Shown here piece after piece: positions 1 through 64,000 of a stretch of DNA of 64,000 nucleotides. How positions within the stretch are numbered: the stretch's first letter is position 1; the number at the start of each line of letters is the position of its first letter. The translations under genes and the position numbers were made by a program. This DNA is from Marinomonas aquiplantarum (lineage in GTDB: Bacteria > Pseudomonadota > Gammaproteobacteria > Pseudomonadales > Marinomonadaceae): contig NZ_QNRF01000003.1 of NCBI RefSeq assembly GCF_003314975.1, positions 372,001-436,000 of the forward strand, given 5' to 3'. The notes beneath the pieces were generated by a model that was not told the DNA's origin, searched no databases, and saw only the letters and a list, made by a program, of their open reading frames with translations.

Positions 1-94
1 ACCTCATTGCCTTGGGGCAAACTGCTTTTTATCTATCAAGTTACTAAACAATTTAAACCGACTATTAAGCTGAAATAAAACAATTGGAGAACTT

Positions 95-1252
95 ATGTTT
101 CGTTATTTTCCGAGCAATTATCCATGGGACCTTTCGATCAATCTGGCACTAGAAATGGGGGCTCGTATAGGGGAAATTGAAGAGATGTGCGCACCGCTAA
201 AAGAAGCGGCTAAAGCTAAAGACGAAGCAGGTTCAATAGCCTTTAGAGAAAGCTGGGAACGCATGGCGGATAAGCTGTGTGATTTGGCACAAGAAGACGA
301 AGACAAGGGTCGATTGTTATCGGCTGGTGACAAATATGCTCGAGCAGCAACCTATTATGGCACAGCTGAACGCTTGCAAGGCCTTGGAAGCGAAAGTCGA
401 CTAACCCTATACAAACACTTTTTAAAAGTCTTCGCTAAGGGAACGACCTTAGCGAAAGAAAACTGTGAACGCGTTGAGATTCCTTACGAGGGTAAACACA
501 TATCCGCCTTATATGTTCGCGCCGAAGGCGTCGAAGGCAAAGCGCCCATTCTCGTTCAAGTCAATGGCCTAGATTCTATTAAAGAGATGATCTATCGCGT
601 AGGCGTGCCTCAATTATTAGCAAAACGTGGCATTTCCTCTCTCATTGTTGACCAACCAGGTACAGGCGAAGCCATACGCCTACAAGGGTTTACTGCCCGC
701 TATGACAGTGAACATTGGGCCAGTCGAATTGTCGATTGGTTAGAAACACGTGACGAAATTGATGCCAAAAGAATTGGCTTACAAGGGGTTTCCCTCGGCG
801 GTTATTACTGCCCAAGAGCCGTTGCTTTTGAACCTAGATTTGCCTGTGGCCTTGTATGGGGTGCTAACCATGATTGGCGTGATGTACAAAAACGTCGCTT
901 AGAAAAAGAAGGTGACTTTCCCGTTCCGCACTATTGGGATCATGTACGTTGGGTGTGGGGCGCAAAAGACATGGACGAATTTATGCAAATCGCTGAAAAC
1001 GTCCACCTTGATGGTGTACTCGATCAAATCAAGGTGCCATTCCTCGTCACTCATGGTGAAAAAGATTCTCAGATCCCTCTTAAATGGGCGTACCGAACCT
1101 ATGAGCAACTCGTCAATAGCCCTAAACGAGAACTTAAAATTTTCACTGATCGAGAAGGTGGTGTACAGCACTCTAGCTTTGATAACTCCGCCAATGCAGG
1201 TGCCTACTTAGTCGACTGGGTGGCAGAAACGCTCGGTGGTCATACAGCCTAA
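95..1252 (+). CDS. alpha/beta hydrolase with helical N-terminal cap (FrsA / dihydroxypseudooxynicotine hydrolase type)
   Basis: Serine hydrolase of the alpha/beta fold, 385 residues. An N-terminal helical region of about 120 residues precedes the hydrolase core, as in 2,6-dihydroxypseudooxynicotine hydrolase and FrsA-like proteins, a group that includes C-C bond hydrolases. The nucleophile elbow GVSLGG puts Ser233 as catalytic serine. The motif HGEKDSQIP supplies the likely Asp and GGVQHSS the likely His. The ATG at 95 follows a GGAG ribosome binding site. It is the first gene of the catabolic operon, 22 bp before the extradiol-dioxygenase-like gene, so a role in hydrolysing a ring-cleavage product is plausible. 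The substrate cannot be read from the sequence; an ordinary esterase is the alternative. Confidence 0.85.
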   Translation: MFRYFPSNYPWDLSINLALEMGARIGEIEEMCAPLKEAAKAKDEAGSIAFRESWERMADKLCDLAQEDEDKGRLLSAGDKYARAATYYGTAERLQGLGSESRLTLYKHFLKVFAKGTTLAKENCERVEIPYEGKHISALYVRAEGVEGKAPILVQVNGLDSIKEMIYRVGVPQLLAKRGISSLIVDQPGTGEAIRLQGFTARYDSEHWASRIVDWLETRDEIDAKRIGLQGVSLGGYYCPRAVAFEPRFACGLVWGANHDWRDVQKRRLEKEGDFPVPHYWDHVRWVWGAKDMDEFMQIAENVHLDGVLDQIKVPFLVTHGEKDSQIPLKWAYRTYEQLVNSPKRELKIFTDREGGVQHSSFDNSANAGAYLVDWVAETLGGHTA

Positions 1253-1274
1253 CCACTTACTAGAGGAAAGAGAT

Positions 1275-2228
1275 ATGAAAGTTGTAGGTTTAGAAACCAT
1301 TATTTTTGGGGTAGACGATATCCCTTCTTGCGCCACCTTTTTAACCGATTATGGTCTCATTCCAGTCGATGTTACTGATGAAGGTGGGCGCTTTGAGGCG
1401 CTGGATGGCACAGGCGTTGTTCTGGCTAAAACAGAGGATCCGAGTCTGCCAGCCAGTGTTGGCAATGGCTGTATGATGCGAAAAACAATCATGGGCGTCG
1501 CTGACCAACAAAGTCTTGACGACCTGTATGCTGAGCTCAGTAAAGACCGTGCAGTCGAAACATTAGCAGATGGGTCTATCGAATCTCATGATGACTCAGG
1601 TTTCGCCATCGGCTTTCAAATCTCTAAGAAAAAGCAGATTAACCTAGTGGGCGAAATTTCAAACCTTCCAGGCTCGCCATTTCAAAGACCGGTTAACCAA
1701 CTGGGCGTCGACGTCGATGCAGAACAAATTCGTCCGATAAGCCTGTCTCACATTGTGTATTTTGTGCCAGATGTTAAAAAAGCAGAAGCCTTCTATGTTG
1801 AACGACTGGGCTTTCGCTGTACCGATCGTTTTGAAGACATAGGGCCGTTTTTACAACCGAGTGGCAGTTTAGAACATCATACTCATTTTTTAATTGGTGC
1901 ACCGCCGTTCATGCAAGGTGTTGAGCATTTTACCTTCCATTTTAGTGGCCCGACTGAGTTGATGCAAAATGGCGAGCGTTTTATCAAAAAAGGTTATCAA
2001 GCCTTTTGGGGACCAGGTCGTCATATTTTAGGTTCAAACTGGTTCTGGTATTTCAACAGCCCGTTTGCTTGCCATATTGAAATGGACGCCGACATGGATC
2101 TTCACGACAAAAATTGGACGCCTCGTGTTTCACCAATGGGAGCAGATGCTTCACAGGCTTTTTTGATGCGAAATCGAGAGAAATGGGCGCCTGGGGCAGA
2201 CACCCCTCACAACGGTGATTATGAATAA
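1275..2228 (+). CDS. two-domain VOC protein, type I extradiol dioxygenase-like
   Basis: 317 residues in two vicinal-oxygen-chelate halves. The C-terminal half carries the pattern of type I extradiol ring-cleavage dioxygenases: a His in LSHIVYFVPD, an EHHTHF segment equivalent to the catalytic His region, a His in GVEHFTFHF, and a Glu in CHIEMDAD. These match the two-His/one-Glu iron site of BphC-type enzymes, so cleavage of a catechol-like ring is likely by family logic. The N-terminal half has lost these residues, as is usual. The start at 1275 follows an AGAGGAAAG ribosome binding site; the longer frame from a GTG at 1236 overlaps the hydrolase. The neighbouring hydrolase and FAD monooxygenase fit a meta-cleavage route. 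Substrate unknown. Confidence 0.8.
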   Translation: MKVVGLETIIFGVDDIPSCATFLTDYGLIPVDVTDEGGRFEALDGTGVVLAKTEDPSLPASVGNGCMMRKTIMGVADQQSLDDLYAELSKDRAVETLADGSIESHDDSGFAIGFQISKKKQINLVGEISNLPGSPFQRPVNQLGVDVDAEQIRPISLSHIVYFVPDVKKAEAFYVERLGFRCTDRFEDIGPFLQPSGSLEHHTHFLIGAPPFMQGVEHFTFHFSGPTELMQNGERFIKKGYQAFWGPGRHILGSNWFWYFNSPFACHIEMDADMDLHDKNWTPRVSPMGADASQAFLMRNREKWAPGADTPHNGDYE

Positions 2229-2285
2229 AGGATCGAGAGAAAAAGAGTCGTTCTTCCCTAACAAAGCGTGGTACGAAGCACCATT

Positions 2286-2309
2286 CCCCCTTGTTTATTA
2301 ACAAGGGGG
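2286..2309 (+). other. GC-rich stem-loop without T-tract in the operon
   Basis: A perfect 10-bp inverted repeat (CCCCCTTGTT, four-base loop TATT, then its complement) lies in the 242-bp gap between the VOC and MFS genes. No run of T follows on either strand, so it is not a classical intrinsic terminator. It may stabilise or process the mRNA, or partly reduce read-through into the transport genes. Confidence 0.6.
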
Positions 2310-2470
2310 TCGGCCTATAACAACGGCCTTTAGTCTTCGCGACCACAGAATAAAAATAAATAACGTGGGTGATAAAATATGTTGATACTAAGAATCACAA
2401 ACCAGATACGCTTTGGCAAAGCAAAAGCCAGAATTTGCCGACCTATTATTTTCCAATTAGGAGAAGTGTT

Positions 2471-3637
2471 ATGAGTCAGCGATTTGGTTTAAAAGGTAAT
2501 GTCGCTATCATGGCGTCGAACTGCGCAGGCATGCTTGATTTGGTTGCGTTACCCCTCTGGATAGGCGTGTTAGTAGCGGCTTATCATTATGACGCTCAGC
2601 AAGCTGGCGCGTTAGTCACTCTCTTTCTCATCGGTGCTGTTTGCGCAAGCCTATCAATTGCACCGCGTTTTAAAAAAATGAATCACAAACTGGTGACTAC
2701 GGTTGGTTATCTGGCTGCGGGGGGGTGTTTTTTTATTGCCTCACAGACTTCCAGCTTTTTGCATTTAGCCATACTGCACTTGATTGCCGGTGCTTGTGCA
2801 AGTTCAGCGCTTAGCATGACCCATGGCACCGTTGCACGGGCTGAAAACCCTCATAGATTATACGCTATGACTGGGTTCGCATCCGGCTTGTTAGGCTTGG
2901 CATTTATGGCCGTTACGCCAAACATCATCCAGCTAAAAGGTGGCCATTCCTTGTTTATTATCTTTGCGGGAGTAATGGTCTTAGCCGCTTTAATCTGTGC
3001 CCTAGCCTTCCCTAGAGTCAATTTTGACAAGCAAGAGTTAGAGAAAAGCGAAACCCTAACTCATAAAAAAATCCCCACTAATGTTTGGTACGGCATGATA
3101 GGCATTAGCTTAATGGTGGTGACACAGGCCATGACCTTTAGCTTTATGGAACGTGTTGCCAATGAGAGAGGCTTTAGCGCAAAGGAAATCACCTTCATTC
3201 TAGTGGCGCTTTCCCTATTTAACCTTTTTGCTACTGTCATGGCTGGTATCTCAGAAAAACGTATCTCGACTCGTTTAGTACTTTTCCTTGGCCCTGTCAT
3301 ACAGGTGATCTTAGCCAATATTATTATGAATTCGTCGTCATTAGTGTTATTCGGTGCCGCGTCTATCGTCTTTGTCTCACTCATCATGTTCACCCATACC
3401 TTTGTATTTGGTTTGTTAGCCAAATTAGATACTTCTGGACGTGCTTTAGCCGCCACACCTGCAGTACTAATGATAGGCGCCGCCATCGGCCCGGTTCTTG
3501 GCGGCACCATTGTCAAGCTAGCCGGCTATCATGGTATCGGTATTGCGGCACTGTGTTTTGGCAGTCTCTCTGTGTTTTGTTTTATGCGGGTTTTTCACCA
3601 AGCTCCTCTAATGGTTAAATCGGAGCCTACAGTATGA
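2471..3637 (+). CDS. MFS transporter
   Basis: Major facilitator superfamily permease of 388 residues with about twelve hydrophobic segments. The ATG at 2471 was chosen because TAGGAGAAG precedes it and the family-like sequence MSQRFGLKGNVAIM starts there; the upstream frame from 2369 is not membrane-like. The stop overlaps the next ATG (ATGA). Its place between enzymes and an RND-type transporter suggests inner-membrane uptake or export of the cluster's substrate or product. Specificity cannot be told from sequence. It is more divergent from textbook MFS subfamilies than the other MFS gene in this window at 52.6 kb. Confidence 0.85.
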   Translation: MSQRFGLKGNVAIMASNCAGMLDLVALPLWIGVLVAAYHYDAQQAGALVTLFLIGAVCASLSIAPRFKKMNHKLVTTVGYLAAGGCFFIASQTSSFLHLAILHLIAGACASSALSMTHGTVARAENPHRLYAMTGFASGLLGLAFMAVTPNIIQLKGGHSLFIIFAGVMVLAALICALAFPRVNFDKQELEKSETLTHKKIPTNVWYGMIGISLMVVTQAMTFSFMERVANERGFSAKEITFILVALSLFNLFATVMAGISEKRISTRLVLFLGPVIQVILANIIMNSSSLVLFGAASIVFVSLIMFTHTFVFGLLAKLDTSGRALAATPAVLMIGAAIGPVLGGTIVKLAGYHGIGIAALCFGSLSVFCFMRVFHQAPLMVKSEPTV

Positions 3638-4695
3638 AGGGACAAGGTGGAAAATTAGGCTTCTATCCTATCGCACTACTGCTTTTGCTTATTTTCTCTA
3701 TCAGCAAAAGCCAAGCGGCAACCAAGGATGCAATGGAGCGCGCTGCGACCCAATCCGATTTAGGTGATCATTCTGTTCTATTAGGTGCCGCCTACGCGGG
3801 CGCTTCTCTTTTTACCGTGGGTGAAAGAGGCTTAATTCTCCGCTCTAACGATAATGGTGAAAGCTGGCAACAGGTCCCCTCTCCAGTGAGCGTGACCTTA
3901 ACTGGCATAGCCTTCAGCGATAAGAATAACGGTTACGCGATTGGGCATAGCGGCATTGTCTTAGGAACAAGCAATGGTGGTGACAGTTGGCAAGTTAAGT
4001 TAAATGGCCAAGCCTTAGCAAAGCAGTTACTCACGGAAGCCATCGATGACGGCGATGACCAAACGATTCAAGAGATGCAGCGTCTCGTGACAGATGGCCC
4101 AGACAAACCTTTTTTGGATCTTTTACAACTGGGTCCAAAACATTTGGTGGTCGTCGGTGCCTATGGCCTTGCCGTTGAAACAAAAGACGCAGGAAAAACG
4201 TGGCAATCTTGGATGGGGCGCATCGAAAACTTTTTCGGTTACCACCTTTATGCCGTCAGAAAACAAGGCGATCGAGTATTAATCGCGGGGGAACAAGGCT
4301 TCATTGCATTATCCGTGGACAATGGACAGACCTTTAAGACACTAGAGTCGCCATATGAAGGCAGTTTTTTCACTGCTGAGTTACTCTCAAATAACGATCT
4401 GATTGTTGCAGGCCTTCGAGGCAATGCTTTTGTTTCTCATGACAAGGGTTCTTCTTGGGAAAAAATCATTGATCCGCTACCTGCGTCTATTACCGCCTCG
4501 CTGATCAGCAAAAATGGACAGCTGTTTATGTCAAATCAAGCCGGCATGATACTGTCATTAGCAAACGACCAGTTGCTTCCTATTAATCACAAACCACTTC
4601 CGCCACTAACTCATCTAATAGAAACCTCTAAAGGTAATCTGCTTGCTCTTAGTATCAGTGGTTCCATTCCAGTACACATAGGAAACTCAAAATGA
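3634..4695 (+). CDS. YCF48-like periplasmic beta-propeller protein
   Basis: 353 residues beginning with a signal peptide (hydrophobic PIALLLLLIFSIS ending near KSQAA). At least five Asp-box/BNR-like repeats follow, for example SNDNGESW, SNGGDSW, KDAGKTW, VDNGQTF and HDKGSSW, which define the YCF48/Hcf136 propeller. In chloroplasts and cyanobacteria the family helps photosystem II assembly. In heterotrophic proteobacteria it recurs directly beside MMPL/RND permeases in catabolic clusters, as here. The gene overlaps the MFS stop by 4 bp and the next gene by 4 bp, so it is translationally coupled to both. A periplasmic partner of the RND protein is an inference from this coupling. Confidence 0.85.
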   Translation: MKGQGGKLGFYPIALLLLLIFSISKSQAATKDAMERAATQSDLGDHSVLLGAAYAGASLFTVGERGLILRSNDNGESWQQVPSPVSVTLTGIAFSDKNNGYAIGHSGIVLGTSNGGDSWQVKLNGQALAKQLLTEAIDDGDDQTIQEMQRLVTDGPDKPFLDLLQLGPKHLVVVGAYGLAVETKDAGKTWQSWMGRIENFFGYHLYAVRKQGDRVLIAGEQGFIALSVDNGQTFKTLESPYEGSFFTAELLSNNDLIVAGLRGNAFVSHDKGSSWEKIIDPLPASITASLISKNGQLFMSNQAGMILSLANDQLLPINHKPLPPLTHLIETSKGNLLALSISGSIPVHIGNSK

Positions 4696-7202
4696 AGTAT
4701 GAAGTCCCTGTTTCCGACACTAAAAAAGCGCCTTTCGACCCAAACTCTGGGCAGCTGATTGAGAGAATACTGTTTAATCATAGATTGATTGTGTTGATGA
4801 TTTTTACCGTTTTGTCGGTCATTCTTGCATGGCAATCCAGTAAACTGACCATTAATGCAAGCTTTGAAAAGACTCTTCCGACAGAACAAAGCTATATCAA
4901 AAATTACCTTAATTACGAGACAGAACTGACCGGGCTAGGCAACGCGCTTAGAATTGCCGTCGCCAATCCTGGTGGCAGTATTTATGATGCCCACTATCTT
5001 GAACTTTTGCGTCAACTAAGCGATGAAGTCTTCCTTATGCCAGGCGTGGATCGTGTCCAAATGAAATCCCTTTGGACACCTTCTACTCGCTGGATCGGTA
5101 TCACCGAAGAAGGCTTAGAAGGCGGCCCAGTTATTCCAGAAGGATACGACGGTTCTCCTGAAAGCCTACAACAGCTTAAAGCGAATGTTGCTCGCTCTGG
5201 GCAAATAGGCCAACTTATCGCCGCAGACGAAGAATCGACTGTGATTTATATGCCGCTGTTAAATCAAGACGCAACAGGCAAGCCTCTTGATTATGCAAGC
5301 TACTCTGAAAAATTAGAGAAGCTACGTGCTAAGTATCAAGAAAAAGGATTAGACATTCACATAACGGGCTTCACAAAAGTGATGGGGGACCTCATTGCGG
5401 GAGTGCAAACCGTTATTTGGTTTTTCGTTGTTGCTGTGATCATCGCCACGTTAATGGTCTTTTGGTACACCCGCTGCGTTCGCTCCACTGGCTTAGTGGT
5501 GTTTGCTTCTTTATTGGCTGTGGTATGGCAGTTGGGCATATTGCCAACGCTAGGTTATGACCTTGATCCCTATTCCATCCTAGTGCCCTTTTTAGTCTTT
5601 GCGATCGGTATGAGCCACGGGGCGCAGAAAATGAATGGCATTATGCAGGATGTAGGCCGAGGTTTTGACAAACTTGTCGCTGCTCGATTTACCTTTAGAC
5701 GGCTGTTTCTAGCGGGTCTTACCGCCTTACTTGCTGATGCGGTTGGCTTTGCCGTGCTATTAGTGATTGATATCAAAGTCATCCAAGAATTGGCCATCGC
5801 CGCTTCCATAGGTGTGGCGGTACTGATCTTCACCAATTTAATTCTACTTCCTATCCTGCTTTCCTATGTGGGTGTCAGTACTTCGGCGGCACAACGCAGT
5901 GTCGTTAACGATATAACGTCCGATGAAAGCAAAAAAGCGCCCATTTTATGGCGTCTTTTGGATAAATTTACTCAACGAAAATGGGCAACCGCGGCCTTAA
6001 TCTGTGGGTTTATATTAGCGGCAGGCGGCTATTATCAAAGTACTTATCTAAAGATTGGGGATTTGGATCAAGGCGCACCAGAGTTACGTAAAGACAGTCG
6101 ATACAATCAAGACGTTGCCTTTATGAATAAGCATTATGGCGCTTCCAGTGATGTATTAGCCATTATGGTCAAAACCCCGGATGGTCAATGTTCTCAATAT
6201 CAAACACTGAATAAAATTGATGCGCTAGAATGGCAGTTACGCCAATTACCGGGCGTAGAATCCACCAATTCACTCCCTTTATTGTCTCGCAGAGTGTTAG
6301 CTGGATTAAACGAAGGCAACCCAAAATGGTATGAATTTTTAGAAAACCAAAGAATGTTAAATTACATCACTGCTGGTGCGCCCCGTGGGCTGTACAACAA
6401 CAGTTGTAATTTACTGACTATTTATACCTATCTTGAAGATCACAAGGCCGACACCTTAAGCCGGATTGTGTCCCACGTCGAACAATTCGCTGCACAAAAT
6501 AATACTGATGATGTCCAATTTCTGCTAGCGGCAGGCAGTGCTGGTATTCAGGCAGCAACCAACATAACGGTTAAAGAAGCTTGGTATAACATGCTCTTCC
6601 TTGTTTACGGGGCGGTCATCATTCTCTCCTTTATTACCTTTCGCTCATGGCGCGCCGTCGTGGTGGCGGTACTTCCGTTGATGCTGACCTCAGTGTTAGC
6701 AGAAGCGCTAATGGTTCAACTTGAGATGGGCGTAAAAGTCGCTACCTTGCCAGTTATCGCCCTTGGAGTAGGTATTGGCATCGATTACGCCTTGTATATT
6801 TTATCCATTACTCTGATGGAGTTACGTCGAGGTTCAAGCCTATCAAAGGCTTACTTAAGAGCACTTAATTTCACTGGAAAAGTGGTCATGCTCACAGGCA
6901 TAACCTTATCGATTGGTGTTATTACTTGGGTACTTAGTCCCATTAAATTCCAAGCCGATATGGGACTATTGCTGGCCTTCATGTTCTTATGGAACATGTT
7001 AGGAGCGCTTATTTTACTGCCTGCGTTAGCACACTTTTTATTAAAGCCCAGTTATGCCAATGCAAACCAGCAGGAGGTAAGTGAGGCTCGTGATCAAGAT
7101 GTCACGCCACCTCAAACAACGAAAGCTGAGTCGATAGCAGACGCGTCATCAGAAAAGACGCTGTCTGATACAAGCAACCGGCCCCTATCAACATCATTAT
7201 GA
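4692..7202 (+). CDS. MMPL-type RND superfamily transporter
   Basis: 836 residues, a large inner-membrane permease of the MMPL/HpnN-like RND branch. There are two repeats, each with one leading transmembrane helix, a large periplasmic loop and five further helices. The second half contains ALGVGIGIDYALYIL, with the GxxxD-type proton-relay motif of the family. The last 60 or so residues are polar and probably cytoplasmic. RND proteins of this branch move hydrophobic compounds or lipids. It is coupled to YCF48 upstream and the Rieske gene downstream by ATGA overlaps. It lacks the adaptor and outer-membrane genes of tripartite pumps, unlike the AcrB-type system at 12.8-18.6 kb. Confidence 0.88.
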   Translation: MKYEVPVSDTKKAPFDPNSGQLIERILFNHRLIVLMIFTVLSVILAWQSSKLTINASFEKTLPTEQSYIKNYLNYETELTGLGNALRIAVANPGGSIYDAHYLELLRQLSDEVFLMPGVDRVQMKSLWTPSTRWIGITEEGLEGGPVIPEGYDGSPESLQQLKANVARSGQIGQLIAADEESTVIYMPLLNQDATGKPLDYASYSEKLEKLRAKYQEKGLDIHITGFTKVMGDLIAGVQTVIWFFVVAVIIATLMVFWYTRCVRSTGLVVFASLLAVVWQLGILPTLGYDLDPYSILVPFLVFAIGMSHGAQKMNGIMQDVGRGFDKLVAARFTFRRLFLAGLTALLADAVGFAVLLVIDIKVIQELAIAASIGVAVLIFTNLILLPILLSYVGVSTSAAQRSVVNDITSDESKKAPILWRLLDKFTQRKWATAALICGFILAAGGYYQSTYLKIGDLDQGAPELRKDSRYNQDVAFMNKHYGASSDVLAIMVKTPDGQCSQYQTLNKIDALEWQLRQLPGVESTNSLPLLSRRVLAGLNEGNPKWYEFLENQRMLNYITAGAPRGLYNNSCNLLTIYTYLEDHKADTLSRIVSHVEQFAAQNNTDDVQFLLAAGSAGIQAATNITVKEAWYNMLFLVYGAVIILSFITFRSWRAVVVAVLPLMLTSVLAEALMVQLEMGVKVATLPVIALGVGIGIDYALYILSITLMELRRGSSLSKAYLRALNFTGKVVMLTGITLSIGVITWVLSPIKFQADMGLLLAFMFLWNMLGALILLPALAHFLLKPSYANANQQEVSEARDQDVTPPQTTKAESIADASSEKTLSDTSNRPLSTSL

Positions 7203-7564
7203 ATAAGTTCTCTCCTCTATGTCATGTTGATGACCTAGAGAATGACTGCACAAAAGGTTTTCTAGAAAACGAAAATGGGCAGGATGCCATTTTTATCGTG
7301 AAGAAAAACGGTGAGCTTTACGGTTGGAAAAATGCGTGCCCGCATGTGCAGGGAGCGCCGATGGCATGGCGTAAGGATCAGTATCTGAATACTCAGAAAA
7401 CGCACCTTACCTGCTTTGCTCACGGTGCATTGTTTGACCCTACCACAGGGCTTTGTATTCAAGGTCCCTGTCTTGGTAAGACATTAGAAAAAGTTGAACT
7501 CTTCGTCAGTTCTGAAGGCATTGTTTCATTTTTAGACCTAAACAATAAAAATAAGGAGTCATGA
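7199..7564 (+). CDS. small Rieske [2Fe-2S] protein
   Basis: 121-residue Rieske-fold protein. The two cluster-binding motifs are visible: CPH in NACPHVQG and CFAH further on, giving the CxH...CxxH ligand set. Its size fits a soluble ferredoxin-like or NirD-like Rieske protein. The start overlaps the MMPL stop (ATGA) and its stop lies one base before the FAD monooxygenase ATG. No ring-hydroxylating oxygenase large subunit is present, so the partner is not the usual Rieske dioxygenase; electron transfer to another enzyme of this cluster is an inference. Confidence 0.88.
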   Translation: MNKFSPLCHVDDLENDCTKGFLENENGQDAIFIVKKNGELYGWKNACPHVQGAPMAWRKDQYLNTQKTHLTCFAHGALFDPTTGLCIQGPCLGKTLEKVELFVSSEGIVSFLDLNNKNKES

Positions 7565-7565
7565 T

Positions 7566-8696
7566 ATGTCAGCTGTAAATAAAGTTTTGGTGATCGGTGG
7601 TGGTTTCTCGGGAATGGCCGCGGCAATCAGGCTATCTCGCAACGGAATCGATGTCGACTTGGTCGAGATTGACCCAGATTGGTGTGAACTGGGTGCTGGT
7701 ATTACTATTAATGGTGTCTCCATGCGAGCTTTAGAGATCCTCGGTCTTTATGATGATGTCGTTAAGCAAGGGTGTGTAACCGATACCATCGGCATGTATT
7801 TAAGTAATGGTCAGCTGCTAACCAATCTACCGACGCCAAGCCCAGTCGGTTCGAGCGTAGGCGGTTGTGGCGGTATTTTTAGACCGACCTTGGCACGCAT
7901 TATGTCCAATGCAACACTTGAAGCAGGCGTTAACGTGCGTTTGGGTTGTACTTATAACAGCATTACTCAGGCAGAAAATGGGGCGGAAGTGACCTTCACT
8001 GATGGTACGACAGGCCAATATGATCTCGTCATCGGTGCGGACGGTATCCACTCAAAATTACGCCAAGAATTTTTCCCAGAGGTGTCAGATCCTGAATATG
8101 TCGGTCAAGGTGTATGGCGTGCCATTATGCCTCGCCCAGAAGAAATTGACCGTGTTCATATGTGGTTGGGGCAACACCTAAAACTGGGTGTTAATCCTGT
8201 TTCTGATTCGCTCATGTATATGTTCATCACAGAAGATCGTCCAAACAAAGAGCACATTGATAAATCTACCTGGCCAACCCTGTTTGCCAAGTTAATGTCG
8301 GAATTTTCCGATCCCATTGTTCAAGCCTTGATTCCTCGTGCTTATGATGAACGAGCCAGTATTGACTACCGCCCTCTGATGAACATCTTAGTCAAAATGC
8401 CTTGGAACCGTGGTCGCCTTGTTTTAATCGGTGATACCGTCGCCGCCACCACTCCTCACCTGGCCTCAGGCGCTGGTATTGGCATTGAAAGTGCCATCGT
8501 TTTAGCAGATGAGTTAGCCAGAAATGAGGATCTAGACAGCGCGTTTGCAAGATTTCACGAACGTCGTTGGGAACGCTGCAGAATGGTTGTTGAAAACTCG
8601 GCTCGCCTCTGTGACATCGAGATTCATGGTGGTGACAAAGAAGAACATTCCGCCATTATGCGTGAATCTTTAATCGCTCTGTCTCAACCTATTTAA
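7566..8696 (+). CDS. FAD-dependent aromatic monooxygenase (salicylate hydroxylase-like family)
   Basis: 376-residue group A flavoprotein monooxygenase. The N-terminal GGGFSGM dinucleotide motif with a downstream acidic residue binds FAD, GADGIHSKLR is the DG motif, and GRLVLIGDTVAATTPHLASG is close to the GD motif contacting FAD ribose. Members (salicylate, 3-hydroxybenzoate and 2,6-dihydroxypyridine hydroxylases) use NAD(P)H and O2 to hydroxylate an activated aromatic ring. The ribosome binding site AAGGAG sits inside the end of the Rieske gene. Together with the extradiol-like enzyme it suggests conversion of a phenol to a catechol-type substrate. Identity of the aromatic compound is unknown. 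Confidence 0.87.
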   Translation: MSAVNKVLVIGGGFSGMAAAIRLSRNGIDVDLVEIDPDWCELGAGITINGVSMRALEILGLYDDVVKQGCVTDTIGMYLSNGQLLTNLPTPSPVGSSVGGCGGIFRPTLARIMSNATLEAGVNVRLGCTYNSITQAENGAEVTFTDGTTGQYDLVIGADGIHSKLRQEFFPEVSDPEYVGQGVWRAIMPRPEEIDRVHMWLGQHLKLGVNPVSDSLMYMFITEDRPNKEHIDKSTWPTLFAKLMSEFSDPIVQALIPRAYDERASIDYRPLMNILVKMPWNRGRLVLIGDTVAATTPHLASGAGIGIESAIVLADELARNEDLDSAFARFHERRWERCRMVVENSARLCDIEIHGGDKEEHSAIMRESLIALSQPI

Positions 8697-8741
8697 TGAA
8701 CCTTCTTTTTTTAACCTGCTGTACTATAGGAGTGAAGCCGT

Positions 8742-9326
8742 ATGACTCTTCCGACAACTCATCGTGTTATAACGGGTCATGATGAAGAGGGTAATGCCAT
8801 TATTGTCGAAAATGGCCCAATACCCACTACGATGGATTTCGACGCCATTCCAGGGACAAAATTTCATGAGATATGGAACACCACGGAAACACCAAGCGTC
8901 ATTAATCTTGATGATCAAGACCCAACATTAGGGCCAGTTGTTTTATCGCCGCCAAAGAATGGGACACGTATTCGTTTTGTCGATATCCCGCCAGATACGG
9001 AAGAGTTTTTAACTCAGGGTAAAGACAAAATGGAGGGGGTCTTTTCGAGCATTGGTAGTAGTGAGTTTTCAACGGTAAAAGAAAATTCACCTCATCCCCT
9101 AATGCACAGGACAGAATCCGTCGATTACGGCATCGTCATAGAAGGAGAGCTGACCCTCATTGTGGACGATGGAGAGGCACAGCTAAAACCTGGCAGTGTG
9201 GTCATACAACGAGGGACAAATCATGCTTGGGCGAATAAATCCAACAAGATGTGCCGAATTGTCTTTATCTTGGTTGATGCTTGTTATGACGCGGAATTAG
9301 ACAAGGCTTTAACCGCTAACAATTAG
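8742..9326 (+). CDS. cupin-domain protein
   Basis: 194 residues. A C-terminal single cupin barrel contains HRTESVDYGIVIEGELTLIVDDGE and GSVVIQRGTNHAW, the two conserved cupin motifs; one motif-1 His and the motif-2 His are kept. The N-terminal 90 residues are a variable extension. Such cupins are frequent in aromatic catabolic operons and may be isomerases, dioxygenases or ligand sensors; nothing here tells which. AGGAG precedes the ATG by 7 bases. It is the last gene before a strong terminator, closing the operon. Confidence 0.8.
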   Translation: MTLPTTHRVITGHDEEGNAIIVENGPIPTTMDFDAIPGTKFHEIWNTTETPSVINLDDQDPTLGPVVLSPPKNGTRIRFVDIPPDTEEFLTQGKDKMEGVFSSIGSSEFSTVKENSPHPLMHRTESVDYGIVIEGELTLIVDDGEAQLKPGSVVIQRGTNHAWANKSNKMCRIVFILVDACYDAELDKALTANN

Positions 9327-9342
9327 CCAATAATCAAAGTTC

Positions 9343-9372
9343 AAAAAGCCATTCCAGCGGAATGGCTTTTTT
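9343..9372 (+). terminator. intrinsic terminator after the cupin gene
   Basis: Stem AGCCATTCC / GGAATGGCT with a three-base loop, flanked by A and T runs, so it can act in both directions. It lies 20 bp after the cupin stop and ends the plus-strand catabolic operon. Confidence 0.88.
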
Positions 9373-9452
9373 GTTATTAAACAGGATAAGTCTTTGCAGT
9401 GACATTCCTGAAAATAACGGATTCTCAGGAAAATAGAATAGATGGCGAGCGT

Positions 9453-9526
9453 CCAAATTGAAACGTCCTGCATTGAGAATAGCAACATAAAACCATCGTT
9501 ACTCTCAATACAGGACGTTTAATTGG
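9453..9526. repeat. long imperfect inverted repeat, arms about 25 nt
   Basis: Arms at 9453-9478 and 9503-9526 are complementary apart from two single-base bulges and one mismatch; the core AAACGTCCTG is perfect. The loop is about 24 nt. It begins directly beside the stop codon of the minus-strand 79-residue gene. No T-run follows. It could be a 3' mRNA stem-loop for the minus operon or a solitary MITE/REP-like element; one copy in the window cannot decide. Confidence 0.7.
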
Positions 9527-9766
9527 TTACGATTTCGAACGACGAAATAAAATGGTCAGTACGAATAATATCGTTTTGAAATTAAGCAACTTAAGAGCGG
9601 CTCTGGCTTCTTCAGGCTTAAGTCGCGCTTTCATTGGCATCGATCCAAATATCTTTCCCGTTATGACCAGATCGTCACCATCTTGCTCCAGCGCTCGGAT
9701 GGTCATCAGCTCCTTACCTTGACCATCGTATACCATCATCTGTTTTTTCTTGTCGGAACGGCTCAT
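9527..9766 (-). CDS. 79-residue hypothetical protein coupled to the flavoprotein
   Basis: Small basic/acidic mixed protein without a signal peptide. I do not recognise the family with confidence. Residues 1-60 look like a compact beta-rich fold (MMVYDGQGKELMTIRALEQDGDDLVITGKIFGS appears as successive strands in two pieces), followed by a hydrophobic stretch FKTILFVLTILF and a basic end, which could be a C-terminal membrane anchor. Its ATG overlaps the stop of the upstream flavoprotein gene by 4 bp, so the two are translationally coupled. This argues that it is a real gene with a linked function. Confidence 0.7.
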   Translation of the reverse strand: MSRSDKKKQMMVYDGQGKELMTIRALEQDGDDLVITGKIFGSMPMKARLKPEEARAALKLLNFKTILFVLTILFRRSKS

Positions 9767-11349
9767 CGCACTTCCTCATTGAATACTTTATCGTAGTCAA
9801 TACCAAGGTCGTCCATCATTTGAATAGCAGTTGCACGGCCTCCGCCTGTCACGCCACCACCTGGGTGCATAGCGGGGCCCACTAGATACAAGCTTTCTAC
9901 TTCAGGGACTCGGAAATCGCCAAGGTCAGGGGTCGGTCTATGCCCCATACTTTGATAAAAGGGATTTGCCGCACCATGAATATCGCCATTCAGAAAGCTG
10001 TTCGGGCTATAACGTTGATGGTCCATTGGCGAACCAATATGACGCGCTATAATATTGTCATCCTCAAGGCCGTCATAAAACTTACGATATTGTGCTAAAG
10101 CTTCATCAGCAATGGCTTCTTTGCTCTCATCCCACCCTTCTAATCCGCCTTCATGCAGCTTAGCAGGCACTAGATGTACACCGTAAAACACACCGCTGCC
10201 CGCCGGCGCTCTGGATGGATCTGTGTGAGTGACATCAAACCCACCAATCAAACGAGATGACGGTACTCCGCGTCGAATTTTATCAAACTCCATGCACATG
10301 TCGCGAACCGTATAAAAGTCCATCAGTTCTACCGCATGTGAGTGATACTCTTTGCCGACCTTCAGGGTCGCTTGCTTTTTCAAATTTAGGTGAATCATAT
10401 TGACCGATATTTCAGTGGTCGTAACACGCTTTGCACGCTTAACAACAGGCTCTGGAACCCCCTCAACGAACTTATCCAAAACGTGCGGATGGATTGCGCC
10501 AATCACACCATCTTTCGCCATAAAGGTTTCGCCGTTAGTCAGTTCAAGTCCTGTCGCTTTTCCAGAAGAGACGATGACGCGTGCCACTTCAGCATCACAT
10601 CGCACTTCCCCACCATAATGCTCAATACACTTAACTAAGGATTCAGAGAGTTTGCCAGATCCCCCTTTCGGGACACCACCGCCATAGGTATGAAGCATGG
10701 CGTTAGACAAGAAAGCCGCAATGCCTGTACTCAAATCATCAGGATTAATCAAGGCTTCAGCGACGGCACGAAGCAAATGCAATTTAACCAGTTCATTTTC
10801 AAAGGTTTCTTCGATAATGTCGCGAGCGCTACGCTGCATCATATCAAACATAAAACGTCCCTGATCGGATTGATCCATCATGGCGACAAACGCACCTAAT
10901 GGCGTTGGCGGAATAGCAAGTCCTGTCATCATCATGGGCAAAACTTTCTGCCCCGCTTGAACAAACTGTCGATACACTTCGGCATCACGAGGAGAAACTT
11001 TCGCAAACTCTTCACAGGTCCGATCAAGATCTTTCCATGAAACGAGAACAGTGCCATCATCCCACACACTCACGACACTGCGATCCATGTAGTCATAACT
11101 CAAACCAAACTTAGACTGCAAACCCAGTTCGTCATTTTGTATTAAAGGGTTCGCTAAAATCATAACGTGCGTTGCGGAATGCTCGTCATTAAAATAACCA
11201 GGGGTCATCAACTCTCTTGTTGTGACACCACCACCGTAAAAAGGCTGCCGCTCCAAAACAATTACTTTTTTGCCAGCTTTCGCCATGTAGGCAGCAGCAA
11301 CCAAACCATTGTGGCCGGCGCCCATTACAACAACGTCATAATGACTCAT
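9763..11349 (-). CDS. PYROXD2/CrtI-like FAD-dependent oxidoreductase
   Basis: 528-residue flavoprotein of the phytoene-desaturase superfamily. The N-terminus has a Rossmann FAD motif GAGHNGLVAAAYMAKAGKKV followed by a Glu-containing strand end. The C-terminus has LYLVGPAMHPGGGVTGGGRA, the second FAD-contact motif, typical of the PYROXD2-like branch rather than true carotenoid desaturases. No other carotenoid genes are nearby. ATG follows AGGAGTAAGTGAG. It faces the catabolic operon across its terminator and is divergent from the AraC gene, suggesting dehydrogenation or saturation of an alicyclic or aromatic intermediate in the same pathway. The substrate is not predictable. Confidence 0.87.
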   Translation of the reverse strand: MSHYDVVVMGAGHNGLVAAAYMAKAGKKVIVLERQPFYGGGVTTRELMTPGYFNDEHSATHVMILANPLIQNDELGLQSKFGLSYDYMDRSVVSVWDDGTVLVSWKDLDRTCEEFAKVSPRDAEVYRQFVQAGQKVLPMMMTGLAIPPTPLGAFVAMMDQSDQGRFMFDMMQRSARDIIEETFENELVKLHLLRAVAEALINPDDLSTGIAAFLSNAMLHTYGGGVPKGGSGKLSESLVKCIEHYGGEVRCDAEVARVIVSSGKATGLELTNGETFMAKDGVIGAIHPHVLDKFVEGVPEPVVKRAKRVTTTEISVNMIHLNLKKQATLKVGKEYHSHAVELMDFYTVRDMCMEFDKIRRGVPSSRLIGGFDVTHTDPSRAPAGSGVFYGVHLVPAKLHEGGLEGWDESKEAIADEALAQYRKFYDGLEDDNIIARHIGSPMDHQRYSPNSFLNGDIHGAANPFYQSMGHRPTPDLGDFRVPEVESLYLVGPAMHPGGGVTGGGRATAIQMMDDLGIDYDKVFNEEVR

Positions 11350-11465
11350 CTCACTTACTCCTATTATTTTTTTTATAGATTGGGTTATAGTCTATCCTTC
11401 CTGAAAAACACCAATAAGTGCGAAATACACCTCTTTTTAGATCAAACCGTACATAAGGAAGGGCT

Positions 11466-12413
11466 ATGGATCTCTTAAGCGAAACGTTACTTTCCCTAAA
11501 AATAAAAAATATGTTGATCGGAACCTATCACTTAAGCGCCCCTTGGGGGTTTAGCTCACAAGGTTTTGACTATGGCTTCAGCTTTAATGTGATTGAAAAC
11601 AGTTGCTGGATAACACCAGAGGGAGAAGAGCCAATTGAACTTCACTCAGGCGATTCTTTTATCTTTCCCCGTGGTGGGCCTATGTCACTCAGTTCTGATC
11701 ACCAAGTAGAGATTCATCCTGTTGCTGACGTCTGGAACTCAGAGGAGGAAAGCTTTATTGGGTTTGAGCAACATCCACCTGGTGCCTATTACGAAACTCA
11801 TTGGGGAGGCGGTGGTGAAAAAACTCGCTTGCTGAGTTTAGTGTTTGAAATCGAGGAACAAAGCCGAAGCAGTTTATTCAATGCCTTGCCACATTTTTTA
11901 GTATTACGTAAACATGAATGCCAAGAGTTTCATTTGATTCGTTCTGCCCTCTATGCCATTGCTCAAGAAAAAACCAATATGCAACCGGGAGAATATGCGA
12001 TTAGAAACCACATCAGTGAAGCGCTTTTAGTCAGCCAGTTACGCGCCCATGTCGCTCAAACACACTATTCATCGGGATTACTGGCCGCCATTAAAGACCC
12101 CTATTTGCAACCGCTATTAATTGCGTTACATAAAACGCCACAGAAAAAGTGGAGTGTGGAATTGATGGCCAAAGAAGCCGGATTGTCGCGGACAGCGTTC
12201 GCCAAACGATTTAACAACATACTGGATAACACGCCGATGAATTACTTACATCAACATCGAATGGAGCTGGCCGCAACCAAACTAAAAGAGACTCAAGCTA
12301 ATGTTGAAACCATTGCTCAGGATTTGGGGTATGCGAATAGTCAGCACTTTAGAAAACACTTTTTACGTACTTATCAACAATCACCAAGTGCATACAGAAA
12401 CTCATCGTCTTAA
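11466..12413 (+). CDS. AraC-family transcriptional regulator with cupin-type sensor
   Basis: 315 residues. Residues 1-200 form an AraC-binding/cupin_6-type ligand domain; residues about 220-312 carry two helix-turn-helix units (WSVELMAKEAGLSRTAFAKRF and the conserved YANSQHFRKHF signature). It is divergent from the PYROXD2-like gene across 116 bp. The most likely job is activating one or both catabolic operons in response to the pathway substrate; position is the only evidence for that. ATG at 11466 follows AAGGAAGGGCT. Confidence 0.9.
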   Translation: MDLLSETLLSLKIKNMLIGTYHLSAPWGFSSQGFDYGFSFNVIENSCWITPEGEEPIELHSGDSFIFPRGGPMSLSSDHQVEIHPVADVWNSEEESFIGFEQHPPGAYYETHWGGGGEKTRLLSLVFEIEEQSRSSLFNALPHFLVLRKHECQEFHLIRSALYAIAQEKTNMQPGEYAIRNHISEALLVSQLRAHVAQTHYSSGLLAAIKDPYLQPLLIALHKTPQKKWSVELMAKEAGLSRTAFAKRFNNILDNTPMNYLHQHRMELAATKLKETQANVETIAQDLGYANSQHFRKHFLRTYQQSPSAYRNSSS

Positions 12414-12788
12414 GGTGCTTCGCTCTTTTTTACAGTACCCTTTTGTGCGAGGCGAAATAAAGATACATCATCGTATTTACAAGACACTTTGCTCTTTTTA
12501 AAAGTAGTGTTTTGGGTGTTAACTAGGCCCCATGCTAGGCAAGAAGCTTTACAGGGAGATAATGGATTAGGACAATGCAGGGGCTGTTTCTTGTCACCAA
12601 TAAGCTTGCTCGAACCCTCCCTAAAAAAACATTTCTATGCCTTCATGTTAATGTAAATAAATGAAAATATACTTTATTGAAAATGCCTTTAAACCAATAA
12701 TCTGGTGCTACTCAACACCTTTTTAAAGCAAACTTACTCTAGTCCGAGCCAACACAGTTCGCATTAGAAAATAATCAGGATTGATTCA
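12414..12788. other. 375-bp non-coding interval
   Basis: AT-rich stretch between the AraC gene and the RND efflux operon. I see no convincing ORF, RNA gene or T-tailed terminator. It must contain the efflux promoter. The short frame that runs across the end of the AraC gene is a shadow. Confidence 0.6.
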
Positions 12789-14165
12789 ATGACAAGCAAA
12801 CCGTTCCGTTGTGCAGCTCTGTTTTGCATCAGCACCGCTTTGGTCGCTTGTAGTAGCTCACAAGAAAGAGTGAATTACGCGGATCTAGCGCAGCAAGAAT
12901 TTGACAAGACTGAGGTCCAAGCCAATCAATGGCAATCCTTGGATCAAGCGGGTGAAATAAGCTACCTGACAGATTTAATTCAAAGTGACGAACTGGATCA
13001 ACTCATTAAAGAAGCCTTAGTCGCCAATCCAAGTCTGCAAAAAACCGCCCTAACCCTGCAAGCAAGCTTATGGGAACTGAAAAAATCCCATGGTGCAAAT
13101 TTACCCTCCGTAGATGCCAGTATTGGTGTCAATGAAGAAAAAGACAGTGATACCAGTTACTCTGCAAAAATCAGTGTCAGCTGGGAATTAGACTTATGGC
13201 AAAAGCTCGCGAATGCGGAGTCGGCGTCAGCGAAGAGCCTCGCTAGCGATGAAGCCTTATACCAATCCAGTCAAGACACATTAGTGGCGAGTGTCATGAA
13301 GACGTGGCTCTCTTTGACCGCCAAGCAACATGCCATAGAAATAGAAACTAAACGCTTAAACCTGTTAGAAGCCAACGAGCAGTTGATCGTCAAACGTTTC
13401 AAAAGTGGCTTGGACAATTTAGAAGCGTTAGACGAAGCACGCACTTCCACATCGCAATCTCGGGCATCTTTGGCGCAATATCGCGAAAACCTTGAAATTC
13501 AAAAGCGTGAATTGCAAACCTTATTAGGACGTAACACGCCGCTGATTTTATCTGCGCAACAAGAGTATCCAGAAGTCAGCTATTCCTTATCCGGTTTACC
13601 TGAGCAAAACCTACAACGCCGTCCCGATTTAAAATCAGCCTATCTGACTATAGAAGCGGCTGATTTAAGCACGCAAGTGGCCTACAAAGACATGTTGCCT
13701 TCCATCAGCTTGAGCGCTGCCCTTTCTGATGCGGCAGAATCCCCGCGCATGGCTTTATTTACTTCTCCTATTTGGAGTTTGGCAGCGCAATTGACTCAGC
13801 CTCTTTATCAAGGCGGTCAATTAAAAGCCGCCGCGGAAGTCGCCAAGCTGCAAACCGCGCAAGCGTTTCAAGGCTACCGAGACACCTTATTAACCGCCGT
13901 GAATGAAGTAGAAGATGCGTTGGGACAAGAAAAAGTATTGCAACAACGTCTCACTCATATCCGCAATGCGTTACAAAGTTCGCGCAGTAACTTAACTCAA
14001 TATGAAACAAAATATCGTAATGGCTTGGTGGAACTGAGTGACTTAATCTCTGCGCAAACCACCATGTTTGATCTCGAAGCACAGCTTGACGAGCTGATCT
14101 ACGAGCATTTAGCAAACCGAATTACCTTAGGGCTGGCATTAGGACTGGGAGTAAAACCAGAATGA
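12789..14165 (+). CDS. outer-membrane efflux lipoprotein, TolC/NodT family
   Basis: 458 residues with a lipoprotein signal peptide ending at the lipobox LVAC, so the mature protein starts at Cys and is lipid-anchored. The body consists of two outer-membrane-factor repeats of long heptad-rich helices, with conserved RRPDLKSAYL and LTQPLYQGGQLKA segments. It is the exit duct of a tripartite RND pump. It shares an ATGA overlap with the adaptor gene. NodT-type lipid-anchored factors are usually encoded with their own pump, as here. Confidence 0.92.
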   Translation: MTSKPFRCAALFCISTALVACSSSQERVNYADLAQQEFDKTEVQANQWQSLDQAGEISYLTDLIQSDELDQLIKEALVANPSLQKTALTLQASLWELKKSHGANLPSVDASIGVNEEKDSDTSYSAKISVSWELDLWQKLANAESASAKSLASDEALYQSSQDTLVASVMKTWLSLTAKQHAIEIETKRLNLLEANEQLIVKRFKSGLDNLEALDEARTSTSQSRASLAQYRENLEIQKRELQTLLGRNTPLILSAQQEYPEVSYSLSGLPEQNLQRRPDLKSAYLTIEAADLSTQVAYKDMLPSISLSAALSDAAESPRMALFTSPIWSLAAQLTQPLYQGGQLKAAAEVAKLQTAQAFQGYRDTLLTAVNEVEDALGQEKVLQQRLTHIRNALQSSRSNLTQYETKYRNGLVELSDLISAQTTMFDLEAQLDELIYEHLANRITLGLALGLGVKPE

Positions 14166-15409
14166 AGCAATATTCACGCTGGATCATACTAGCATTATCA
14201 ATTGTGTTGGCGGTTACCAGTTATTTTTACATCGACAGCAAACTCAATACTGACAAATTTGCAGGACAAATGGGCCAAGGCCCCTCCGGTCGTGGTGGTC
14301 CTGATGGGCCAAGAGGGGCTCCAGGATCAGGCATGTCTAATAGCCGCAACCAAACCGAAGAGACAGATGAAACCGCGGTAAAAGTATCAGTCATTAAGGT
14401 TCAATCTGGTGAATACGCGCCCATTATTCAAGGCTCAGCCGTGACTGCCCCGCGCTATTCTCTGACACTCACCAGTCAAGTAAGTGGCGAAGTGATTGAA
14501 ATCTCTTCTCAACTAGAAGCAGGCAAGCGCGTCAAACAAGGTGATGTGTTAGCGGTTTTGCGTAATCGTGAATTAAACAGTGCGGTGGCCAGTGCAGAAA
14601 AAACCTTAGCCAGTGCCGAATTGGCATTAAAAGAAGAGGTTCGCCAAGGCGATCAAGCCAAAGCCGAATGGCAAGCCGCAGGCTTTACTGATCAACCCGA
14701 TTCCGACCTGACATGGCGTATTCCTCAGTTGGCCGAAGCCAAAGCCGAAGTGAACTCGGCAAAAGCCGCTCTAATGGAAGCCAGAGACAACTTAGAAAAC
14801 ACCAAGGTCGTTGCACCTTTTAATGCTCTGGTCACGGCGCGTAATATCTCGCCCGGCTCATACCTTAGCTCCAGCAGTGACATTGCTACTTTATACAGTA
14901 CCGACCGAGTCGAAATCACATTAGAACTCGCCAGTTCGGATTGGGCGAAATTGCCTGACGCAAAAACCTTGCTTGCAGGTAATTGGCCTGTCACTGTAAA
15001 CAGTATTGACAGTCAAGCAAGCTGGTCAGGCAAGGTGATCAGTGTCGGTCAACACATAGACACCACAACTCGTATGCGTAGCTTAACCTTGGCAGTAGAC
15101 TCGCCCTTGGATCAAAACACACCTTTATTACCTGGCGCCTTTGTCACTGTTGAACTGCAAGGTAAAACCTTACAAAACCTTTGGAAATTACCTAACTCTG
15201 CCTTAAGTCAGCGTGGTGATATTTGGTTTATAAACGAAGCAAACCGTCTCGACTATTTCCCTACGACGCCCTTATTCGTGGATGCCAAATACACTTACAT
15301 CTTGGTCCCAGAAACCATGCGAGACCAACCTTATTCAGTGCTAACCAAACCCTATAACAGTTATCAAAAAGGCACCCTAGTTGACGCCATGGAGCAAACT
15401 GAAAAATGA
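14162..15409 (+). CDS. RND efflux periplasmic adaptor subunit (HlyD/MFP family)
   Basis: 415 residues. One N-terminal membrane anchor (WIILALSIVLAVTSYFYI) is followed by a Gly/Pro-rich linker GQGPSGRGGPDGPRGAPGSG, then lipoyl half-motifs around GEVIEISSQLEAGKRVKQGD and VVAPFNALVTARNISPGSYL flanking a helical hairpin, then beta-barrel domains. It bridges pump and outer-membrane duct. ATGA overlaps on both sides give strict coupling. The collagen-like linker is unusual for adaptors but compatible with a flexible spacer. Confidence 0.92.
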   Translation: MKQYSRWIILALSIVLAVTSYFYIDSKLNTDKFAGQMGQGPSGRGGPDGPRGAPGSGMSNSRNQTEETDETAVKVSVIKVQSGEYAPIIQGSAVTAPRYSLTLTSQVSGEVIEISSQLEAGKRVKQGDVLAVLRNRELNSAVASAEKTLASAELALKEEVRQGDQAKAEWQAAGFTDQPDSDLTWRIPQLAEAKAEVNSAKAALMEARDNLENTKVVAPFNALVTARNISPGSYLSSSSDIATLYSTDRVEITLELASSDWAKLPDAKTLLAGNWPVTVNSIDSQASWSGKVISVGQHIDTTTRMRSLTLAVDSPLDQNTPLLPGAFVTVELQGKTLQNLWKLPNSALSQRGDIWFINEANRLDYFPTTPLFVDAKYTYILVPETMRDQPYSVLTKPYNSYQKGTLVDAMEQTEK

Positions 15410-18400
15410 GTCCGAACGATCAACAAAGAGGCATCATTGCTTGGTTTGCTGGAAATCCAGTCGCCGCCAACTTACTGATGATTTTTATCATTACCTTAGG
15501 GGTGATCAACATAGGCTCGTTAAGTAAAAAGAGCTTCCCGACATTACCACCAAATGGTATCGATATTGATGTCAGCTATGACAGTGGCTCGGCCAAAGCG
15601 ACCGAAGAAAGCGTCACCATCTTAATTGAGCAACAACTGGAAGGTTTGGAAGGCATAGATAATGTTATGTCGACGTCGACTAGCAGTGGTGGTTCCGTCA
15701 ATGTTGAGATCAAAGATGGTTATGACCTAGATGAAATTTTCAACAACATTAAAGACAAGGTTGATGAAATTTCTTCCTTTCCCAGTGACGCCGATCCTGC
15801 AGTCATCACCAAAGACACCCGTTCTGAACTGGCTATTATCATTCAGCTATTTGGCGACACTGATCGCCGAACCTTACAAAAAGCGGCCTATGATTTAAAA
15901 ACCGACCTGTTATTAGATAAAGAAATTAACTCGGTTTCCATTTCAGGTTGGCGTGATCCCAGCATGCTGATTAAGGTCGATAAAAATCAGCTAGAAGCTT
16001 ATGACCTGACTTTAGCGGATATCAGTACTGCAATAAACGCCGAATCCGCCAGTGCATCAGTCGCGACACTCAGCAATGAAGACCTATACCTCAAAGTCAG
16101 TACCTCTGAGCAAGCCTATTTCAAGCAAGAGTTCGCTCGTATTCCGATCAAAACCAGCACAAGCGGCGCAGAGCTCAAACTCAGTGACATCGCCACCGTC
16201 CAAGATGCATACGATGAAGACGACTTTGTGTTGTCGCGTTTCAATCAACAAAATAGTTTGTCTTTGCGGGTAAATACCATCGGCAAGGACGACATCATCA
16301 ACACAGTAGAAGCAACGAAAAAACGTGTTGAAGACTGGCAAGCATCAGGGAAACTGCCTTACAAAGTTGAATTAACCACCTGGAATGACCGCAGTGAATC
16401 CATCAATCAACGTCTTGAGTTGATGGTGAAAAACGCCCTAACCGGTGTGATTCTGGTGTTTGTACTGCTCGCTATATTCCTCAATATTACGGTAGCTTTT
16501 TGGGTGGCCGCAGGCTTGCCATTTATCTTCTTTGGCACCTTGTTTTTAATGGGCACCAGTCAGGTCGATTTAACCTTAAACATGATCACCACCTTTGGCT
16601 TTATTCTGGCCTTAGGCATAGTGGTAGACGATGCGGTTGTTGTGGGTGAAAACATCTATTCCGTGCGAGCGCGGGATGGCGACACTTTAAACAACACGAT
16701 AAAAGGCACTATGGAAGTCGCTGTGCCTACCCTGTTTGGTGTCTTTACCACAGTGGCGGCCTTTTGGGCTTTATCCAACATTGATGGTCGTTTGGGCAAG
16801 ATTTATTCTCAATTTGCACAAGTAGTGGCCATTTGTTTGGTATTGTCCATCATTGAGTCAAAAATCATTTTGCCGGCCCATTTATCCCATTTAAACACTC
16901 ACAAAGCCCCCGCTAAAAATTGGCTAGCGAAAGTGTGGAGCATGGTGCAAAAAGGCGCAGATGATGGTTTGCAATTTTTCAGTAATCGTCTGTATAAACC
17001 CGCCATTGAGTTTTGCCTAAGCCACAGATATGCCATGAGCTTGGTCTTCATCAGTATGTTTGCTTTGGTGATTTCCATGCCTCTGACGGGTGAAATTCGC
17101 ACCAGCTTTTTTCCTCGTATTCCGGGTGATACCGTACGAGCTTCCTTAACTATGTTAAGCGATGCCAGCTATGGTCAGACCGAAAAAGCCTTGATTGAGA
17201 TAGAGCAAAAAGCCTATCAGGCCGACAAAAACCTTACCAAAGCGGTGAATGCCAAGCAGGCTGATCAAACGGATTTACCGAGCAGTTATTTAAAAAACAT
17301 TGAAACCTATACTTCCAGCGATCAATCCGGCAGCTTTCGTGTCGAATTGGTGAATGGTGCACCCTATTCATTAACTCAGTTCTCAACCGAATGGCAGCGT
17401 TTAGCAGGCACACCAGAGGGCGTAAAAAGCTTGCGTATTCGCAATGGGCAAGACGGCGCAGTAGATGCTCTTAATGTGGAACTCGCTAGTTCTAATGCCA
17501 CTTCCCTTGATGAAGCATTGAACACACTAGTAGACGCGTTAAACCAAGTCCCCGCTGTGACAGGCATTGAAAAATACGACACGCCACCTGAATCACGCTT
17601 AGAACTCAGCTTGAGTGAGCAAGGTCGCTTACTGGGGTTAACCACTTCCGAATTAGCGAGCCAAGTGGCCAGTAACTTTGATGGTACAGAAGTACAGACC
17701 TATCAAAGAGACAATGACGAAATGGAAGTTCGCATTGGCTACCCAGAAGCACAACAAGAATCCCCTGCGGCCATCATGAACACTAAGATCACCCTGGATA
17801 ATGGCTCACGTGTGCCACTAGATACGGTAGCCAAATTGGGACAGATTGAGGTGCAAACTGAGATCATTCGTATTGATGGCAAGCGCTCTTACTACCTGTC
17901 GGCGGAAGTAGACAAAGACATTATGTCTTCGACCGAAGTGGTTGAATTATTGCAGCAATCAACCATGCCGAACATCAAAAAACAATTCTCAGAAGTGGAT
18001 TTTAGCTTTTCAGGAGAAGCGGAAGAACAAGCGGAAACACAATCCTCTTTGTTTCAGATGTTTATGTTGGCGCTGTTAATTATCTATGCCTTACTGGCCA
18101 TTCCGTTGAAGTCCTACAGCCAGCCAATCATCATTATGATGGCCATTCCATTTGGCATCATTGGCTCTTTGTTAGGTCACTGGATGAATGGACTTGCCTT
18201 GAGTATTTTCTCATTAAACGGCATTTTGGCGCTAAGTGGCGTGGTGGTAAACGATAGCTTACTACTGGTGTCTCGCTACAATGATTTGCGCCAAGAGACC
18301 ATTCACATTCGTCGTGCCATCATCATGGCATGCCAAAGTCGTTTGCGTGCCGTATTACTGACCTCGTTCACAACCTTTGCAGGCCTTGCGCCCATCCTGT

Positions 18401-18591
18401 ATGAAACGTCGCGTCAGGCGCAAGCCTTGATCCCTGCTGCGGTTTCCCTCGGCTACGGCATCATGTTTGCCACTTTGATCACCTTGGTATTGATGCCGAT
18501 TCTCTTGATGATCAAAGAAGATGTGGAAAACGTGATCAAGCGTATCAAAGACAAAATGAAACCTAAATCGGATGTTCCCGTTTCATCGTGA
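15406..18591 (+). CDS. RND efflux pump inner-membrane subunit (AcrB family)
   Basis: 1061 residues, full length for an AcrB/HAE-type permease: TM1, a large periplasmic domain, TM2-6, a linker, and a repeat of this architecture. The TM4 proton-relay pair is present in ALGIVVDDAVVVGENIY, and the second half has the counterpart SGVVVNDSLLLVSRYN. It is driven by the proton gradient and probably exports drugs or other toxic amphiphiles. The adaptor and outer-membrane genes directly upstream complete the pump. No dedicated repressor sits beside it. A strong terminator follows 45 bp downstream. Confidence 0.94.
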   Translation: MSPNDQQRGIIAWFAGNPVAANLLMIFIITLGVINIGSLSKKSFPTLPPNGIDIDVSYDSGSAKATEESVTILIEQQLEGLEGIDNVMSTSTSSGGSVNVEIKDGYDLDEIFNNIKDKVDEISSFPSDADPAVITKDTRSELAIIIQLFGDTDRRTLQKAAYDLKTDLLLDKEINSVSISGWRDPSMLIKVDKNQLEAYDLTLADISTAINAESASASVATLSNEDLYLKVSTSEQAYFKQEFARIPIKTSTSGAELKLSDIATVQDAYDEDDFVLSRFNQQNSLSLRVNTIGKDDIINTVEATKKRVEDWQASGKLPYKVELTTWNDRSESINQRLELMVKNALTGVILVFVLLAIFLNITVAFWVAAGLPFIFFGTLFLMGTSQVDLTLNMITTFGFILALGIVVDDAVVVGENIYSVRARDGDTLNNTIKGTMEVAVPTLFGVFTTVAAFWALSNIDGRLGKIYSQFAQVVAICLVLSIIESKIILPAHLSHLNTHKAPAKNWLAKVWSMVQKGADDGLQFFSNRLYKPAIEFCLSHRYAMSLVFISMFALVISMPLTGEIRTSFFPRIPGDTVRASLTMLSDASYGQTEKALIEIEQKAYQADKNLTKAVNAKQADQTDLPSSYLKNIETYTSSDQSGSFRVELVNGAPYSLTQFSTEWQRLAGTPEGVKSLRIRNGQDGAVDALNVELASSNATSLDEALNTLVDALNQVPAVTGIEKYDTPPESRLELSLSEQGRLLGLTTSELASQVASNFDGTEVQTYQRDNDEMEVRIGYPEAQQESPAAIMNTKITLDNGSRVPLDTVAKLGQIEVQTEIIRIDGKRSYYLSAEVDKDIMSSTEVVELLQQSTMPNIKKQFSEVDFSFSGEAEEQAETQSSLFQMFMLALLIIYALLAIPLKSYSQPIIIMMAIPFGIIGSLLGHWMNGLALSIFSLNGILALSGVVVNDSLLLVSRYNDLRQETIHIRRAIIMACQSRLRAVLLTSFTTFAGLAPILYETSRQAQALIPAAVSLGYGIMFATLITLVLMPILLMIKEDVENVIKRIKDKMKPKSDVPVSS

Positions 18592-18631
18592 CCTATGCCC
18601 GGTTGATCTTAAAAAGGCAGAACGAATAAAC

Positions 18632-18666
18632 AAAACCCCGATGCTGATAACAGCATCGGGGTTTTT
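18632..18666. terminator. bidirectional terminator between RND pump and chemoreceptor
   Basis: Perfect 11-bp stem CCCCGATGCTG / CAGCATCGGGG with loop ATAA, flanked by four A on the left and five T on the right. It can stop the efflux operon and the convergent chemoreceptor gene. Confidence 0.95.
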
Positions 18667-18691
18667 AATGGTAACAAGAAAAGCACTAGGG

Positions 18692-20584
18692 TTAGACTTT
18701 AAAACGTGCCACCAATTCATCAAGGCTGTTCGACAGTTCTCGTAATGCTTTACTGTTGTCTGAGACATCATTTGCCGTGGTCACACTGGTCTCAACCGAA
18801 TTCTGAATACCAGTAACATGACTTGCAACATCTTCAATCGCGAGTAATTGTTGCTCCGTAGATGTCGCCACTTGTTGGTTAATCGCATTCATGGTTTTGA
18901 CTTGCTCTGCAATGCTGTTTAATGAAGCTTGCGCTTCTTGCATCGACTCTACACCTTCACCAGCAATTTGCTGTCCTGCCTGTGATGCCGCTAACGCTTT
19001 GCGAGACTCTGCTTGCAACTGATCAATCATCTCCTGAATTTCATCCGTTGACTGTGCCGTTCGTTTAGCAAGATTACGAACTTCATCAGCCACCACAGCA
19101 AAACCTCGACCGGCTTCACCTGCACGTGCTGACTCGATTGCTGCATTCAATGCCAATAAATTGGTTTGCTCTGAGATATTGCGAATCACCTCAAGAATGC
19201 TGCCAATTTGTTCAGAATTTTTCGCCAAATCTTCTATGACCTGAGCGGTTTTCTGACCTTCTGCCGCTAGATTTTCGACGGTTGCTTTGGCCGATGACAC
19301 CACATTTAGACCGGATGTCACTTCGTGTTCAACTTGGTTAGCACTCTCCGCCGCTTGTGCAGCATTTCCAGAGACTTCACGTACCGAGGCTTCCACCTCA
19401 TGAATCGCAGAGGCCACCATAGAGGTTCGTTCACTCTGCTCTTTGGCATCCGATTGCATGGTGTTAGCCGAACTTAACATCTGCTCTGAAGCATTGTTAA
19501 GCTGAGCGCTCGTTTGGCTCACTTGTTTCACCATGTTGTGAATGATGCTGACAAACTTATTAAAACCAGAGCCGATATTGGCTAATTCCGCAGGGCCTTG
19601 ATCGCTTAACCTGTGTTTTAGATCACCGTCACCTTCACCAATTTCGGTTAAGTTATTTGCCACAACTTGTAGTTGCTTAACTAACTTAGTGCCCACAAAC
19701 AAAGCGGCAAACACAGTAATGATACTTAAAATGATGCCCATAATAAGCAAGGCGTGTCCCATAGTAGTCACGCCACCAAACACGGCTTTATTTGGGATCT
19801 CAGCGACTAAAGTCCAACCCATAGCTGGAATGTATTCGCTGGCCAATACAGCATCATCAGACATAACGATGTTCAAGCCATCGCGTTTTAATAAAGTCTT
19901 ACCGACTTCATCGCCATATAAATCGGTTACTTTGGTGTTCTCTAAAAGAGACTCATCACGGTGAACTTTAAGCGTACCGTCACCGGATACTAGATAAACG
20001 AAGCCACTACCATTAAAGGTAAAGCTGTTTAAATAAGCCGTCATTTTGTCTAGGTTCATGCCAAAACCCGCTAAACCACGGCCATTGGTGTTTTGGTAGT
20101 TCACAAACAGCTTCACCTCACCAGAAGTCTGGCTTCGGTAGACGCTGACATTGCGATCATTTGTCGACTTCGTAAAATCAAAAAACCAAGTATCGCGCTC
20201 TGGCAGTAAGGTCCGCAAAAAACCGTCTTGGTTCCAATATTTGGCCGTTTCACGATCTGCCCAAGAAGCCGTATCCAAACCAAGCTGATTTTTGATGTTG
20301 CCTAATAGCTCAATTAACTTCTCTTCCCCTTCCGGATCAAAGCCGTTCTCCGCCCAATCAATGATTAGAGGGTTGTTGGCTAGTGTTTGAGCAGTAGCAG
20401 CAAGGTTTTCGATTTGATTTTCAACCTCACTTTTAATCTGTTTGATTTGCGCTGGAAGCTCTGTACCTGTCGTACGCTCCAACATGACCGAACGGGCTTG
20501 ATAAAAGCTTAACAAGCCCATGGTGATGGTACTGATAAGTACCACAGCAACAAAGGCATAGATGAGTCGAAGTTTTAGTGACAC
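18692..20584 (-). CDS. methyl-accepting chemotaxis protein
   Basis: 630 residues. TM1 lies near residues 8-28, a periplasmic Cache-type sensor follows to about 270, TM2 near 275-297, then HAMP and a long cytoplasmic signalling hairpin. The hairpin tip is the canonical [20 protein letters not shown] followed by [15 protein letters not shown], which contacts CheA/CheW. Start codon is GTG at 20584, preceded by AAGGA with eight-base spacing. The ligand is unknown; Cache sensors often bind amino or organic acids. It lies convergent to the efflux operon and is monocistronic. Confidence 0.94.
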
Positions 20585-20699
20585 CGAGTTGAATCCTTTT
20601 TGGTTAGTGAATTTAATCTTGACTGTTTGGTTAATTATTAAACTAAACGAACAGACTGTAAACTGATATAAAGTTATTTATCCATCCGATTTACAGAGA

Positions 20700-20912
20700 A
20701 TGAATATGAAAAAATGTATTGTCACATCCATCAGCCTCATTTTAGTCGCCATACAAACATCTTGCACAACAAAAGGGGCTTATGAAGCCTTTCAATATAA
20801 TCATGCCTCGGCTTGCCGTGAATATCGCGGCCAACAACAGGATGATTGCTTAGCAAACTATAGTAAATCGTTCGAGGAATACCAAAAAGAGCGAACAGGC
20901 TACTCGGAATAA
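20700..20912 (+). CDS. small putative lipoprotein or secreted protein
   Basis: 70 residues. A basic start and hydrophobic stretch (CIVTSISLILVAIQ) end at TSC, a loose lipobox, followed by a polar Cys-containing remainder with CREY and DDCLANY. Two further Cys could form a disulfide in the periplasm. ATG codons at 20700 and 20706 are both possible. I do not recognise the family. The gene stands alone between the divergent chemoreceptor and the Lrp gene. Confidence 0.55.
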   Translation: MNMKKCIVTSISLILVAIQTSCTTKGAYEAFQYNHASACREYRGQQQDDCLANYSKSFEEYQKERTGYSE

Positions 20913-21076
20913 GGCAATTCACTCAATAAAAGCGATAATTTAAAAACTTTTTTCCTACCTCATCTTGGATTGATATTCCATAAATCCCCTTAGATGAGAA
21001 ATGTTGTTGCTTAAACGTATAAAACCATTACCCTTAAGAAATATTATTCCCATACAAATAAAATAAAGAGCACAAA

Positions 21077-21553
21077 ATGCACTTAGACAACACAGACCTG
21101 CAACTTCTTGCTTTAATTCAAAGCAATGATAGTATTTCGACAGAAGCAATGGCTCAACAAGTAGGCTTATCCAAAACCCCTTGTTGGCGACGCATTCAAC
21201 GTTTAGAAAAGTCAGGCTACATCAAACGTCACGTGGCTTTATTAGACGCTGAGAAATTGGAACTGGGCGTGTCGGTTTTTGTTCAGGTAAAAACCAATCA
21301 ACACGATGCCAATTGGGCGACTGAATTTGCTCAGGTGGTTTCTCAATTTCCAGAAGTTGTGGAGTTTTATCGCATGGCGGGTGAATACGATTATTTACTG
21401 CGCGTTTTGGTAAAAGACATTCCAGCCTATGACCAATTTTATAAACGCTTAATCAGTGCCACTGCGTTAACAGACGTTACCTCCAACTTCGCTATGGAAC
21501 AAATTAAATGGACCACGGAGTTGCCTTTACCTCAGCTAACAAAAGCCGAATAA
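21077..21553 (+). CDS. Lrp/AsnC family transcriptional regulator
   Basis: 158 residues. The N-terminal helix-turn-helix (STEAMAQQVGLSKTPCWRRIQRLEKSGYI) is followed by the RAM ligand-binding domain, including the family segment YRMAGEYDYLLRVLV. Such proteins bind amino acids and usually control neighbouring amino-acid metabolism genes. It lies 51 bp upstream of, and in the same orientation as, a class V PLP enzyme, which is the likely target. Confidence 0.92.
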   Translation: MHLDNTDLQLLALIQSNDSISTEAMAQQVGLSKTPCWRRIQRLEKSGYIKRHVALLDAEKLELGVSVFVQVKTNQHDANWATEFAQVVSQFPEVVEFYRMAGEYDYLLRVLVKDIPAYDQFYKRLISATALTDVTSNFAMEQIKWTTELPLPQLTKAE

Positions 21554-21604
21554 ACGGATATTAAGCAGAGGTCGAGTCTGTCAATCAAGGCTAAGGATCT
21601 CAAA

Positions 21605-23323
21605 ATGTTAACGATAGACTCGCCCAATGTCAGCCCTCTTGCCGCCTCTTGCAAGACAACCACATATCACTTAGATCCACCGTCTATGCTTTTATTAGAC
21701 ACCATCCGACGGAGCATTATTGGCGCTCAACAAAACATCATCACCCCCTTTGGAGAACGCAAACTCACTTACGCAGACTACACTGCATCAGGTCGTAGTT
21801 TGGACTTCATCGAACAAGCCGTACAAAAGGCCATGCCTTTTTACGCCAACACCCACACGGAAGCCAATGCCACCGGCATGCAAACCACGGCATATCGTGA
21901 ACAAGCGCGAGAAGAAATTCGTAAAGCTGTGAATGCTAGCCCTGAAGATTTGGTCATTTTCTGCGGCAGTGGCGCCACCAGCGCCATCAACACTTTGATT
22001 TCTCAGCTCGGTTTAAGACAATTAGACGCCACCGAAAAAACACAAACTCGCATTCTGATTGGCCCTTATGAGCATCATTCCAATGAATTACCCTGGCGCG
22101 AATTAGGCATTCCTGTGATTCGTATCCAGGAAGGCGAGCAAGGCGGAGTCTGTCTGCAAGACTTAGAAAAACAATTGCAGCAACATCAGGATAAGCGACT
22201 CATCGGCAGTTTCAGTGCCGCTTCTAATGTCACTGGCATCCTCTCAGACCAAGATGCGATAACCAGCTTATTGCATGCCTATAACGCGCTCTCCTTTTGG
22301 GATTTCGCTGCCGCCGCGCCTTATGTGAAGATCGATATGAATCCTGCGCAGTCCAAACACCAGCACAAAAACGCTATTTTCTTCTCTCCACATAAGTTCA
22401 TCGGCGGTCCCGGCACTCCCGGTGTTTTAATCGTCAAAAAGAGCTGCATTGAAAATGCGCAACCGAGCCATGTTGGCGGTGGTACTGTGTCTTTCGTGAC
22501 ACCGAATGATCATACTTTTTTACCCATAAGTGAGCGCCGTGAAGAAGGTGGCACTCCTGCTATTTTAGAATCCATTCGCGCTGGTTTAGTCTTCAAACTC
22601 AAATCTTTAGTGGGCGATGATGTAATTCAACAGCAGGAACACCAATTCGTTAAGCTTATTGATCAACATTGGCAAAACCACCCTTCGATTGAACGCCTAG
22701 GTCATAGCACTGCCGAGCGTATTTCCATTACCGCATTTCGCATTAAAACATCGCTAGGCTATTTGCATCATGGTTTTGTCACTGCATTATTGAATGATCT
22801 CTTTGGTATTCAGATGCGCGGTGGTTGTTCATGCGCTGGACCTTATGGACACGCTTTGTTGAATATTGACGAACACAAATCTGAACAAATTCAGCAAGCC
22901 CTGAAAGCCGGGGAGAAACTTCTGAAACCTGGCTGGGTGCGTTTTAACTTGAACTATTTCATCAGCCAACAGGAAGCCGACTTTATTCTGCGTGCGATTG
23001 ATTTCATCAGCCAACAGGGTCTCACCTTTTTGCCTTTTTATGGGTACGATCAGCATAAGGATTTGTGGCGTTTTCAAAACCAAAGAAGTACAGCCATGAG
23101 TTTAGATGATCTCTTTGAGTTAGAGGATGTGTACACAGAGAAACCAACTCAAAAAGAAACTCAGCAGCCTCATAGTGAGTCTTATGAGTCCTATTTAACG
23201 CAAGCAAAACAGTTAGCCGAAACACTAAAAACACCAAGTCAATCAGACTATGTTAAGCAAACACAGCCTTTTAACCATGCATATGAATCGTTGCGAGATT
23301 TTGTGCTAGTCACGGACTTATAA
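21605..23323 (+). CDS. class V aminotransferase-fold PLP enzyme (cysteine desulfurase-like)
   Basis: 572 residues. The PLP-binding Lys is Lys264 in FSPHKFIGGPG. A mobile-loop region RGGCSCAGPYGH places Cys408 and Cys410 where SufS/CsdA desulfurases hold the active-site Cys. The protein is over 100 residues longer than SufS: after the fold ends near residue 460 there is a polar C-terminal extension. No suf or isc genes are nearby, so a role in bulk Fe-S assembly is not supported. Control by the adjacent Lrp-type regulator suggests amino-acid (possibly cysteine-derived) catabolism. ATG follows AAGGATCTCAAA. Confidence 0.82.
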   Translation: MLTIDSPNVSPLAASCKTTTYHLDPPSMLLLDTIRRSIIGAQQNIITPFGERKLTYADYTASGRSLDFIEQAVQKAMPFYANTHTEANATGMQTTAYREQAREEIRKAVNASPEDLVIFCGSGATSAINTLISQLGLRQLDATEKTQTRILIGPYEHHSNELPWRELGIPVIRIQEGEQGGVCLQDLEKQLQQHQDKRLIGSFSAASNVTGILSDQDAITSLLHAYNALSFWDFAAAAPYVKIDMNPAQSKHQHKNAIFFSPHKFIGGPGTPGVLIVKKSCIENAQPSHVGGGTVSFVTPNDHTFLPISERREEGGTPAILESIRAGLVFKLKSLVGDDVIQQQEHQFVKLIDQHWQNHPSIERLGHSTAERISITAFRIKTSLGYLHHGFVTALLNDLFGIQMRGGCSCAGPYGHALLNIDEHKSEQIQQALKAGEKLLKPGWVRFNLNYFISQQEADFILRAIDFISQQGLTFLPFYGYDQHKDLWRFQNQRSTAMSLDDLFELEDVYTEKPTQKETQQPHSESYESYLTQAKQLAETLKTPSQSDYVKQTQPFNHAYESLRDFVLVTDL

Positions 23324-23353
23324 AGCTGAATGCCATCAAAACGAACAATACAC

Positions 23354-23809
23354 CTAGTCTAAAAGTTCAAATGGCATGCCCACTCGCAATACGCCTGAGC
23401 GAATCACATCGGCTCGTAACCCTCCTCTGTGCAGCCAAGCTCTAACCACTTGCGCTGCGCTCATGGTGTCGTTCGCTAATCTGCGTCCCAACAAAGAACA
23501 AGGCTCACACAACTCGACACCATAAAATTCCGCTTCACCAATACGAAAGCGTTTGCCAACCAAGTCATTCAAACTGACCCCATGGGTCACCACATTGCGG
23601 CGAGTGTCGGAAAGCGTGATGTGTTGTTCAAAGTGTTGATTGAAGGCTTGAATTTCTTCCTGTGCAACAAAGGTAATGTTTGGGCCATCATTGCCTTTTT
23701 TTCCGTAGTACCTATCCCCTACGATGCCCTTGCCCGCATCCACTTTTACCGCCTCTATTTCAATTTGCGCTTGCTTGGCTTTTTTCGCCACAAAAATGGC
23801 TTGGATCAT
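23354..23809 (-). CDS. MOSC-domain protein
   Basis: About 151 residues from the ATG at 23809 (sequence MIQAIFVAKK), chosen because GGGAAG precedes it and the longer frame has an unrelated Cys-rich leader overlapping the GNAT gene. MOSC domains are the C-terminal sulfur/molybdenum-handling modules of molybdenum cofactor sulfurases and YiiM-like N-hydroxylated-compound reductases. The family Cys is in VELCEPCSLLGRRL. It follows the GNAT gene by 16 bp, in the same minus-strand transcription unit. Confidence 0.85.
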   Translation of the reverse strand: MIQAIFVAKKAKQAQIEIEAVKVDAGKGIVGDRYYGKKGNDGPNITFVAQEEIQAFNQHFEQHITLSDTRRNVVTHGVSLNDLVGKRFRIGEAEFYGVELCEPCSLLGRRLANDTMSAAQVVRAWLHRGGLRADVIRSGVLRVGMPFELLD

Positions 23810-23825
23810 ATAACACTTCCCTTCA

Positions 23826-24254
23826 CTAAAAAGACACAGACATTCGACGATAAGGAATGTCTCCTTTGTAGAAACGCTCACCCGATACTGTCATCCCAAA
23901 ACGCTGATATAAAGAGCAGGCACTTTCTCTGGCATCACACCAGAAGGTACGAACGCCACTGGCTTTTAGGTCTTCAATAATACGACTTAACACAAACTGA
24001 CCTATGCCCTGCCTCTGAAAAGCCTCTAAAGTAGCAAATTTTCTTAACCTTGCCGTATCTTGCTGAATAAAAACAGACGCCACGCAAACCAACAAACCTT
24101 GTTTATCCACACCATAGTGTTCCCCCAAATCATCGTCCTCAACGCGGCATTCCTCTAACGTTTTATTTGGCCATAATACTTGTTGGCGCAATGGTAAGGT
24201 TGTCTCAGCATTAATTTTTCGAATCGCTAGCGCTTCTAGTGTCACGATAACCAC
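23826..24254 (-). CDS. GNAT family N-acetyltransferase
   Basis: 142 residues with a GNAT core. The acetyl-CoA loop is in ATLEAFQRQGIGQFVLSRII (Q-R-Q-G-I-G) and a late segment CSLYQRFGMTVSGE closes the fold. The start is a GTG at 24254, with a second GTG at 24245 also possible; both lie after a GGGG/GGAG stretch. It overlaps the end of the FosA-like gene by 13 bp, so the two are cotranscribed. Acceptor unknown. Confidence 0.85.
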   Translation of the reverse strand: MVIVTLEALAIRKINAETTLPLRQQVLWPNKTLEECRVEDDDLGEHYGVDKQGLLVCVASVFIQQDTARLRKFATLEAFQRQGIGQFVLSRIIEDLKASGVRTFWCDARESACSLYQRFGMTVSGERFYKGDIPYRRMSVSF

Positions 24255-24877
24255 TCCAACCCCTGATAGGGCGTTTCTTTTAACGAGGTCAAACGGGATG
24301 ACAAAGACCCAAGATGGAACTCCAATTGATGACCATCTGGGTCTCTTACGTACAATGAATCCCCTTCACTTTGGTTGACTTGCCAAATATCCAATGCAGG
24401 ATCATCACGCATCGCCTTTAAGGATGCCGTATCAATATTGAAAGCATAATGAGTATAGTGAACACTCATCTCTTCTTTTTCATCCGAACACAAAGATAAG
24501 CACAGCCAAGCATCACCATAAGATAAATAAGCGCCCGTTGCCCAACGAACCTCGGCGGTAAAACCCAACTGATTCTCATAGAAATCGAGTGAGCGACTAA
24601 TATCCTTGACTGACAATGTAAGGTGATTAAAGCCTTTTACGGATGATTCAAGCTTTTTATCTTGATATGACTTGATCATGGCAAAAATTTTAGTCGCTTT
24701 CTCAAAGTGATTAAGCTGGTGCTCTTCAATCCACCAACGTGCTACGGACATTAAAGTTTCTGGTTGGTCATTTTTATTGGCAAAAAAAGCATAAAATGAC
24801 ACCTGAACCTTTTCGCCTTTTTGTCTTATTTTTTCCTGGCAAACTGAAATAATCTTTTGCCTCACTTCTAAATTCAT
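24242..24877 (-). CDS. FosA-like VOC glutathione transferase fused to an extra N-terminal domain
   Basis: 211 residues from the ATG at 24877 (AAGGGA upstream). Residues 82-211 align from memory with FosA fosfomycin-inactivating enzymes: FNHLTLSV (His85, Thr87), TGAYLSYGDAWLCLS, HYTHYAF (His143), SEGDSLYVRDPDGHQLEFH (Glu186) and GSLSSRL (Arg195). His85, His143 and Glu186 would be the metal ligands. The position of FosA Lys90, a substrate-contact residue, is Gln166 here. Residues 1-70 form a separate helical domain (SFYAFFANKND, WWIEEHQLNHFEKA) that resembles small stand-alone proteins of unknown function (DUF6500-like, from memory). Fosfomycin resistance is possible but unproven. Confidence 0.8.
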   Translation of the reverse strand: MNLEVRQKIISVCQEKIRQKGEKVQVSFYAFFANKNDQPETLMSVARWWIEEHQLNHFEKATKIFAMIKSYQDKKLESSVKGFNHLTLSVKDISRSLDFYENQLGFTAEVRWATGAYLSYGDAWLCLSLCSDEKEEMSVHYTHYAFNIDTASLKAMRDDPALDIWQVNQSEGDSLYVRDPDGHQLEFHLGSLSSRLTSLKETPYQGLEWLS

Positions 24878-25030
24878 GACTTTATTCCCTTTTTTAATCT
24901 TTTCACTGCTTGATACTTGCAACTATAAGTCTCATTTATACTCCCTATGCGACTAAAGTCTGACTTCTTATTCAATTCGCCCCTGCTAGATTAGAGATGC
25001 GTAATAAAAATAATTATAAGGAGATCTACC

Positions 25031-25291
25031 GTGTCAGATCATAGCATTAATGCAGAAAAGTATTGGCAAGCCAACCTCCGGCTCATCCTCGGAAGCTTGG
25101 TGATTTGGGCCCTTGCCTCTTACGGTTGTGCCATCCTACTACGTCCCATGCTCTCAGGGATTCATATTGGAGGAACAGACTTAGGTTTCTGGTTTGCCCA
25201 GCAAGGTTCCATCCTCGTTTTCATTGCTTTGACTTTCTTCTATGCCTGGAGAATGAATAAGCTAGACGAAGAATTCGGCCTGCAGGAGTAA
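25031..25291 (+). CDS. DUF4212 small subunit of a sodium:solute symporter
   Basis: 86 residues with two transmembrane helices. The family signature is visible: YWQANLRLILGSLVIWALASY at the first helix in part, and FWFAQQGSILVFIALTFFYAWRMNKLD at the second. DUF4212 proteins are always encoded just before the large symporter of the VC_2705 type, as here (6-bp gap). Start codon GTG with a strong AAGGAGATCTACC site. Confidence 0.9.
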   Translation: MSDHSINAEKYWQANLRLILGSLVIWALASYGCAILLRPMLSGIHIGGTDLGFWFAQQGSILVFIALTFFYAWRMNKLDEEFGLQE

Positions 25292-25297
25292 TTCAAT

Positions 25298-27064
25298 ATG
25301 AGTCAATTTGCTATTAACTTGTTATTTGTCGGTGGGTCCTTTGCGCTTTACTTCGGTATCGCGATTTGGGCTCGTGCAGGATCAACTAAAGAATTCTACG
25401 TGGCAGGTGGTGGTGTTCACCCAGTCCTCAATGGTATGGCAACCGCTGCCGATTGGATGTCTGCGGCATCCTTTATTTCCATGGCAGGCCTCATTGCGGC
25501 CGGTGGTTATGCTAACTCAACTTTCCTCATGGGCTGGACGGGAGGATATGTACTTCTCGCGATGCTACTCGCACCTTATTTGCGTAAATTTGGTAAGTTT
25601 ACCGTACCAGACTTCATTGGTGATCGATTCTACAGTCGTACTGCCCGTCTGGTTGCCGTGGCATGTTTGATTACCGCGTCTGTTACTTATGTCATTGGTC
25701 AGATGACTGGTGCTGGTGTGGCTTTCTCACGCTTCCTAGAAGTAGATAAAAACACAGGCTTAATGATCGCTGCTGTTGTGGTGTTCTTTTATGCCGTATT
25801 AGGCGGTATGAAAGGGATTACCTATACACAGGTTGCGCAATATGTGGTGTTAATCATTGCTTATACCATTCCTGCTGTCTTTATTTCTTTGCAACTAACG
25901 GACTCTTTTATTCCAGCGTTAGGCTTGTTCTCAACTCATACTGAATCCGGTATGCCGTTGTTGCAGAAACTGGATGAGGTGGTGCGTGAACTCGGCTTTA
26001 GGGATTACACGGCCGATGTAGACAATAAACTGAATATGGTTCTCTTTACTCTATCCTTGATGATAGGTACTGCGGGTCTGCCTCACGTTATTATTCGCTT
26101 CTTCACTGTCCCTAAAGTGGCTGATGCACGTTGGTCTGCGGGTTGGGCATTGGTCTTCATTGCCTTGTTGTACCTAACAGCTCCTGCAGTAGCGTCTATG
26201 GCTCGTTTGAACCTAATGACAACCATCTACCCATCAGGTCCTACTGAGCAACCAATTGAATACGCCGAGCGTCCAGATTGGATTCAAACTTGGGAAACCA
26301 CCGGTTTGATCAAGTATGAAGACAAAAATGGCGATGGTCGTATCCAATTCTATAACGATACTCCAACCTATGAAGCGGAAGCGACAGCACGTGGTTGGGA
26401 AGGAAACGAGTTAACGGTTAACCGTGACATTCTGGTATTGGCTAACCCTGAAATTGCCAATCTTCCAGGTTGGGTCATTGGTTTAATCGCAGCAGGTGGC
26501 CTCGCAGCCGCACTTTCCACCGCCGCAGGCTTATTGTTGGCTATCTCTTCTGCCGTCAGTCATGACGTCATAAAAGGCTCGATTAACCCCGACATCAGTG
26601 ACAAGGGGGAATTAACGGTCGCCCGGATATCCATGTTTGTCGCCATTATCGTCGCGACCTACCTCGGTATGAACCCGCCAGGATTCGCCGCACAGGTAGT
26701 TGCTCTGGCGTTTGGTATCGCGGCAGCGTCTATCTTCCCAGCATTAATGATGGGTATTTTCTCGAAACGCGTAAACAGCAAAGGGGCTGTAGCAGGTATG
26801 CTAGCTGGTTTGATTTCAACTTTGGTTTATATCTTCTTATTCCTAGGTTGGTTCTTCATTCCGGGTACAGCTACCCTAGCCAACACACCAGATAACTGGT
26901 TGCTGGGTATCTCTCCATTGTCTTTCGGTGCCGTTGGCGCAGGAATCAACTTCGCCGTTGCCTTTGCCGTCTCATCGATGACAGAAGAGCCACCTAAAGA
27001 AATCCAAGAACTGGTTGAAAATGTTCGTTACCCACAAGGAGCAGGCAACGCAGTTGATCACTAA
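25298..27064 (+). CDS. sodium:solute symporter (VC_2705 subfamily, acetate-permease-like)
   Basis: 588-residue SSS-family permease with about thirteen transmembrane helices, related to ActP. Family features include the region WMSAASFISMAGLIA and GLPHVIIRFFTV. A periplasmic-side insertion at about residues 310-370 contains DKNGDGRIQF, an EF-hand-like calcium-binding loop that this subfamily carries. It probably takes up a short carboxylate with sodium. It works with the DUF4212 subunit just upstream. A GC-rich terminator lies 21 bp downstream. Confidence 0.92.
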   Translation: MSQFAINLLFVGGSFALYFGIAIWARAGSTKEFYVAGGGVHPVLNGMATAADWMSAASFISMAGLIAAGGYANSTFLMGWTGGYVLLAMLLAPYLRKFGKFTVPDFIGDRFYSRTARLVAVACLITASVTYVIGQMTGAGVAFSRFLEVDKNTGLMIAAVVVFFYAVLGGMKGITYTQVAQYVVLIIAYTIPAVFISLQLTDSFIPALGLFSTHTESGMPLLQKLDEVVRELGFRDYTADVDNKLNMVLFTLSLMIGTAGLPHVIIRFFTVPKVADARWSAGWALVFIALLYLTAPAVASMARLNLMTTIYPSGPTEQPIEYAERPDWIQTWETTGLIKYEDKNGDGRIQFYNDTPTYEAEATARGWEGNELTVNRDILVLANPEIANLPGWVIGLIAAGGLAAALSTAAGLLLAISSAVSHDVIKGSINPDISDKGELTVARISMFVAIIVATYLGMNPPGFAAQVVALAFGIAAASIFPALMMGIFSKRVNSKGAVAGMLAGLISTLVYIFLFLGWFFIPGTATLANTPDNWLLGISPLSFGAVGAGINFAVAFAVSSMTEEPPKEIQELVENVRYPQGAGNAVDH

Positions 27065-27085
27065 CTGACAAAGCCCTGTTCACTA

Positions 27086-27117
27086 TCGAGCCTTGCTTTT
27101 CGCAAGGCTCGATTTCC
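27086..27117 (+). terminator. intrinsic terminator after the symporter
   Basis: Perfect 11-bp stem TCGAGCCTTGC / GCAAGGCTCGA with loop TTTTC, followed by TTTCCTT. It ends the DUF4212-symporter operon. Confidence 0.9.
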
Positions 27118-27153
27118 TTATAATAAGAAAATTAAATAAAGGAACACAGTCGT

Positions 27154-27660
27154 ATGATTTGGGAATTGGTCGCAACCGTTTTTGCTGGTCTTGGTGGTGC
27201 AGGCATCGCCTTATTAATTCGTAAACTCTCTAAACAGGCTGCGCCTAAATGGTTAGTACCAGCGTTTGCAGGACTTTGTATGCTTGGTTTTCAAGTACAA
27301 GGTGAGTACGATTGGTACGATCATCAAACTGGTTTATTGCCAACTGGTGTTGTGGTTGTTAAAGCCGTTGAAGAAAAAGCCATTTGGCGTCCATGGAGTT
27401 ATGTCTTTCCTCAAACTACCCGATTCATTGCCGCCGATGTTGCCAACTCAGCACAAAACAAAATTGACCCAAATTTAATCTTAGTGGATTTGTACTTTTT
27501 TGAACGCCGCTCTGCCGCAAAACGAGTACCACAAGTCATTGATTGCGTACAATCAGCTAGAGCAGATTTCACCGATTCATTCAGCGCTGAAGCCAATTCC
27601 ACCACTCAATGGTATCCATTAGGCGATAACGATCCGTTAATCAACGCTGTCTGTAGTTGA
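27154..27660 (+). CDS. conserved hypothetical membrane-anchored protein
   Basis: 168 residues. Two hydrophobic segments at the N-terminus (VATVFAGLGGAGIALLI and WLVPAFAGLCMLGFQV) are followed by a soluble, probably periplasmic domain with motifs such as WRPWSYVFPQTTRFIAAD and two late Cys. I recognise the general type from other marine gammaproteobacteria but no function. It follows a terminator and has its own GGA-rich ribosome binding site, so it is monocistronic. Confidence 0.75.
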   Translation: MIWELVATVFAGLGGAGIALLIRKLSKQAAPKWLVPAFAGLCMLGFQVQGEYDWYDHQTGLLPTGVVVVKAVEEKAIWRPWSYVFPQTTRFIAADVANSAQNKIDPNLILVDLYFFERRSAAKRVPQVIDCVQSARADFTDSFSAEANSTTQWYPLGDNDPLINAVCS

Positions 27661-27750
27661 AGAATTCCATCGCTCGCTTGAATATAATTGCCTTGGCATA
27701 ACTTTTTGCTCAGATCATAATGGCTTTTTTCAGCCCTCTGAGTCGATGTT

Positions 27751-28410
27751 ATGACCATTACCGAAAACGAACGCGATGCCGTCTATAAAACCATCTTTAG
27801 CCGACGCGATGTTCGTCGTGAATTCAAGTCGACACCGATTCCAAAAACCGTCTTAGAGCGCATGCTACTGGCAGCTCACCATGCCCCCAGTGTCGGCTTT
27901 ATGCAACCTTGGGATTTTATTTTAGTATCCGATCAAGACACTAAAGCCAAAATCAAACAAGGCTTTTTACAAGCCCACGCCGAAGCGGCTGAGCTGTTTC
28001 AAGGTGATCGTCAGGAAAAATACAAAACGCTCAAACTGGAAGGTATTGAGGAAGCACCTTTAGGAATATGCGTAACCTGTGATCGCGAACGAACAGGTCC
28101 AGTAGTATTAGGACGAACAGCGAAGCCTGAGATGGACTTATTCAGTTCAGTTTGTGCCATTCAAAATTTATGGCTGGCCGCAAGGGCTGAAAATATTGGA
28201 CTGGGTTGGGTGAGCATTTTACATGATCAGGTCCTCCGAGATCTTCTAAAAATACCGGATAACATTGAGATTATCGCTTACCTGTGTATTGGCTACGTCG
28301 AAGCCTTTCAAGACACACCAGATTTAGAAAAAGCCGGTTGGTTATCACGCCGACCTGTTGAATCGGTTATTCACCACGGCGTCTGGCAGGAAAAAACAAT
28401 TGGTGAATAA
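27751..28410 (+). CDS. bluB: 5,6-dimethylbenzimidazole synthase
   Basis: 219 residues of the nitroreductase-like BluB family, which uses O2 to break down FMNH2 into 5,6-dimethylbenzimidazole, the lower ligand of cobalamin. FSRRDVRREF is the flavin-phosphate-binding start, HHAPSVGFMQPWDFILV is the family motif, and the late segment GLGWVSILHD fits. It supplies the substrate of CobT, encoded at 42-43 kb. It stands alone here, with no cobalamin riboswitch visible upstream. Confidence 0.92.
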   Translation: MTITENERDAVYKTIFSRRDVRREFKSTPIPKTVLERMLLAAHHAPSVGFMQPWDFILVSDQDTKAKIKQGFLQAHAEAAELFQGDRQEKYKTLKLEGIEEAPLGICVTCDRERTGPVVLGRTAKPEMDLFSSVCAIQNLWLAARAENIGLGWVSILHDQVLRDLLKIPDNIEIIAYLCIGYVEAFQDTPDLEKAGWLSRRPVESVIHHGVWQEKTIGE

Positions 28411-28535
28411 AATTCACCTTTGAGGGTATTTTTTATCGTTTGTCTTCTTTGTTGACTCTTCTTATCATTAATACATCGAAAAAATTCACCATAGACCAGC
28501 CAAAAGCGGGTCACTTGATAAAGAAGGAAAACATT

Positions 28536-28739
28536 ATGAACAACTCAAAATCTGTCTCTGAACTAATCAACAATGTAAACGCTGCTTACCTAACTGACGC
28601 TGACGTTCGTATCGCTGTTGCTCGTGCTGAACGCGCTGAATTCATCGTTGCTTCATTTGCTGCAGCTGGTAAAGCCATCAAATCTGTTGTTGCTAAAATC
28701 AAAGCAAACTTAGTATCTTCTTCTGCGCAACACGCTTAA
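28536..28739 (+). CDS. 67-residue protein with very strongly biased codons
   Basis: The start MNNSKSV at 28536 is chosen because AAGGAAAACATT precedes it; the longer frame has an unrelated leader. The protein is Ala/Val/Lys-rich and probably largely helical (INNVNAAYLTDADVRIAV, then ERAEFIVASFAAAGKAIKSV), without Cys, Trp or a signal peptide. Codon use is almost restricted to GCT, CGT, GTT, AAC, ATC and GAA, the pattern of ribosomal-protein-level expression in this group. I do not recognise the family. It stands alone with a structured region after it. Confidence 0.72.
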   Translation: MNNSKSVSELINNVNAAYLTDADVRIAVARAERAEFIVASFAAAGKAIKSVVAKIKANLVSSSAQHA

Positions 28740-28759
28740 GAGCGACTAAAAAGAGTTTA

Positions 28760-28810
28760 GAGTAAGCACTTTTCTTGGGAACCCTCCCATAAAGGTTCAT
28801 TGGCTTACTC
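28760..28810 (+). other. nested stem-loop region after the 67-residue gene
   Basis: Outer arms GAGTAAGC and GCTTACTC enclose an inner TGGGA-ACCC-TCCCA hairpin. No T-tract follows, so it is better read as a structured 3' untranslated region or a processing site than as an intrinsic terminator. Confidence 0.5.
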
Positions 28811-28888
28811 GTTACGGAAAAGGCGCTAAAATAATAATTTATAGCGCTTCCCCGCTCTCTCTATCTACCAATCACTTCATAACAATCA

Positions 28889-29416
28889 TTAAAGACCTTT
28901 CGTCATTTCATTTTCTTGATTTTTAAGATCACAAAATTGTTCTATTTGTTTCTGCCATTCGCCCTTTATTCCTAATACAAAAAGAAACTCAACAAAGACA
29001 AACAATGGTCCAATGATCAAGCCTACAACATCATCCAAAAAAGCCGGCTTCTTGCCCTCAAAGTAATGCCCAATAAATTGAAAAATCCAGCCAACAATAA
29101 ACAAGCCTAATCCACTCACTAGCCAAATGACGGTGGTTTGTGCCGCAAGGTAGTCTGCGATAAACAAACTAAGTATCAAGAGACTAGACATAGCGAGTCC
29201 AATCACCAAATGCAAAGATAAATAAAATAAACTGCTCAGTACCACCACAATCAATGCTGGCGTAAAAGATACATCAAAAAAGGAGAAATTCGGGCGAGAT
29301 AGCAAGACAGCAATGGCTAAAACGATCATTGGAATACCAATGAAATGCGTTGCTACATTACGTCTATCTTGATGGTAATAAGCATATTGAGATAAATGCG
29401 CCAGTAGGCTCTTCAT
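28889..29416 (-). CDS. DUF962 / Mpo1-like membrane protein
   Basis: 175 residues from the ATG at 29416 (GAGAGG upstream; the longer frame has no family resemblance before this point). The N-terminal HQDRRNVATHFIGIPMIVLAI is the DUF962 hallmark, with His residues that bind iron in yeast Mpo1, a 2-hydroxy fatty acid alpha-oxidation dioxygenase. The histidine in GWIFQFIGHYFEGKKPAFLDD is the other conserved motif. About four transmembrane helices. A lipid oxidation role is inferred from yeast only. Confidence 0.88.
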   Translation of the reverse strand: MKSLLAHLSQYAYYHQDRRNVATHFIGIPMIVLAIAVLLSRPNFSFFDVSFTPALIVVVLSSLFYLSLHLVIGLAMSSLLILSLFIADYLAAQTTVIWLVSGLGLFIVGWIFQFIGHYFEGKKPAFLDDVVGLIIGPLFVFVEFLFVLGIKGEWQKQIEQFCDLKNQENEMTKGL

Positions 29417-29608
29417 AATCAGACCTCTCTTATTATTGTTTGAGATATCAGTAAAACGCATCATCATCACATTAGTCAATACTATTTGTTAATATCATAT
29501 TTCCATTTATATGCTTTGTTTATAACGCGTTTTTCAAGCAAACCCACATTTTCCGTTTTATCAAGAATGACAAAAAGTACGCACTTAAATCTGTTTACAG
29601 ATATACAT

Positions 29609-29637
29609 AAAAAACGGCTTCCGAAGAAGCCGTTTTT
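29609..29637. terminator. bidirectional terminator after the FKBP gene
   Basis: Perfect stem ACGGCTTC / GAAGCCGT with loop CGAA, flanked by long A and T runs on both sides. It ends the minus-strand FKBP gene. Confidence 0.93.
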
Positions 29638-29662
29638 CTTAATCAATATGAAGCCCTAAAGC

Positions 29663-30145
29663 TTAGTGGTGGTGACCACCTTCGCCATGAACATGTCCAT
29701 GCTCAACTTCTTCTTCAGAAGCTTCGCGAACTTCCACAATCTCAACATCAAAGTTCAATGTTTTGCCTGCTAGAGGGTGATTGCCATCTAACATCACACC
29801 ATCTTCTTCGACACCAATAACAGTAACTGGCTGCTGACCACCTGGGGTTTGCGCCATGAACTGCATGCCAACTTGGATGTCATCCACACCTTGGAAGTTT
29901 TCAGCTGGTACTTTTTGAATCAACTCTTGATGAATCTCACCGTAGCCATCTTCAGGAGCGACAGATACCGTCAATTTCTCGCCAGATGTTTTGCCTTGAA
30001 GCGCTTTGTCCAAGCCGTCGATGATATTTTGCGCACCGCTTAAGAATACCAATGGCTCTTGACCGACAGAAGAATCGAGTTGCTGACCTTGGTCGTCAGT
30101 TAGTGTGTAGTGCATGCTCACAACGGTGTTTTCAGAAATTTGCAT
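29663..30145 (-). CDS. slyD: FKBP-type peptidyl-prolyl isomerase, SlyD-like
   Basis: 160 residues from the ATG at 30145 (GGAGAAGACA upstream). The FKBP fold (VVSMHYTLTDDQGQQLDSS, PLVFLSGAQNIIDGLDKALQG) holds an insert-in-flap domain around GYGEIHQELIQKVPAENF. It ends with a His-rich tail EHGHVHGEGGHHH. SlyD combines prolyl isomerase and chaperone activity with nickel binding through its His-rich tail and helps metal delivery to nickel enzymes. A nickel superoxide dismutase lies 8 kb away, a possible client; that link is inference. Confidence 0.87.
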   Translation of the reverse strand: MQISENTVVSMHYTLTDDQGQQLDSSVGQEPLVFLSGAQNIIDGLDKALQGKTSGEKLTVSVAPEDGYGEIHQELIQKVPAENFQGVDDIQVGMQFMAQTPGGQQPVTVIGVEEDGVMLDGNHPLAGKTLNFDVEIVEVREASEEEVEHGHVHGEGGHHH

Positions 30146-30361
30146 TGTCTTCTCCAGCTTTATCTTGAATAAGGGAACGAGCGCTTGATACAAGCAAACA
30201 ATTTTGCGATACACCGCCACAACACGAACCCGAGCGTTAGTTATGATAACGTTCTAATAACATAATCACCAGTTCGTAGATCTTGGTCTTATAAGGTATT
30301 TTTAAAGGGGTAAGGCTATTTTTTTTGAGAAAAAGTCAGAAAAAAGCCCTTTAACTCAGTG

Positions 30362-30724
30362 TTATCGAACATTTTTTGCTCGAAATTGTGATGTGTCCAA
30401 TGTGTGTGACTGACCTAACCAACTGACACCTTGGGTATGATCTAGATAATCATCACCTGTCAAAGGATGGACAAAAACATCCAAGCTTTGGCGGTTCATT
30501 ATCAACCATGGAATAAAGTCACCAAAAGTCTCTGCAGCAAAAGACAATTGGCAGCTCCACAATGGATGAGGCCCTACTGGCTTTTGATGGAAACGCCCCA
30601 CACGAATATCAAACAAATTAGAGGCTTGTTGGGCTAACGCTTGCGCCATTGCCAATCCTTTTTCATCTTGATAGTAAAGATGAGCGTGAAACGCCTTTAT
30701 CTGAGTGTGGTCTGGTAACGTCAT
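30362..30724 (-). CDS. DOPA 4,5-dioxygenase family protein
   Basis: 120 residues from the ATG at 30724 (GAGGAGAAATAGC upstream). Conserved His motifs AFHAHLYY, GRFHQKPVGPHPLW and VFVHPLTGDDYLDHT mark the small DOPA 4,5-dioxygenase-like fold, in which His residues bind a metal. The plant and fungal members cleave L-DOPA extradiolically; bacterial members are mostly uncharacterised. It lies alone between slyD and the hybrid kinase, each with its own promoter region. Confidence 0.88.
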   Translation of the reverse strand: MTLPDHTQIKAFHAHLYYQDEKGLAMAQALAQQASNLFDIRVGRFHQKPVGPHPLWSCQLSFAAETFGDFIPWLIMNRQSLDVFVHPLTGDDYLDHTQGVSWLGQSHTLDTSQFRAKNVR

Positions 30725-30909
30725 GCTATTTCTCCTCAATATTCGTCTGCAGTTTAACATGCCTTCAGCCTTTTAGGATCGGCTAGGGAAGGTACGAATA
30801 AGTCTACTAGGGCTCAACACGACCTAAGTCTTAGAGGATTATCAAATTAAGTGTGTTACATTTTCTCTTCAAAGAATAAGACAATGCTTTATATTCAGGT
30901 GCTTAGGCC

Positions 30910-33900
30910 ATGACGGTTTTTTGGATTCTATTAGCTATTTTATATGTGATGGGCCTATTTTTTATCGCTCTGTGGGGAGATAAGGAAGGTCCTCAAGCGA
31001 AGAAGTTAACCAGACACCCTCTGGTTTACAGTCTTTCATTGGCGATTTATTGCACCGCTTGGACATTCTATGGCTCAGTTGGCGAAGCCACTCGCTCTGG
31101 TTGGAATTATCTGCCGATCCTATTAGGTCCCATTTTATTGTATTTATTCGCCTTTCCGTTATTGCGCAAAATGATCACCGTCAGTCACAAGCAAAACATC
31201 ACTTCGATTGCTGACTTCATCTCTTCTCGGTATGGCAAACGCCCTATGACGGCACCACTGGTGATCTTAATTTGTATGCTCGCCGTCATTCCTTATATTG
31301 CATTACAACTCAAAGCCATCGGCTCTAATTTTGCTCTGTTCGTTAATCAAGATGAATCTTCTTCTACGCTCATTGTTTTGATTGCGACCATACTGATGGG
31401 CGTCTTTGCTATGCTGTTTGGCACTCGTAAAGTCGAGGTCACAGAGTATCGGTCTGGGATGATGTTGGCCATTGGCGCAGAGTCTCTTTTCAAACTCATT
31501 GCCATTATCGCCGTTGGATTAGTCGTCTGGGCCATGACACAAGACTTAAATTTTGCCGCGTTAGAAGGGAAAGTCGATGTGTCTGTTTGGCACCCTGAAG
31601 CCTTCCTTTCTTTCCCTTTTCTAATGCAAACCTTTATGGCCGCCGCAGCAGTAATCTGTCTGCCACGCCAGTTCCATGTGACGGTTGTTGATCATCAAGA
31701 CAAGCGACAATCCAACATGGCTCGATGGATGTTCCCTTTGTATCTGGCGATTTTCGCTCTCATCATCCCGCCCCTCTCTCTCGCCGGCCAAGGTCTATTC
31801 GCGTCCAACATCAACCCAGATACTTATGTCATTCAATTCGCTTTGGTTTCTGACAACCTACCATTACAAATATTAATTTTTCTCGGCGGCATCTCAGCAA
31901 CCACCGCTATGACCATAGTCGCGACTTTTGTCTTAAGCATCATGATCAGTAACGATGTGATTCTGCCCATTATGTTGGCTCGCGCTAGCGCGCAACAGCA
32001 AGCTTTGCCTCTATATCGTCGACGTATTTTAGTAATTCGCCGTTTAGCCATGATGGGGATCTTAACTTTGTCTTTCTTGTACTATCAGAAAATGGCCAAC
32101 CACGAGTCCCTATCCGGGACAGGGGTTTTAGCCTTTTCTTTAGTATTGCAATTAATGCCCGCCGTATTCGGAGGGCTCTACTGGAAACGAGGTCACGCTT
32201 ATGGTGTATACACTGGTCTAACGTTTGGCTTTATCAGTTGGATATTACTCATGATGTTGCCATTAAGTGGTAGCATCGAATGGGGCTTAGACAGTGAACA
32301 GTCCCGTTCTGAAGTCATTAGTTACGGTGCTTTCATCAGTTTATTAGCAAACATTTTTGGTTACATCGTTGGTTCTTTACTATCAACCGAAAGATTGATT
32401 GACCGAATTCAAGCGACCGCCTTTGTCAGCCCAACAACCGAGCTCGAAAAAGGCTTCTTTAAACCCAAAAGCAAGGCAACCAACAGTGATTTCTTTGTCT
32501 TGCTGAACACCTTTTTAGGTAAGCAAAAATCACAGCAGGTGCTGGACAATTTCGAACGTGATTACAATCAGAGCATGACACCGAGCGATTCGCCAAACCG
32601 TTTGTTTGTCGATTATTGCGAACGCATTTTAGGGGGGGTTTTAGGTGGCTCATCAGCGCGCACCATCATTAATTCCATCTTGATAGACAAACAAATCAAG
32701 GTGGAAGAAATGGTGACTTACTTAGACGAAACCACTCAGGCCATTCAATTTAGTCAGAACCTATTATTTGTTTCTATGGACAACCTTGACCAAGCCATTA
32801 GCGTAGTCGATAAGGACTTACGAATCGTCGCTTGGAACAAGACGTACCGACAACTTTACCCTTATCCAGAAGGCATGCTTAAAGTCGGTTTACCAGTGGA
32901 GGAGTTAATCCGCTACAACGCCCAACGAGGCGAATGTGGTGTGGGTGAAATCGAAGACTTAGTAAACAAGCGCCTCGATCATCTTAAAAAAGGCACCTCT
33001 CATCGTTTCTTACGTCGCCGTGCCAATGGCCGAGTGATTGAAATGATCGGAAACCCATTACCAGATGGCGGGTTTGTCACTAGCTTTACTGACATCACAG
33101 AACACATCGAAAGCCAACAAGCTCTTAAAGAAGCCAACATTGACCTTGAAAAGCGTGTAGAAGCTCGCACAGAAGAAGTTCAGAGTATCAACCATGAGTT
33201 ACTTCAAGAAATAAACCGTCGAAATAAAGCAGAAAAAGCCCTTATGGATGCCAAAGGCGAAGCGGAACAAGCCAATGCCTCAAAAACCGAGTTCCTTGCA
33301 TTAGCCAGTCACGACATTTTACAACCATTGAACGCAGCAAAACTCTACATGGGCATCCTTAACTCAACGGAATTAGAAGATGACACAGGGCATGTGATTC
33401 GAAAACTTTCCGATTCATTAGAGTCCACCGAAGCACTGATTTCGACCTTGTTAGAAATTGCACGCTTAGATCAAGGTGCTATTCAACCAACGCTTGAGAC
33501 CTGCAGTTTAGACAATATTCTTCGCCCCATCATCACCGAGTTTGATGTCATCGCAGCCAGTAAAAACATTCAATTGAGCACCCATATACGTTCATTTAAT
33601 GTCTATTCAGATCCTATTTATTTACGTCGTATCATTCAAAATTTTGTCTCTAATGCCGTGAAATACACAGCAAAAGGTCGAGTTCTATTGAGTGTGCGCC
33701 CACGAAAAAACCAAGTACTGTTGCAAGTTTGGGACACTGGAGTAGGCATTCCGGATGCAGAGCAAGACAAGGTATTTGATGACTTCTATCGTTGGGAAAA
33801 TACGCAAGAACCAGGAATGGGGTTAGGGTTAGGTTTAGTACGCCGCATGCAAAAACAACTGGGACTCGTTACTCAAGTGCGCTCTATTCCAGGTAGAGGG

Positions 33901-34353
33901 AGCTGTTTTAGCATTCATATTCCGATGGCGATGAACCAGACAGTCCCGCTGGCTAACACAAAAATCGAATCCGATGAAAAGACTCAGGATCACACAAGTT
34001 GCCGTGTTTGGTGTATCGACGATGACGCTAATAACTTAGCCGCTATGGCGAGCCTTTTAGCACACTGGCAATGTGAATGTCGCAGCTTTCAAAGTTACGA
34101 CCAAGCGCTTGCAGCAGAAGGGGAAGCAGAATTGCTTTTAGTGGATTATCATTTAGACGATGATAAGGACGGTCTTAACCTGATTCAAGCCTTACGAGAG
34201 AAAGCCGGTTACTGTATTCCCGCAGCATTGTTAACGGCTTCAAGAGAACCTGATTTAATTGAGACCTGTAAAGCTCAACAGATCAGCTATATGGCCAAAC
34301 CGGCTAAGCCAGCTAAGCTCAGAGCGTTAATACGCCATGTGCAAAAATCCTGA
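30910..34353 (+). CDS. hybrid sensor histidine kinase with N-terminal SSS transporter domain
   Basis: 1147 residues. Residues 1-490 form a sodium:solute-symporter-like membrane domain of about thirteen helices. A PAS domain follows near 610-720 (QAISVVDKDLRIVAWNKTYRQL), then a coiled coil (730-780), a dimerisation domain with phospho-acceptor His801 in ASHDILQPL, an ATPase domain ending near 1010 (NAVKYT, DTGVGIP, GLGLGLV), and a receiver with Asp1079 in LVDYHLDDDKDG. It resembles Pseudomonas PA3271-type kinases and the CbrA group. The transporter domain may sense or import a nutrient. No separate response regulator is adjacent. Confidence 0.92.
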   Translation: MTVFWILLAILYVMGLFFIALWGDKEGPQAKKLTRHPLVYSLSLAIYCTAWTFYGSVGEATRSGWNYLPILLGPILLYLFAFPLLRKMITVSHKQNITSIADFISSRYGKRPMTAPLVILICMLAVIPYIALQLKAIGSNFALFVNQDESSSTLIVLIATILMGVFAMLFGTRKVEVTEYRSGMMLAIGAESLFKLIAIIAVGLVVWAMTQDLNFAALEGKVDVSVWHPEAFLSFPFLMQTFMAAAAVICLPRQFHVTVVDHQDKRQSNMARWMFPLYLAIFALIIPPLSLAGQGLFASNINPDTYVIQFALVSDNLPLQILIFLGGISATTAMTIVATFVLSIMISNDVILPIMLARASAQQQALPLYRRRILVIRRLAMMGILTLSFLYYQKMANHESLSGTGVLAFSLVLQLMPAVFGGLYWKRGHAYGVYTGLTFGFISWILLMMLPLSGSIEWGLDSEQSRSEVISYGAFISLLANIFGYIVGSLLSTERLIDRIQATAFVSPTTELEKGFFKPKSKATNSDFFVLLNTFLGKQKSQQVLDNFERDYNQSMTPSDSPNRLFVDYCERILGGVLGGSSARTIINSILIDKQIKVEEMVTYLDETTQAIQFSQNLLFVSMDNLDQAISVVDKDLRIVAWNKTYRQLYPYPEGMLKVGLPVEELIRYNAQRGECGVGEIEDLVNKRLDHLKKGTSHRFLRRRANGRVIEMIGNPLPDGGFVTSFTDITEHIESQQALKEANIDLEKRVEARTEEVQSINHELLQEINRRNKAEKALMDAKGEAEQANASKTEFLALASHDILQPLNAAKLYMGILNSTELEDDTGHVIRKLSDSLESTEALISTLLEIARLDQGAIQPTLETCSLDNILRPIITEFDVIAASKNIQLSTHIRSFNVYSDPIYLRRIIQNFVSNAVKYTAKGRVLLSVRPRKNQVLLQVWDTGVGIPDAEQDKVFDDFYRWENTQEPGMGLGLGLVRRMQKQLGLVTQVRSIPGRGSCFSIHIPMAMNQTVPLANTKIESDEKTQDHTSCRVWCIDDDANNLAAMASLLAHWQCECRSFQSYDQALAAEGEAELLLVDYHLDDDKDGLNLIQALREKAGYCIPAALLTASREPDLIETCKAQQISYMAKPAKPAKLRALIRHVQKS

Positions 34354-34376
34354 ACTTAGCCTAAAAAGCACAAATA

Positions 34377-34997
34377 TTAAGCCTTTGTAAGACCACAACC
34401 AGCAAGAACGATGCCGCTTATCGCGTCACCAATACGTATTAAGTCGTCCTCGTTGTAACCTTCTTTACCACTTAACGCGAGCACTTGCGCTTCAAAATCA
34501 GCATAGTGTTGAGTCGTTGCCCAGATCATAAAAATCAGACTAGCAGCGTCAGTTTGGCGCATTTTTCCAGCGGCCATCCAAGCCTCTAACAGTTCAACTC
34601 GTGACACAAACCATGGACGTAAATCTTCTTTTAAATAATCACCTATGTGGCTTGCACCACTGACGACTTCCATGGCGAATAAACGTGATGCTACAGGCTT
34701 CTCAAAACTGTTTTTTAATTTCACTCGAATAAAACTGTCTAACACTTCTGCCGGATCATCTTCTACCGTGGCACGATCAAACAAATCGTTCCAGCCCATC
34801 AGCGTCTGATCTAACACCTGTTTATATAGGTTCGCTTTCGATTGAAAGTAATAAATAATATTGGGCTTTGGTAGACCTGCACGTTCCGCAATATGCTGCA
34901 AACTAGCACCGTTATAACCCTTCAACCCGAACTCAACTTCAGCGGCGTCCAGTATTTTAACAAAGACTTCTTCGCGATGATTTTGGCGCTTACTCAT
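34377..34997 (-). CDS. TetR-family regulator, RutR-like
   Basis: 206 residues from the ATG at 34997, where MSKRQNHREEVFVKIL begins. The helix-turn-helix is GASLQHIAERAGLPKPNIIYYFQSK in two pieces, with the P-NIIYYF signature of the RutR/YcdC branch; the C-terminal half matches that branch's ligand domain. RutR binds uracil and controls pyrimidine use in E. coli. No rut genes lie here, so the effector is uncertain. It is convergent with the hybrid kinase gene, 23 bp apart. Confidence 0.88.
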   Translation of the reverse strand: MSKRQNHREEVFVKILDAAEVEFGLKGYNGASLQHIAERAGLPKPNIIYYFQSKANLYKQVLDQTLMGWNDLFDRATVEDDPAEVLDSFIRVKLKNSFEKPVASRLFAMEVVSGASHIGDYLKEDLRPWFVSRVELLEAWMAAGKMRQTDAASLIFMIWATTQHYADFEAQVLALSGKEGYNEDDLIRIGDAISGIVLAGCGLTKA

Positions 34998-35079
34998 AAG
35001 GGGTAGTTCCTTAATTTTGATATCCCATAGCAAATACGCACATTCGTTATGCCTACGAATGGCTTATTATTAAACGTCG

Positions 35080-35451
35080 TTACTCAGCTAAAAGAGTGGT
35101 CAATTCTTCCGCTGTCGACAGTTTTCCTTCGTCTTCAATATTTGGAAAAACAGCCACTGTGATTTTATCGGCGGCAAGACTGGGTAACCACTCAGTTTTA
35201 AACGTCTCAAGAGAAACCGCCACTGGCTCACAATCATCCCAGTCTTCAATCGCCCATTGGCTGGCAAACTCAGCATCAGGCCATACCATCACACAATCGC
35301 CATCGTCTGTTTCAACCATGACGAAGCCTTCTTCGTTGCTTAAACTCCAGACTTGCTGAGTGGCCTTAGCTTGTTCAATAAAATACCCTAAACGCTCACT
35401 GTCTGGTGACACCAACAATTGTACTCTTTGATCCATCGATAATTCTGTCAT
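35080..35451 (-). CDS. DUF2750 family protein
   Basis: 123 residues, acidic. The conserved layout is visible: RLGYFIEQAKATQQVWSL, then GFVMVETDDGDCVMVWPDAEFA, then W-DCEPVAVSLETFKTEWLP and VAVFPNIEDEGK. Function of DUF2750 is unknown. It follows rsuA by 27 bp in the same orientation and may share its transcript. Confidence 0.88.
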   Translation of the reverse strand: MTELSMDQRVQLLVSPDSERLGYFIEQAKATQQVWSLSNEEGFVMVETDDGDCVMVWPDAEFASQWAIEDWDDCEPVAVSLETFKTEWLPSLAADKITVAVFPNIEDEGKLSTAEELTTLLAE

Positions 35452-35478
35452 TGTGTTTTTCTCTTTATCGTTAAGTCT

Positions 35479-36168
35479 TTAAAAGTAAGCCACTTCATCG
35501 CTAGTTAAAGCTCGATATTCTCCCGCTGCAAGTGCTTCATCCAGTTGCAAAGGACCAATCTGATCACGATGCAGCTCTGCGACTCGATTCCCTACAGCCG
35601 CCAACATACGTTTCACTTGATGGTACTTACCTTCTTGGATGGTGAGATAGATCGCATCACTTGCGATACGCTCCACCTTAGCAGGCTTCGTTAACTGACT
35701 TTCACCATTTAACAGCACCCCATTTTCAAGTTGCTGTATCGCCTCATCCAAAATAGGAGCCGCCAAATGAACACGATATCGCTTGTCACAAACATGTCGA
35801 GGAGAAGTGATACGGTGCAACCATTGACCGTCGGTTGTCAGCAACAACAAGCCCGTTGTGTCTTTATCCAGTCGACCAACTATGTTTAATTGTTGACCAA
35901 GGTGGGGGGGCAGTAAATCCAATACAATCGGATGTTCAGGGTCCTGATTAGCACAAACGTAACCCGCTGGTTTGTTCAGCAAATAATAACCTTCTGATGG
36001 CCACGCCAGTAATTCGGAATCGAGACAAATTTGATCCGATTCTTGCACCGTATAATTGGCTTTTTTGACCACGTCACCATTGACGGTTACTCGGCCTTTC
36101 GCCGCCGCAATTTTAGCCGCTTTACGAGCGAGTTCAGTCACATGGGATAAATAAAAATCAAGTCTCAA
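35479..36168 (-). CDS. rsuA: 16S rRNA pseudouridine(516) synthase
   Basis: 229 residues. An S4 RNA-binding domain at the N-terminus (MRLDFYLSHVTELARKAAK) is followed by the RsuA catalytic domain with the catalytic Asp in VGRLDKDTTGLLLLT and the GKYHQVKRM motif. It converts U516 of 16S rRNA to pseudouridine. The start is a TTG at 36168; alignment with E. coli RsuA begins exactly there. The ribosome binding site is weak. It sits 17 bp after the GNAT gene. Confidence 0.92.
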   Translation of the reverse strand: MRLDFYLSHVTELARKAAKIAAAKGRVTVNGDVVKKANYTVQESDQICLDSELLAWPSEGYYLLNKPAGYVCANQDPEHPIVLDLLPPHLGQQLNIVGRLDKDTTGLLLLTTDGQWLHRITSPRHVCDKRYRVHLAAPILDEAIQQLENGVLLNGESQLTKPAKVERIASDAIYLTIQEGKYHQVKRMLAAVGNRVAELHRDQIGPLQLDEALAAGEYRALTSDEVAYF

Positions 36169-36185
36169 TGGTTGGCCTACGCTGA

Positions 36186-36716
36186 TTAAGAAAATACTTC
36201 ATGGGTGGTTTCAATTTCTTTATAAAAGAAAGTAGAGTTGTGCAACATGCCATTCGCACTGCGGCTATAACCAGGCACTTCCCCAAACGGAATGTACCCC
36301 ATGTTGACATACATATCGTGAGCAATGTCATCACTTCGTACTTCAAGGATTAATAGTTGTCTTTGCATCGCAGCAGCAACTCGCTCGACACCTTGCATTA
36401 AGGTGCTACCTAAACCATTTTCACGAGCTTGAGTGTGTACCATAAGCTTCTCGACATCACATCGATGTAAAGCATTGGCCTTAGGCGACATGCCGATCTG
36501 CACGCTGCCAACCACTTTATCATCCTCTCGAACTAATAAGACTTGGCGAGCATTTTCTAGCAATTCATCATTTACAGACAACCAATAGGCTTTTGCCTCT
36601 GGTTCACTCATTGGTGGTAAAAAACCAATCGGTGCGCCGGCATCAACAGCATCAATGAGCAATTCAACAAGGTCATCTAGATAAGGATTAAGGTTATCTA
36701 CTTTTAATAACTCCAA
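36186..36716 (-). CDS. GNAT family N-acetyltransferase
   Basis: 176 residues. The GNAT core includes VEKLMVHTQARENGLGSTLM, with the acetyl-CoA loop R-E-N-G-L-G, and a late YVNMGYIPFGEVPGYS. The start is a TTG at 36716 with AGAGGA eight bases upstream. The acceptor is unknown. It heads a probable unit GNAT-rsuA-DUF2750. Confidence 0.87.
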   Translation of the reverse strand: MELLKVDNLNPYLDDLVELLIDAVDAGAPIGFLPPMSEPEAKAYWLSVNDELLENARQVLLVREDDKVVGSVQIGMSPKANALHRCDVEKLMVHTQARENGLGSTLMQGVERVAAAMQRQLLILEVRSDDIAHDMYVNMGYIPFGEVPGYSRSANGMLHNSTFFYKEIETTHEVFS

Positions 36717-36817
36717 ACGCTTATTTCCTCTGTTTTACATTTGGCGTAATCATACCCGAGAGGCCATATTTTAGGAAATTTTAAGTAAAAAATTCCGCGA
36801 TTGAGTGGATAAATACA

Positions 36818-36843
36818 CAAAAAAAGCGGCAAATGCCGCTTTT
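36818..36843 (-). terminator. terminator after the YitT gene
   Basis: Stem GCGGC / GCCGC, loop AAAT, flanked by A7 on the left, which reads as a T-run on the minus strand. It lies 19 bp after the YitT stop. Confidence 0.88.
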
Positions 36844-36861
36844 AAGATAGGTCATACTGTT

Positions 36862-37482
36862 TTATACATTGCCCATATATCGTCCTGGTTTATGATTCAC
36901 CGCAATGATCATATTTAAGGCGATCGCGCCAACAAACGAAATGATGATCAAGCGATAATCGACGACAAAAATAGACGTCATCACTATGGTGCAATCAATC
37001 AGCATCTGAAACTTCCCCATGGAAATCCCATATTTTTCAGCCAAATAACGAGCAAGAATATTCACACCACCTAAGCTGGCATTATGACGAAACAACATGA
37101 GAAAACCCACTCCCATCAAAAAGCCCCCTGTCATGCTGGCATAAACAGGGTCAACCGCTTCAAACGATACCAACATAGGCGTGATATCTGAAAAAGCCGA
37201 CACACAGAAAACCGCAAAAAAAGTCTTCAATGTAAAATTCCAACCAAAGTGCCAAACAGCCAACACATAAAATGGTAGATTAATTAGGAAGAACGCCTGA
37301 CCAAAGGTTAATGACGTTGAATACTGAATCAAAAACGCCAAGCCTGCGGAGCCACCGGTTAACAGTCCGGCTTGAGTAAACAAACTCACTCCCAGCGCGA
37401 TGATTAATGTTCCGATCACCATGGCTTGAATATCTTCTAAGCGGGTATGTTTTTGAACTTTTGGTAACTCTGTGGTGGACAT
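36862..37482 (-). CDS. YitT family membrane protein
   Basis: 206 residues with about six transmembrane helices. The YitT signature segments are present: GTLIIALGVSLFTQAGLLTGG, then GVGFLMLFRHNASLGGVNILARYL. The usual C-terminal DUF2179 cytoplasmic domain of longer relatives is missing, which is normal for the short proteobacterial form. Function is not established; a transporter is likely. ATG follows AAAGGAAAAGT. Confidence 0.88.
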   Translation of the reverse strand: MSTTELPKVQKHTRLEDIQAMVIGTLIIALGVSLFTQAGLLTGGSAGLAFLIQYSTSLTFGQAFFLINLPFYVLAVWHFGWNFTLKTFFAVFCVSAFSDITPMLVSFEAVDPVYASMTGGFLMGVGFLMLFRHNASLGGVNILARYLAEKYGISMGKFQMLIDCTIVMTSIFVVDYRLIIISFVGAIALNMIIAVNHKPGRYMGNV

Positions 37483-37587
37483 ACTTTTCCTTTGAGTATT
37501 TAACTTGATTCGTAATGGGCGGGATTTTAGAGAAAAAGAGCAACGAGACCAAGATAAGCAGAGTACACAAATTCTAGGGTTTTGAGG

Positions 37588-37613
37588 AAAGTGTCTACTT
37601 TTATAGACACTTT
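37588..37613. other. stem-loop overlapping the sodX stop codon
   Basis: Perfect 10-bp inverted repeat AAAGTGTCTA / TAGACACTTT whose right arm overlaps the sodX TAA. A clear T-run is lacking on the minus strand, so termination would be weak. Confidence 0.55.
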
Positions 37614-37911
37614 ATTGAGGTTTCCTTTGAGAAGCGCAAATACGACCAATCACCTTCCCCATGACACGCCTTGGTGATACCCAACCAATCCGCTCAGACT
37701 GGAGACTTTTATTATTTTCACCACCAAGCCATAGCTGTCCATCCGGTGCAATATGCAATATTTTTTTAACGATATAACCATATAAAGCATGGTCAACCAC
37801 AACGAGTTGGCCAATTTTGAGCTTACGATACCAACGACTAATAAAGACAAAATCGCCATCGTGAAGATTGGGCGCCATGCTTTCCCCTTGAACTTTAATA
37901 AAGCGCAACAT
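37612..37911 (-). CDS. sodX: nickel-type superoxide dismutase maturation protease
   Basis: 99 residues, a minimal S26-type signal-peptidase-like protease. The catalytic Ser is in KVQGESMAPNL and the catalytic Lys in YGYIVKKI. SodX removes the N-terminal extension of SodN so that its first His can bind nickel. The ATG at 37911 has AAGGAG five bases upstream; a second ATG at 37914 is directly before it. It lies 86 bp after sodN, behind a strong hairpin, so it should be made in smaller amounts. Confidence 0.9.
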   Translation of the reverse strand: MLRFIKVQGESMAPNLHDGDFVFISRWYRKLKIGQLVVVDHALYGYIVKKILHIAPDGQLWLGGENNKSLQSERIGWVSPRRVMGKVIGRICASQRKPQ

Positions 37912-37950
37912 CATCCCTCCTTCATCAATAGATAATACGGCTGAAACAAA

Positions 37951-37983
37951 ACATCAGGAAAGGACGTTGACCTTTCCTGATGT
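37951..37983 (-). terminator. strong hairpin between sodN and sodX, likely partial terminator
   Basis: Perfect 13-bp stem ACATCAGGAAAGG / CCTTTCCTGATGT with a 7-base loop. On the minus strand it is followed by TTTGTTT. It lies 14 bp after the sodN stop and before sodX, so it probably attenuates the operon, keeping the protease low relative to the enzyme. Confidence 0.85.
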
Positions 37984-37997
37984 TCATAAAAACCAAT

Positions 37998-38501
37998 CTA
38001 ACCCTTCAGATCAGGGTAGACAGTGTCCAACATAGGAGGATAAGGACAAGGTGCTCTGTAAGTTGTGACCCCCTTCGTTAACCAAAAGGCTTCAGCAAAT
38101 TCATTCACTAATGACACCAGCTTTTCACCTTCTTCACGGTTGATGCCTTGCTTACATTTTGACGCTTGCAGCATAATGCTGTGCGTCAGATCATGCGCAT
38201 TAGGCACTTGTTCGAATTGAGGTGCTTTGAAGTAATCTCCCCAAATAATACGAACGGCTTCTTTTACCTCTGTGCTCGCCGACTCTTTTTCACCTACTAA
38301 GCGGGCGATCTGAGCATAATCAGCAACCGTTAATGTCTCTTTGTCTTCGATTTCTTTAATTAAATCCATCAAGCGAACACAGCTTAAAGCCGCCAATAGA
38401 GCGGTTGAAGGATCGTAAATTTTGCATGGAATATCACAGTGAGCTTGAGCGGTTTTAAAACCAATCACCTTGTCTAACACTTTCACCATATTATGCATCA
38501 T
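37998..38501 (-). CDS. sodN: nickel superoxide dismutase
   Basis: 167-residue precursor. The nickel hook HCDIPCKIYDP is at residues 21-31: His21 becomes the mature N-terminus, with Cys22 and Cys26 as thiolate ligands, after removal of a 20-residue propeptide ending TAQA. It dismutates superoxide. The rest is helical, with LTHSIMLQASKCKQGI typical of the family. AGGAGG lies nine bases before the ATG. The gene overlaps the small His-rich gene by 11 bp. Maturation needs the SodX protease encoded next. Confidence 0.95.
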   Translation of the reverse strand: MMHNMVKVLDKVIGFKTAQAHCDIPCKIYDPSTALLAALSCVRLMDLIKEIEDKETLTVADYAQIARLVGEKESASTEVKEAVRIIWGDYFKAPQFEQVPNAHDLTHSIMLQASKCKQGINREEGEKLVSLVNEFAEAFWLTKGVTTYRAPCPYPPMLDTVYPDLKG

Positions 38502-38712
38502 GGTTTTTATCCTCCTGCTTAGAACCTTTACGACGTAGTACTTGCTTATAAATTAAGCCGCCTACGATCACACTGGCAATGGCTAGCCAAGTTAACATAT
38601 GAATCAACTCACTAGACCAATGAGCATGGTCGTGACCTGGGTGTGCTAATACCATTGAACTCATTAGAGCCAAACAGAGACTAGCAACGAGTGATGTAAC
38701 AGCAGATTTCAT
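38491..38712 (-). CDS. small His-rich membrane protein of the NiSOD operon
   Basis: 73 residues. A signal peptide ends near MVLA, leaving a mature N-terminus HPGHDHAHW with four His in nine residues. One transmembrane helix (MLTWLAIASVIVGGLIY) follows, then a short basic cytoplasmic tail. The His cluster faces the periplasm and could bind nickel or another metal, recalling the HPGH start of HupE/UreJ proteins. It lies directly upstream of, and overlaps, sodN. A role in nickel handling is inferred. ATG follows AAGGATAAATAT. Confidence 0.75.
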   Translation of the reverse strand: MKSAVTSLVASLCLALMSSMVLAHPGHDHAHWSSELIHMLTWLAIASVIVGGLIYKQVLRRKGSKQEDKNHDA

Positions 38713-38741
38713 ATATTTATCCTTATCAATTTAAAGCGAAT

Positions 38742-39185
38742 TTAATGGCGCACCATAGTGGCCTGACTGGTAACAACATTTGTAATAGAACGCATCAGCG
38801 CTTTACTTTGAGCCATAACATGTTTGCTATGACTCTGTGAGAACAACTCCCATTCAAAACGAATGTGAGTTGCTGTTCTCATAATCAAGCCACGTTGGTC
38901 TTCATCCATATCAGGACGCACAATGACTGCCTGTAAAAAGTTCACAGCGCTTTCGTATTGTGTGTTTGCGGAAAGGAAATCACCTAAAGCAGTATAAGAC
39001 TCGGCGATATTGAGAAAACTGACTGCTGCTGCGGCAACAACAGACTCAGCATCTTGATGAAAATCATCATCAAAAGACTGCTCGACCTGCTGAAGCGCTT
39101 GTTGATTAAGCTCAATAGAGTCTGAGTAATCATGGTTTGAGTAAGCTTTATTGGCTTGTCTTGTTAAACGTTCCCAGTTTTGCAT
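38742..39185 (-). CDS. TPR-like protein heading the NiSOD operon
   Basis: 147 residues from the ATG at 39185 (GGAGGAAACG upstream). It is predicted all-helical: two TPR-like pairs, ANKAYSNHDYSDSIELNQQAL and SFLNIAESYTALGDFLSANTQYE in parts, and a His-containing tail. It resembles uncharacterised DUF2753-type proteins known from vibrios (from memory). It has no signal peptide, so it is cytoplasmic. It is the first gene after the Fur boxes and sits 29 bp before the His-rich gene. Function unknown; a protein-interaction role in nickel or sodN maturation is possible. Confidence 0.75.
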   Translation of the reverse strand: MQNWERLTRQANKAYSNHDYSDSIELNQQALQQVEQSFDDDFHQDAESVVAAAAVSFLNIAESYTALGDFLSANTQYESAVNFLQAVIVRPDMDEDQRGLIMRTATHIRFEWELFSQSHSKHVMAQSKALMRSITNVVTSQATMVRH

Positions 39186-39221
39186 CGTTTCCTCCGCGAC
39201 CAAGTAGGTCAATCATTAAGA

Positions 39222-39240
39222 TCTAATGAGAATCATTATC
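39222..39240 (-). promoter_or_regulatory. Fur box upstream of the NiSOD operon
   Basis: The 19-bp site matches the Fur consensus at 16 of 19 positions; its core is AATGAGAATCATTATC. It lies 37-55 bp upstream of the first ATG of the operon, where Fur would block RNA polymerase when iron is plentiful. Confidence 0.82.
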
Positions 39241-39271
39241 GTAAACAAAACAGAATAAATCCAGTTATTTT

Positions 39272-39290
39272 GAGAATAAATCTCATTATT
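39272..39290 (-). promoter_or_regulatory. second, weaker Fur-box-like site
   Basis: Matches the Fur consensus at 14 of 19 positions and contains a TGAGA-N5-TCTCA inverted repeat. It lies about 31 bp beyond the first site, consistent with tandem binding. Confidence 0.5.
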
Positions 39291-39328
39291 AATAATAGTT
39301 TTTTCGAAAATATGGAAAAGAGAGACAC

Positions 39329-39358
39329 AAAAAAGGCCAGCTTATCGCTGACCTTCTT
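39329..39358 (-). terminator. terminator after cobO
   Basis: On the minus strand, AAGGTCAGC / GCTGGCCTT form a 9-bp stem with one G-U pair and loop GATAA, followed by T6. It ends the cobalamin block 38 bp after the cobO stop. Confidence 0.9.
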
Positions 39359-39395
39359 GATGACATTCAGAAATGGTTTATTGGTCTAGAAAACA

Positions 39396-40010
39396 CTACC
39401 ACTCGATACCGGGTTGCGCTTTTACGCCACCCGCAAACGCATGTCGTTCATTAGCAATCTTACTATGCGTATCTACGGTATCAAGAAGAATCCGCGGCGC
39501 TGTTCGCCCTGTCATCATCACATTCTGATGTGCTGGACGAGAGGCTAACGCATCGATTAAATCGTGTTCGTTTAAATAGCCATATTTATACATATAGGTG
39601 ATTTCATCTAATAAAACAAAATCAATATTCTCATCAGCCAGCATAACCTTAGCCATAGACCAGGCCTGATTCGCTGCTTTTTGCTCCAGCTCAGGGTCAC
39701 GGGTTTCCCAAGTAAAACCATGTCCCATTACATGAAACTCAACGCGTGGATGTTCACCGAAAAAGAGTTGTTCACCGGTAGCCTTACGACCTTTAATAAA
39801 CTGAATCACACCACATTTTTGGCCATGACCTAATGCTCTCGCCATGGTGCCGAAGGCACTGGAACTTTTCCCCTTGCCATTGCCCGTTAACAAGATGGTC
39901 ACACCACGCTCTTCTGTCGCAGCGGCAATACGCTGATCCACAACCGCTTTCTTTTTTAACAAACGCGCTTGCTGTTTTTCGGCTTCGGTTTGCGTTGCTG
40001 TATTTGCCAT
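39396..40010 (-). CDS. cobO: cob(I)yrinic acid a,c-diamide adenosyltransferase
   Basis: 204 residues of the CobO/BtuR/CobA family, which transfers adenosyl from ATP to cob(I)alamin-type corrinoids. The Walker-A motif GNGKGKSSSAFGTMARA, the segment GVIQFIKGRKATGE, and VLLDEITYMYKYGYL are family marks. AGAGGAC precedes the ATG. It is the last gene of the minus-strand cobalamin block. Confidence 0.94.
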   Translation of the reverse strand: MANTATQTEAEKQQARLLKKKAVVDQRIAAATEERGVTILLTGNGKGKSSSAFGTMARALGHGQKCGVIQFIKGRKATGEQLFFGEHPRVEFHVMGHGFTWETRDPELEQKAANQAWSMAKVMLADENIDFVLLDEITYMYKYGYLNEHDLIDALASRPAHQNVMMTGRTAPRILLDTVDTHSKIANERHAFAGGVKAQPGIEW

Positions 40011-40032
40011 TAGCCTTGTCCTCTTTTATCTC

Positions 40033-40647
40033 TTAACGCTTTTTATAAAGTAACCAGCTTGGATAATATAAGTCTTTATGGATTGCAAAGACCCTCAGTA
40101 TAAAGACTAATGCCACGGCGTAAATCGAGTTAAATTCATGTGAAGGTATGTTTTTTTCTAGTAGCACTAATAACAAGGCCCCCAAAAAAGCCGGTGTTGC
40201 ATAAAACTCTCGACCTAATACTAAGGGCGGGCGATGACTCAGCACATCTCGAATAATGCCCCCTGCAATCCCCGTGATCACTCCCATAGTAATGGCTATC
40301 GTGGGCGGAAAACCTAGGTTCAATACTTTTTCCGTAGCGACCACGGTAAACAAGGCTAAACCAAAAGAATCGGCATAATGGAAAACACTCTGTCGATCCT
40401 CCATATAACGCACTGCGAAAAAAGCCGTCAAAGAAGATAAAAAAGCGACCCAAAGATAAGACGTATCACTAACCCAGTAAACATCCTCAACACCCAATAC
40501 CGTGTCTCTAATCGTACCGCCACCTAGTGAGGTTACCATGCCAAGAAACACCACACTGAACAAATCCATGTCTTTTTTGCCTGATGAGATCACCCCAGTC
40601 ACAGCAAAAGCCGCTATCCCAAACATACCTAATAGATATAACAACAT
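40033..40647 (-). CDS. TRIC/UPF0126 family membrane protein (YicG-like)
   Basis: 204 residues with about seven transmembrane helices in two UPF0126 repeats. The signatures are GGGTIRDTVLG and GITGIAGGIIRDVL, including the paired Gly-Gly-X-Arg-Asp motifs. These are homologues of trimeric intracellular cation channels; E. coli YicG is of unknown transport role. It interrupts the cobalamin genes (84 bp after cobC, 22 bp before cobO). A link to cobalt or glycine handling is speculation. Confidence 0.9.
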   Translation of the reverse strand: MLLYLLGMFGIAAFAVTGVISSGKKDMDLFSVVFLGMVTSLGGGTIRDTVLGVEDVYWVSDTSYLWVAFLSSLTAFFAVRYMEDRQSVFHYADSFGLALFTVVATEKVLNLGFPPTIAITMGVITGIAGGIIRDVLSHRPPLVLGREFYATPAFLGALLLVLLEKNIPSHEFNSIYAVALVFILRVFAIHKDLYYPSWLLYKKR

Positions 40648-40731
40648 TATATATTTTGTCTCTGTCGAACTAAGCTAACTTAGCGATTACTAAGTCATTT
40701 GATGATGAGTCGTTTATCATGATTCGTTTGC

Positions 40732-41331
40732 TTATTCAGGCGTATTGAGAAACCAATCCCCTGCCCCCAAACGCTTTAATGACACCCATTCGCCTTGTAT
40801 GGAGAATTCACTCACACTGGTGAAATCAACATCGATACGAAAACATTTTGATAAAGGCCATTCACACAACAAGCTGACAAGCACTTTAATCACACCTGAA
40901 TGCGCTACCAGCACACAAGTATCCATTGGCTCATCTTTCACACTAAGCCACCATTGCCACACTCGATCGGCTACAGCTTGCAAGGTTTCACCTTGAAATG
41001 GGTTTTCATTAACAATATCACTGGCCCACACATCCATCTCTTGTCGCGGAATATCAGACCAACATAGACCTTCCCAATGACCAAAATCCATCTCTCGTAA
41101 AGCATCCACAGGCTGAGACTGACCATCACTGATGTGGTTGGCCAACAAAGCCGCTCTGCTTAAAGGACTGTGGTAACAACGAGTCTTGTCATTGTCATAC
41201 TCTAAATTCAGTGACGCTTTTAACGCCTGAGCATGAGTTTGCCACCCCTTCACCAACGGCACATCCATATCCCCATAACATAAACCTGCTTTCACATCCG
41301 GTTTGGGGTGTCGAACTAGAAGCAATTTCAT
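40732..41331 (-). CDS. cobC: alpha-ribazole phosphatase (histidine phosphatase family)
   Basis: 199 residues. The phospho-His motif LLVRHPKPDVKAGLCYGDMDVPL is a CobC-type variant of RHG, and VALVAHSGVIKVLVS appears as LVAHSGVIKVLVSLL late in the chain. It removes the phosphate from alpha-ribazole-5'-phosphate or adenosylcobalamin phosphate at the end of cobalamin synthesis. The ATG overlaps the cobS stop (ATGA), so the upstream in-frame codons are not needed. Confidence 0.9.
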   Translation of the reverse strand: MKLLLVRHPKPDVKAGLCYGDMDVPLVKGWQTHAQALKASLNLEYDNDKTRCYHSPLSRAALLANHISDGQSQPVDALREMDFGHWEGLCWSDIPRQEMDVWASDIVNENPFQGETLQAVADRVWQWWLSVKDEPMDTCVLVAHSGVIKVLVSLLCEWPLSKCFRIDVDFTSVSEFSIQGEWVSLKRLGAGDWFLNTPE

Positions 41332-42113
41332 GATGCACACACCAATAAAGCCGCAATCATAAAGATTTCGCCCAGTTGCTCGCTAGCGCCCAAGGTATCA
41401 CCATTAAAGCCTTGAATCTTATGCTGCAAATATTGACGTATGGCCAATAAAAATAACGCAGCCAACACAGCAACGAGTGCAATTTCCAATAGACTCAAAG
41501 ACAAAATGGCCAAAATCGCACAGGGCACCAAAGCCACAACCCATTCTTTCATGCCAAATCGGGCAATCATGCTTTTAGCTTTACTCTCACCTAATGTGAC
41601 GTAATCCAGACAATGCATCAAAACAAGAGGAAAAACGCGCGCCAAAACATGAACAGCACACCAAGAAGTGATCAAATAGATTAAGCCTAGAAAAGAATTA
41701 GAAGCGGTATTTAATAGCTCGCTCAACAATAACCATTTCAAGGTTAAGGAAAACCAAATGGTCAGAGCGGCATAACTGCCTAAACGAGAGTCCTTCATAA
41801 TGGTTAGGCGTTGCTCTTTATCCCAACCGCCGACCAAACCATCACAACTGTCCATCAAGCCATCTTCATGAAAGCCCCCCGTTAAAAGCACAGCCGTCAG
41901 TAACATGAACAGCGCCTGTAACGAGGTTGACCAATCAAACCATAATGGCCAAGTACTCAAAATAGCGATGACGATACCCACCCATGGCAAAAAACTCACT
42001 GCCGGAAGGTGTTCAATATCATCACGCCAATCGACTCGTAATGGAATGCGTGTGTATGTTGCTAAACTGCGTTTAAAGCCTTGCCAATAAGCGCTGGTTA
42101 ATACGTTTTTCAT
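41328..42113 (-). CDS. cobS: adenosylcobinamide-GDP ribazoletransferase (cobalamin synthase)
   Basis: 261 residues from the ATG at 42113; a TTG eight codons upstream is an alternative start. Several transmembrane helices and the motif GGFHEDGLMDSCDGLVGG, typical of CobS, are present. It joins adenosylcobinamide-GDP and alpha-ribazole at the inner membrane. It lies 46 bp after cobT and overlaps cobC by 4 bp. Confidence 0.93.
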   Translation of the reverse strand: MKNVLTSAYWQGFKRSLATYTRIPLRVDWRDDIEHLPAVSFLPWVGIVIAILSTWPLWFDWSTSLQALFMLLTAVLLTGGFHEDGLMDSCDGLVGGWDKEQRLTIMKDSRLGSYAALTIWFSLTLKWLLLSELLNTASNSFLGLIYLITSWCAVHVLARVFPLVLMHCLDYVTLGESKAKSMIARFGMKEWVVALVPCAILAILSLSLLEIALVAVLAALFLLAIRQYLQHKIQGFNGDTLGASEQLGEIFMIAALLVCAS

Positions 42114-42159
42114 ACTATTCTCATACCCCTTAATCAACCCACCAAGCCATCAATTAATA

Positions 42160-43221
42160 TTAGGCTTGATCACTTACGCCGGCACTTTCGAAACTGGCCA
42201 TTTGTGCCATAAAAACACAGGCACTTTGAATTAAAGGGTAAGACAAAATCGCACCAGAACCTTCCCCTAAACGCAAATCTAAGGACAAAATTGGCTCCGC
42301 GTTAAGAAACTCAAGCAAACGTTGATGCGCCTGTTCATTTGATTGATGAGCAAAAATAGCGTATTCCTTCACCAAGGGCGATACTTTATGAGCAAACAAC
42401 AAAGCCACAGAACAAATAAAACCATCAACGACAAAGGCGGTCTGCTGCTTTGCTGCCTGTAGCATAGCCCCGGCCATTGCCAATATTTCAAAACCGCCAA
42501 CTTGCTCAGCAAGGGTTTGTGAGCTCCAGTCAGCCATACGCTGACCCGTTTCTTGTTCCGCTCGTAACAAAGACTGCTGGATAATGTTTGCCTTGTGAGA
42601 CACGCCATGGTCATCCAAACCAGTCCCTCGGCCCGCCGTCACAGTGGCGTCATCACCTAATAAAGCCGACATCATGCAAGATGAAACACAGGTATTACCA
42701 ATGCCCATTTCACCAAACATCAAGAGCTGGCTGCCTTCTGCTATGGCCTGATCCACTTCGTCTACCCCAGCCTGCAGCGCCTTAGTGACTTGCTCAGAAG
42801 TCATGGCTGCCGTTTGGCTAAAATCTTGGGAGGCATAGGCTACTTTGTGCTTGGTTAACAATGGATGATCATCCAAATCCACTTTCACACCGACATCAAC
42901 AACTCGCAATGGCACATTATGCTGCTGACAGAATACGCTCACCGCCGCGCCTCCCATCAAAAAGTTCATCACCATTTGTGGTGTCACTTCTTGTGGAAAT
43001 AAGCTAATACCTTGATCGACCACTCCATGGTCCGCCGCAAACACAATCATCTTGGCACGACTGACATCAGGTGTTGTCTTGCCTTGAATTCGCCCCAATT
43101 GAAAAGCAAGTTTTTCAAGGGATCCTAACGATCCAGGTGGCTTAGTTTTGGTGTCAATTTTATGCTGTAGATCCACGTCAAAAGCCGACGAAGGAGCTTG
43201 AATTTGAAACGACGATAACAA
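42160..43221 (-). CDS. cobT: nicotinate-nucleotide--dimethylbenzimidazole phosphoribosyltransferase
   Basis: 353 residues, normal length for CobT. Motifs are KTKPPGSLGSLEKLA near the N-terminus, FAADHGVVDQGISLFPQEVT, GEMGIGNT, and the catalytic Glu region RLGEGSGA near the end. It activates dimethylbenzimidazole made by BluB. The start is a TTG with AAGGAG six bases upstream; no suitable ATG is close. It follows rlmB by 10 bp, so it can be cotranscribed with rnr-rlmB. Confidence 0.94.
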   Translation of the reverse strand: MLSSFQIQAPSSAFDVDLQHKIDTKTKPPGSLGSLEKLAFQLGRIQGKTTPDVSRAKMIVFAADHGVVDQGISLFPQEVTPQMVMNFLMGGAAVSVFCQQHNVPLRVVDVGVKVDLDDHPLLTKHKVAYASQDFSQTAAMTSEQVTKALQAGVDEVDQAIAEGSQLLMFGEMGIGNTCVSSCMMSALLGDDATVTAGRGTGLDDHGVSHKANIIQQSLLRAEQETGQRMADWSSQTLAEQVGGFEILAMAGAMLQAAKQQTAFVVDGFICSVALLFAHKVSPLVKEYAIFAHQSNEQAHQRLLEFLNAEPILSLDLRLGEGSGAILSYPLIQSACVFMAQMASFESAGVSDQA

Positions 43222-43231
43222 GGCTTACTCC

Positions 43232-43999
43232 TTAACGCTTAGCTTTCACAGCACGCTGTCGAACCACTTCATACAAGCAAACACCTGTTGCGACGGAAAC
43301 ATTCAAACTGGATACCACGCCAGCCATAGGGAGCTTAACGAGATAATCACACTGTTCACGAGTTAAGCGGCGCATACCTTCCCCTTCTGCGCCCATCACA
43401 ATGGCCGTCGGAATGGTTAAGTCCTGCTCATAAATGGTACCTGTCGCTTCGCCTGCTGTACCGAAAATCCAAATACCTTGGTCTTGCAGTTTTTTCATCG
43501 TACGAGCCAGGTTCGTCACCGCATATACAGGCATACTTTCCGCCGCACCACAGGCCACTTTACTGACAGTGGCATTGAGCGGCGCGGAGTTATCTTTTGG
43601 CATAATGACGGCGTGAGCGCCAGCGGCGTCGGCACTTCGTAAACAAGCACCAAGGTTATGAGGGTCAGTCACACCATCCAAAATAATGACCAGTGGCGTT
43701 TCATCCAATCCCTCAACATAAGCGTGTAAATCGGCTTCGCTGCCTGCTTTGGTCATAGTGGTATAGGCGACAACCCCTTGATGTACGACTCGTTCTTTGG
43801 TTTTGCTAAAAAGCTGATCTAAGTCGCGACGTGGCACCAAGCTGTAACGAACCTTGTTCGTTTTACATAACTTCATTAACCGCTGTGTTTTCTTGTCGTC
43901 ACGGCCTTCTTGAAAACGCACTTCTTTAATACGATCAGCTTGTTGTGACAACGCATTTTCTACGGCATGAATACCGTATATCCATTCTAAATCGGACAT
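43232..43999 (-). CDS. rlmB: 23S rRNA (guanosine(2251)-2'-O)-methyltransferase
   Basis: 255 residues of the SpoU family. An N-terminal substrate-binding domain is followed by the knotted SAM domain with motifs NLGACLRSADAAG, VMGAEGEGMRRL and LNVSVATGVCLYE. It methylates G2251 of 23S rRNA. It sits 44 bp after rnr, the usual order in gammaproteobacteria. Confidence 0.95.
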   Translation of the reverse strand: MSDLEWIYGIHAVENALSQQADRIKEVRFQEGRDDKKTQRLMKLCKTNKVRYSLVPRRDLDQLFSKTKERVVHQGVVAYTTMTKAGSEADLHAYVEGLDETPLVIILDGVTDPHNLGACLRSADAAGAHAVIMPKDNSAPLNATVSKVACGAAESMPVYAVTNLARTMKKLQDQGIWIFGTAGEATGTIYEQDLTIPTAIVMGAEGEGMRRLTREQCDYLVKLPMAGVVSSLNVSVATGVCLYEVVRQRAVKAKR

Positions 44000-44043
44000 G
44001 TTTTATTTCATTCTCTCTATATCGGCATTTAATCGACTATTGG

Positions 44044-46620
44044 TTAGTCTCTAGATCGTGGTTTCGCATTGCTTTTTTTCGCTTTGCTGACCTTTTTCGC
44101 TTTTTTAGGCTTCTTCGCACTATTTGACGACGTTTTTGTCTTAGCCGCAGCTTGAGCCGTTTTCTTTTGCCTAATGCGTTTGCCCTTGGAAGGGACGCGA
44201 CGCTTTTTACTCTTCGGTTTATCTGACGCTGTGTCTTTCGCGCCTTCTTTTTTATTTCCAGTTCCGTCTTCCGAAGTGGTTTTTGCCTTTGGTTTAGAGC
44301 GACCACCTAATTCAATCGGAGGCAGTTGCGCCAATTGCATTTCCAATTCGGTCAGGTCATCACGCTCGACCTTCTTACGAGGACGTGAAGCCGACTCATC
44401 TAATGTCAGATCAATCTTACGCTGCTCTAAATTAACACTTGCAACTCGAACTTTCAGACGATCACCAAGACGAAACACCCGACCAGTTCGCTCACCAATA
44501 ATGGCTTGATGCTCAATATCATGAACAAAGTAATCCTGACCTAAACCAGAAATGTGAACCAAACCATCGACAAACAACCCTTGTAACTCGACAAACAAGC
44601 CAAAAGACGTCACCGCCGTAACCACACCATCAAAAGCATCGCCTAGATGTTGCTCAACGTATTGGCATTTAAGCCAAGCTTCAACGTCGCGAGTGGCTTC
44701 GTCAGCACGTCGCTCTGTCAAAGAACAAGAATCGCCTAAGCCATCCATATCGGCATGGTCATAACCGTAGATTTTCTTCTCTTTTAATAGAGGACTGCCA
44801 GCCACTCGATGAGCTTGAGTCACATTCGGTCGGCCTTCGCCACGAATCAAATAACGAATCGCCCGATGAACCAGCAAATCAGGATAACGTCGAATCGGCG
44901 AAGTAAAATGGGTATAAGCTTCATAATTCAAACCAAAATGGCCCATGTTATCGGCTTGATAAACCGCTTGCGACATAGAACGTAACATCATGGTTTGAAT
45001 GCTTCGTGCATCCGCTCGGTCTTTAATTTGCTCTGCCACCATAGCGTAATCCGCAGGAGTCGGTTTTAGACCACCAGTGAGCTCTAAACCAAGCAATCCA
45101 AGATAGCTGCGCAAAGTCAGTAGTCGATCTTCTTTTGGTCCTTCATGAACACGGAACAAGGCCGGTAAATCCGCTTTAATCAATAACTCTGCCGCTGCCA
45201 CATTCGCACATAACATGCACTCTTCAATTAACTTATGGGCGTCATTTCGTTCGACCGGCACTATGTGTTCAATCTTCGAATGTTCATCAAACACCATACG
45301 GGTTTCAACGGTATCAAACTCCATCGCTCCTCGTTCTTCACGAGCCAGTTTTAGCACTTGATATAAACCGTTGAGATCATCAATATGAGAGACGATACTT
45401 TGATAGCGATCACGCAAAGCCAGACCTTCATCTTCTGGTTCTGCCGCAATCATTTTAGACACTTTAGTGTATGTTAGACGGGCATGGGAACGAATCAAAC
45501 CTTCATAGAATTTAAAGCCACGCATCTTGCCTTTTGTGGTCAGAGAAATCTCAGCCACCATGGCAAGTCGATCGACATCTGGGTTCAATGAACACAAACC
45601 GTTGGAAAGCACTTCCGGTAGCATTGGAATCACTCGGCCAGGGAAGTAAACTGAATTACCTCGCACAATGGCCTCTTCGTCTAATGCGGTGTCTTTTTTA
45701 ACATAATGAGACACATCTGCGATGGCGACAAACAGCTTCCAACCACCTGGTGTTTTTTCACAATATACCGCGTCATCAAAGTCACGGGCATCTTCGCCGT
45801 CAATGGTGACAAAAGGTGTCTCGCGTAAATCCACTCGATGGGCTTTGTCTTCTTCCGCGACTTCAGGGGTAAAGTGTTTAACTTGTTGCTCAACAGCCGC
45901 AGGCCACTCGTTAGGAATTTCATAACGATGCATAGCCACTTCAATTTCAACACCCGGCGCCATGAAGTCACCCAGTACTTTCTTCACAATGCCTTTTGCT
46001 GATTGACCTCGATCGGCATAAGAAAGGATCTCAACCAACACATATTGACCATGTTTAGGCGCCAGTCCGGAATCTTTACCAATCAGAATGTCTTGTGCGA
46101 TTCTTGGATTTTCAGGCGTCACAAAAGCCGTCTGGCTCTCTTCATAGTAACGTCCGACTAACTGGGTATGCTTTCGTTCCAATACTTCAACGATAACACC
46201 ATCTAAACGGCCTTTTACACTGCGACCAGACAAGCGAACTTTAGCTTTATCACCGTCCATTACGTTCATCATCTGACGAGCGGACAAAAAGATGTCGTCA
46301 TCGCTGGCACGCAATAAGAAGCCATGACCTTCTTTATTGCCTTGTACGTACCCTTCGATGAAGTCACTTTCTAAAAGAGGCTTATATTCATTATTGGCAT
46401 TACTGGATAGCTGACTGTCGCGACACATGGCAATTAAACGACGACGCAATGCTTCTATCTCATCTTCTCCTTTAAGAGAAAATAAGTCGCACAGTTGTGG
46501 GTGACTTAAAGCGGTATTTTGTGTTGCAAGAAATTCTAAGATGTATTCACGACTAGGCACCGGATTATCGTATTTTGATGCTTCGCGCTGCGAGTGTGGA
46601 TCGTTAATTTTTTTACTCAA
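44044..46620 (-). CDS. rnr: ribonuclease R
   Basis: 858 residues, a 3'-5' exoribonuclease that degrades structured RNA. Order: winged-helix region, two cold-shock domains, RNB domain with the metal site in DGEDARDFDDAVY, S1 domain (DAFDGVVTAVTSFGLFVELQG), and a Lys/Arg/Ala-rich C-terminal tail of over 100 residues that is highly repetitive in composition. The start is a TTG at 46620 with AAGGAT upstream. It heads the rnr-rlmB-cob block. Confidence 0.95.
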   Translation of the reverse strand: MSKKINDPHSQREASKYDNPVPSREYILEFLATQNTALSHPQLCDLFSLKGEDEIEALRRRLIAMCRDSQLSSNANNEYKPLLESDFIEGYVQGNKEGHGFLLRASDDDIFLSARQMMNVMDGDKAKVRLSGRSVKGRLDGVIVEVLERKHTQLVGRYYEESQTAFVTPENPRIAQDILIGKDSGLAPKHGQYVLVEILSYADRGQSAKGIVKKVLGDFMAPGVEIEVAMHRYEIPNEWPAAVEQQVKHFTPEVAEEDKAHRVDLRETPFVTIDGEDARDFDDAVYCEKTPGGWKLFVAIADVSHYVKKDTALDEEAIVRGNSVYFPGRVIPMLPEVLSNGLCSLNPDVDRLAMVAEISLTTKGKMRGFKFYEGLIRSHARLTYTKVSKMIAAEPEDEGLALRDRYQSIVSHIDDLNGLYQVLKLAREERGAMEFDTVETRMVFDEHSKIEHIVPVERNDAHKLIEECMLCANVAAAELLIKADLPALFRVHEGPKEDRLLTLRSYLGLLGLELTGGLKPTPADYAMVAEQIKDRADARSIQTMMLRSMSQAVYQADNMGHFGLNYEAYTHFTSPIRRYPDLLVHRAIRYLIRGEGRPNVTQAHRVAGSPLLKEKKIYGYDHADMDGLGDSCSLTERRADEATRDVEAWLKCQYVEQHLGDAFDGVVTAVTSFGLFVELQGLFVDGLVHISGLGQDYFVHDIEHQAIIGERTGRVFRLGDRLKVRVASVNLEQRKIDLTLDESASRPRKKVERDDLTELEMQLAQLPPIELGGRSKPKAKTTSEDGTGNKKEGAKDTASDKPKSKKRRVPSKGKRIRQKKTAQAAAKTKTSSNSAKKPKKAKKVSKAKKSNAKPRSRD

Positions 46621-46749
46621 TGTATGTTTATCCTTGGTTTTTTTAGTAAGACATCCTGTTATAAATCACCAATATGAACATCTTACGATTGAGAATGTGG
46701 TTTTGGCTTTGGCAACGTGCCCTTTATAAGCCCACATAAGTTATCTCAT

Positions 46750-46780
46750 TATAGAGTATTCTCAGGGAATACTCTCTATA
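46750..46780. other. hairpin in the rnr upstream region
   Basis: Arms TATAGAGTATTC and GAATACTCTCTATA pair over 12 bp with a two-base bulge; loop TCAG. It lies 130-160 bp upstream of the rnr TTG. It may be a leader structure for rnr mRNA or part of its promoter region. Confidence 0.5.
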
Positions 46781-46955
46781 AAAGCCTTGTTCTCTCTATT
46801 ATCTGCACACTGTGGAAAGGTTATTTTGTAATTCGACAACAAAACGTAAAAGAAAGCCTTATTTTATCGAACAATAACTCTGTTTTTGCTGGGTCAAAAT
46901 AGTCATAAATAAAAAATATGACTTTTTTCTGTTTAATTATTCAGCAAAATCGATG

Positions 46956-46980
46956 AATAGATCGAATAATTCGATCTATT
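46956..46980. repeat. perfect 25-bp palindrome after ppsR
   Basis: Two 12-bp arms (AATAGATCGAAT and its complement) around a single central base, starting 13 bp beyond the ppsR stop. No T-run follows on the minus strand, so it may be a protein-binding site rather than a terminator. Its core recurs upstream of ppsR. Confidence 0.75.
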
Positions 46981-46992
46981 TCGACTCTAATT

Positions 46993-47832
46993 TCATTGAC
47001 GATGACGCTCTAAATTCATTTCGGCCATCACTTTGGTGGAAATTTCTTCCACCGACAGGGTCGTAGAGTTTAAGAAGGGGATGCGCTCCTGACGATACAA
47101 AGACTCTACTTCCTCAATTTCATAGCGACATTGCCTGAAAGAAGCGTATTTACTTTGCGCCATACGACCAGTACGAATTTCATGCAACCTCTGCGGATCA
47201 ATAGTCAGCCCAAACAGCTTTTTCTTGTGAAGTTTTAATACTTTAGGTAAGCCAGCAGAGGAAAAGTCGTCTTCCGTTATCGGGTAGTTTGCCGCTCTAA
47301 TTCCGTACTGCATGGCCAGATATAAACTCGTCGGCGTTTTGCCCGAACGAGAAACACCAAGCAAAATGATATCCGCTTGATCGAAATTTTTGATGGATGC
47401 CCCATCATCATTCGCCAAAGCATAGTTAATCGCGTCTATCCGACCATCATAAACCCCCGCTTTCATACCATGGGCTTTTTGTGCCGAAGGTTGAGCTTTG
47501 ACCCCTAAGGCCTGCTCAATGGGCGACAACATATCACCAAACACATTGTAACAATGGCACTGACAAGACTGCACTATGTCACTGATAGCTTGGTCTGAAA
47601 TGGTATAAAAAACCAATACCGATGCCCCCTGCTCAACCTCTAAATCAATTTGTTGTTTTAGACCATTAGCTTGGTCCTTAGTGCTCAAAAAAGGCACACT
47701 TTTGGTCAATATGTCGACATCAAAAAAAGACAACATAGCAGAACCAAACACTTCGGCGGTAATCGCCGTTCCATCGGAAACAAAATACACTTTCATGTCA
47801 TTTTTACTCATTTTGTTGTTATCTAACGACAT
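46993..47832 (-). CDS. ppsR: PEP synthase regulatory protein (kinase/pyrophosphorylase)
   Basis: 279 residues of the DUF299 family. FVSDGTAITAEVFGSAM opens the domain, and the nucleotide-binding loop is GVSRSGKTPTSLYLA. It inactivates PEP synthase by ADP-dependent phosphorylation of a Thr near the catalytic His and reactivates it by phosphorolysis. It is divergent from ppsA, its target. Alternative ATGs at 47811 and 47796 are possible; none has a strong ribosome binding site, so the start is uncertain. Confidence 0.92.
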   Translation of the reverse strand: MSLDNNKMSKNDMKVYFVSDGTAITAEVFGSAMLSFFDVDILTKSVPFLSTKDQANGLKQQIDLEVEQGASVLVFYTISDQAISDIVQSCQCHCYNVFGDMLSPIEQALGVKAQPSAQKAHGMKAGVYDGRIDAINYALANDDGASIKNFDQADIILLGVSRSGKTPTSLYLAMQYGIRAANYPITEDDFSSAGLPKVLKLHKKKLFGLTIDPQRLHEIRTGRMAQSKYASFRQCRYEIEEVESLYRQERIPFLNSTTLSVEEISTKVMAEMNLERHRQ

Positions 47833-47844
47833 CCGTTTTTTCGA

Positions 47845-47882
47845 TTGAAATAAAACTACATCGAATAATCGATTTTATTCAA
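47845..47882. promoter_or_regulatory. nested palindrome between ppsR and ppsA
   Basis: An outer imperfect inverted repeat (TTGAAATAAAA / TTTTATTCAA) encloses ATCGA-ATAA-TCGAT. It lies in the 212-bp divergent region and is a candidate operator for one or both genes. Confidence 0.5.
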
Positions 47883-48004
47883 CGCATCCCAGCTACATAC
47901 AATGGACCCAGAGTTAAGGCTTTGACAAGCCCTAGAATGACCTTGTCAGCAGACACTCTTACTCGGCGGGTAGCTCTTTACATTGTGCCCGCAAATGATT
48001 TTTA

Positions 48005-48016
48005 TTGATTCGATAA
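48005..48016 (+). promoter_or_regulatory. possible Cra-like site before ppsA
   Basis: TTGATTCGATAA resembles the Cra (FruR) consensus at most positions. Cra activates ppsA in E. coli. It lies only 28 bp before the start codon, an awkward place for an activator, so this is tentative. Confidence 0.3.
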
Positions 48017-48044
48017 TAAAAACACTCAACCATCGGAGTCTCTT

Positions 48045-50441
48045 GTGAGCAAATTTATTAAGTGGTTTAAAGATCTTCGTTTAGAAGATGTCGGTCAAGT
48101 AGGCGGGAAAAATGCCTCCTTGGGAGAAATGATTTCTAACCTGACAGACCTTGGTATCCAAGTACCAAATGGTTTCGCAACCACTGCTTATGCCTATCAA
48201 AGCTTTTTGGTTGAGACGGGGTTAGAAGACAAAATCCACCAGACTTTAGACAGTTTGGATGTAGATGATGTGCATGCTCTTGCCGAGACTGGCGTCAAAA
48301 TTCGCCAGTGGATTGAAGACGCGTCTTTCTCTGACGAGTTCAACCAAGAAATTGAACACGCTTTTGCGGTTTTGTGTGAAGACAATGCCGAAGGTACTTC
48401 CTTTGCCGTTCGTTCTTCTGCCACTGCGGAAGATTTGCCTGATGCGTCCTTTGCAGGTCAACAGGAAACCTACCTTAATGTGATAGGTTTAGCGGACATT
48501 AAAGCGTCAATCAAACGCGTTTTCGCCTCTTTATTTAATGATCGTGCGATTTCATACCGCGTACACCAAGGCTTTGAACATCAAGGCGTTGCTTTATCTG
48601 CTGGCATTCAAAAAATGGTCCGCAGTGACATTGGCGCATCTGGTGTCTTATTTACCTTGGATACTGAATCCGGCTTCGATGAAGTGGTCTTCATTACCGC
48701 CGCATACGGTTTAGGTGAAATGGTGGTACAAGGTACCGTTAACCCTGATGAATACTATGTTCACAAACCCACCCTCGAATCCAACCGTCCAGCCGTTGTA
48801 CGTAAAAGTCTTGGTAGCAAAGCACAAAAAATGGAGTACGCAGAGGCAGGTAGCGACGAGTTTGTTAAGGTTGTTCCTGTTGCTCTCGACGATCAAAACC
48901 GCTTTGCTTTGAGCAATGACGAAATAGAAGATTTGGCACGACAAGCTTGTATTATCGAAAAACATTACCAGCGCCCGATGGACATAGAATGGGCCAAAGA
49001 TGGCATAGATGGAAAACTCTACATAGTGCAAGCTCGACCTGAAACGGTTCGTAGCCAAAGCAGTGCTCAGAGCATGGAACGTTACAGCTTAAAAGAAACC
49101 TCTCAGATCATGATTACAGGTCGTGCCATTGGTCACAAAATTGGTACAGGGGCGGTAAAAGTACTGTCATCCATTACTGAGATGGATCGCATCCAACCTG
49201 GTGATGTTCTTGTCACTGACATCACAGACCCAGATTGGGAACCCATCATGAAGCGTGCCTCGGCGATTGTCACCAATCGTGGTGGTCGAACCTGTCACGC
49301 GGCCATTATTGCACGTGAATTAGGCATTCCAGCCGTAGTCGGTTGTGGCGATGCAACAGAAGTCTTGAAAAATGACCAGCAAGTAACCGTTTCTTGTGCG
49401 CAAGGCGATATGGGCTTTGTTTATCAGGGAGCATTGCAGTTCGATGTGATTACTTCTGAAGTGGGCAACATGCCAGACTTACCCGTCAAAGTCATGATGA
49501 ACGTTGGTAATCCAAATCGCGCTTTTGACTTCGCGATGCTACCAAATGCCGGCATTGGTTTGGCACGTCTCGAATTCATTATCAACCGTATGATTGGCAT
49601 TCACCCAAAAGCCTTACTGAATTACGCAGATATGGACGCTGCTTTAAAAGAAGAGATCGATCATCGTATCGCTGGTTACCAAGGTCCAGTCGAGTTTTAT
49701 GTCGACAAACTAGTAGAAGGCGTAGCAACTCTGGCGTGCTCTTTTTCTCAGAAACCCGTCATTGTTCGTCTTTCTGACTTTAAATCCAATGAGTATCACA
49801 ATCTCGTTGGAGGACCATTGTTCGAACCAGATGAAGAAAATCCAATGCTAGGTTTCCGTGGTGCAGCTCGCTACATTGACGACTCATTCCGTGATTGTTT
49901 TGCCATGGAATGTGAAGCCATTCGTCGAGTTCGTAACGACATGGGGCTGACCAATGTACAGATTATGATTCCATTTGTACGTACGTTAGAAGAAGCTCAG
50001 CAAGTCACAGAATTGCTTGCGGAACAAGGCTTGGCTCGCGGTGAAAACGGCCTCAAAGTCATCATGATGTGTGAACTACCGTCTAACGCACTTTTAGCTG
50101 AGGAGTTCCTACAGTACTTCGATGGCTTCTCTATTGGTTCCAATGATTTAACACAACTGACTCTCGGGCTCGATCGAGATTCAGGCTTGATTGCCGACAA
50201 GTTCGATGAACGTAACCCAGCAGTGAAAAAACTCTTAAAAATGGCCATTTCCGCTTGTCGTGAACAAGGAAAGTACGTAGGGATTTGTGGTCAAGGGCCA
50301 TCAGACCATGCGGATTTTGCTGACTGGTTGGTCGCTCAAGGTATCGAAAGTGTTTCTCTTAACCCGGATACCGTCGTCGAGACTTGGTTGCACTTAAATG
50401 AAGTCATTGAAAATGCGTCGTTAAATAAAGACGCCGTGTAA
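48045..50441 (+). CDS. ppsA: phosphoenolpyruvate synthase
   Basis: 798 residues, full length. An N-terminal ATP-binding domain (VGGKNASLGEMISNL, then SFAVRSSATAEDLPDASFAG in part) precedes the swivelling domain with catalytic His418 in GGRTCHAAIIAREL and a TIM-barrel PEP domain. Thr416 is the site PpsR would phosphorylate. It makes PEP from pyruvate and ATP for gluconeogenesis. The start is GTG with CGGAG upstream. Growth on organic acids or catabolic products would need it. Confidence 0.96.
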   Translation: MSKFIKWFKDLRLEDVGQVGGKNASLGEMISNLTDLGIQVPNGFATTAYAYQSFLVETGLEDKIHQTLDSLDVDDVHALAETGVKIRQWIEDASFSDEFNQEIEHAFAVLCEDNAEGTSFAVRSSATAEDLPDASFAGQQETYLNVIGLADIKASIKRVFASLFNDRAISYRVHQGFEHQGVALSAGIQKMVRSDIGASGVLFTLDTESGFDEVVFITAAYGLGEMVVQGTVNPDEYYVHKPTLESNRPAVVRKSLGSKAQKMEYAEAGSDEFVKVVPVALDDQNRFALSNDEIEDLARQACIIEKHYQRPMDIEWAKDGIDGKLYIVQARPETVRSQSSAQSMERYSLKETSQIMITGRAIGHKIGTGAVKVLSSITEMDRIQPGDVLVTDITDPDWEPIMKRASAIVTNRGGRTCHAAIIARELGIPAVVGCGDATEVLKNDQQVTVSCAQGDMGFVYQGALQFDVITSEVGNMPDLPVKVMMNVGNPNRAFDFAMLPNAGIGLARLEFIINRMIGIHPKALLNYADMDAALKEEIDHRIAGYQGPVEFYVDKLVEGVATLACSFSQKPVIVRLSDFKSNEYHNLVGGPLFEPDEENPMLGFRGAARYIDDSFRDCFAMECEAIRRVRNDMGLTNVQIMIPFVRTLEEAQQVTELLAEQGLARGENGLKVIMMCELPSNALLAEEFLQYFDGFSIGSNDLTQLTLGLDRDSGLIADKFDERNPAVKKLLKMAISACREQGKYVGICGQGPSDHADFADWLVAQGIESVSLNPDTVVETWLHLNEVIENASLNKDAV

Positions 50442-50567
50442 TTTATACCTGCCACCTCATTAACAGAGTAGATGGCAGGCACCAACTGCATCTTGGTAGG
50501 TTTTCCTATTAAGTCAGAATGCCGTTTAATCGCGGTTAGTGACCTTATTGTTGTCACACTCTCGTTT

Positions 50568-50595
50568 AAGCCCTGCATTGCAGGGCTTTTTTTAT
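50568..50595 (+). terminator. terminator after ppsA
   Basis: Perfect 10-bp stem AAGCCCTGCA / TGCAGGGCTT with a one-base centre, followed by T5 and more T. It lies 127 bp after the ppsA stop; the interval before it holds a further CCTGCCA/TGGCAGG stem-loop at about 50448-50479. Confidence 0.92.
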
Positions 50596-50663
50596 ACTCA
50601 AAAATGCATCAAACAAAGTCATTTTGAGTGCTCTGAATAGCTCGCTGCTGTGGTTGTGACACA

Positions 50664-51782
50664 CTAATTGAAAGGTAAAAATTGCTCCACATCCTCTAGG
50701 TTCACGGAGGTTACACTGCTAAATCGCCACGTTGGTGACTTATCTTTATCTACCAATAAGGCTCTCACACCTTCTGCAAAATCTCCTTTATGGCACAAAG
50801 CGGTGATTAGGTTTAATTCTGAGTCAAACACCTGATGCAAACTTGACTGCCGGTGTACTTCCAACTGACGAAGAATGATATGAGCCGATAACGCGCTACC
50901 GGAAAGAAAGCTTTGCTTGGCTTTTTTCAACCAAGCCGTCTCAGGTTTCCATTGCCTAATTTTCTGATCTATTTCCTCGATGGAACCTACCATTAACGGT
51001 GCTATTTCGCTGGTATGTTCTTTCACATGATTATCTACATGATTCAAGCTACTTAGCCGTTGAGACAAGGGTGAGATGAGTTGCTTAAGACTTACTAACG
51101 ATCGTTCCTTATCCCGACCATCCCAATGCACCTTATCCAGACTCTCCAACAACGCTTTTTTTGACTCTTGTGAGACTAGAACATTGGCCATCCCTAACGC
51201 CATTGCGTCCGAACAACTCAAATGACATCCAGTCAAAGCGATAAAGCGAGCCCAAGTAACATCTATTTGATTAAGAAAATAACTTGCTCCAACATCAGGA
51301 AATAAGCCAATGGTGATCTCAGGCATAGCCAAGCGACTCGTCTCTGTCACTACTCGGACATCCGCAGCCATAAATAAGCCCATGCCGCCGCCCATCACGA
51401 TACCCTGCCCCCAACAAATCACAGGCTTGGGGTAAGTATGTAAGCAGAAATCTAACGCATATTCTTTTTTAAAATAGTCCTCTACGACGGCTGGATCTGG
51501 TCTCTCTGCTGCGACAACAGATTCATAGACCTCCACCACATTCCCTCCAGCACAAAATGCCCGCTCCCCTTCGCCTTCTAACCACACCGCCACAATGGCT
51601 TCATCATCTTTCCAGACCTGTAATTGCTGGGACATCAATTCAACCATTTGCAAACTCAACGCATTCAAAGAAGCAGGCTTATTAAGTCGAATGATGCCTA
51701 ATTTATGCGAATCTTTCAGTGCCTTTTCAAAAACACGAACTGGGGCATCTGCGCTTTTATTTGTGAGTTGAATTTCGTGCAT
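50664..51782 (-). CDS. enoyl-CoA hydratase/isomerase family, 3-hydroxyisobutyryl-CoA hydrolase type
   Basis: 372 residues, longer than true enoyl-CoA hydratases and matching the HIBCH branch. The oxyanion region is GERAFCAGGNVVEVYES, with Asn where most members have Asp. The catalytic Glu and Asp are in MPEITIGLFPDVGASYFLN. It would hydrolyse 3-hydroxyisobutyryl-CoA in valine breakdown. No other valine genes are adjacent, so another acyl-CoA is possible. ATG at 51782. Confidence 0.88.
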   Translation of the reverse strand: MHEIQLTNKSADAPVRVFEKALKDSHKLGIIRLNKPASLNALSLQMVELMSQQLQVWKDDEAIVAVWLEGEGERAFCAGGNVVEVYESVVAAERPDPAVVEDYFKKEYALDFCLHTYPKPVICWGQGIVMGGGMGLFMAADVRVVTETSRLAMPEITIGLFPDVGASYFLNQIDVTWARFIALTGCHLSCSDAMALGMANVLVSQESKKALLESLDKVHWDGRDKERSLVSLKQLISPLSQRLSSLNHVDNHVKEHTSEIAPLMVGSIEEIDQKIRQWKPETAWLKKAKQSFLSGSALSAHIILRQLEVHRQSSLHQVFDSELNLITALCHKGDFAEGVRALLVDKDKSPTWRFSSVTSVNLEDVEQFLPFN

Positions 51783-51971
51783 TATATGGCCTCATCATTT
51801 TTATTATTAAGATAAGAAGCAGCTTAACAATTCATCAAGGTCGCTTCTATGAATATCTAAAAAACCAATTCCCTATCTCAAATAGCAATTATTCAATAAT
51901 GAATCAGTTTAGTAACCTACTGAAATCCAACTCATGGATAAGACAAGAAAATAATAACAAGGAGTAATACC

Positions 51972-52517
51972 ATGCCTACATCCCTTAGCCATTTAACCTT
52001 TGCGACAATAGTCTGTTTGCTATTTAGCTCTGTTCTTCATGCCACTGGACAAGATCCAAACCGAGACGAACGATTTCAAACCAAATTTGTATATGAATCC
52101 CGTGTCACAATAGACCAAAACCGTCCCATTGTTGGTAACAGTAAGTACGGTAACCGTGGCATCGTGTGGATTACTGGAGGCGAGTTTGAAGGCCCTCGAT
52201 TAAATGGCACAGTCATTCCAGGCGGTGGAGATTGGCAACTAACTCGCCCAGACGGAAGCAAAGAGCTAGATGCCAGATATGCATTAAAAACGGACGATGG
52301 TTACGTTATTTATGTTCATAACAAGGTGCTTACCGTACCTCGACCAACCGACGCTAATCCTCGTAATCGATATGCTAAAAGCGTGCTGAGTTTTGAGGCT
52401 CCAATTGATAGTCCTTATGAATGGATGAATCAAGCTGTATTCTTAGGCACTTTAGAACGAGCCAAAGATTACGCCACCAATCCAGCTGTCATTATTCGAG
52501 TTTGGGAGCTACTTTAA
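51972..52517 (+). CDS. DUF3237 family protein with signal peptide
   Basis: 181 residues. A signal peptide (FATIVCLLFSSVLHA) is followed by a DUF3237-like beta-barrel: GGEFEGPRLNGTVIPGGGDW, then RPDGSKELDARYALKTDDG, then a late FEAPIDSPYEWMNQAVFLGT. Most DUF3237 proteins are cytoplasmic; this copy appears exported. Function unknown. ATG follows AAGGAGTAATACC. Confidence 0.85.
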   Translation: MPTSLSHLTFATIVCLLFSSVLHATGQDPNRDERFQTKFVYESRVTIDQNRPIVGNSKYGNRGIVWITGGEFEGPRLNGTVIPGGGDWQLTRPDGSKELDARYALKTDDGYVIYVHNKVLTVPRPTDANPRNRYAKSVLSFEAPIDSPYEWMNQAVFLGTLERAKDYATNPAVIIRVWELL

Positions 52518-52586
52518 CACCATAGAGCGCCATGTCTTAAATATGGCGCTCACCTTTCCCGATGTATTCTATATAGTGTTTTTAAA

Positions 52587-53792
52587 TCAACTCACTTCAT
52601 GACTAAGCGACGATGCTTTAAAGCGAACCAAGCTCATACCTGCCAATACCACAAACCCTAAAATAATCCAGGAACCGATAATAACACCAGTCCATCCACT
52701 GTATTGCCAGAAAGGGTCCAGATAAAAGCCCCCCAGACTTGCTCCCAAATAATAGAACACGAGATACAAGGAGGAAGCACTGGCTTTAGCATGCTTAGCA
52801 TGACGACTAACAAAACTACTGGCCGTTGAATGACATAAGAAGAAACCAAAACTGTTAATCAATAAACCGATCAAAATCATCCAAATGGAACTTCCCAGCG
52901 TCACCAAAGACCCAAACATGAAAATACAGGTCCCCAGCACTAATATATTGGCCTGAGCATAGCGTTTCGCTAACTTACCTGAAATAGCAGAACCTAGAGT
53001 GCCAGATAAATAGGTCAAGAAGAGTAAACCAACAAATTTAGGCGACAAGTGATAAGGCTCAGCTTCCAACACAAAGGTAACGTAGCTGTATTGATTGATA
53101 AAAATAAAAAAGCTAAAACCGCCAATCAGGTAACAGGTTAACAACCGACGATTATGCAAATGACTTTTGATATTCTGCCAAATAAGGCCCACACGCAGTG
53201 GTTTCGATTCAAAATGTTGTGAAGAAGGTAAAAGAAAATAAAAAGCCAATAAACAAACCAGACTGATGACCGCCATCACCGAAAACGTAGCAGAATAACC
53301 AAGCCATTCACCCGTAAAACCTCCTATTAGGCGACCACCAATTCCCCCTAAGGTATTACCACTGATGTACAACCCGACTGCCACCATCAAAGCATCCGGC
53401 GTATATTCGTCTCCTAAATACGCTACCGCAATGGCCGGCAACCCTGCCAAGAAAAAGCCTTGCAACGCTCGCAGTGCAAGCAGTTGTTCATATTGCTGAA
53501 CCTGAGACAAACACGCTGTCGTTAAGGTAATCCCCACCATGGTAAAAACCATGATGCCTTTTCGCCCCAAGGCGTCAGAAATAGGCCCATAAAATAACAG
53601 TGAGATGCCCAAGGTCAATGTTGTAATGGTGAAACTGGCGCTGGCTTGCAAAGGGCTAATTGAAAACGTTTTTGCAATCATGGGTAATAAAGGCTGAGTA
53701 ACGTACACATTGGCAAAAATCATAAAAGAGCCAATCACCAACGCCAGCGTACCTCGCCAGAATAAACGACTACCAACTTCAATCACACTCAC
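52587..53792 (-). CDS. MFS transporter (YnfM/arabinose-efflux-like)
   Basis: 401 residues with twelve transmembrane helices. The family loop between TM2 and TM3 is GPISDALGRKGIMVF, and ALRALQGFFLAGLPAIAVAYLGDEY is typical of the DHA1-type YnfM group. The substrate is unknown. The start is GTG at 53792 after AAGGTGAG. It is divergent from a LysR regulator 95 bp away, the arrangement seen for ynfM-like genes. Confidence 0.9.
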   Translation of the reverse strand: MSVIEVGSRLFWRGTLALVIGSFMIFANVYVTQPLLPMIAKTFSISPLQASASFTITTLTLGISLLFYGPISDALGRKGIMVFTMVGITLTTACLSQVQQYEQLLALRALQGFFLAGLPAIAVAYLGDEYTPDALMVAVGLYISGNTLGGIGGRLIGGFTGEWLGYSATFSVMAVISLVCLLAFYFLLPSSQHFESKPLRVGLIWQNIKSHLHNRRLLTCYLIGGFSFFIFINQYSYVTFVLEAEPYHLSPKFVGLLFLTYLSGTLGSAISGKLAKRYAQANILVLGTCIFMFGSLVTLGSSIWMILIGLLINSFGFFLCHSTASSFVSRHAKHAKASASSLYLVFYYLGASLGGFYLDPFWQYSGWTGVIIGSWIILGFVVLAGMSLVRFKASSLSHEVS

Positions 53793-53887
53793 CTCACCTT
53801 AATCTAAGTTCAACCGAAACGTCACTATACGCCTAGACAATTTATCAATAAAATATATCTAACTTATCCAATCCATAAGAGTTATTG

Positions 53888-54769
53888 ATGGACATAAAAC
53901 CGCTTCGTTACCTTGTCTGCATTGCAGAAACCGCCAGCTTTACCAAAGCTGCTCAGCAACTGGGAGTCGCTCAACCAGCGGTGAGTATGGCCATTAAAAA
54001 ATTGGAGCAAGAGTTAGGCTTAACCCTCATTCATCGAGCAGATCGTCATGTCTGTTTGACAGACGAGGGCAACAAGCTCTATCAGCACGCGAAAAGAATT
54101 GTTCAAGCAACAGATGAAGCCATCTTAGAAATGTCAGAATTAAACGGGCTCACTCAAGGAGAAGTCCGAGTTGGTATTCCGAGCATGCTTGGTTCGTATT
54201 ATTTCCCTCCTATTCTGATGGCGTTTCGTAACCGTTACCCCAGTATTACCCTTAAAGTCATCGAAGGTGGTACTTGGCAATTGCAGAAGATGCTGGAAAA
54301 AGGCGAACTGGACCTCAGTGTCATTGTGGCTGAAACCTTACCCGCCAGCCTACAGGCAGAACATTTATTAGAAGAAGAAATGCGAGTCGTCGTCGCCAAA
54401 GACCACCCTTTTAGTCAACTTAACAAGGTCACTCCAGCGGCGTTCTTTAATGAAGAACTGGTGATGTTCAAAGAAGGCTTTTTTCACCGCCGCATTGTCG
54501 ACAAACTTGCAGAGAAAGCTGGGCTCAAGCCAAACATAGGATTTGAAACAAATCTGATTCCCCTCATCAAATCCATCACCAAACAGGGTTTTGGTATTTC
54601 AACCATGCTGTCCATGGTAATCGAAGACGACGATCAGCTGATTACCCGATCATTTGATCCTCCCATCTGGTTAGATTTAAACATTGCTTGGCGAAAAGAC
54701 GGTTACTTATCTAAAGCCAATCAGGCGTTTCTGGATTTTGTCTGCCAGCAAGGAAAATCTGTCTCATGA
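53888..54769 (+). CDS. LysR-family transcriptional regulator
   Basis: 293 residues. The N-terminal winged helix contains ASFTKAAQQLGVAQPAVSMA, the standard LysR motif, and the rest is a periplasmic-binding-protein-like effector domain. The ATG at 53888 is preferred over the TTG one codon earlier. It probably controls the divergent MFS gene. The effector is unknown. Confidence 0.92.
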   Translation: MDIKPLRYLVCIAETASFTKAAQQLGVAQPAVSMAIKKLEQELGLTLIHRADRHVCLTDEGNKLYQHAKRIVQATDEAILEMSELNGLTQGEVRVGIPSMLGSYYFPPILMAFRNRYPSITLKVIEGGTWQLQKMLEKGELDLSVIVAETLPASLQAEHLLEEEMRVVVAKDHPFSQLNKVTPAAFFNEELVMFKEGFFHRRIVDKLAEKAGLKPNIGFETNLIPLIKSITKQGFGISTMLSMVIEDDDQLITRSFDPPIWLDLNIAWRKDGYLSKANQAFLDFVCQQGKSVS

Positions 54770-54857
54770 ATTTACAAATTGCCTAGTAATTTCACACATT
54801 AAACTGCCGACAAAATGGCCTATAATAAAAGCCAACCATTTTGTTCGAGAGGTCTAT

Positions 54858-55499
54858 ATGATTACCAATGATTTTTGGTTAGAGCGCTGGCAAACCGGTC
54901 GTATTGGCTTTCACCAAGAAGGCATTAACCCCAAATTAGTGGATTATTGGCCAATTCTAGCCAAACAAAGCAAGGTGCTTGTTCCTCTTTGTGGTAAAAC
55001 TAATGACATGATTTGGTTAGCTGAACAAGGCTATCAGGTAACAGGCGTGGAGTTATCTTCCCTTGCCATTATTGAGTTTATTGGGGATAACGATTTAACC
55101 TACGAAACCCTTCAACAAGGCAATCTCAAGATACATACAGTCAATGAGCTACCAATTAGACTCATCGAGGGTGACTATTTTGACTTTAACGAACAAGGGT
55201 TTGATGCTTGTTATGATCGCGCTGCGATGGTCGCAATGCCTCAAAATGTAAGAGAAAAATACGTTCAACACACCCTACAAAGATTGTCACAAAAAGCTTT
55301 TGTATTGCTCATAACGCTGCAATACCAAGGCGATAAAAAAGGCCCGCCATTCTCAGTTGCAGAGAAAGAAGTGATTCAACTTTGGGGCACTGACATTAAA
55401 AAACTAGCATCGGAAAATCTTATGGAAACCAACCCAGACTATCGTGACGGTAGCTATACTTCATTTGAAGAAAGCGTTTGGCACATTGATCAAAATTAA
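54858..55499 (+). CDS. tpm: thiopurine S-methyltransferase
   Basis: 213 residues from the ATG at 54858 (GAGAGG upstream). The bacterial TPMT start MITNDFWLERWQTGRIGFHQ, the SAM motif VLVPLCGKTNDMIWLAEQGY, and YDRAAMVAMP are clear. Bacterial Tpm methylates selenite, tellurite and thiopurines. The longer frame through the LysR end is not coding. It lies 88 bp downstream of the LysR gene in the same direction. Confidence 0.93.
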   Translation: MITNDFWLERWQTGRIGFHQEGINPKLVDYWPILAKQSKVLVPLCGKTNDMIWLAEQGYQVTGVELSSLAIIEFIGDNDLTYETLQQGNLKIHTVNELPIRLIEGDYFDFNEQGFDACYDRAAMVAMPQNVREKYVQHTLQRLSQKAFVLLITLQYQGDKKGPPFSVAEKEVIQLWGTDIKKLASENLMETNPDYRDGSYTSFEESVWHIDQN

Positions 55500-55626
55500 C
55501 TCAACTTCCTTATCAGCAAAGGCTGTTTACCTGAGTGGTTTTCTGGGATAATGCCGCACATTATATAAGGCTAAATTATGACACGCTCATAATGATGTCC
55601 AGCGATTCACCTAGCAAGAGCAAACC

Positions 55627-57870
55627 ATGATCAAACGACACAAAACCGCCCAGCATTTATTCTCATATCCAGCATATTGGGCTGAATGCTATGGCGTATC
55701 TCCTTTCCTACCCACGACTCGAGAAGAAATGGATGCCTTGGGATGGGACAGCTGTGATGTCATCATTGTCACAGGAGATGCCTATGTTGATCACCCAAGC
55801 TTTGGCATGGCGGTATTGGGTCGCTTATTAGAATCAAAAGGTTACCGAGTTGGCATCATAGACCAACCGAACTGGCGAAATACCGAGGACTTCATGCGCC
55901 TTGGCCGTCCTAACCTGTACTTTGGTGTTACTGCGGGCAACATGGACTCCATGATTAACCGCTATACGGCAGACCTTAAAGTACGAAATGATGATGCTTA
56001 TACACCTTATGGTGAGGGCGGGAAGCGTCCAGATCGTGCGGTCATTGTTTATTCACAACGCTGTAAAGAAGCCTTCAATGATGTGCCTGTTATGATCGGA
56101 GGCATTGAAGCCAGTTTACGTCGTATTGCGCAATATGATTATTGGAGCAATGAAGTTCGCCGTTCAGTATTGATTGATTCCACTGCCGACATTTTATTGT
56201 ACGGCAACGCTGAACGCGCCATGCTAGACGTTACCCATGAATTGGCCATGGGTAAAACCTTAAATCAACTCAAAAACATACGCGGTACAACGATTGTTAG
56301 AGATGCGCCTCCAGGTGGCTTTACTGAGATTGATTCAACACGAGTTGATTGGCCCGGTCAGATTGACAAGATCTACAGCCCTTATGAGTATATTCCTGAA
56401 GGCAAATGCCAAACCGAAGAAGAGCAAGATGTGATGCCTATTCGCGTCATTCCAGCACCACTTCGTCGAGGCGAAAAGCTGGATCCCGAAACAACCTATA
56501 TTCGTCTGCCTTCTTTTGAAAAAGTCTCAAAAGACCCTGTGTTATATGCACATACATCACGTATTTTACATTTAGAGTCCAACCCACATAACGCAAGGGC
56601 TTTAATTCAAAAGCATGGCAAAAAAGAAATCTGGGTAAACCCGCCACCGATTCCATTGGAAACAGATGAAATGGACGGGGTATTTGACTTACCCTACGCT
56701 CGGGTTCCGCATCCAAAATACAAAAAAGCCCGAATTCCAGCTTACGACATGATCAAAACCTCCATTAACATTATGCGAGGTTGTTTTGGTGGCTGTACTT
56801 TTTGCTCCATCACGGAGCATGAAGGTCGGGTGATTCAGTCGCGATCTCATGAATCCATCCTAAATGAAATCGAAGACATCAAAGCCAAAGTGCCAGGTTT
56901 CACAGGTCATATCTCCGACCTAGGTGGACCAACATCAAACATGTATACCTTGAACTGTAATGATGATGAGGTTCAGGCTTCATGCCGTAAACTGTCTTGT
57001 GTTTACCCTACGATTTGTTCAAATTTAAACACAGACCATAGTCCAACGACTCAGTTATACCGTAAGACACGTGCTATCGAAGGCATTCATACCGTCTCGA
57101 TTGCCTCAGGTCTGCGCTATGATTTGGCCGTGGAAGACCCTGAATACGTTCGGGAATTGGTGACACATCATGTGGGCGGACTGCTAAAAATTGCACCTGA
57201 GCACTCAGAGGCTGGCACCCTTTCAAAAATGATGAAGCCTGGCATGGGAACCTATGACCGCTTCAAACGCATGTTTGATAAATACTCCAAAGAAGCAGGC
57301 AAAAAACAGCACCTGATTCCCTATTTCATTGCCGCTCACCCGGGCAGCTCAGATGAAGACATGATGAACCTAGCAGTTTGGCTAAAAACTAACGACTTTA
57401 AACCAGATCAGGTACAAACCTTTTACCCATCTCCAATGTCACTAGCGACGGCCATGTACCACTCTGGTAAGAACCCGTTAAAACAAGTGACCTATAAAAG
57501 TGAAGACGTTTATACCCCGAAAGATTATGAACAACGACGTGTTCAAAAAGGCTTTCTCCGTTACCACGACTCAAGTAACTGGCAAGGACTTCGTGACACT
57601 CTAATTAAAATGGGTCGCGCCGACTTAATTGGTCATGGTGACAACAAACTTGTACCGCCAGCCGAGCAAGACAAACGTGTTCCACGAAGACCCAAAAACG
57701 CCAAACCAGGGCAAAAAACGGGCGCATCCCATACGTCCAACCGACCGACAATCAGTAAAAATGCCGCCGCTGAAAAAGCCCGTAACAAGGCGAATAAAAA
57801 CAAGCCTGGTGCGAGACCAAAAACAGGCAATCAGCCGAATAAAAAACGCGCTTCCAGTAGAACAAAATAA
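55627..57870 (+). CDS. YgiQ family radical SAM protein
   Basis: 747 residues. An N-terminal B12-binding-like domain is followed by a radical SAM core whose cluster motif is [16 protein letters not shown] (C-x3-C-x2-C), and a DUF3362-type C-terminal segment. The last 80 residues are Lys/Arg/Pro-rich and probably disordered. YgiQ-type proteins are widespread but their reaction is unknown. ATG at 55627 follows AAGAGCAAACC. A bidirectional terminator follows immediately. Confidence 0.92.
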
Positions 57871-57873
57871 AAA

Positions 57874-57907
57874 AATCCCCTAGGGCCCTAAAGCCCTAGG
57901 GGATTTT
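57874..57907. terminator. bidirectional terminator after the YgiQ gene
   Basis: Stem ATCCCCTAGGGC / GCCCTAGGGGAT with a short loop, flanked by A and T runs. It serves the YgiQ gene and the convergent minus-strand membrane protein gene. Confidence 0.94.
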
Positions 57908-57927
57908 AAATTCTTAATACTCACTTC

Positions 57928-58542
57928 TTAATGGGCTAACGCTTTTCTTTGTTGACGACGACAAGCTAACGCCAATTCCATAGCAGAGATAAAAATCAAG
58001 GTATAACCAAGGGTCTCAATACCTTCCTCCACTATGTTTTTTACCACCCGCATGTACGCATCGCCCATGACGGCTTCCCAAAATGAGCCACGCCCCATCA
58101 AGCGAGAAAACCCTAAGATGGTCACAAACCCAGCTAAAAACGTACCAAAACTAGCGTGTTTGGCGTATTCCTTCATAGAAGGGTAAATGGCTTTAAATTG
58201 CCCCCATAGGAACACAACAACACACCCAAGAATAAATAAAACAACCGTTTGCCAAGCCCCATCAAAAACATAGTGATCAAGCAGAGAATCGGATTCTCGA
58301 ACAAACATCATCGCCATCAGCGCGGCTAACAAAGTGGTCGCAATCTTCATCGGCTCGGAGTGACGAGACACATATAAAAACAACACAAAACTTAAGAAAG
58401 ACATCACATCTTGCAAATGCTCTGTGACTGAATGCTCACTGTATTCAGCAGCCGATAGCATTTCATAACCTTCCAAAGAAATGAGCTGAGCAACCACCGA
58501 CACTAAAAGTAGATAAAGAAAACCACGTAAAAATAACATCAT
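57928..58542 (-). CDS. uncharacterised multi-pass membrane protein
   Basis: 204 residues from the ATG at 58542 (GTGGGGTAC upstream; the longer frame has an unrelated leader). About five transmembrane helices, including FLYLLLVSVVAQLISL, MSFLSFVLFLYV and TVVLFILGCVVVFLWGQF. A conserved-looking acidic pair is in FVRESDSLLDHYVF. I do not recognise the family. The gene is monocistronic between two terminators. Confidence 0.75.
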   Translation of the reverse strand: MMLFLRGFLYLLLVSVVAQLISLEGYEMLSAAEYSEHSVTEHLQDVMSFLSFVLFLYVSRHSEPMKIATTLLAALMAMMFVRESDSLLDHYVFDGAWQTVVLFILGCVVVFLWGQFKAIYPSMKEYAKHASFGTFLAGFVTILGFSRLMGRGSFWEAVMGDAYMRVVKNIVEEGIETLGYTLIFISAMELALACRRQQRKALAH

Positions 58543-58697
58543 GTACCCCACAATAGATGTCGAGATACTAATGAAAAAAAAGTGAAAATTCGACGTAGCA
58601 CACTTAAATGACACGGTTATTACTAGATTCATCCTTTAATGATTTCATTTATACAAAAAAGGGAATAAAGCAGTAAATAGTGAACCGCTATATATAA

Positions 58698-58736
58698 AAA
58701 ATCCCCTGCGATGCGAACAAAGCAGAGGACTTTTAA
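58698..58736 (-). terminator. terminator after der
   Basis: On the minus strand AAGTCCTCTGC pairs with GCAGGGGATTT with minor mismatches, followed by T6. It lies 14 bp after the der stop and ends the ispG-hisS-yfgM-bamB-der unit. Confidence 0.85.
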
Positions 58737-58749
58737 AACAACATTGACC

Positions 58750-60090
58750 CTATTTTTTCTTGGGTGCAAATGGGTTATCGGACGATTTGAATTCAAAAAT
58801 AATAGGAGTACCTGTTATTTTCAAAACTGAGCGAAACTTATTTTCCAAATAACGCTTATAACTGCCAGGCAAGGAATTCACCTGATTTCCATGTACAACA
58901 ATACGAGGAGGATTCGACCCACCTTGGTGTGCATAGCGTAGTTTTATACGACGACTGTTTACCATAGGAGGTTGATGCTCAGAAACCGCATCTTCTAATA
59001 TGCGTGTCAGACGATTTGTAGACCATTTCGCATAGCAAGACTCATAAGTCGTCTCAATGGTGTCATACAAGTCACCTACCGCCGTACCATGTAGAGCCGA
59101 GATGTAATGCACTTTTGCGTATGGTACAAAGCCTAATCGACGTTCAACTTCACTTTTAATGTGCTCGCGCTCATCTTTTTGGAGACCATCCCACTTGTTA
59201 ATGGCGATGACGACTCCACGACCCGCGTCCAAAACATACCCTATCATATGAAGATCCTGCTCAACCAAGTCTTCATGTGAGTCAATGACCACAATCACCA
59301 CATTGGCATCTTGGATAGCTTGAAGGGTCTTCACAATGGAGAACTTTTCAACCGCTTCCTTCACATGCTTACGTCGACGAATCCCCGCGGTATCAATCAA
59401 AGTGTATTCTTTATCATGACGTAAGTAAGGAATGTAGACACTGTCACGTGTTGTGCCCGGCATGTCATAAACGACCACTCGGTCTTCGCCTAACATACGG
59501 TTAACCAAGGTGGATTTACCAACATTTGGACGACCAACCACACCAATACGAATACCACGAGAATCTAAATCAATTTGATTTCGTGCTTCTTCTACTTGTT
59601 CGGCAAACGGCAACATCACATGATCAATTAACACATGCACCCCTTTACCATGGGCTGCTGCAATAGGTTGTAACTCACCGAATCCTAACGAATAAAAATC
59701 CGCTAAGGCGATGTCTTCATTGATGCCATCCGTCTTATTTACGACCAAGGTGACAGGCTTGCTAGAACGGCGAAGGTGATTCGCGATCATTTCATCAGCT
59801 GGATTCAAACCATGGCGGCCATCCACAAGAAATAACACAGAGTCAGCTTCTTCGATTGCCAATAAAGACTGGCGTGCCATTTTTTCATCAATGCCCTGCT
59901 CATCACCACTGATACCACCAGTATCAATAACAATAAACTCATGACCACCGACTTTGCCATCACCGTATTTACGGTCACGGGTTAAGCCTGGATAATCTGC
60001 CACCAACGCATCACGTGAACGTGTCAGCTGATTAAACAAAGTGGATTTGCCAACATTGGGTCTACCTACCAATGCAATTACTGGTATCAT
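58750..60090 (-). CDS. der: ribosome biogenesis GTPase Der
   Basis: 446 residues from the ATG at 60090 (AAGG upstream). Two tandem GTPase domains each carry a P-loop GRPNVGKST, with DTGG and DTAG G3 motifs and NKTD/NKWD G4 motifs, then a KH-like C-terminal domain. It is essential for 50S subunit assembly. It follows bamB by 87 bp, the usual order in this phylum. Confidence 0.96.
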
Positions 60091-60177
60091 TTTTTTACCT
60101 TTATAAATAGAAAGTGGCCGCCATCCCAATTTAGCGATGGCAGCCCCTTACAAAATCACAATTGTTCGAACTTAACC

Positions 60178-61311
60178 TCAATACGTAAGAGAAGTCACAT
60201 CCGAGTCTGGTGTTAATATGAACAGCTGCTTTTTATGAGCCAGCATGCGACTTCCTGGCGCCACATTTTTTTCATTGGCCAACTCTCGAGCCATCACAGC
60301 ACCCGTTCCCAAATCGATTAAATGCACATAACCTGCGCGATCCATTAATGCCACATAATCACCAAAGAACTCCGGTGAAATTAGGTCTCTATCCAATAAA
60401 TCTGAATTCTTCCATACTTCAGAGCCATTCTTAGCGTTTAATGCAATCACATTGCTTTTCATATCAACAGCAACCAATAATTCGCCATTCACCGCCACAC
60501 CAACGGAACTAGCAATATTACGTTGCCAAAGTGGTCGACCTGTTTCTAATGCCAACGCGACAAGAGTGCCATTATAAGCGACAGCATAAACCACATTATC
60601 TTTCACTACTAAGCGACCATCCACGTCACTTAAGCGTTCAATTTCATAACGCCCTTCTGGCTTGCCAGCAGCATACGACCAAAGTTCTTCACCTGATTGA
60701 AGAGAAAACGCTTTCACTTGACCATCAGCAAAGCCCGCGACGACTTTACCATTTGCAATGACAGGTGAGCTGGTACCGCGCACCGTCAAAGCAGGCAAGT
60801 CTTGTTTGGCACGCCACAATGTATTACCCGAATCGGCCTCTAGCACATTCAACCAGCCATCTGCCGTTTGAATAGCGATCTTACCTGCGGCATAAGCCGC
60901 TTCCGACAACACTTCTGAACTCAAACTCTTTTCCCAAAGAACGGACTTATTCGTTAGCGACACCGCCACCAACTGAGCATCATAAGTGCCAAAATAAATT
61001 GAGTCACCTTGTAATGTCACACCTGAACTAGGAGCATAGCCTGTCTCAATTTCATGTATTTCATCGCCATCCGCTTGGTTCAAGGTATAAAGTGTTCCCT
61101 GATCCGTAACAAAATAAAGCTTATCATTCTCAGCAACTAGACTGAAACGCTCACTGGTTTCACCAAAGTTACCATCCACACTGGTTCGCCAATCTTTATG
61201 AAGGTCGACTTCATTTGAAAGACTCGGCAAATCGGGTAAATTAGGGCGAGCATTGGAACACCCTTGAATAATAACGGCAGATAATAACAGCAGAAAAAGA
61301 GACTTTTTCAT
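60178..61311 (-). CDS. bamB: outer membrane protein assembly factor BamB
   Basis: 377-residue lipoprotein with lipobox IQGC near residue 18. It forms an eight-bladed PQQ-like beta-propeller, seen as repeated Trp-containing strands such as GDSIYFGTYDAQLVAVSL and ALETGRPLWQR. It is a subunit of the BAM complex on the periplasmic face of the outer membrane. It lies 2 bp after yfgM. Confidence 0.95.
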   Translation of the reverse strand: MKKSLFLLLLSAVIIQGCSNARPNLPDLPSLSNEVDLHKDWRTSVDGNFGETSERFSLVAENDKLYFVTDQGTLYTLNQADGDEIHEIETGYAPSSGVTLQGDSIYFGTYDAQLVAVSLTNKSVLWEKSLSSEVLSEAAYAAGKIAIQTADGWLNVLEADSGNTLWRAKQDLPALTVRGTSSPVIANGKVVAGFADGQVKAFSLQSGEELWSYAAGKPEGRYEIERLSDVDGRLVVKDNVVYAVAYNGTLVALALETGRPLWQRNIASSVGVAVNGELLVAVDMKSNVIALNAKNGSEVWKNSDLLDRDLISPEFFGDYVALMDRAGYVHLIDLGTGAVMARELANEKNVAPGSRMLAHKKQLFILTPDSDVTSLTY

Positions 61312-61313
61312 TA

Positions 61314-61955
61314 TTAACCTTTTACTAAGTCCTGAAGTTTAATATCAAGCAGAGGATGATTGACACCTGCTCCAAGTGCTTCACTGGCTTTTTCATAAGC
61401 AGTACGAGCGTCATCACGCATTCCTTGCTGCAAGTAAATATCACCAATCACTTCTTGTTGCTGTGCAAGGTACTCAGGCTCGGTCACCAATTGAGCACGA
61501 CTCATGGCCGCGTCAAAATCGCCTTTTTGCAATAACAAGCGAGCAATTCTCAAATTTGCAATGGCCACAAAAGATGCGTCTTCTGTTTCTTTTATCGCCA
61601 ACTCTAATGCACTAACCGCGTCATCATAATTACCTTGCTCCGCATCTACACGCGCCAAAAACAATTGGCCAAACATGGCATAACCGGTATCACTGTAATC
61701 TTCAGACAACTGTTTGGCGATAAAACTCACTGTCTTCTGATTATTTTCATCGTCCAAATTAGCGGCCGCTTCCACTAGGTTTTGGTATAAAGCAGAAGCT
61801 TCGCTTAAATGCGCTTCTTGGCTATTCTTCCAAGCTTGAAAGCCAAAATAACCACCTACAGCAACCGCGACTACGACAACCAAGGCAGTACCATTCTTTT
61901 TCCACCAAGCCTTAAAAGCTTCGATTTGTTCTTCTTCCGTCTTTAATTCAGACAC
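61314..61955 (-). CDS. yfgM: YfgM family periplasmic chaperone-like protein
   Basis: 213 residues. A cytoplasmic start (EEEQIEAFKAWWKKNG) leads into one transmembrane helix (ALVVVVAVAVGGYFGF), then a TPR-rich periplasmic domain. In E. coli YfgM associates with the SecYEG translocon and PpiD. The start is GTG at 61955 with GAGGAAG upstream. It sits between hisS and bamB as in E. coli. Confidence 0.93.
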   Translation of the reverse strand: MSELKTEEEQIEAFKAWWKKNGTALVVVVAVAVGGYFGFQAWKNSQEAHLSEASALYQNLVEAAANLDDENNQKTVSFIAKQLSEDYSDTGYAMFGQLFLARVDAEQGNYDDAVSALELAIKETEDASFVAIANLRIARLLLQKGDFDAAMSRAQLVTEPEYLAQQQEVIGDIYLQQGMRDDARTAYEKASEALGAGVNHPLLDIKLQDLVKG

Positions 61956-62013
61956 TTCTTACTTCCTCATACAAAGCCTGCAAAAAGCAGGATAAGACTT
62001 AATTTAAAAAAGG

Positions 62014-63285
62014 TTATAGCGACGCTATATAACGTGGCAATTCATCAATTGAGCAAGGCACCTGTTCACCCGTTCGCATCTGCTTCACCTGACAGATACC
62101 TTGATCGACTTCATCTTGCCCTATAATTACCGTCATTGCTGCGCCAGAACGATCGGCTTTCTTCATTTGGTTTTTAAAGTTACCGCCGCCACAATGACGC
62201 AATACAACCCTATCTGGATTTGCTTCACGGATTTTTTCAGCCAACACAGTAGACGCCAACTCAGCTTCTTCACCTAAGCTGATCATGAAAACGTCTGTTT
62301 GGTATTTCGCTACTTCTGGAACCAAATCAAGGGTTTCCAGTAGCAAAATTAAACGTTCAACACCCATTGCAAAACCAACGGCTGGCGTGGCTTTACCACC
62401 CAACTGTTCGACCAAACCATCGTATCGCCCACCGGCACAGATCGTTGCTTGGGCGCCCAAATGTGTTGTTACCCACTCAAAGACCGTTTTCCCATAATAA
62501 TCTAAGCCTCGAACCAGACTATTATTAATCACAAAGGGAACGTTATTGGCTGTTAAAATTGCCTGTAAACGATCAAAGTGGGCGCGTGATTCTTCACCAA
62601 TAAAGTCGTCCAAGCTTGGAGCATTTTTCAGTATTTCTTGTGTCTTTGCATCTTTTGAATCCAATATGCGCAAAGGATTCGTTGTCAAACGACGTTGACT
62701 GTCCTCATCCAACTGATCTTTATATTCAGTCAGATATTCCACTAAGTTAGCTTTAAACGCTTCGCGCTCAGATGCCAGACCAATGGTATTAAGCTGCAGT
62801 TCAACATGCTCGATTAGGCCTAGTTGTTTCCACAGCTTTGCAGATAACACGATTAATTCTGCATCGATGTCCGCACTGGCCATTCCAAAAGACTCAACGC
62901 CAATTTGATGAAACTGACGATAACGCCCTTTTTGTGGACGTTCATAACGGAACATAGGGCCGGTATACCAAAGACGCTGCACCTGATTAAACAATAATCC
63001 CGCTTGATCCGCTGCACGTACACAACTGGCCGTACCTTCAGGGCGCAAAGTGAGTGACTCACCGTTACGGTCGTCAAAGGTGTACATTTCTTTTTCAACA
63101 ATATCGGTCGTTTCACCAACACCACGTTTAAATAATTCCGTGTTTTCAACAATAGGGAAACGAATTTGTTGATAGCCGTAGGATTTAACCACATCGGCAA
63201 CTGTCTTCTCTAAGTAGAGCCAGACGGATGATTGATCAGGTAGAATGTCATTCATTCCTCTGATCGCTTGAATTTTACGAGCCAC
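62014..63285 (-). CDS. hisS: histidine--tRNA ligase
   Basis: 423 residues, a class II synthetase. Motif 2 is in FRYERPQKGRYRQFHQIGVE, the His-specific loop is LVRGLDYYGKTVFEW, and motif 3 lies in GFAMGVERLILLLE. An anticodon-binding domain ends the protein. The start is GTG at 63285 with AAGGAT upstream. It is 9 bp after ispG. Confidence 0.97.
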   Translation of the reverse strand: MARKIQAIRGMNDILPDQSSVWLYLEKTVADVVKSYGYQQIRFPIVENTELFKRGVGETTDIVEKEMYTFDDRNGESLTLRPEGTASCVRAADQAGLLFNQVQRLWYTGPMFRYERPQKGRYRQFHQIGVESFGMASADIDAELIVLSAKLWKQLGLIEHVELQLNTIGLASEREAFKANLVEYLTEYKDQLDEDSQRRLTTNPLRILDSKDAKTQEILKNAPSLDDFIGEESRAHFDRLQAILTANNVPFVINNSLVRGLDYYGKTVFEWVTTHLGAQATICAGGRYDGLVEQLGGKATPAVGFAMGVERLILLLETLDLVPEVAKYQTDVFMISLGEEAELASTVLAEKIREANPDRVVLRHCGGGNFKNQMKKADRSGAAMTVIIGQDEVDQGICQVKQMRTGEQVPCSIDELPRYIASL

Positions 63286-63294
63286 TATGGATCC

Positions 63295-64000
63295 TTAATT
63301 TTTCACAATGATATTAGCCATTTCCTGTTCTTTTAGAACGGCTTTCTCACGAATCTTCTTCTCTAAATCATCTACTAGGGAAACATTTTTGGTTTTACTG
63401 TCAGGTTTACCATCTTGGTAAATCAAATTATTTGGCGTACCACCCGTCAAACCTATGTCAGCTTCTTTTGCTTCACCTGGACCATTAACAATGCAACCAA
63501 TCACAGCAACATCCATTGGAATGGTGACGTCTTCTAAACGCTCTTCCAATTCATTCATGGTTTTAATCACATCAAAATTCTGACGTGAACAGCTTGGACA
63601 AGCAATAAAGTTAATACCGCGGCTACGCAATTTTAAGCTGCGTAGCATATCCCAACCGACTTTAATTTCTTGAACTGGATCGGCGGCCAATGAAACCCTT
63701 AAGGTATCACCAATGCCATCCATTAATAACAAACCTAGACCGATGGACGATTTCACTGTACCAGAACGCAACCCACCCGCCTCTGTAATCCCTAAATGCA
63801 ATGGATTATCAATTTGAGACGCTATTTTACGGTAGGCTTCGACCGTCATAAAAATATCAGATGCTTTTAAGCTCAATTTGTATTCATGAAAGTCCAACTC
63901 ATCAAAATATTGAATTTGACGAAAAGCCGATTCAACCAGCGCATCAGGGGTCGGTTCACCGTATTTTTTCTGCAAGTCTTTTTCAAGAGAGCCTGCATTA
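63295..64000 (-). CDS. ispG: 4-hydroxy-3-methylbut-2-en-1-yl diphosphate synthase, partial
   Basis: The C-terminal 234 or so codons; the frame is open to the window edge and reads [14 protein letters not shown] before the listed start, matching internal IspG sequence, so the true start is outside. Cluster-binding Cys are in CPSCSRQ and [14 protein letters not shown]. IspG reduces MEcPP to HMBPP in the non-mevalonate isoprenoid pathway. It is the first gene here of the ispG-hisS-yfgM-bamB-der unit. Confidence 0.96.

Follow-up and report, generated by a model that had tools for sequence, protein, structure and literature searches.

A nickel superoxide dismutase operon in Marinomonas

The window, by which we mean the whole 64-kb stretch of Marinomonas aquiplantarum DNA that was analysed, carries four genes on its minus strand in the order TPR, EXP, sodN and sodX, flanked by a cobO-type gene and a YitT-type gene. 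The first encodes a 147-residue protein with an all-helical TPR fold and a C-terminal His (38742-39185); the second, here called EXP, a 73-residue protein with a signal peptide, one transmembrane (TM) helix and a Lys/Arg tail (38491-38712); the third the precursor of a nickel superoxide dismutase (NiSOD; 37998-38501), whose gene overlaps EXP by 11 bases; and the last a maturation protease of the S24/S26 type, in which Ser12 and Lys50 are present (37612-37914). These are the four genes named in the initial annotation of this DNA, and all of them are present. Our survey of the genus covers 48 Marinomonas genomes, 22 with sodN and 26 without, and the four genes stand in this order in every one of the 22 that have sodN (tblastn, E <=0.002). 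The operon is real; its control by iron is a prediction from the promoter.

The identity of the enzyme, first read from its HCDIPC hook, is borne out by its family matches. SodN scores 149.2 bits against Pfam Sod_Ni (E 1.1e-43, cut-off 25) and 146.7 bits against TIGR02753 (cut-off 90), it matches a solved NiSOD at E 2.3e-14, and its nickel hook lies in the stretch AHCDIPC, directly after a 20-residue leader (codons 38442-38501, minus strand). By family and hook SodN is a NiSOD, with nickel content and SOD activity predicted, and it is 98% identical to the SodN of Marinomonas sp. TW1. The match to the solved enzyme ends at residue 143, beyond which there is a conserved C-terminal extension with the consensus CPYPPxxxVVYPKL (about residues 144-167; 37998-38070). 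In this family, SodX cuts the 20-residue leader from pre-SodN and so frees His1 of the nickel hook. The call of sodX from its Ser/Lys pair holds as well: S12 and K50 are in place, the gene adjoins sodN in 22/22 sodN-bearing Marinomonas genomes, and TIGR02754 is its best NCBIfam match (E 3.5e-17), at 62.7 bits just below the cut-off of 63.25. Leader length is 20 in 71 of the best 80 of 475 SodN loci, a count that is biased because the script takes the start nearest 20, and that we do not use as evidence. The idea of the leader as a strongly amphipathic helix was dropped, since the moment did not exceed that of shuffles at 0.05 for 9 of 12 leaders.

Between sodN and sodX lies a perfect inverted repeat with 12-base arms (37952-37982), which is absent from the terminator list for the window and could tune the level of SodX. 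By eye, the sodN-sodX gap of one relative (G398) holds an inverted repeat of another sequence. A known RNA upstream was rejected as a candidate, no Rfam family reaching the gathering threshold between 36000 and 41000.

Upstream of the TPR gene, the initial annotation had placed two Fur boxes, and one of them stands out. The match at 39222-39240 agrees with GATAATGATAATCATTATC at 16 of 19 positions and is the sole Fur match with <=3 mismatches in the 64-kb window, where 0.01 would be expected. The second, a 14/19 match at 39272-39290, is present and is weak on its own because matches of exactly 14 occur 8 times, counted strand-wise, in the same 64 kb. The main box is conserved across the genus. 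For 39 of 41 loci (from 40 genomes, G388 having two loci), sodN-less genomes included, the best match within the 250 bases upstream of TPR is 14-17/19 and starts between -35 and -69; the exceptions are G372 (13/19) and G381 (12/19). Upstream of five other genes, taken as a control, the best match was <=14/19. The conserved promoter box of a Fur regulon member is present, and Fur is predicted to bind at 39222-39240.

The genome's other SOD carries the stretch NNAAQIWNHTFFW, which we take to be an FeSOD signature. An Fe/Mn-type SOD is present in 47 of the 48 Marinomonas genomes, and the exception (G401) has sodN. An MnSOD replacing NiSOD was considered and set aside, since a second Fe/Mn-type SOD occurs in just 3 of the 26 sodN-less genomes (G373, G397 and G402, which form one sodN-less clade) and in the sodN-bearing G392. 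By eye, this second SOD adjoins a ZIP-like metal transporter gene in all four (L214-L217). Fur control and an iron-sparing switch, both proposed at the outset, are therefore supported as predictions, given the conserved box and the FeSOD-type second enzyme. The switch itself is already known and is not new here: Alteromonas macleodii has more NiSOD when iron is limiting (PMC7190382), and a 2024 paper terms NiSOD a non-iron replacement (PMC11069385). In Streptomyces, too, a Fur-family regulator flips between Fe and Ni enzymes (sodF and sodN), although there the signal is nickel and the regulator Nur (PMC7055735), whereas the Marinomonas box is of the iron-Fur type.

Two upstream genes with different histories

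The initial annotation assigned both upstream genes to nickel capture or SodN maturation and suggested a survey of sodN neighbourhoods. We examined the best 80 of 475 SodN loci (the named loci), a sample skewed towards SodN like that of the window. In this sample, TPR is found upstream of sodN in 50/80 loci, EXP, by profile, in 54/80, and both in 40/80; for the 64 loci outside Marinomonas the counts are 34 for TPR, 40 for EXP, 26 for both and 16 for neither. Both genes are also present in 22/22 sodN-bearing Marinomonas genomes, so that they are common beside sodN. A search of open-licence papers brought up no account of either gene next to sodN. In Psychromonas (L036, L042, L044 and L045), TPR and EXP accompany a SodN that is 80-86% identical to that of Marinomonas, and horizontal transfer of the three genes is likely.

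Common neighbourhood is what favours the reading in which both genes are dedicated factors of SodN maturation or nickel capture. We nonetheless consider that reading quite improbable in its full form, because of the way TPR behaves where the enzyme is gone. An orthologue of TPR persists in 14 sodN-less Marinomonas genomes, flanked in 13 by the cobO and yitT genes, and more diverged copies lie between the same two genes in four others (G372, G375, G378 and G381). Two distant genomes without sodN (G256 and G352) have TPR as well, in a scan that was capped at 10 or 20 first-look candidates for each genome and whose matches are lower bounds. Three pairs of sister genomes have a deletion of sodN in common (G369/G380, G373/G402 and G411/G412; hereafter the post-loss pairs), and their dN/dS values for TPR are 0.05, 0.02 and 0.16. 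Among the named loci (best 80 of 475), the presence of TPR tracks that of the Fur box, the non-Marinomonas loci with both TPR and a strong Fur match numbering 13, of which four are closely related Psychromonas. We therefore rejected TPR as a nickel-specific factor, and the part of the initial proposal that concerned it is unsupported. Because it outlasts sodN and goes with the Fur box, TPR reads as a gene of iron starvation and not as a dedicated nickel helper.

A comparable arrangement is the Pseudomonas fagA-fumC-orfX-sodA operon, which is described as an operon of iron starvation (PMC3377617). In three of our loci (L051, L061 and L074), the order is a small ORF, a fumC-type gene (Pfam-checked in L061), TPR, sodN and sodX. 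The likeness is one of gene order, and the Pseudomonas operon encodes an MnSOD where these encode a NiSOD.

EXP and its histidine motif

EXP is a 73-residue exported protein whose mature end is HPGHDHAHW, just as first described: cleavage is predicted after ...VLA, the codons of the His motif, whose residues are predicted metal ligands, occupy 38617-38643 on the minus strand, and the motif is followed by one hydrophobic stretch and the Lys/Arg tail. Across 37 aligned EXP sequences, one residue of the mature protein, H15, never varies, and H1, G3, H4, D5, H6 and S11 are conserved at >=90%, figures to be read knowing that most rows were found through a motif-based seed and that the alignment leans towards the motif.

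EXP is not universally needed beside sodN, because at eight named loci outside Marinomonas sodN is accompanied by TPR alone, and at 16 of the 64 by neither upstream gene (best 80 of 475). By profile, EXP was not found in the nine Synechococcus, delta- and alphaproteobacterial loci of the same 80. The counts may be lower bounds, however, since four loci (L004, L006, L007 and L098) have ORFs at the EXP position that fall outside the motif. When EXP was sought elsewhere in ten genomes with an EXP-less sodN locus, matches appeared in 4/10, all of them in open frames of 164-191 residues. Across 288 genomes of the class, scanned within the same limit of first-look candidates and giving lower bounds, the strong matches beyond the source genome adjoin sodN (G139, G157 and G268), and small or middling matches occur in G009, G056, G099 and G128. 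A single uncultured Pseudomonadales MAG (L086:3824-4498) has an apparent in-frame fusion of EXP and SodN, in which the EXP tail is followed by the SodX cleavage site, as expected if the tail is cytosolic.

What is EXP related to? Its profile matches that of DUF6732 with a probability of 97.2 (7 rows) and that of HupE with a probability of 95.8 (just 3 HupE rows). At E <=0.05, 14 of the 37 EXP members match DUF6732 (best 1.6e-5) and 3 of the 37 match PF04955, HupE/UreJ (best 0.011). EXP and HupE/UreJ share a signal peptide, a mature N-terminus that reads AHPGH and, behind a conserved His, a TM helix; they differ in that EXP has 73 residues against about 200, one TM helix where the full domain has several, and no HPxxGxDH. 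The profile also gives weak matches to frames of ~200 residues in the genus, two of which, from the source genome, are HupE/UreJ by Pfam. EXP itself is too short to be a HupE permease, and we rejected that identity. The likeness is a short stretch (signal peptide, AHPGH and one TM helix), and convergence could account for it.

DUF6732 (PF20506) proteins are similarly small, with a signal peptide, AHxGH, further His residues and one TM helix. Their source genomes, however, are more remote, though within the same phylum, and they stand beside a cbiX-like gene; the window EXP, at 13.1 bits, falls below the Pfam cut-off of 27. In 7/7 loci (L187-L193; 299 genomes), the next gene downstream of DUF6732 is a cbiX-like one for a cobaltochelatase, followed in the one Pfam-checked case by a cbiC-type gene, and this position suggests a cobalt role for the family. 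Among the 288 class genomes, weaker small EXP-like ORFs come directly after the NiFe-hydrogenase large subunit in two cases and after hypE in one. Small one-TM proteins with an AHxG mature N-terminus thus recur beside nickel and cobalt genes. The cyanobacterial sodT-sodN-sodX cluster offers a further parallel, with a hook-bearing SodN, a SodX protease and a nickel-related membrane gene beside sodN. There, SodT is described as a UreH-type transporter with six TM helices (PMC4284471), whereas EXP spans the membrane once, behind a signal peptide, and the Marinomonas operon has TPR and the Fur box in addition. At 73 residues and one helix, EXP was rejected as a SodT/UreH transporter.

Further evidence on EXP comes from the loss of its partner. 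Of 22 sodN-bearing Marinomonas genomes, 20 retain the His motif, against 1 of the 11 sodN-less genomes that have an EXP ORF, three of the 14 sodN-less loci having no full one (Fisher 7e-6, kinship ignored; the pattern permits R for H4, as in G386, and D or G for H6, as in G385, G392 and G399). The correspondence has exceptions on both sides. G407 has lost sodN and kept the motif, and the sisters G374 and G393 have sodN and lack it. Because the sodN-less G379 clusters with these sisters on the tree, decay of the motif may have preceded loss of sodN in that group. Over the gene as a whole, we found no clear relaxation of selection: dN/dS in the three post-loss pairs is 0.41, 0.28 and 0.32, within the 0.10-0.72 of sodN-bearing pairs. 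Since the motif is mostly kept with sodN and mostly lost without it, EXP probably serves SodN.

It is rather doubtful that EXP is chiefly a membrane anchor or scaffold, with its TM helix and YKQ-RRRK tail tethering SodX or pre-SodN and the His motif secondary, although several observations lean that way. By eye, the TM helix and tail (GGFVYKQ..RRRK) are still recognisable in sodN-less genomes that lack the motif, and a Trp near position 9 is kept in 8 of the 11 sodN-less genomes with an EXP ORF; the listed SodX ORFs have no TM helix by hydropathy; and in the L086 fusion SodN sits behind the EXP tail. Against it, no part of the 37-row alignment is better conserved than the His residues, with the seed bias noted above, and the extreme end of the tail overlaps the start of sodN. 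We favour nickel handling, for which EXP is a good candidate: it is kept beside sodN, most sodN-less genomes have lost its motif, and it resembles HupE and the small proteins that neighbour nickel and cobalt genes. For EXP, then, the role in nickel supply or SodN maturation proposed at the outset stands as a candidate, while for TPR it does not.

The leader and SodX in genomes without the enzyme

Of the 26 sodN-less Marinomonas genomes, 10 have kept sodX. In 10/10 of these, a mini-ORF between TPR/EXP and sodX starts with the SodN leader and ends past the cleavage site, and in two of them, the sisters G373 and G402, the first hook codon has given way to a stop, which leaves an ORF that is exactly the 20-residue leader. 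The mini-ORF is found in 0/9 fetched TPR loci without sodX, a set that includes G388B (from a genome with sodN elsewhere) and leaves out the sodN-less G382 (C1) and G389 (C2). The Fisher table of leader by sodX used 10/10 against 0/4, with kinship ignored; 0/9 comes from the later scan. The leader-bearing genomes form five groups (G369/G380/G400; G373/G402/G397; G407; G394; G411/G412) on a tree of 37 tips, built from five neighbour proteins and midpoint-rooted, that has some very weak nodes (0.003, 0.051 and 0.465), and the tails behind the leader vary between the groups. In G397 (L171), a short tandem repeat lies between the mini-ORF and sodX.

Both parts of the pair are under purifying selection after loss of the enzyme. 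Six sodN-less pairs were run, of which the three post-loss pairs share a deletion; dS is near or past saturation in several. In the post-loss pairs (order as above), dN/dS of SodX is 0.08, 0.03 and 0.05, against 0.01-0.07 in sodN-bearing pairs, and that of the leader is 0.19, 0.11 and 0.09, against 0-0.12. SodX is as constrained as it is with the enzyme, and the leader somewhat less. The three further pairs, which have no clear shared loss, give leader values of 0.06, 0.04 and 0.45, the last from G394/G373. Pooled over the three post-loss pairs, 12.75 changes fall on the leader's 145 non-synonymous sites and 16.25 on its 35 synonymous sites (pN/pS 0.19; Fisher 2e-6, kinship ignored). Orphan SodX proteins keep the Lys in 10/10 and the Ser in 9/10, G394 having Asn for Ser12.

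These data bear on two other explanations, in one of which the leader, SodX and TPR of sodN-less genomes are slowly decaying remnants. Some genomes have gone further and lost EXP, leader and SodX (G370 nearly, and G415), the G394 SodX has lost its Ser, and constraint on the leader is weaker than with the enzyme. Yet the shared-deletion pairs are far diverged (SodX dS 0.91, 0.90 and 0.67) and SodX has kept its low dN/dS, the pooled leader ratio is low as well, and the Fur box is still present in these genomes, so that we regard simple decay as unlikely. In the other, the leader ORF has been retained because sodX relies on it as an RNA or translation-coupling element, and not for its peptide. 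Its position fits, overlapping the EXP stop and sitting just before sodX, as does its absence from the nine TPR loci without sodX. Its synonymous sites have changed freely, however, and its non-synonymous sites have been held, which makes this, too, an improbable account. From the co-retention of the two and the purifying selection in the three post-loss pairs, we conclude that leader and SodX probably have a role independent of NiSOD. More tentatively, the 20-residue leader may be a working peptide that forms with SodX, and perhaps with TPR, whose fold resembles those of peptide-binding TPR proteins, a Fur-controlled peptide-protease module apart from NiSOD. We hold this to be possible without yet preferring it; it would explain why, in several Marinomonas lineages, the enzyme was deleted and the leader ORF and protease were kept under selection.

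The working of the operon, nickel delivery to SodN included, can be proposed to run as follows. Consider a cell running short of iron. Fur would leave the promoter, and NiSOD would be made in place of the iron SOD, as the box and the two enzymes suggest. Pre-SodN would be cytosolic, and SodX, as in the rest of the family, would remove the leader there to expose His1 of the hook. EXP would sit in the inner membrane, N-terminus out and basic tail in, and its outward HPGHDHxHW could bind Ni(II) and hand it on, alone or via a HupE/UreJ-type permease, to the maturing SodN. TPR would ride in the operon as a more general iron-starvation adaptor, and the leader and SodX would have a second function that outlives the enzyme, the step for which co-retention and purifying selection are at hand. 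We lean slightly towards this model as a whole, that is, a Fur-repressed iron-starvation operon with nickel handling by EXP, a general TPR protein and a leader/SodX pair with a second function.

In this context, EXP is a concrete and widely conserved candidate for nickel delivery that comes with an evolutionary test, its motif being mostly kept with the enzyme and mostly lost without it, and it has a theme in common with the small proteins encoded next to hydrogenase, hypE and cobaltochelatase genes. The retention of leader and SodX by selection after loss of the enzyme is the newest point here and goes beyond what the initial annotation had claimed. The orphan pair suggests a second, selected function; if that is true, it would change the view of metalloenzyme leader peptides.
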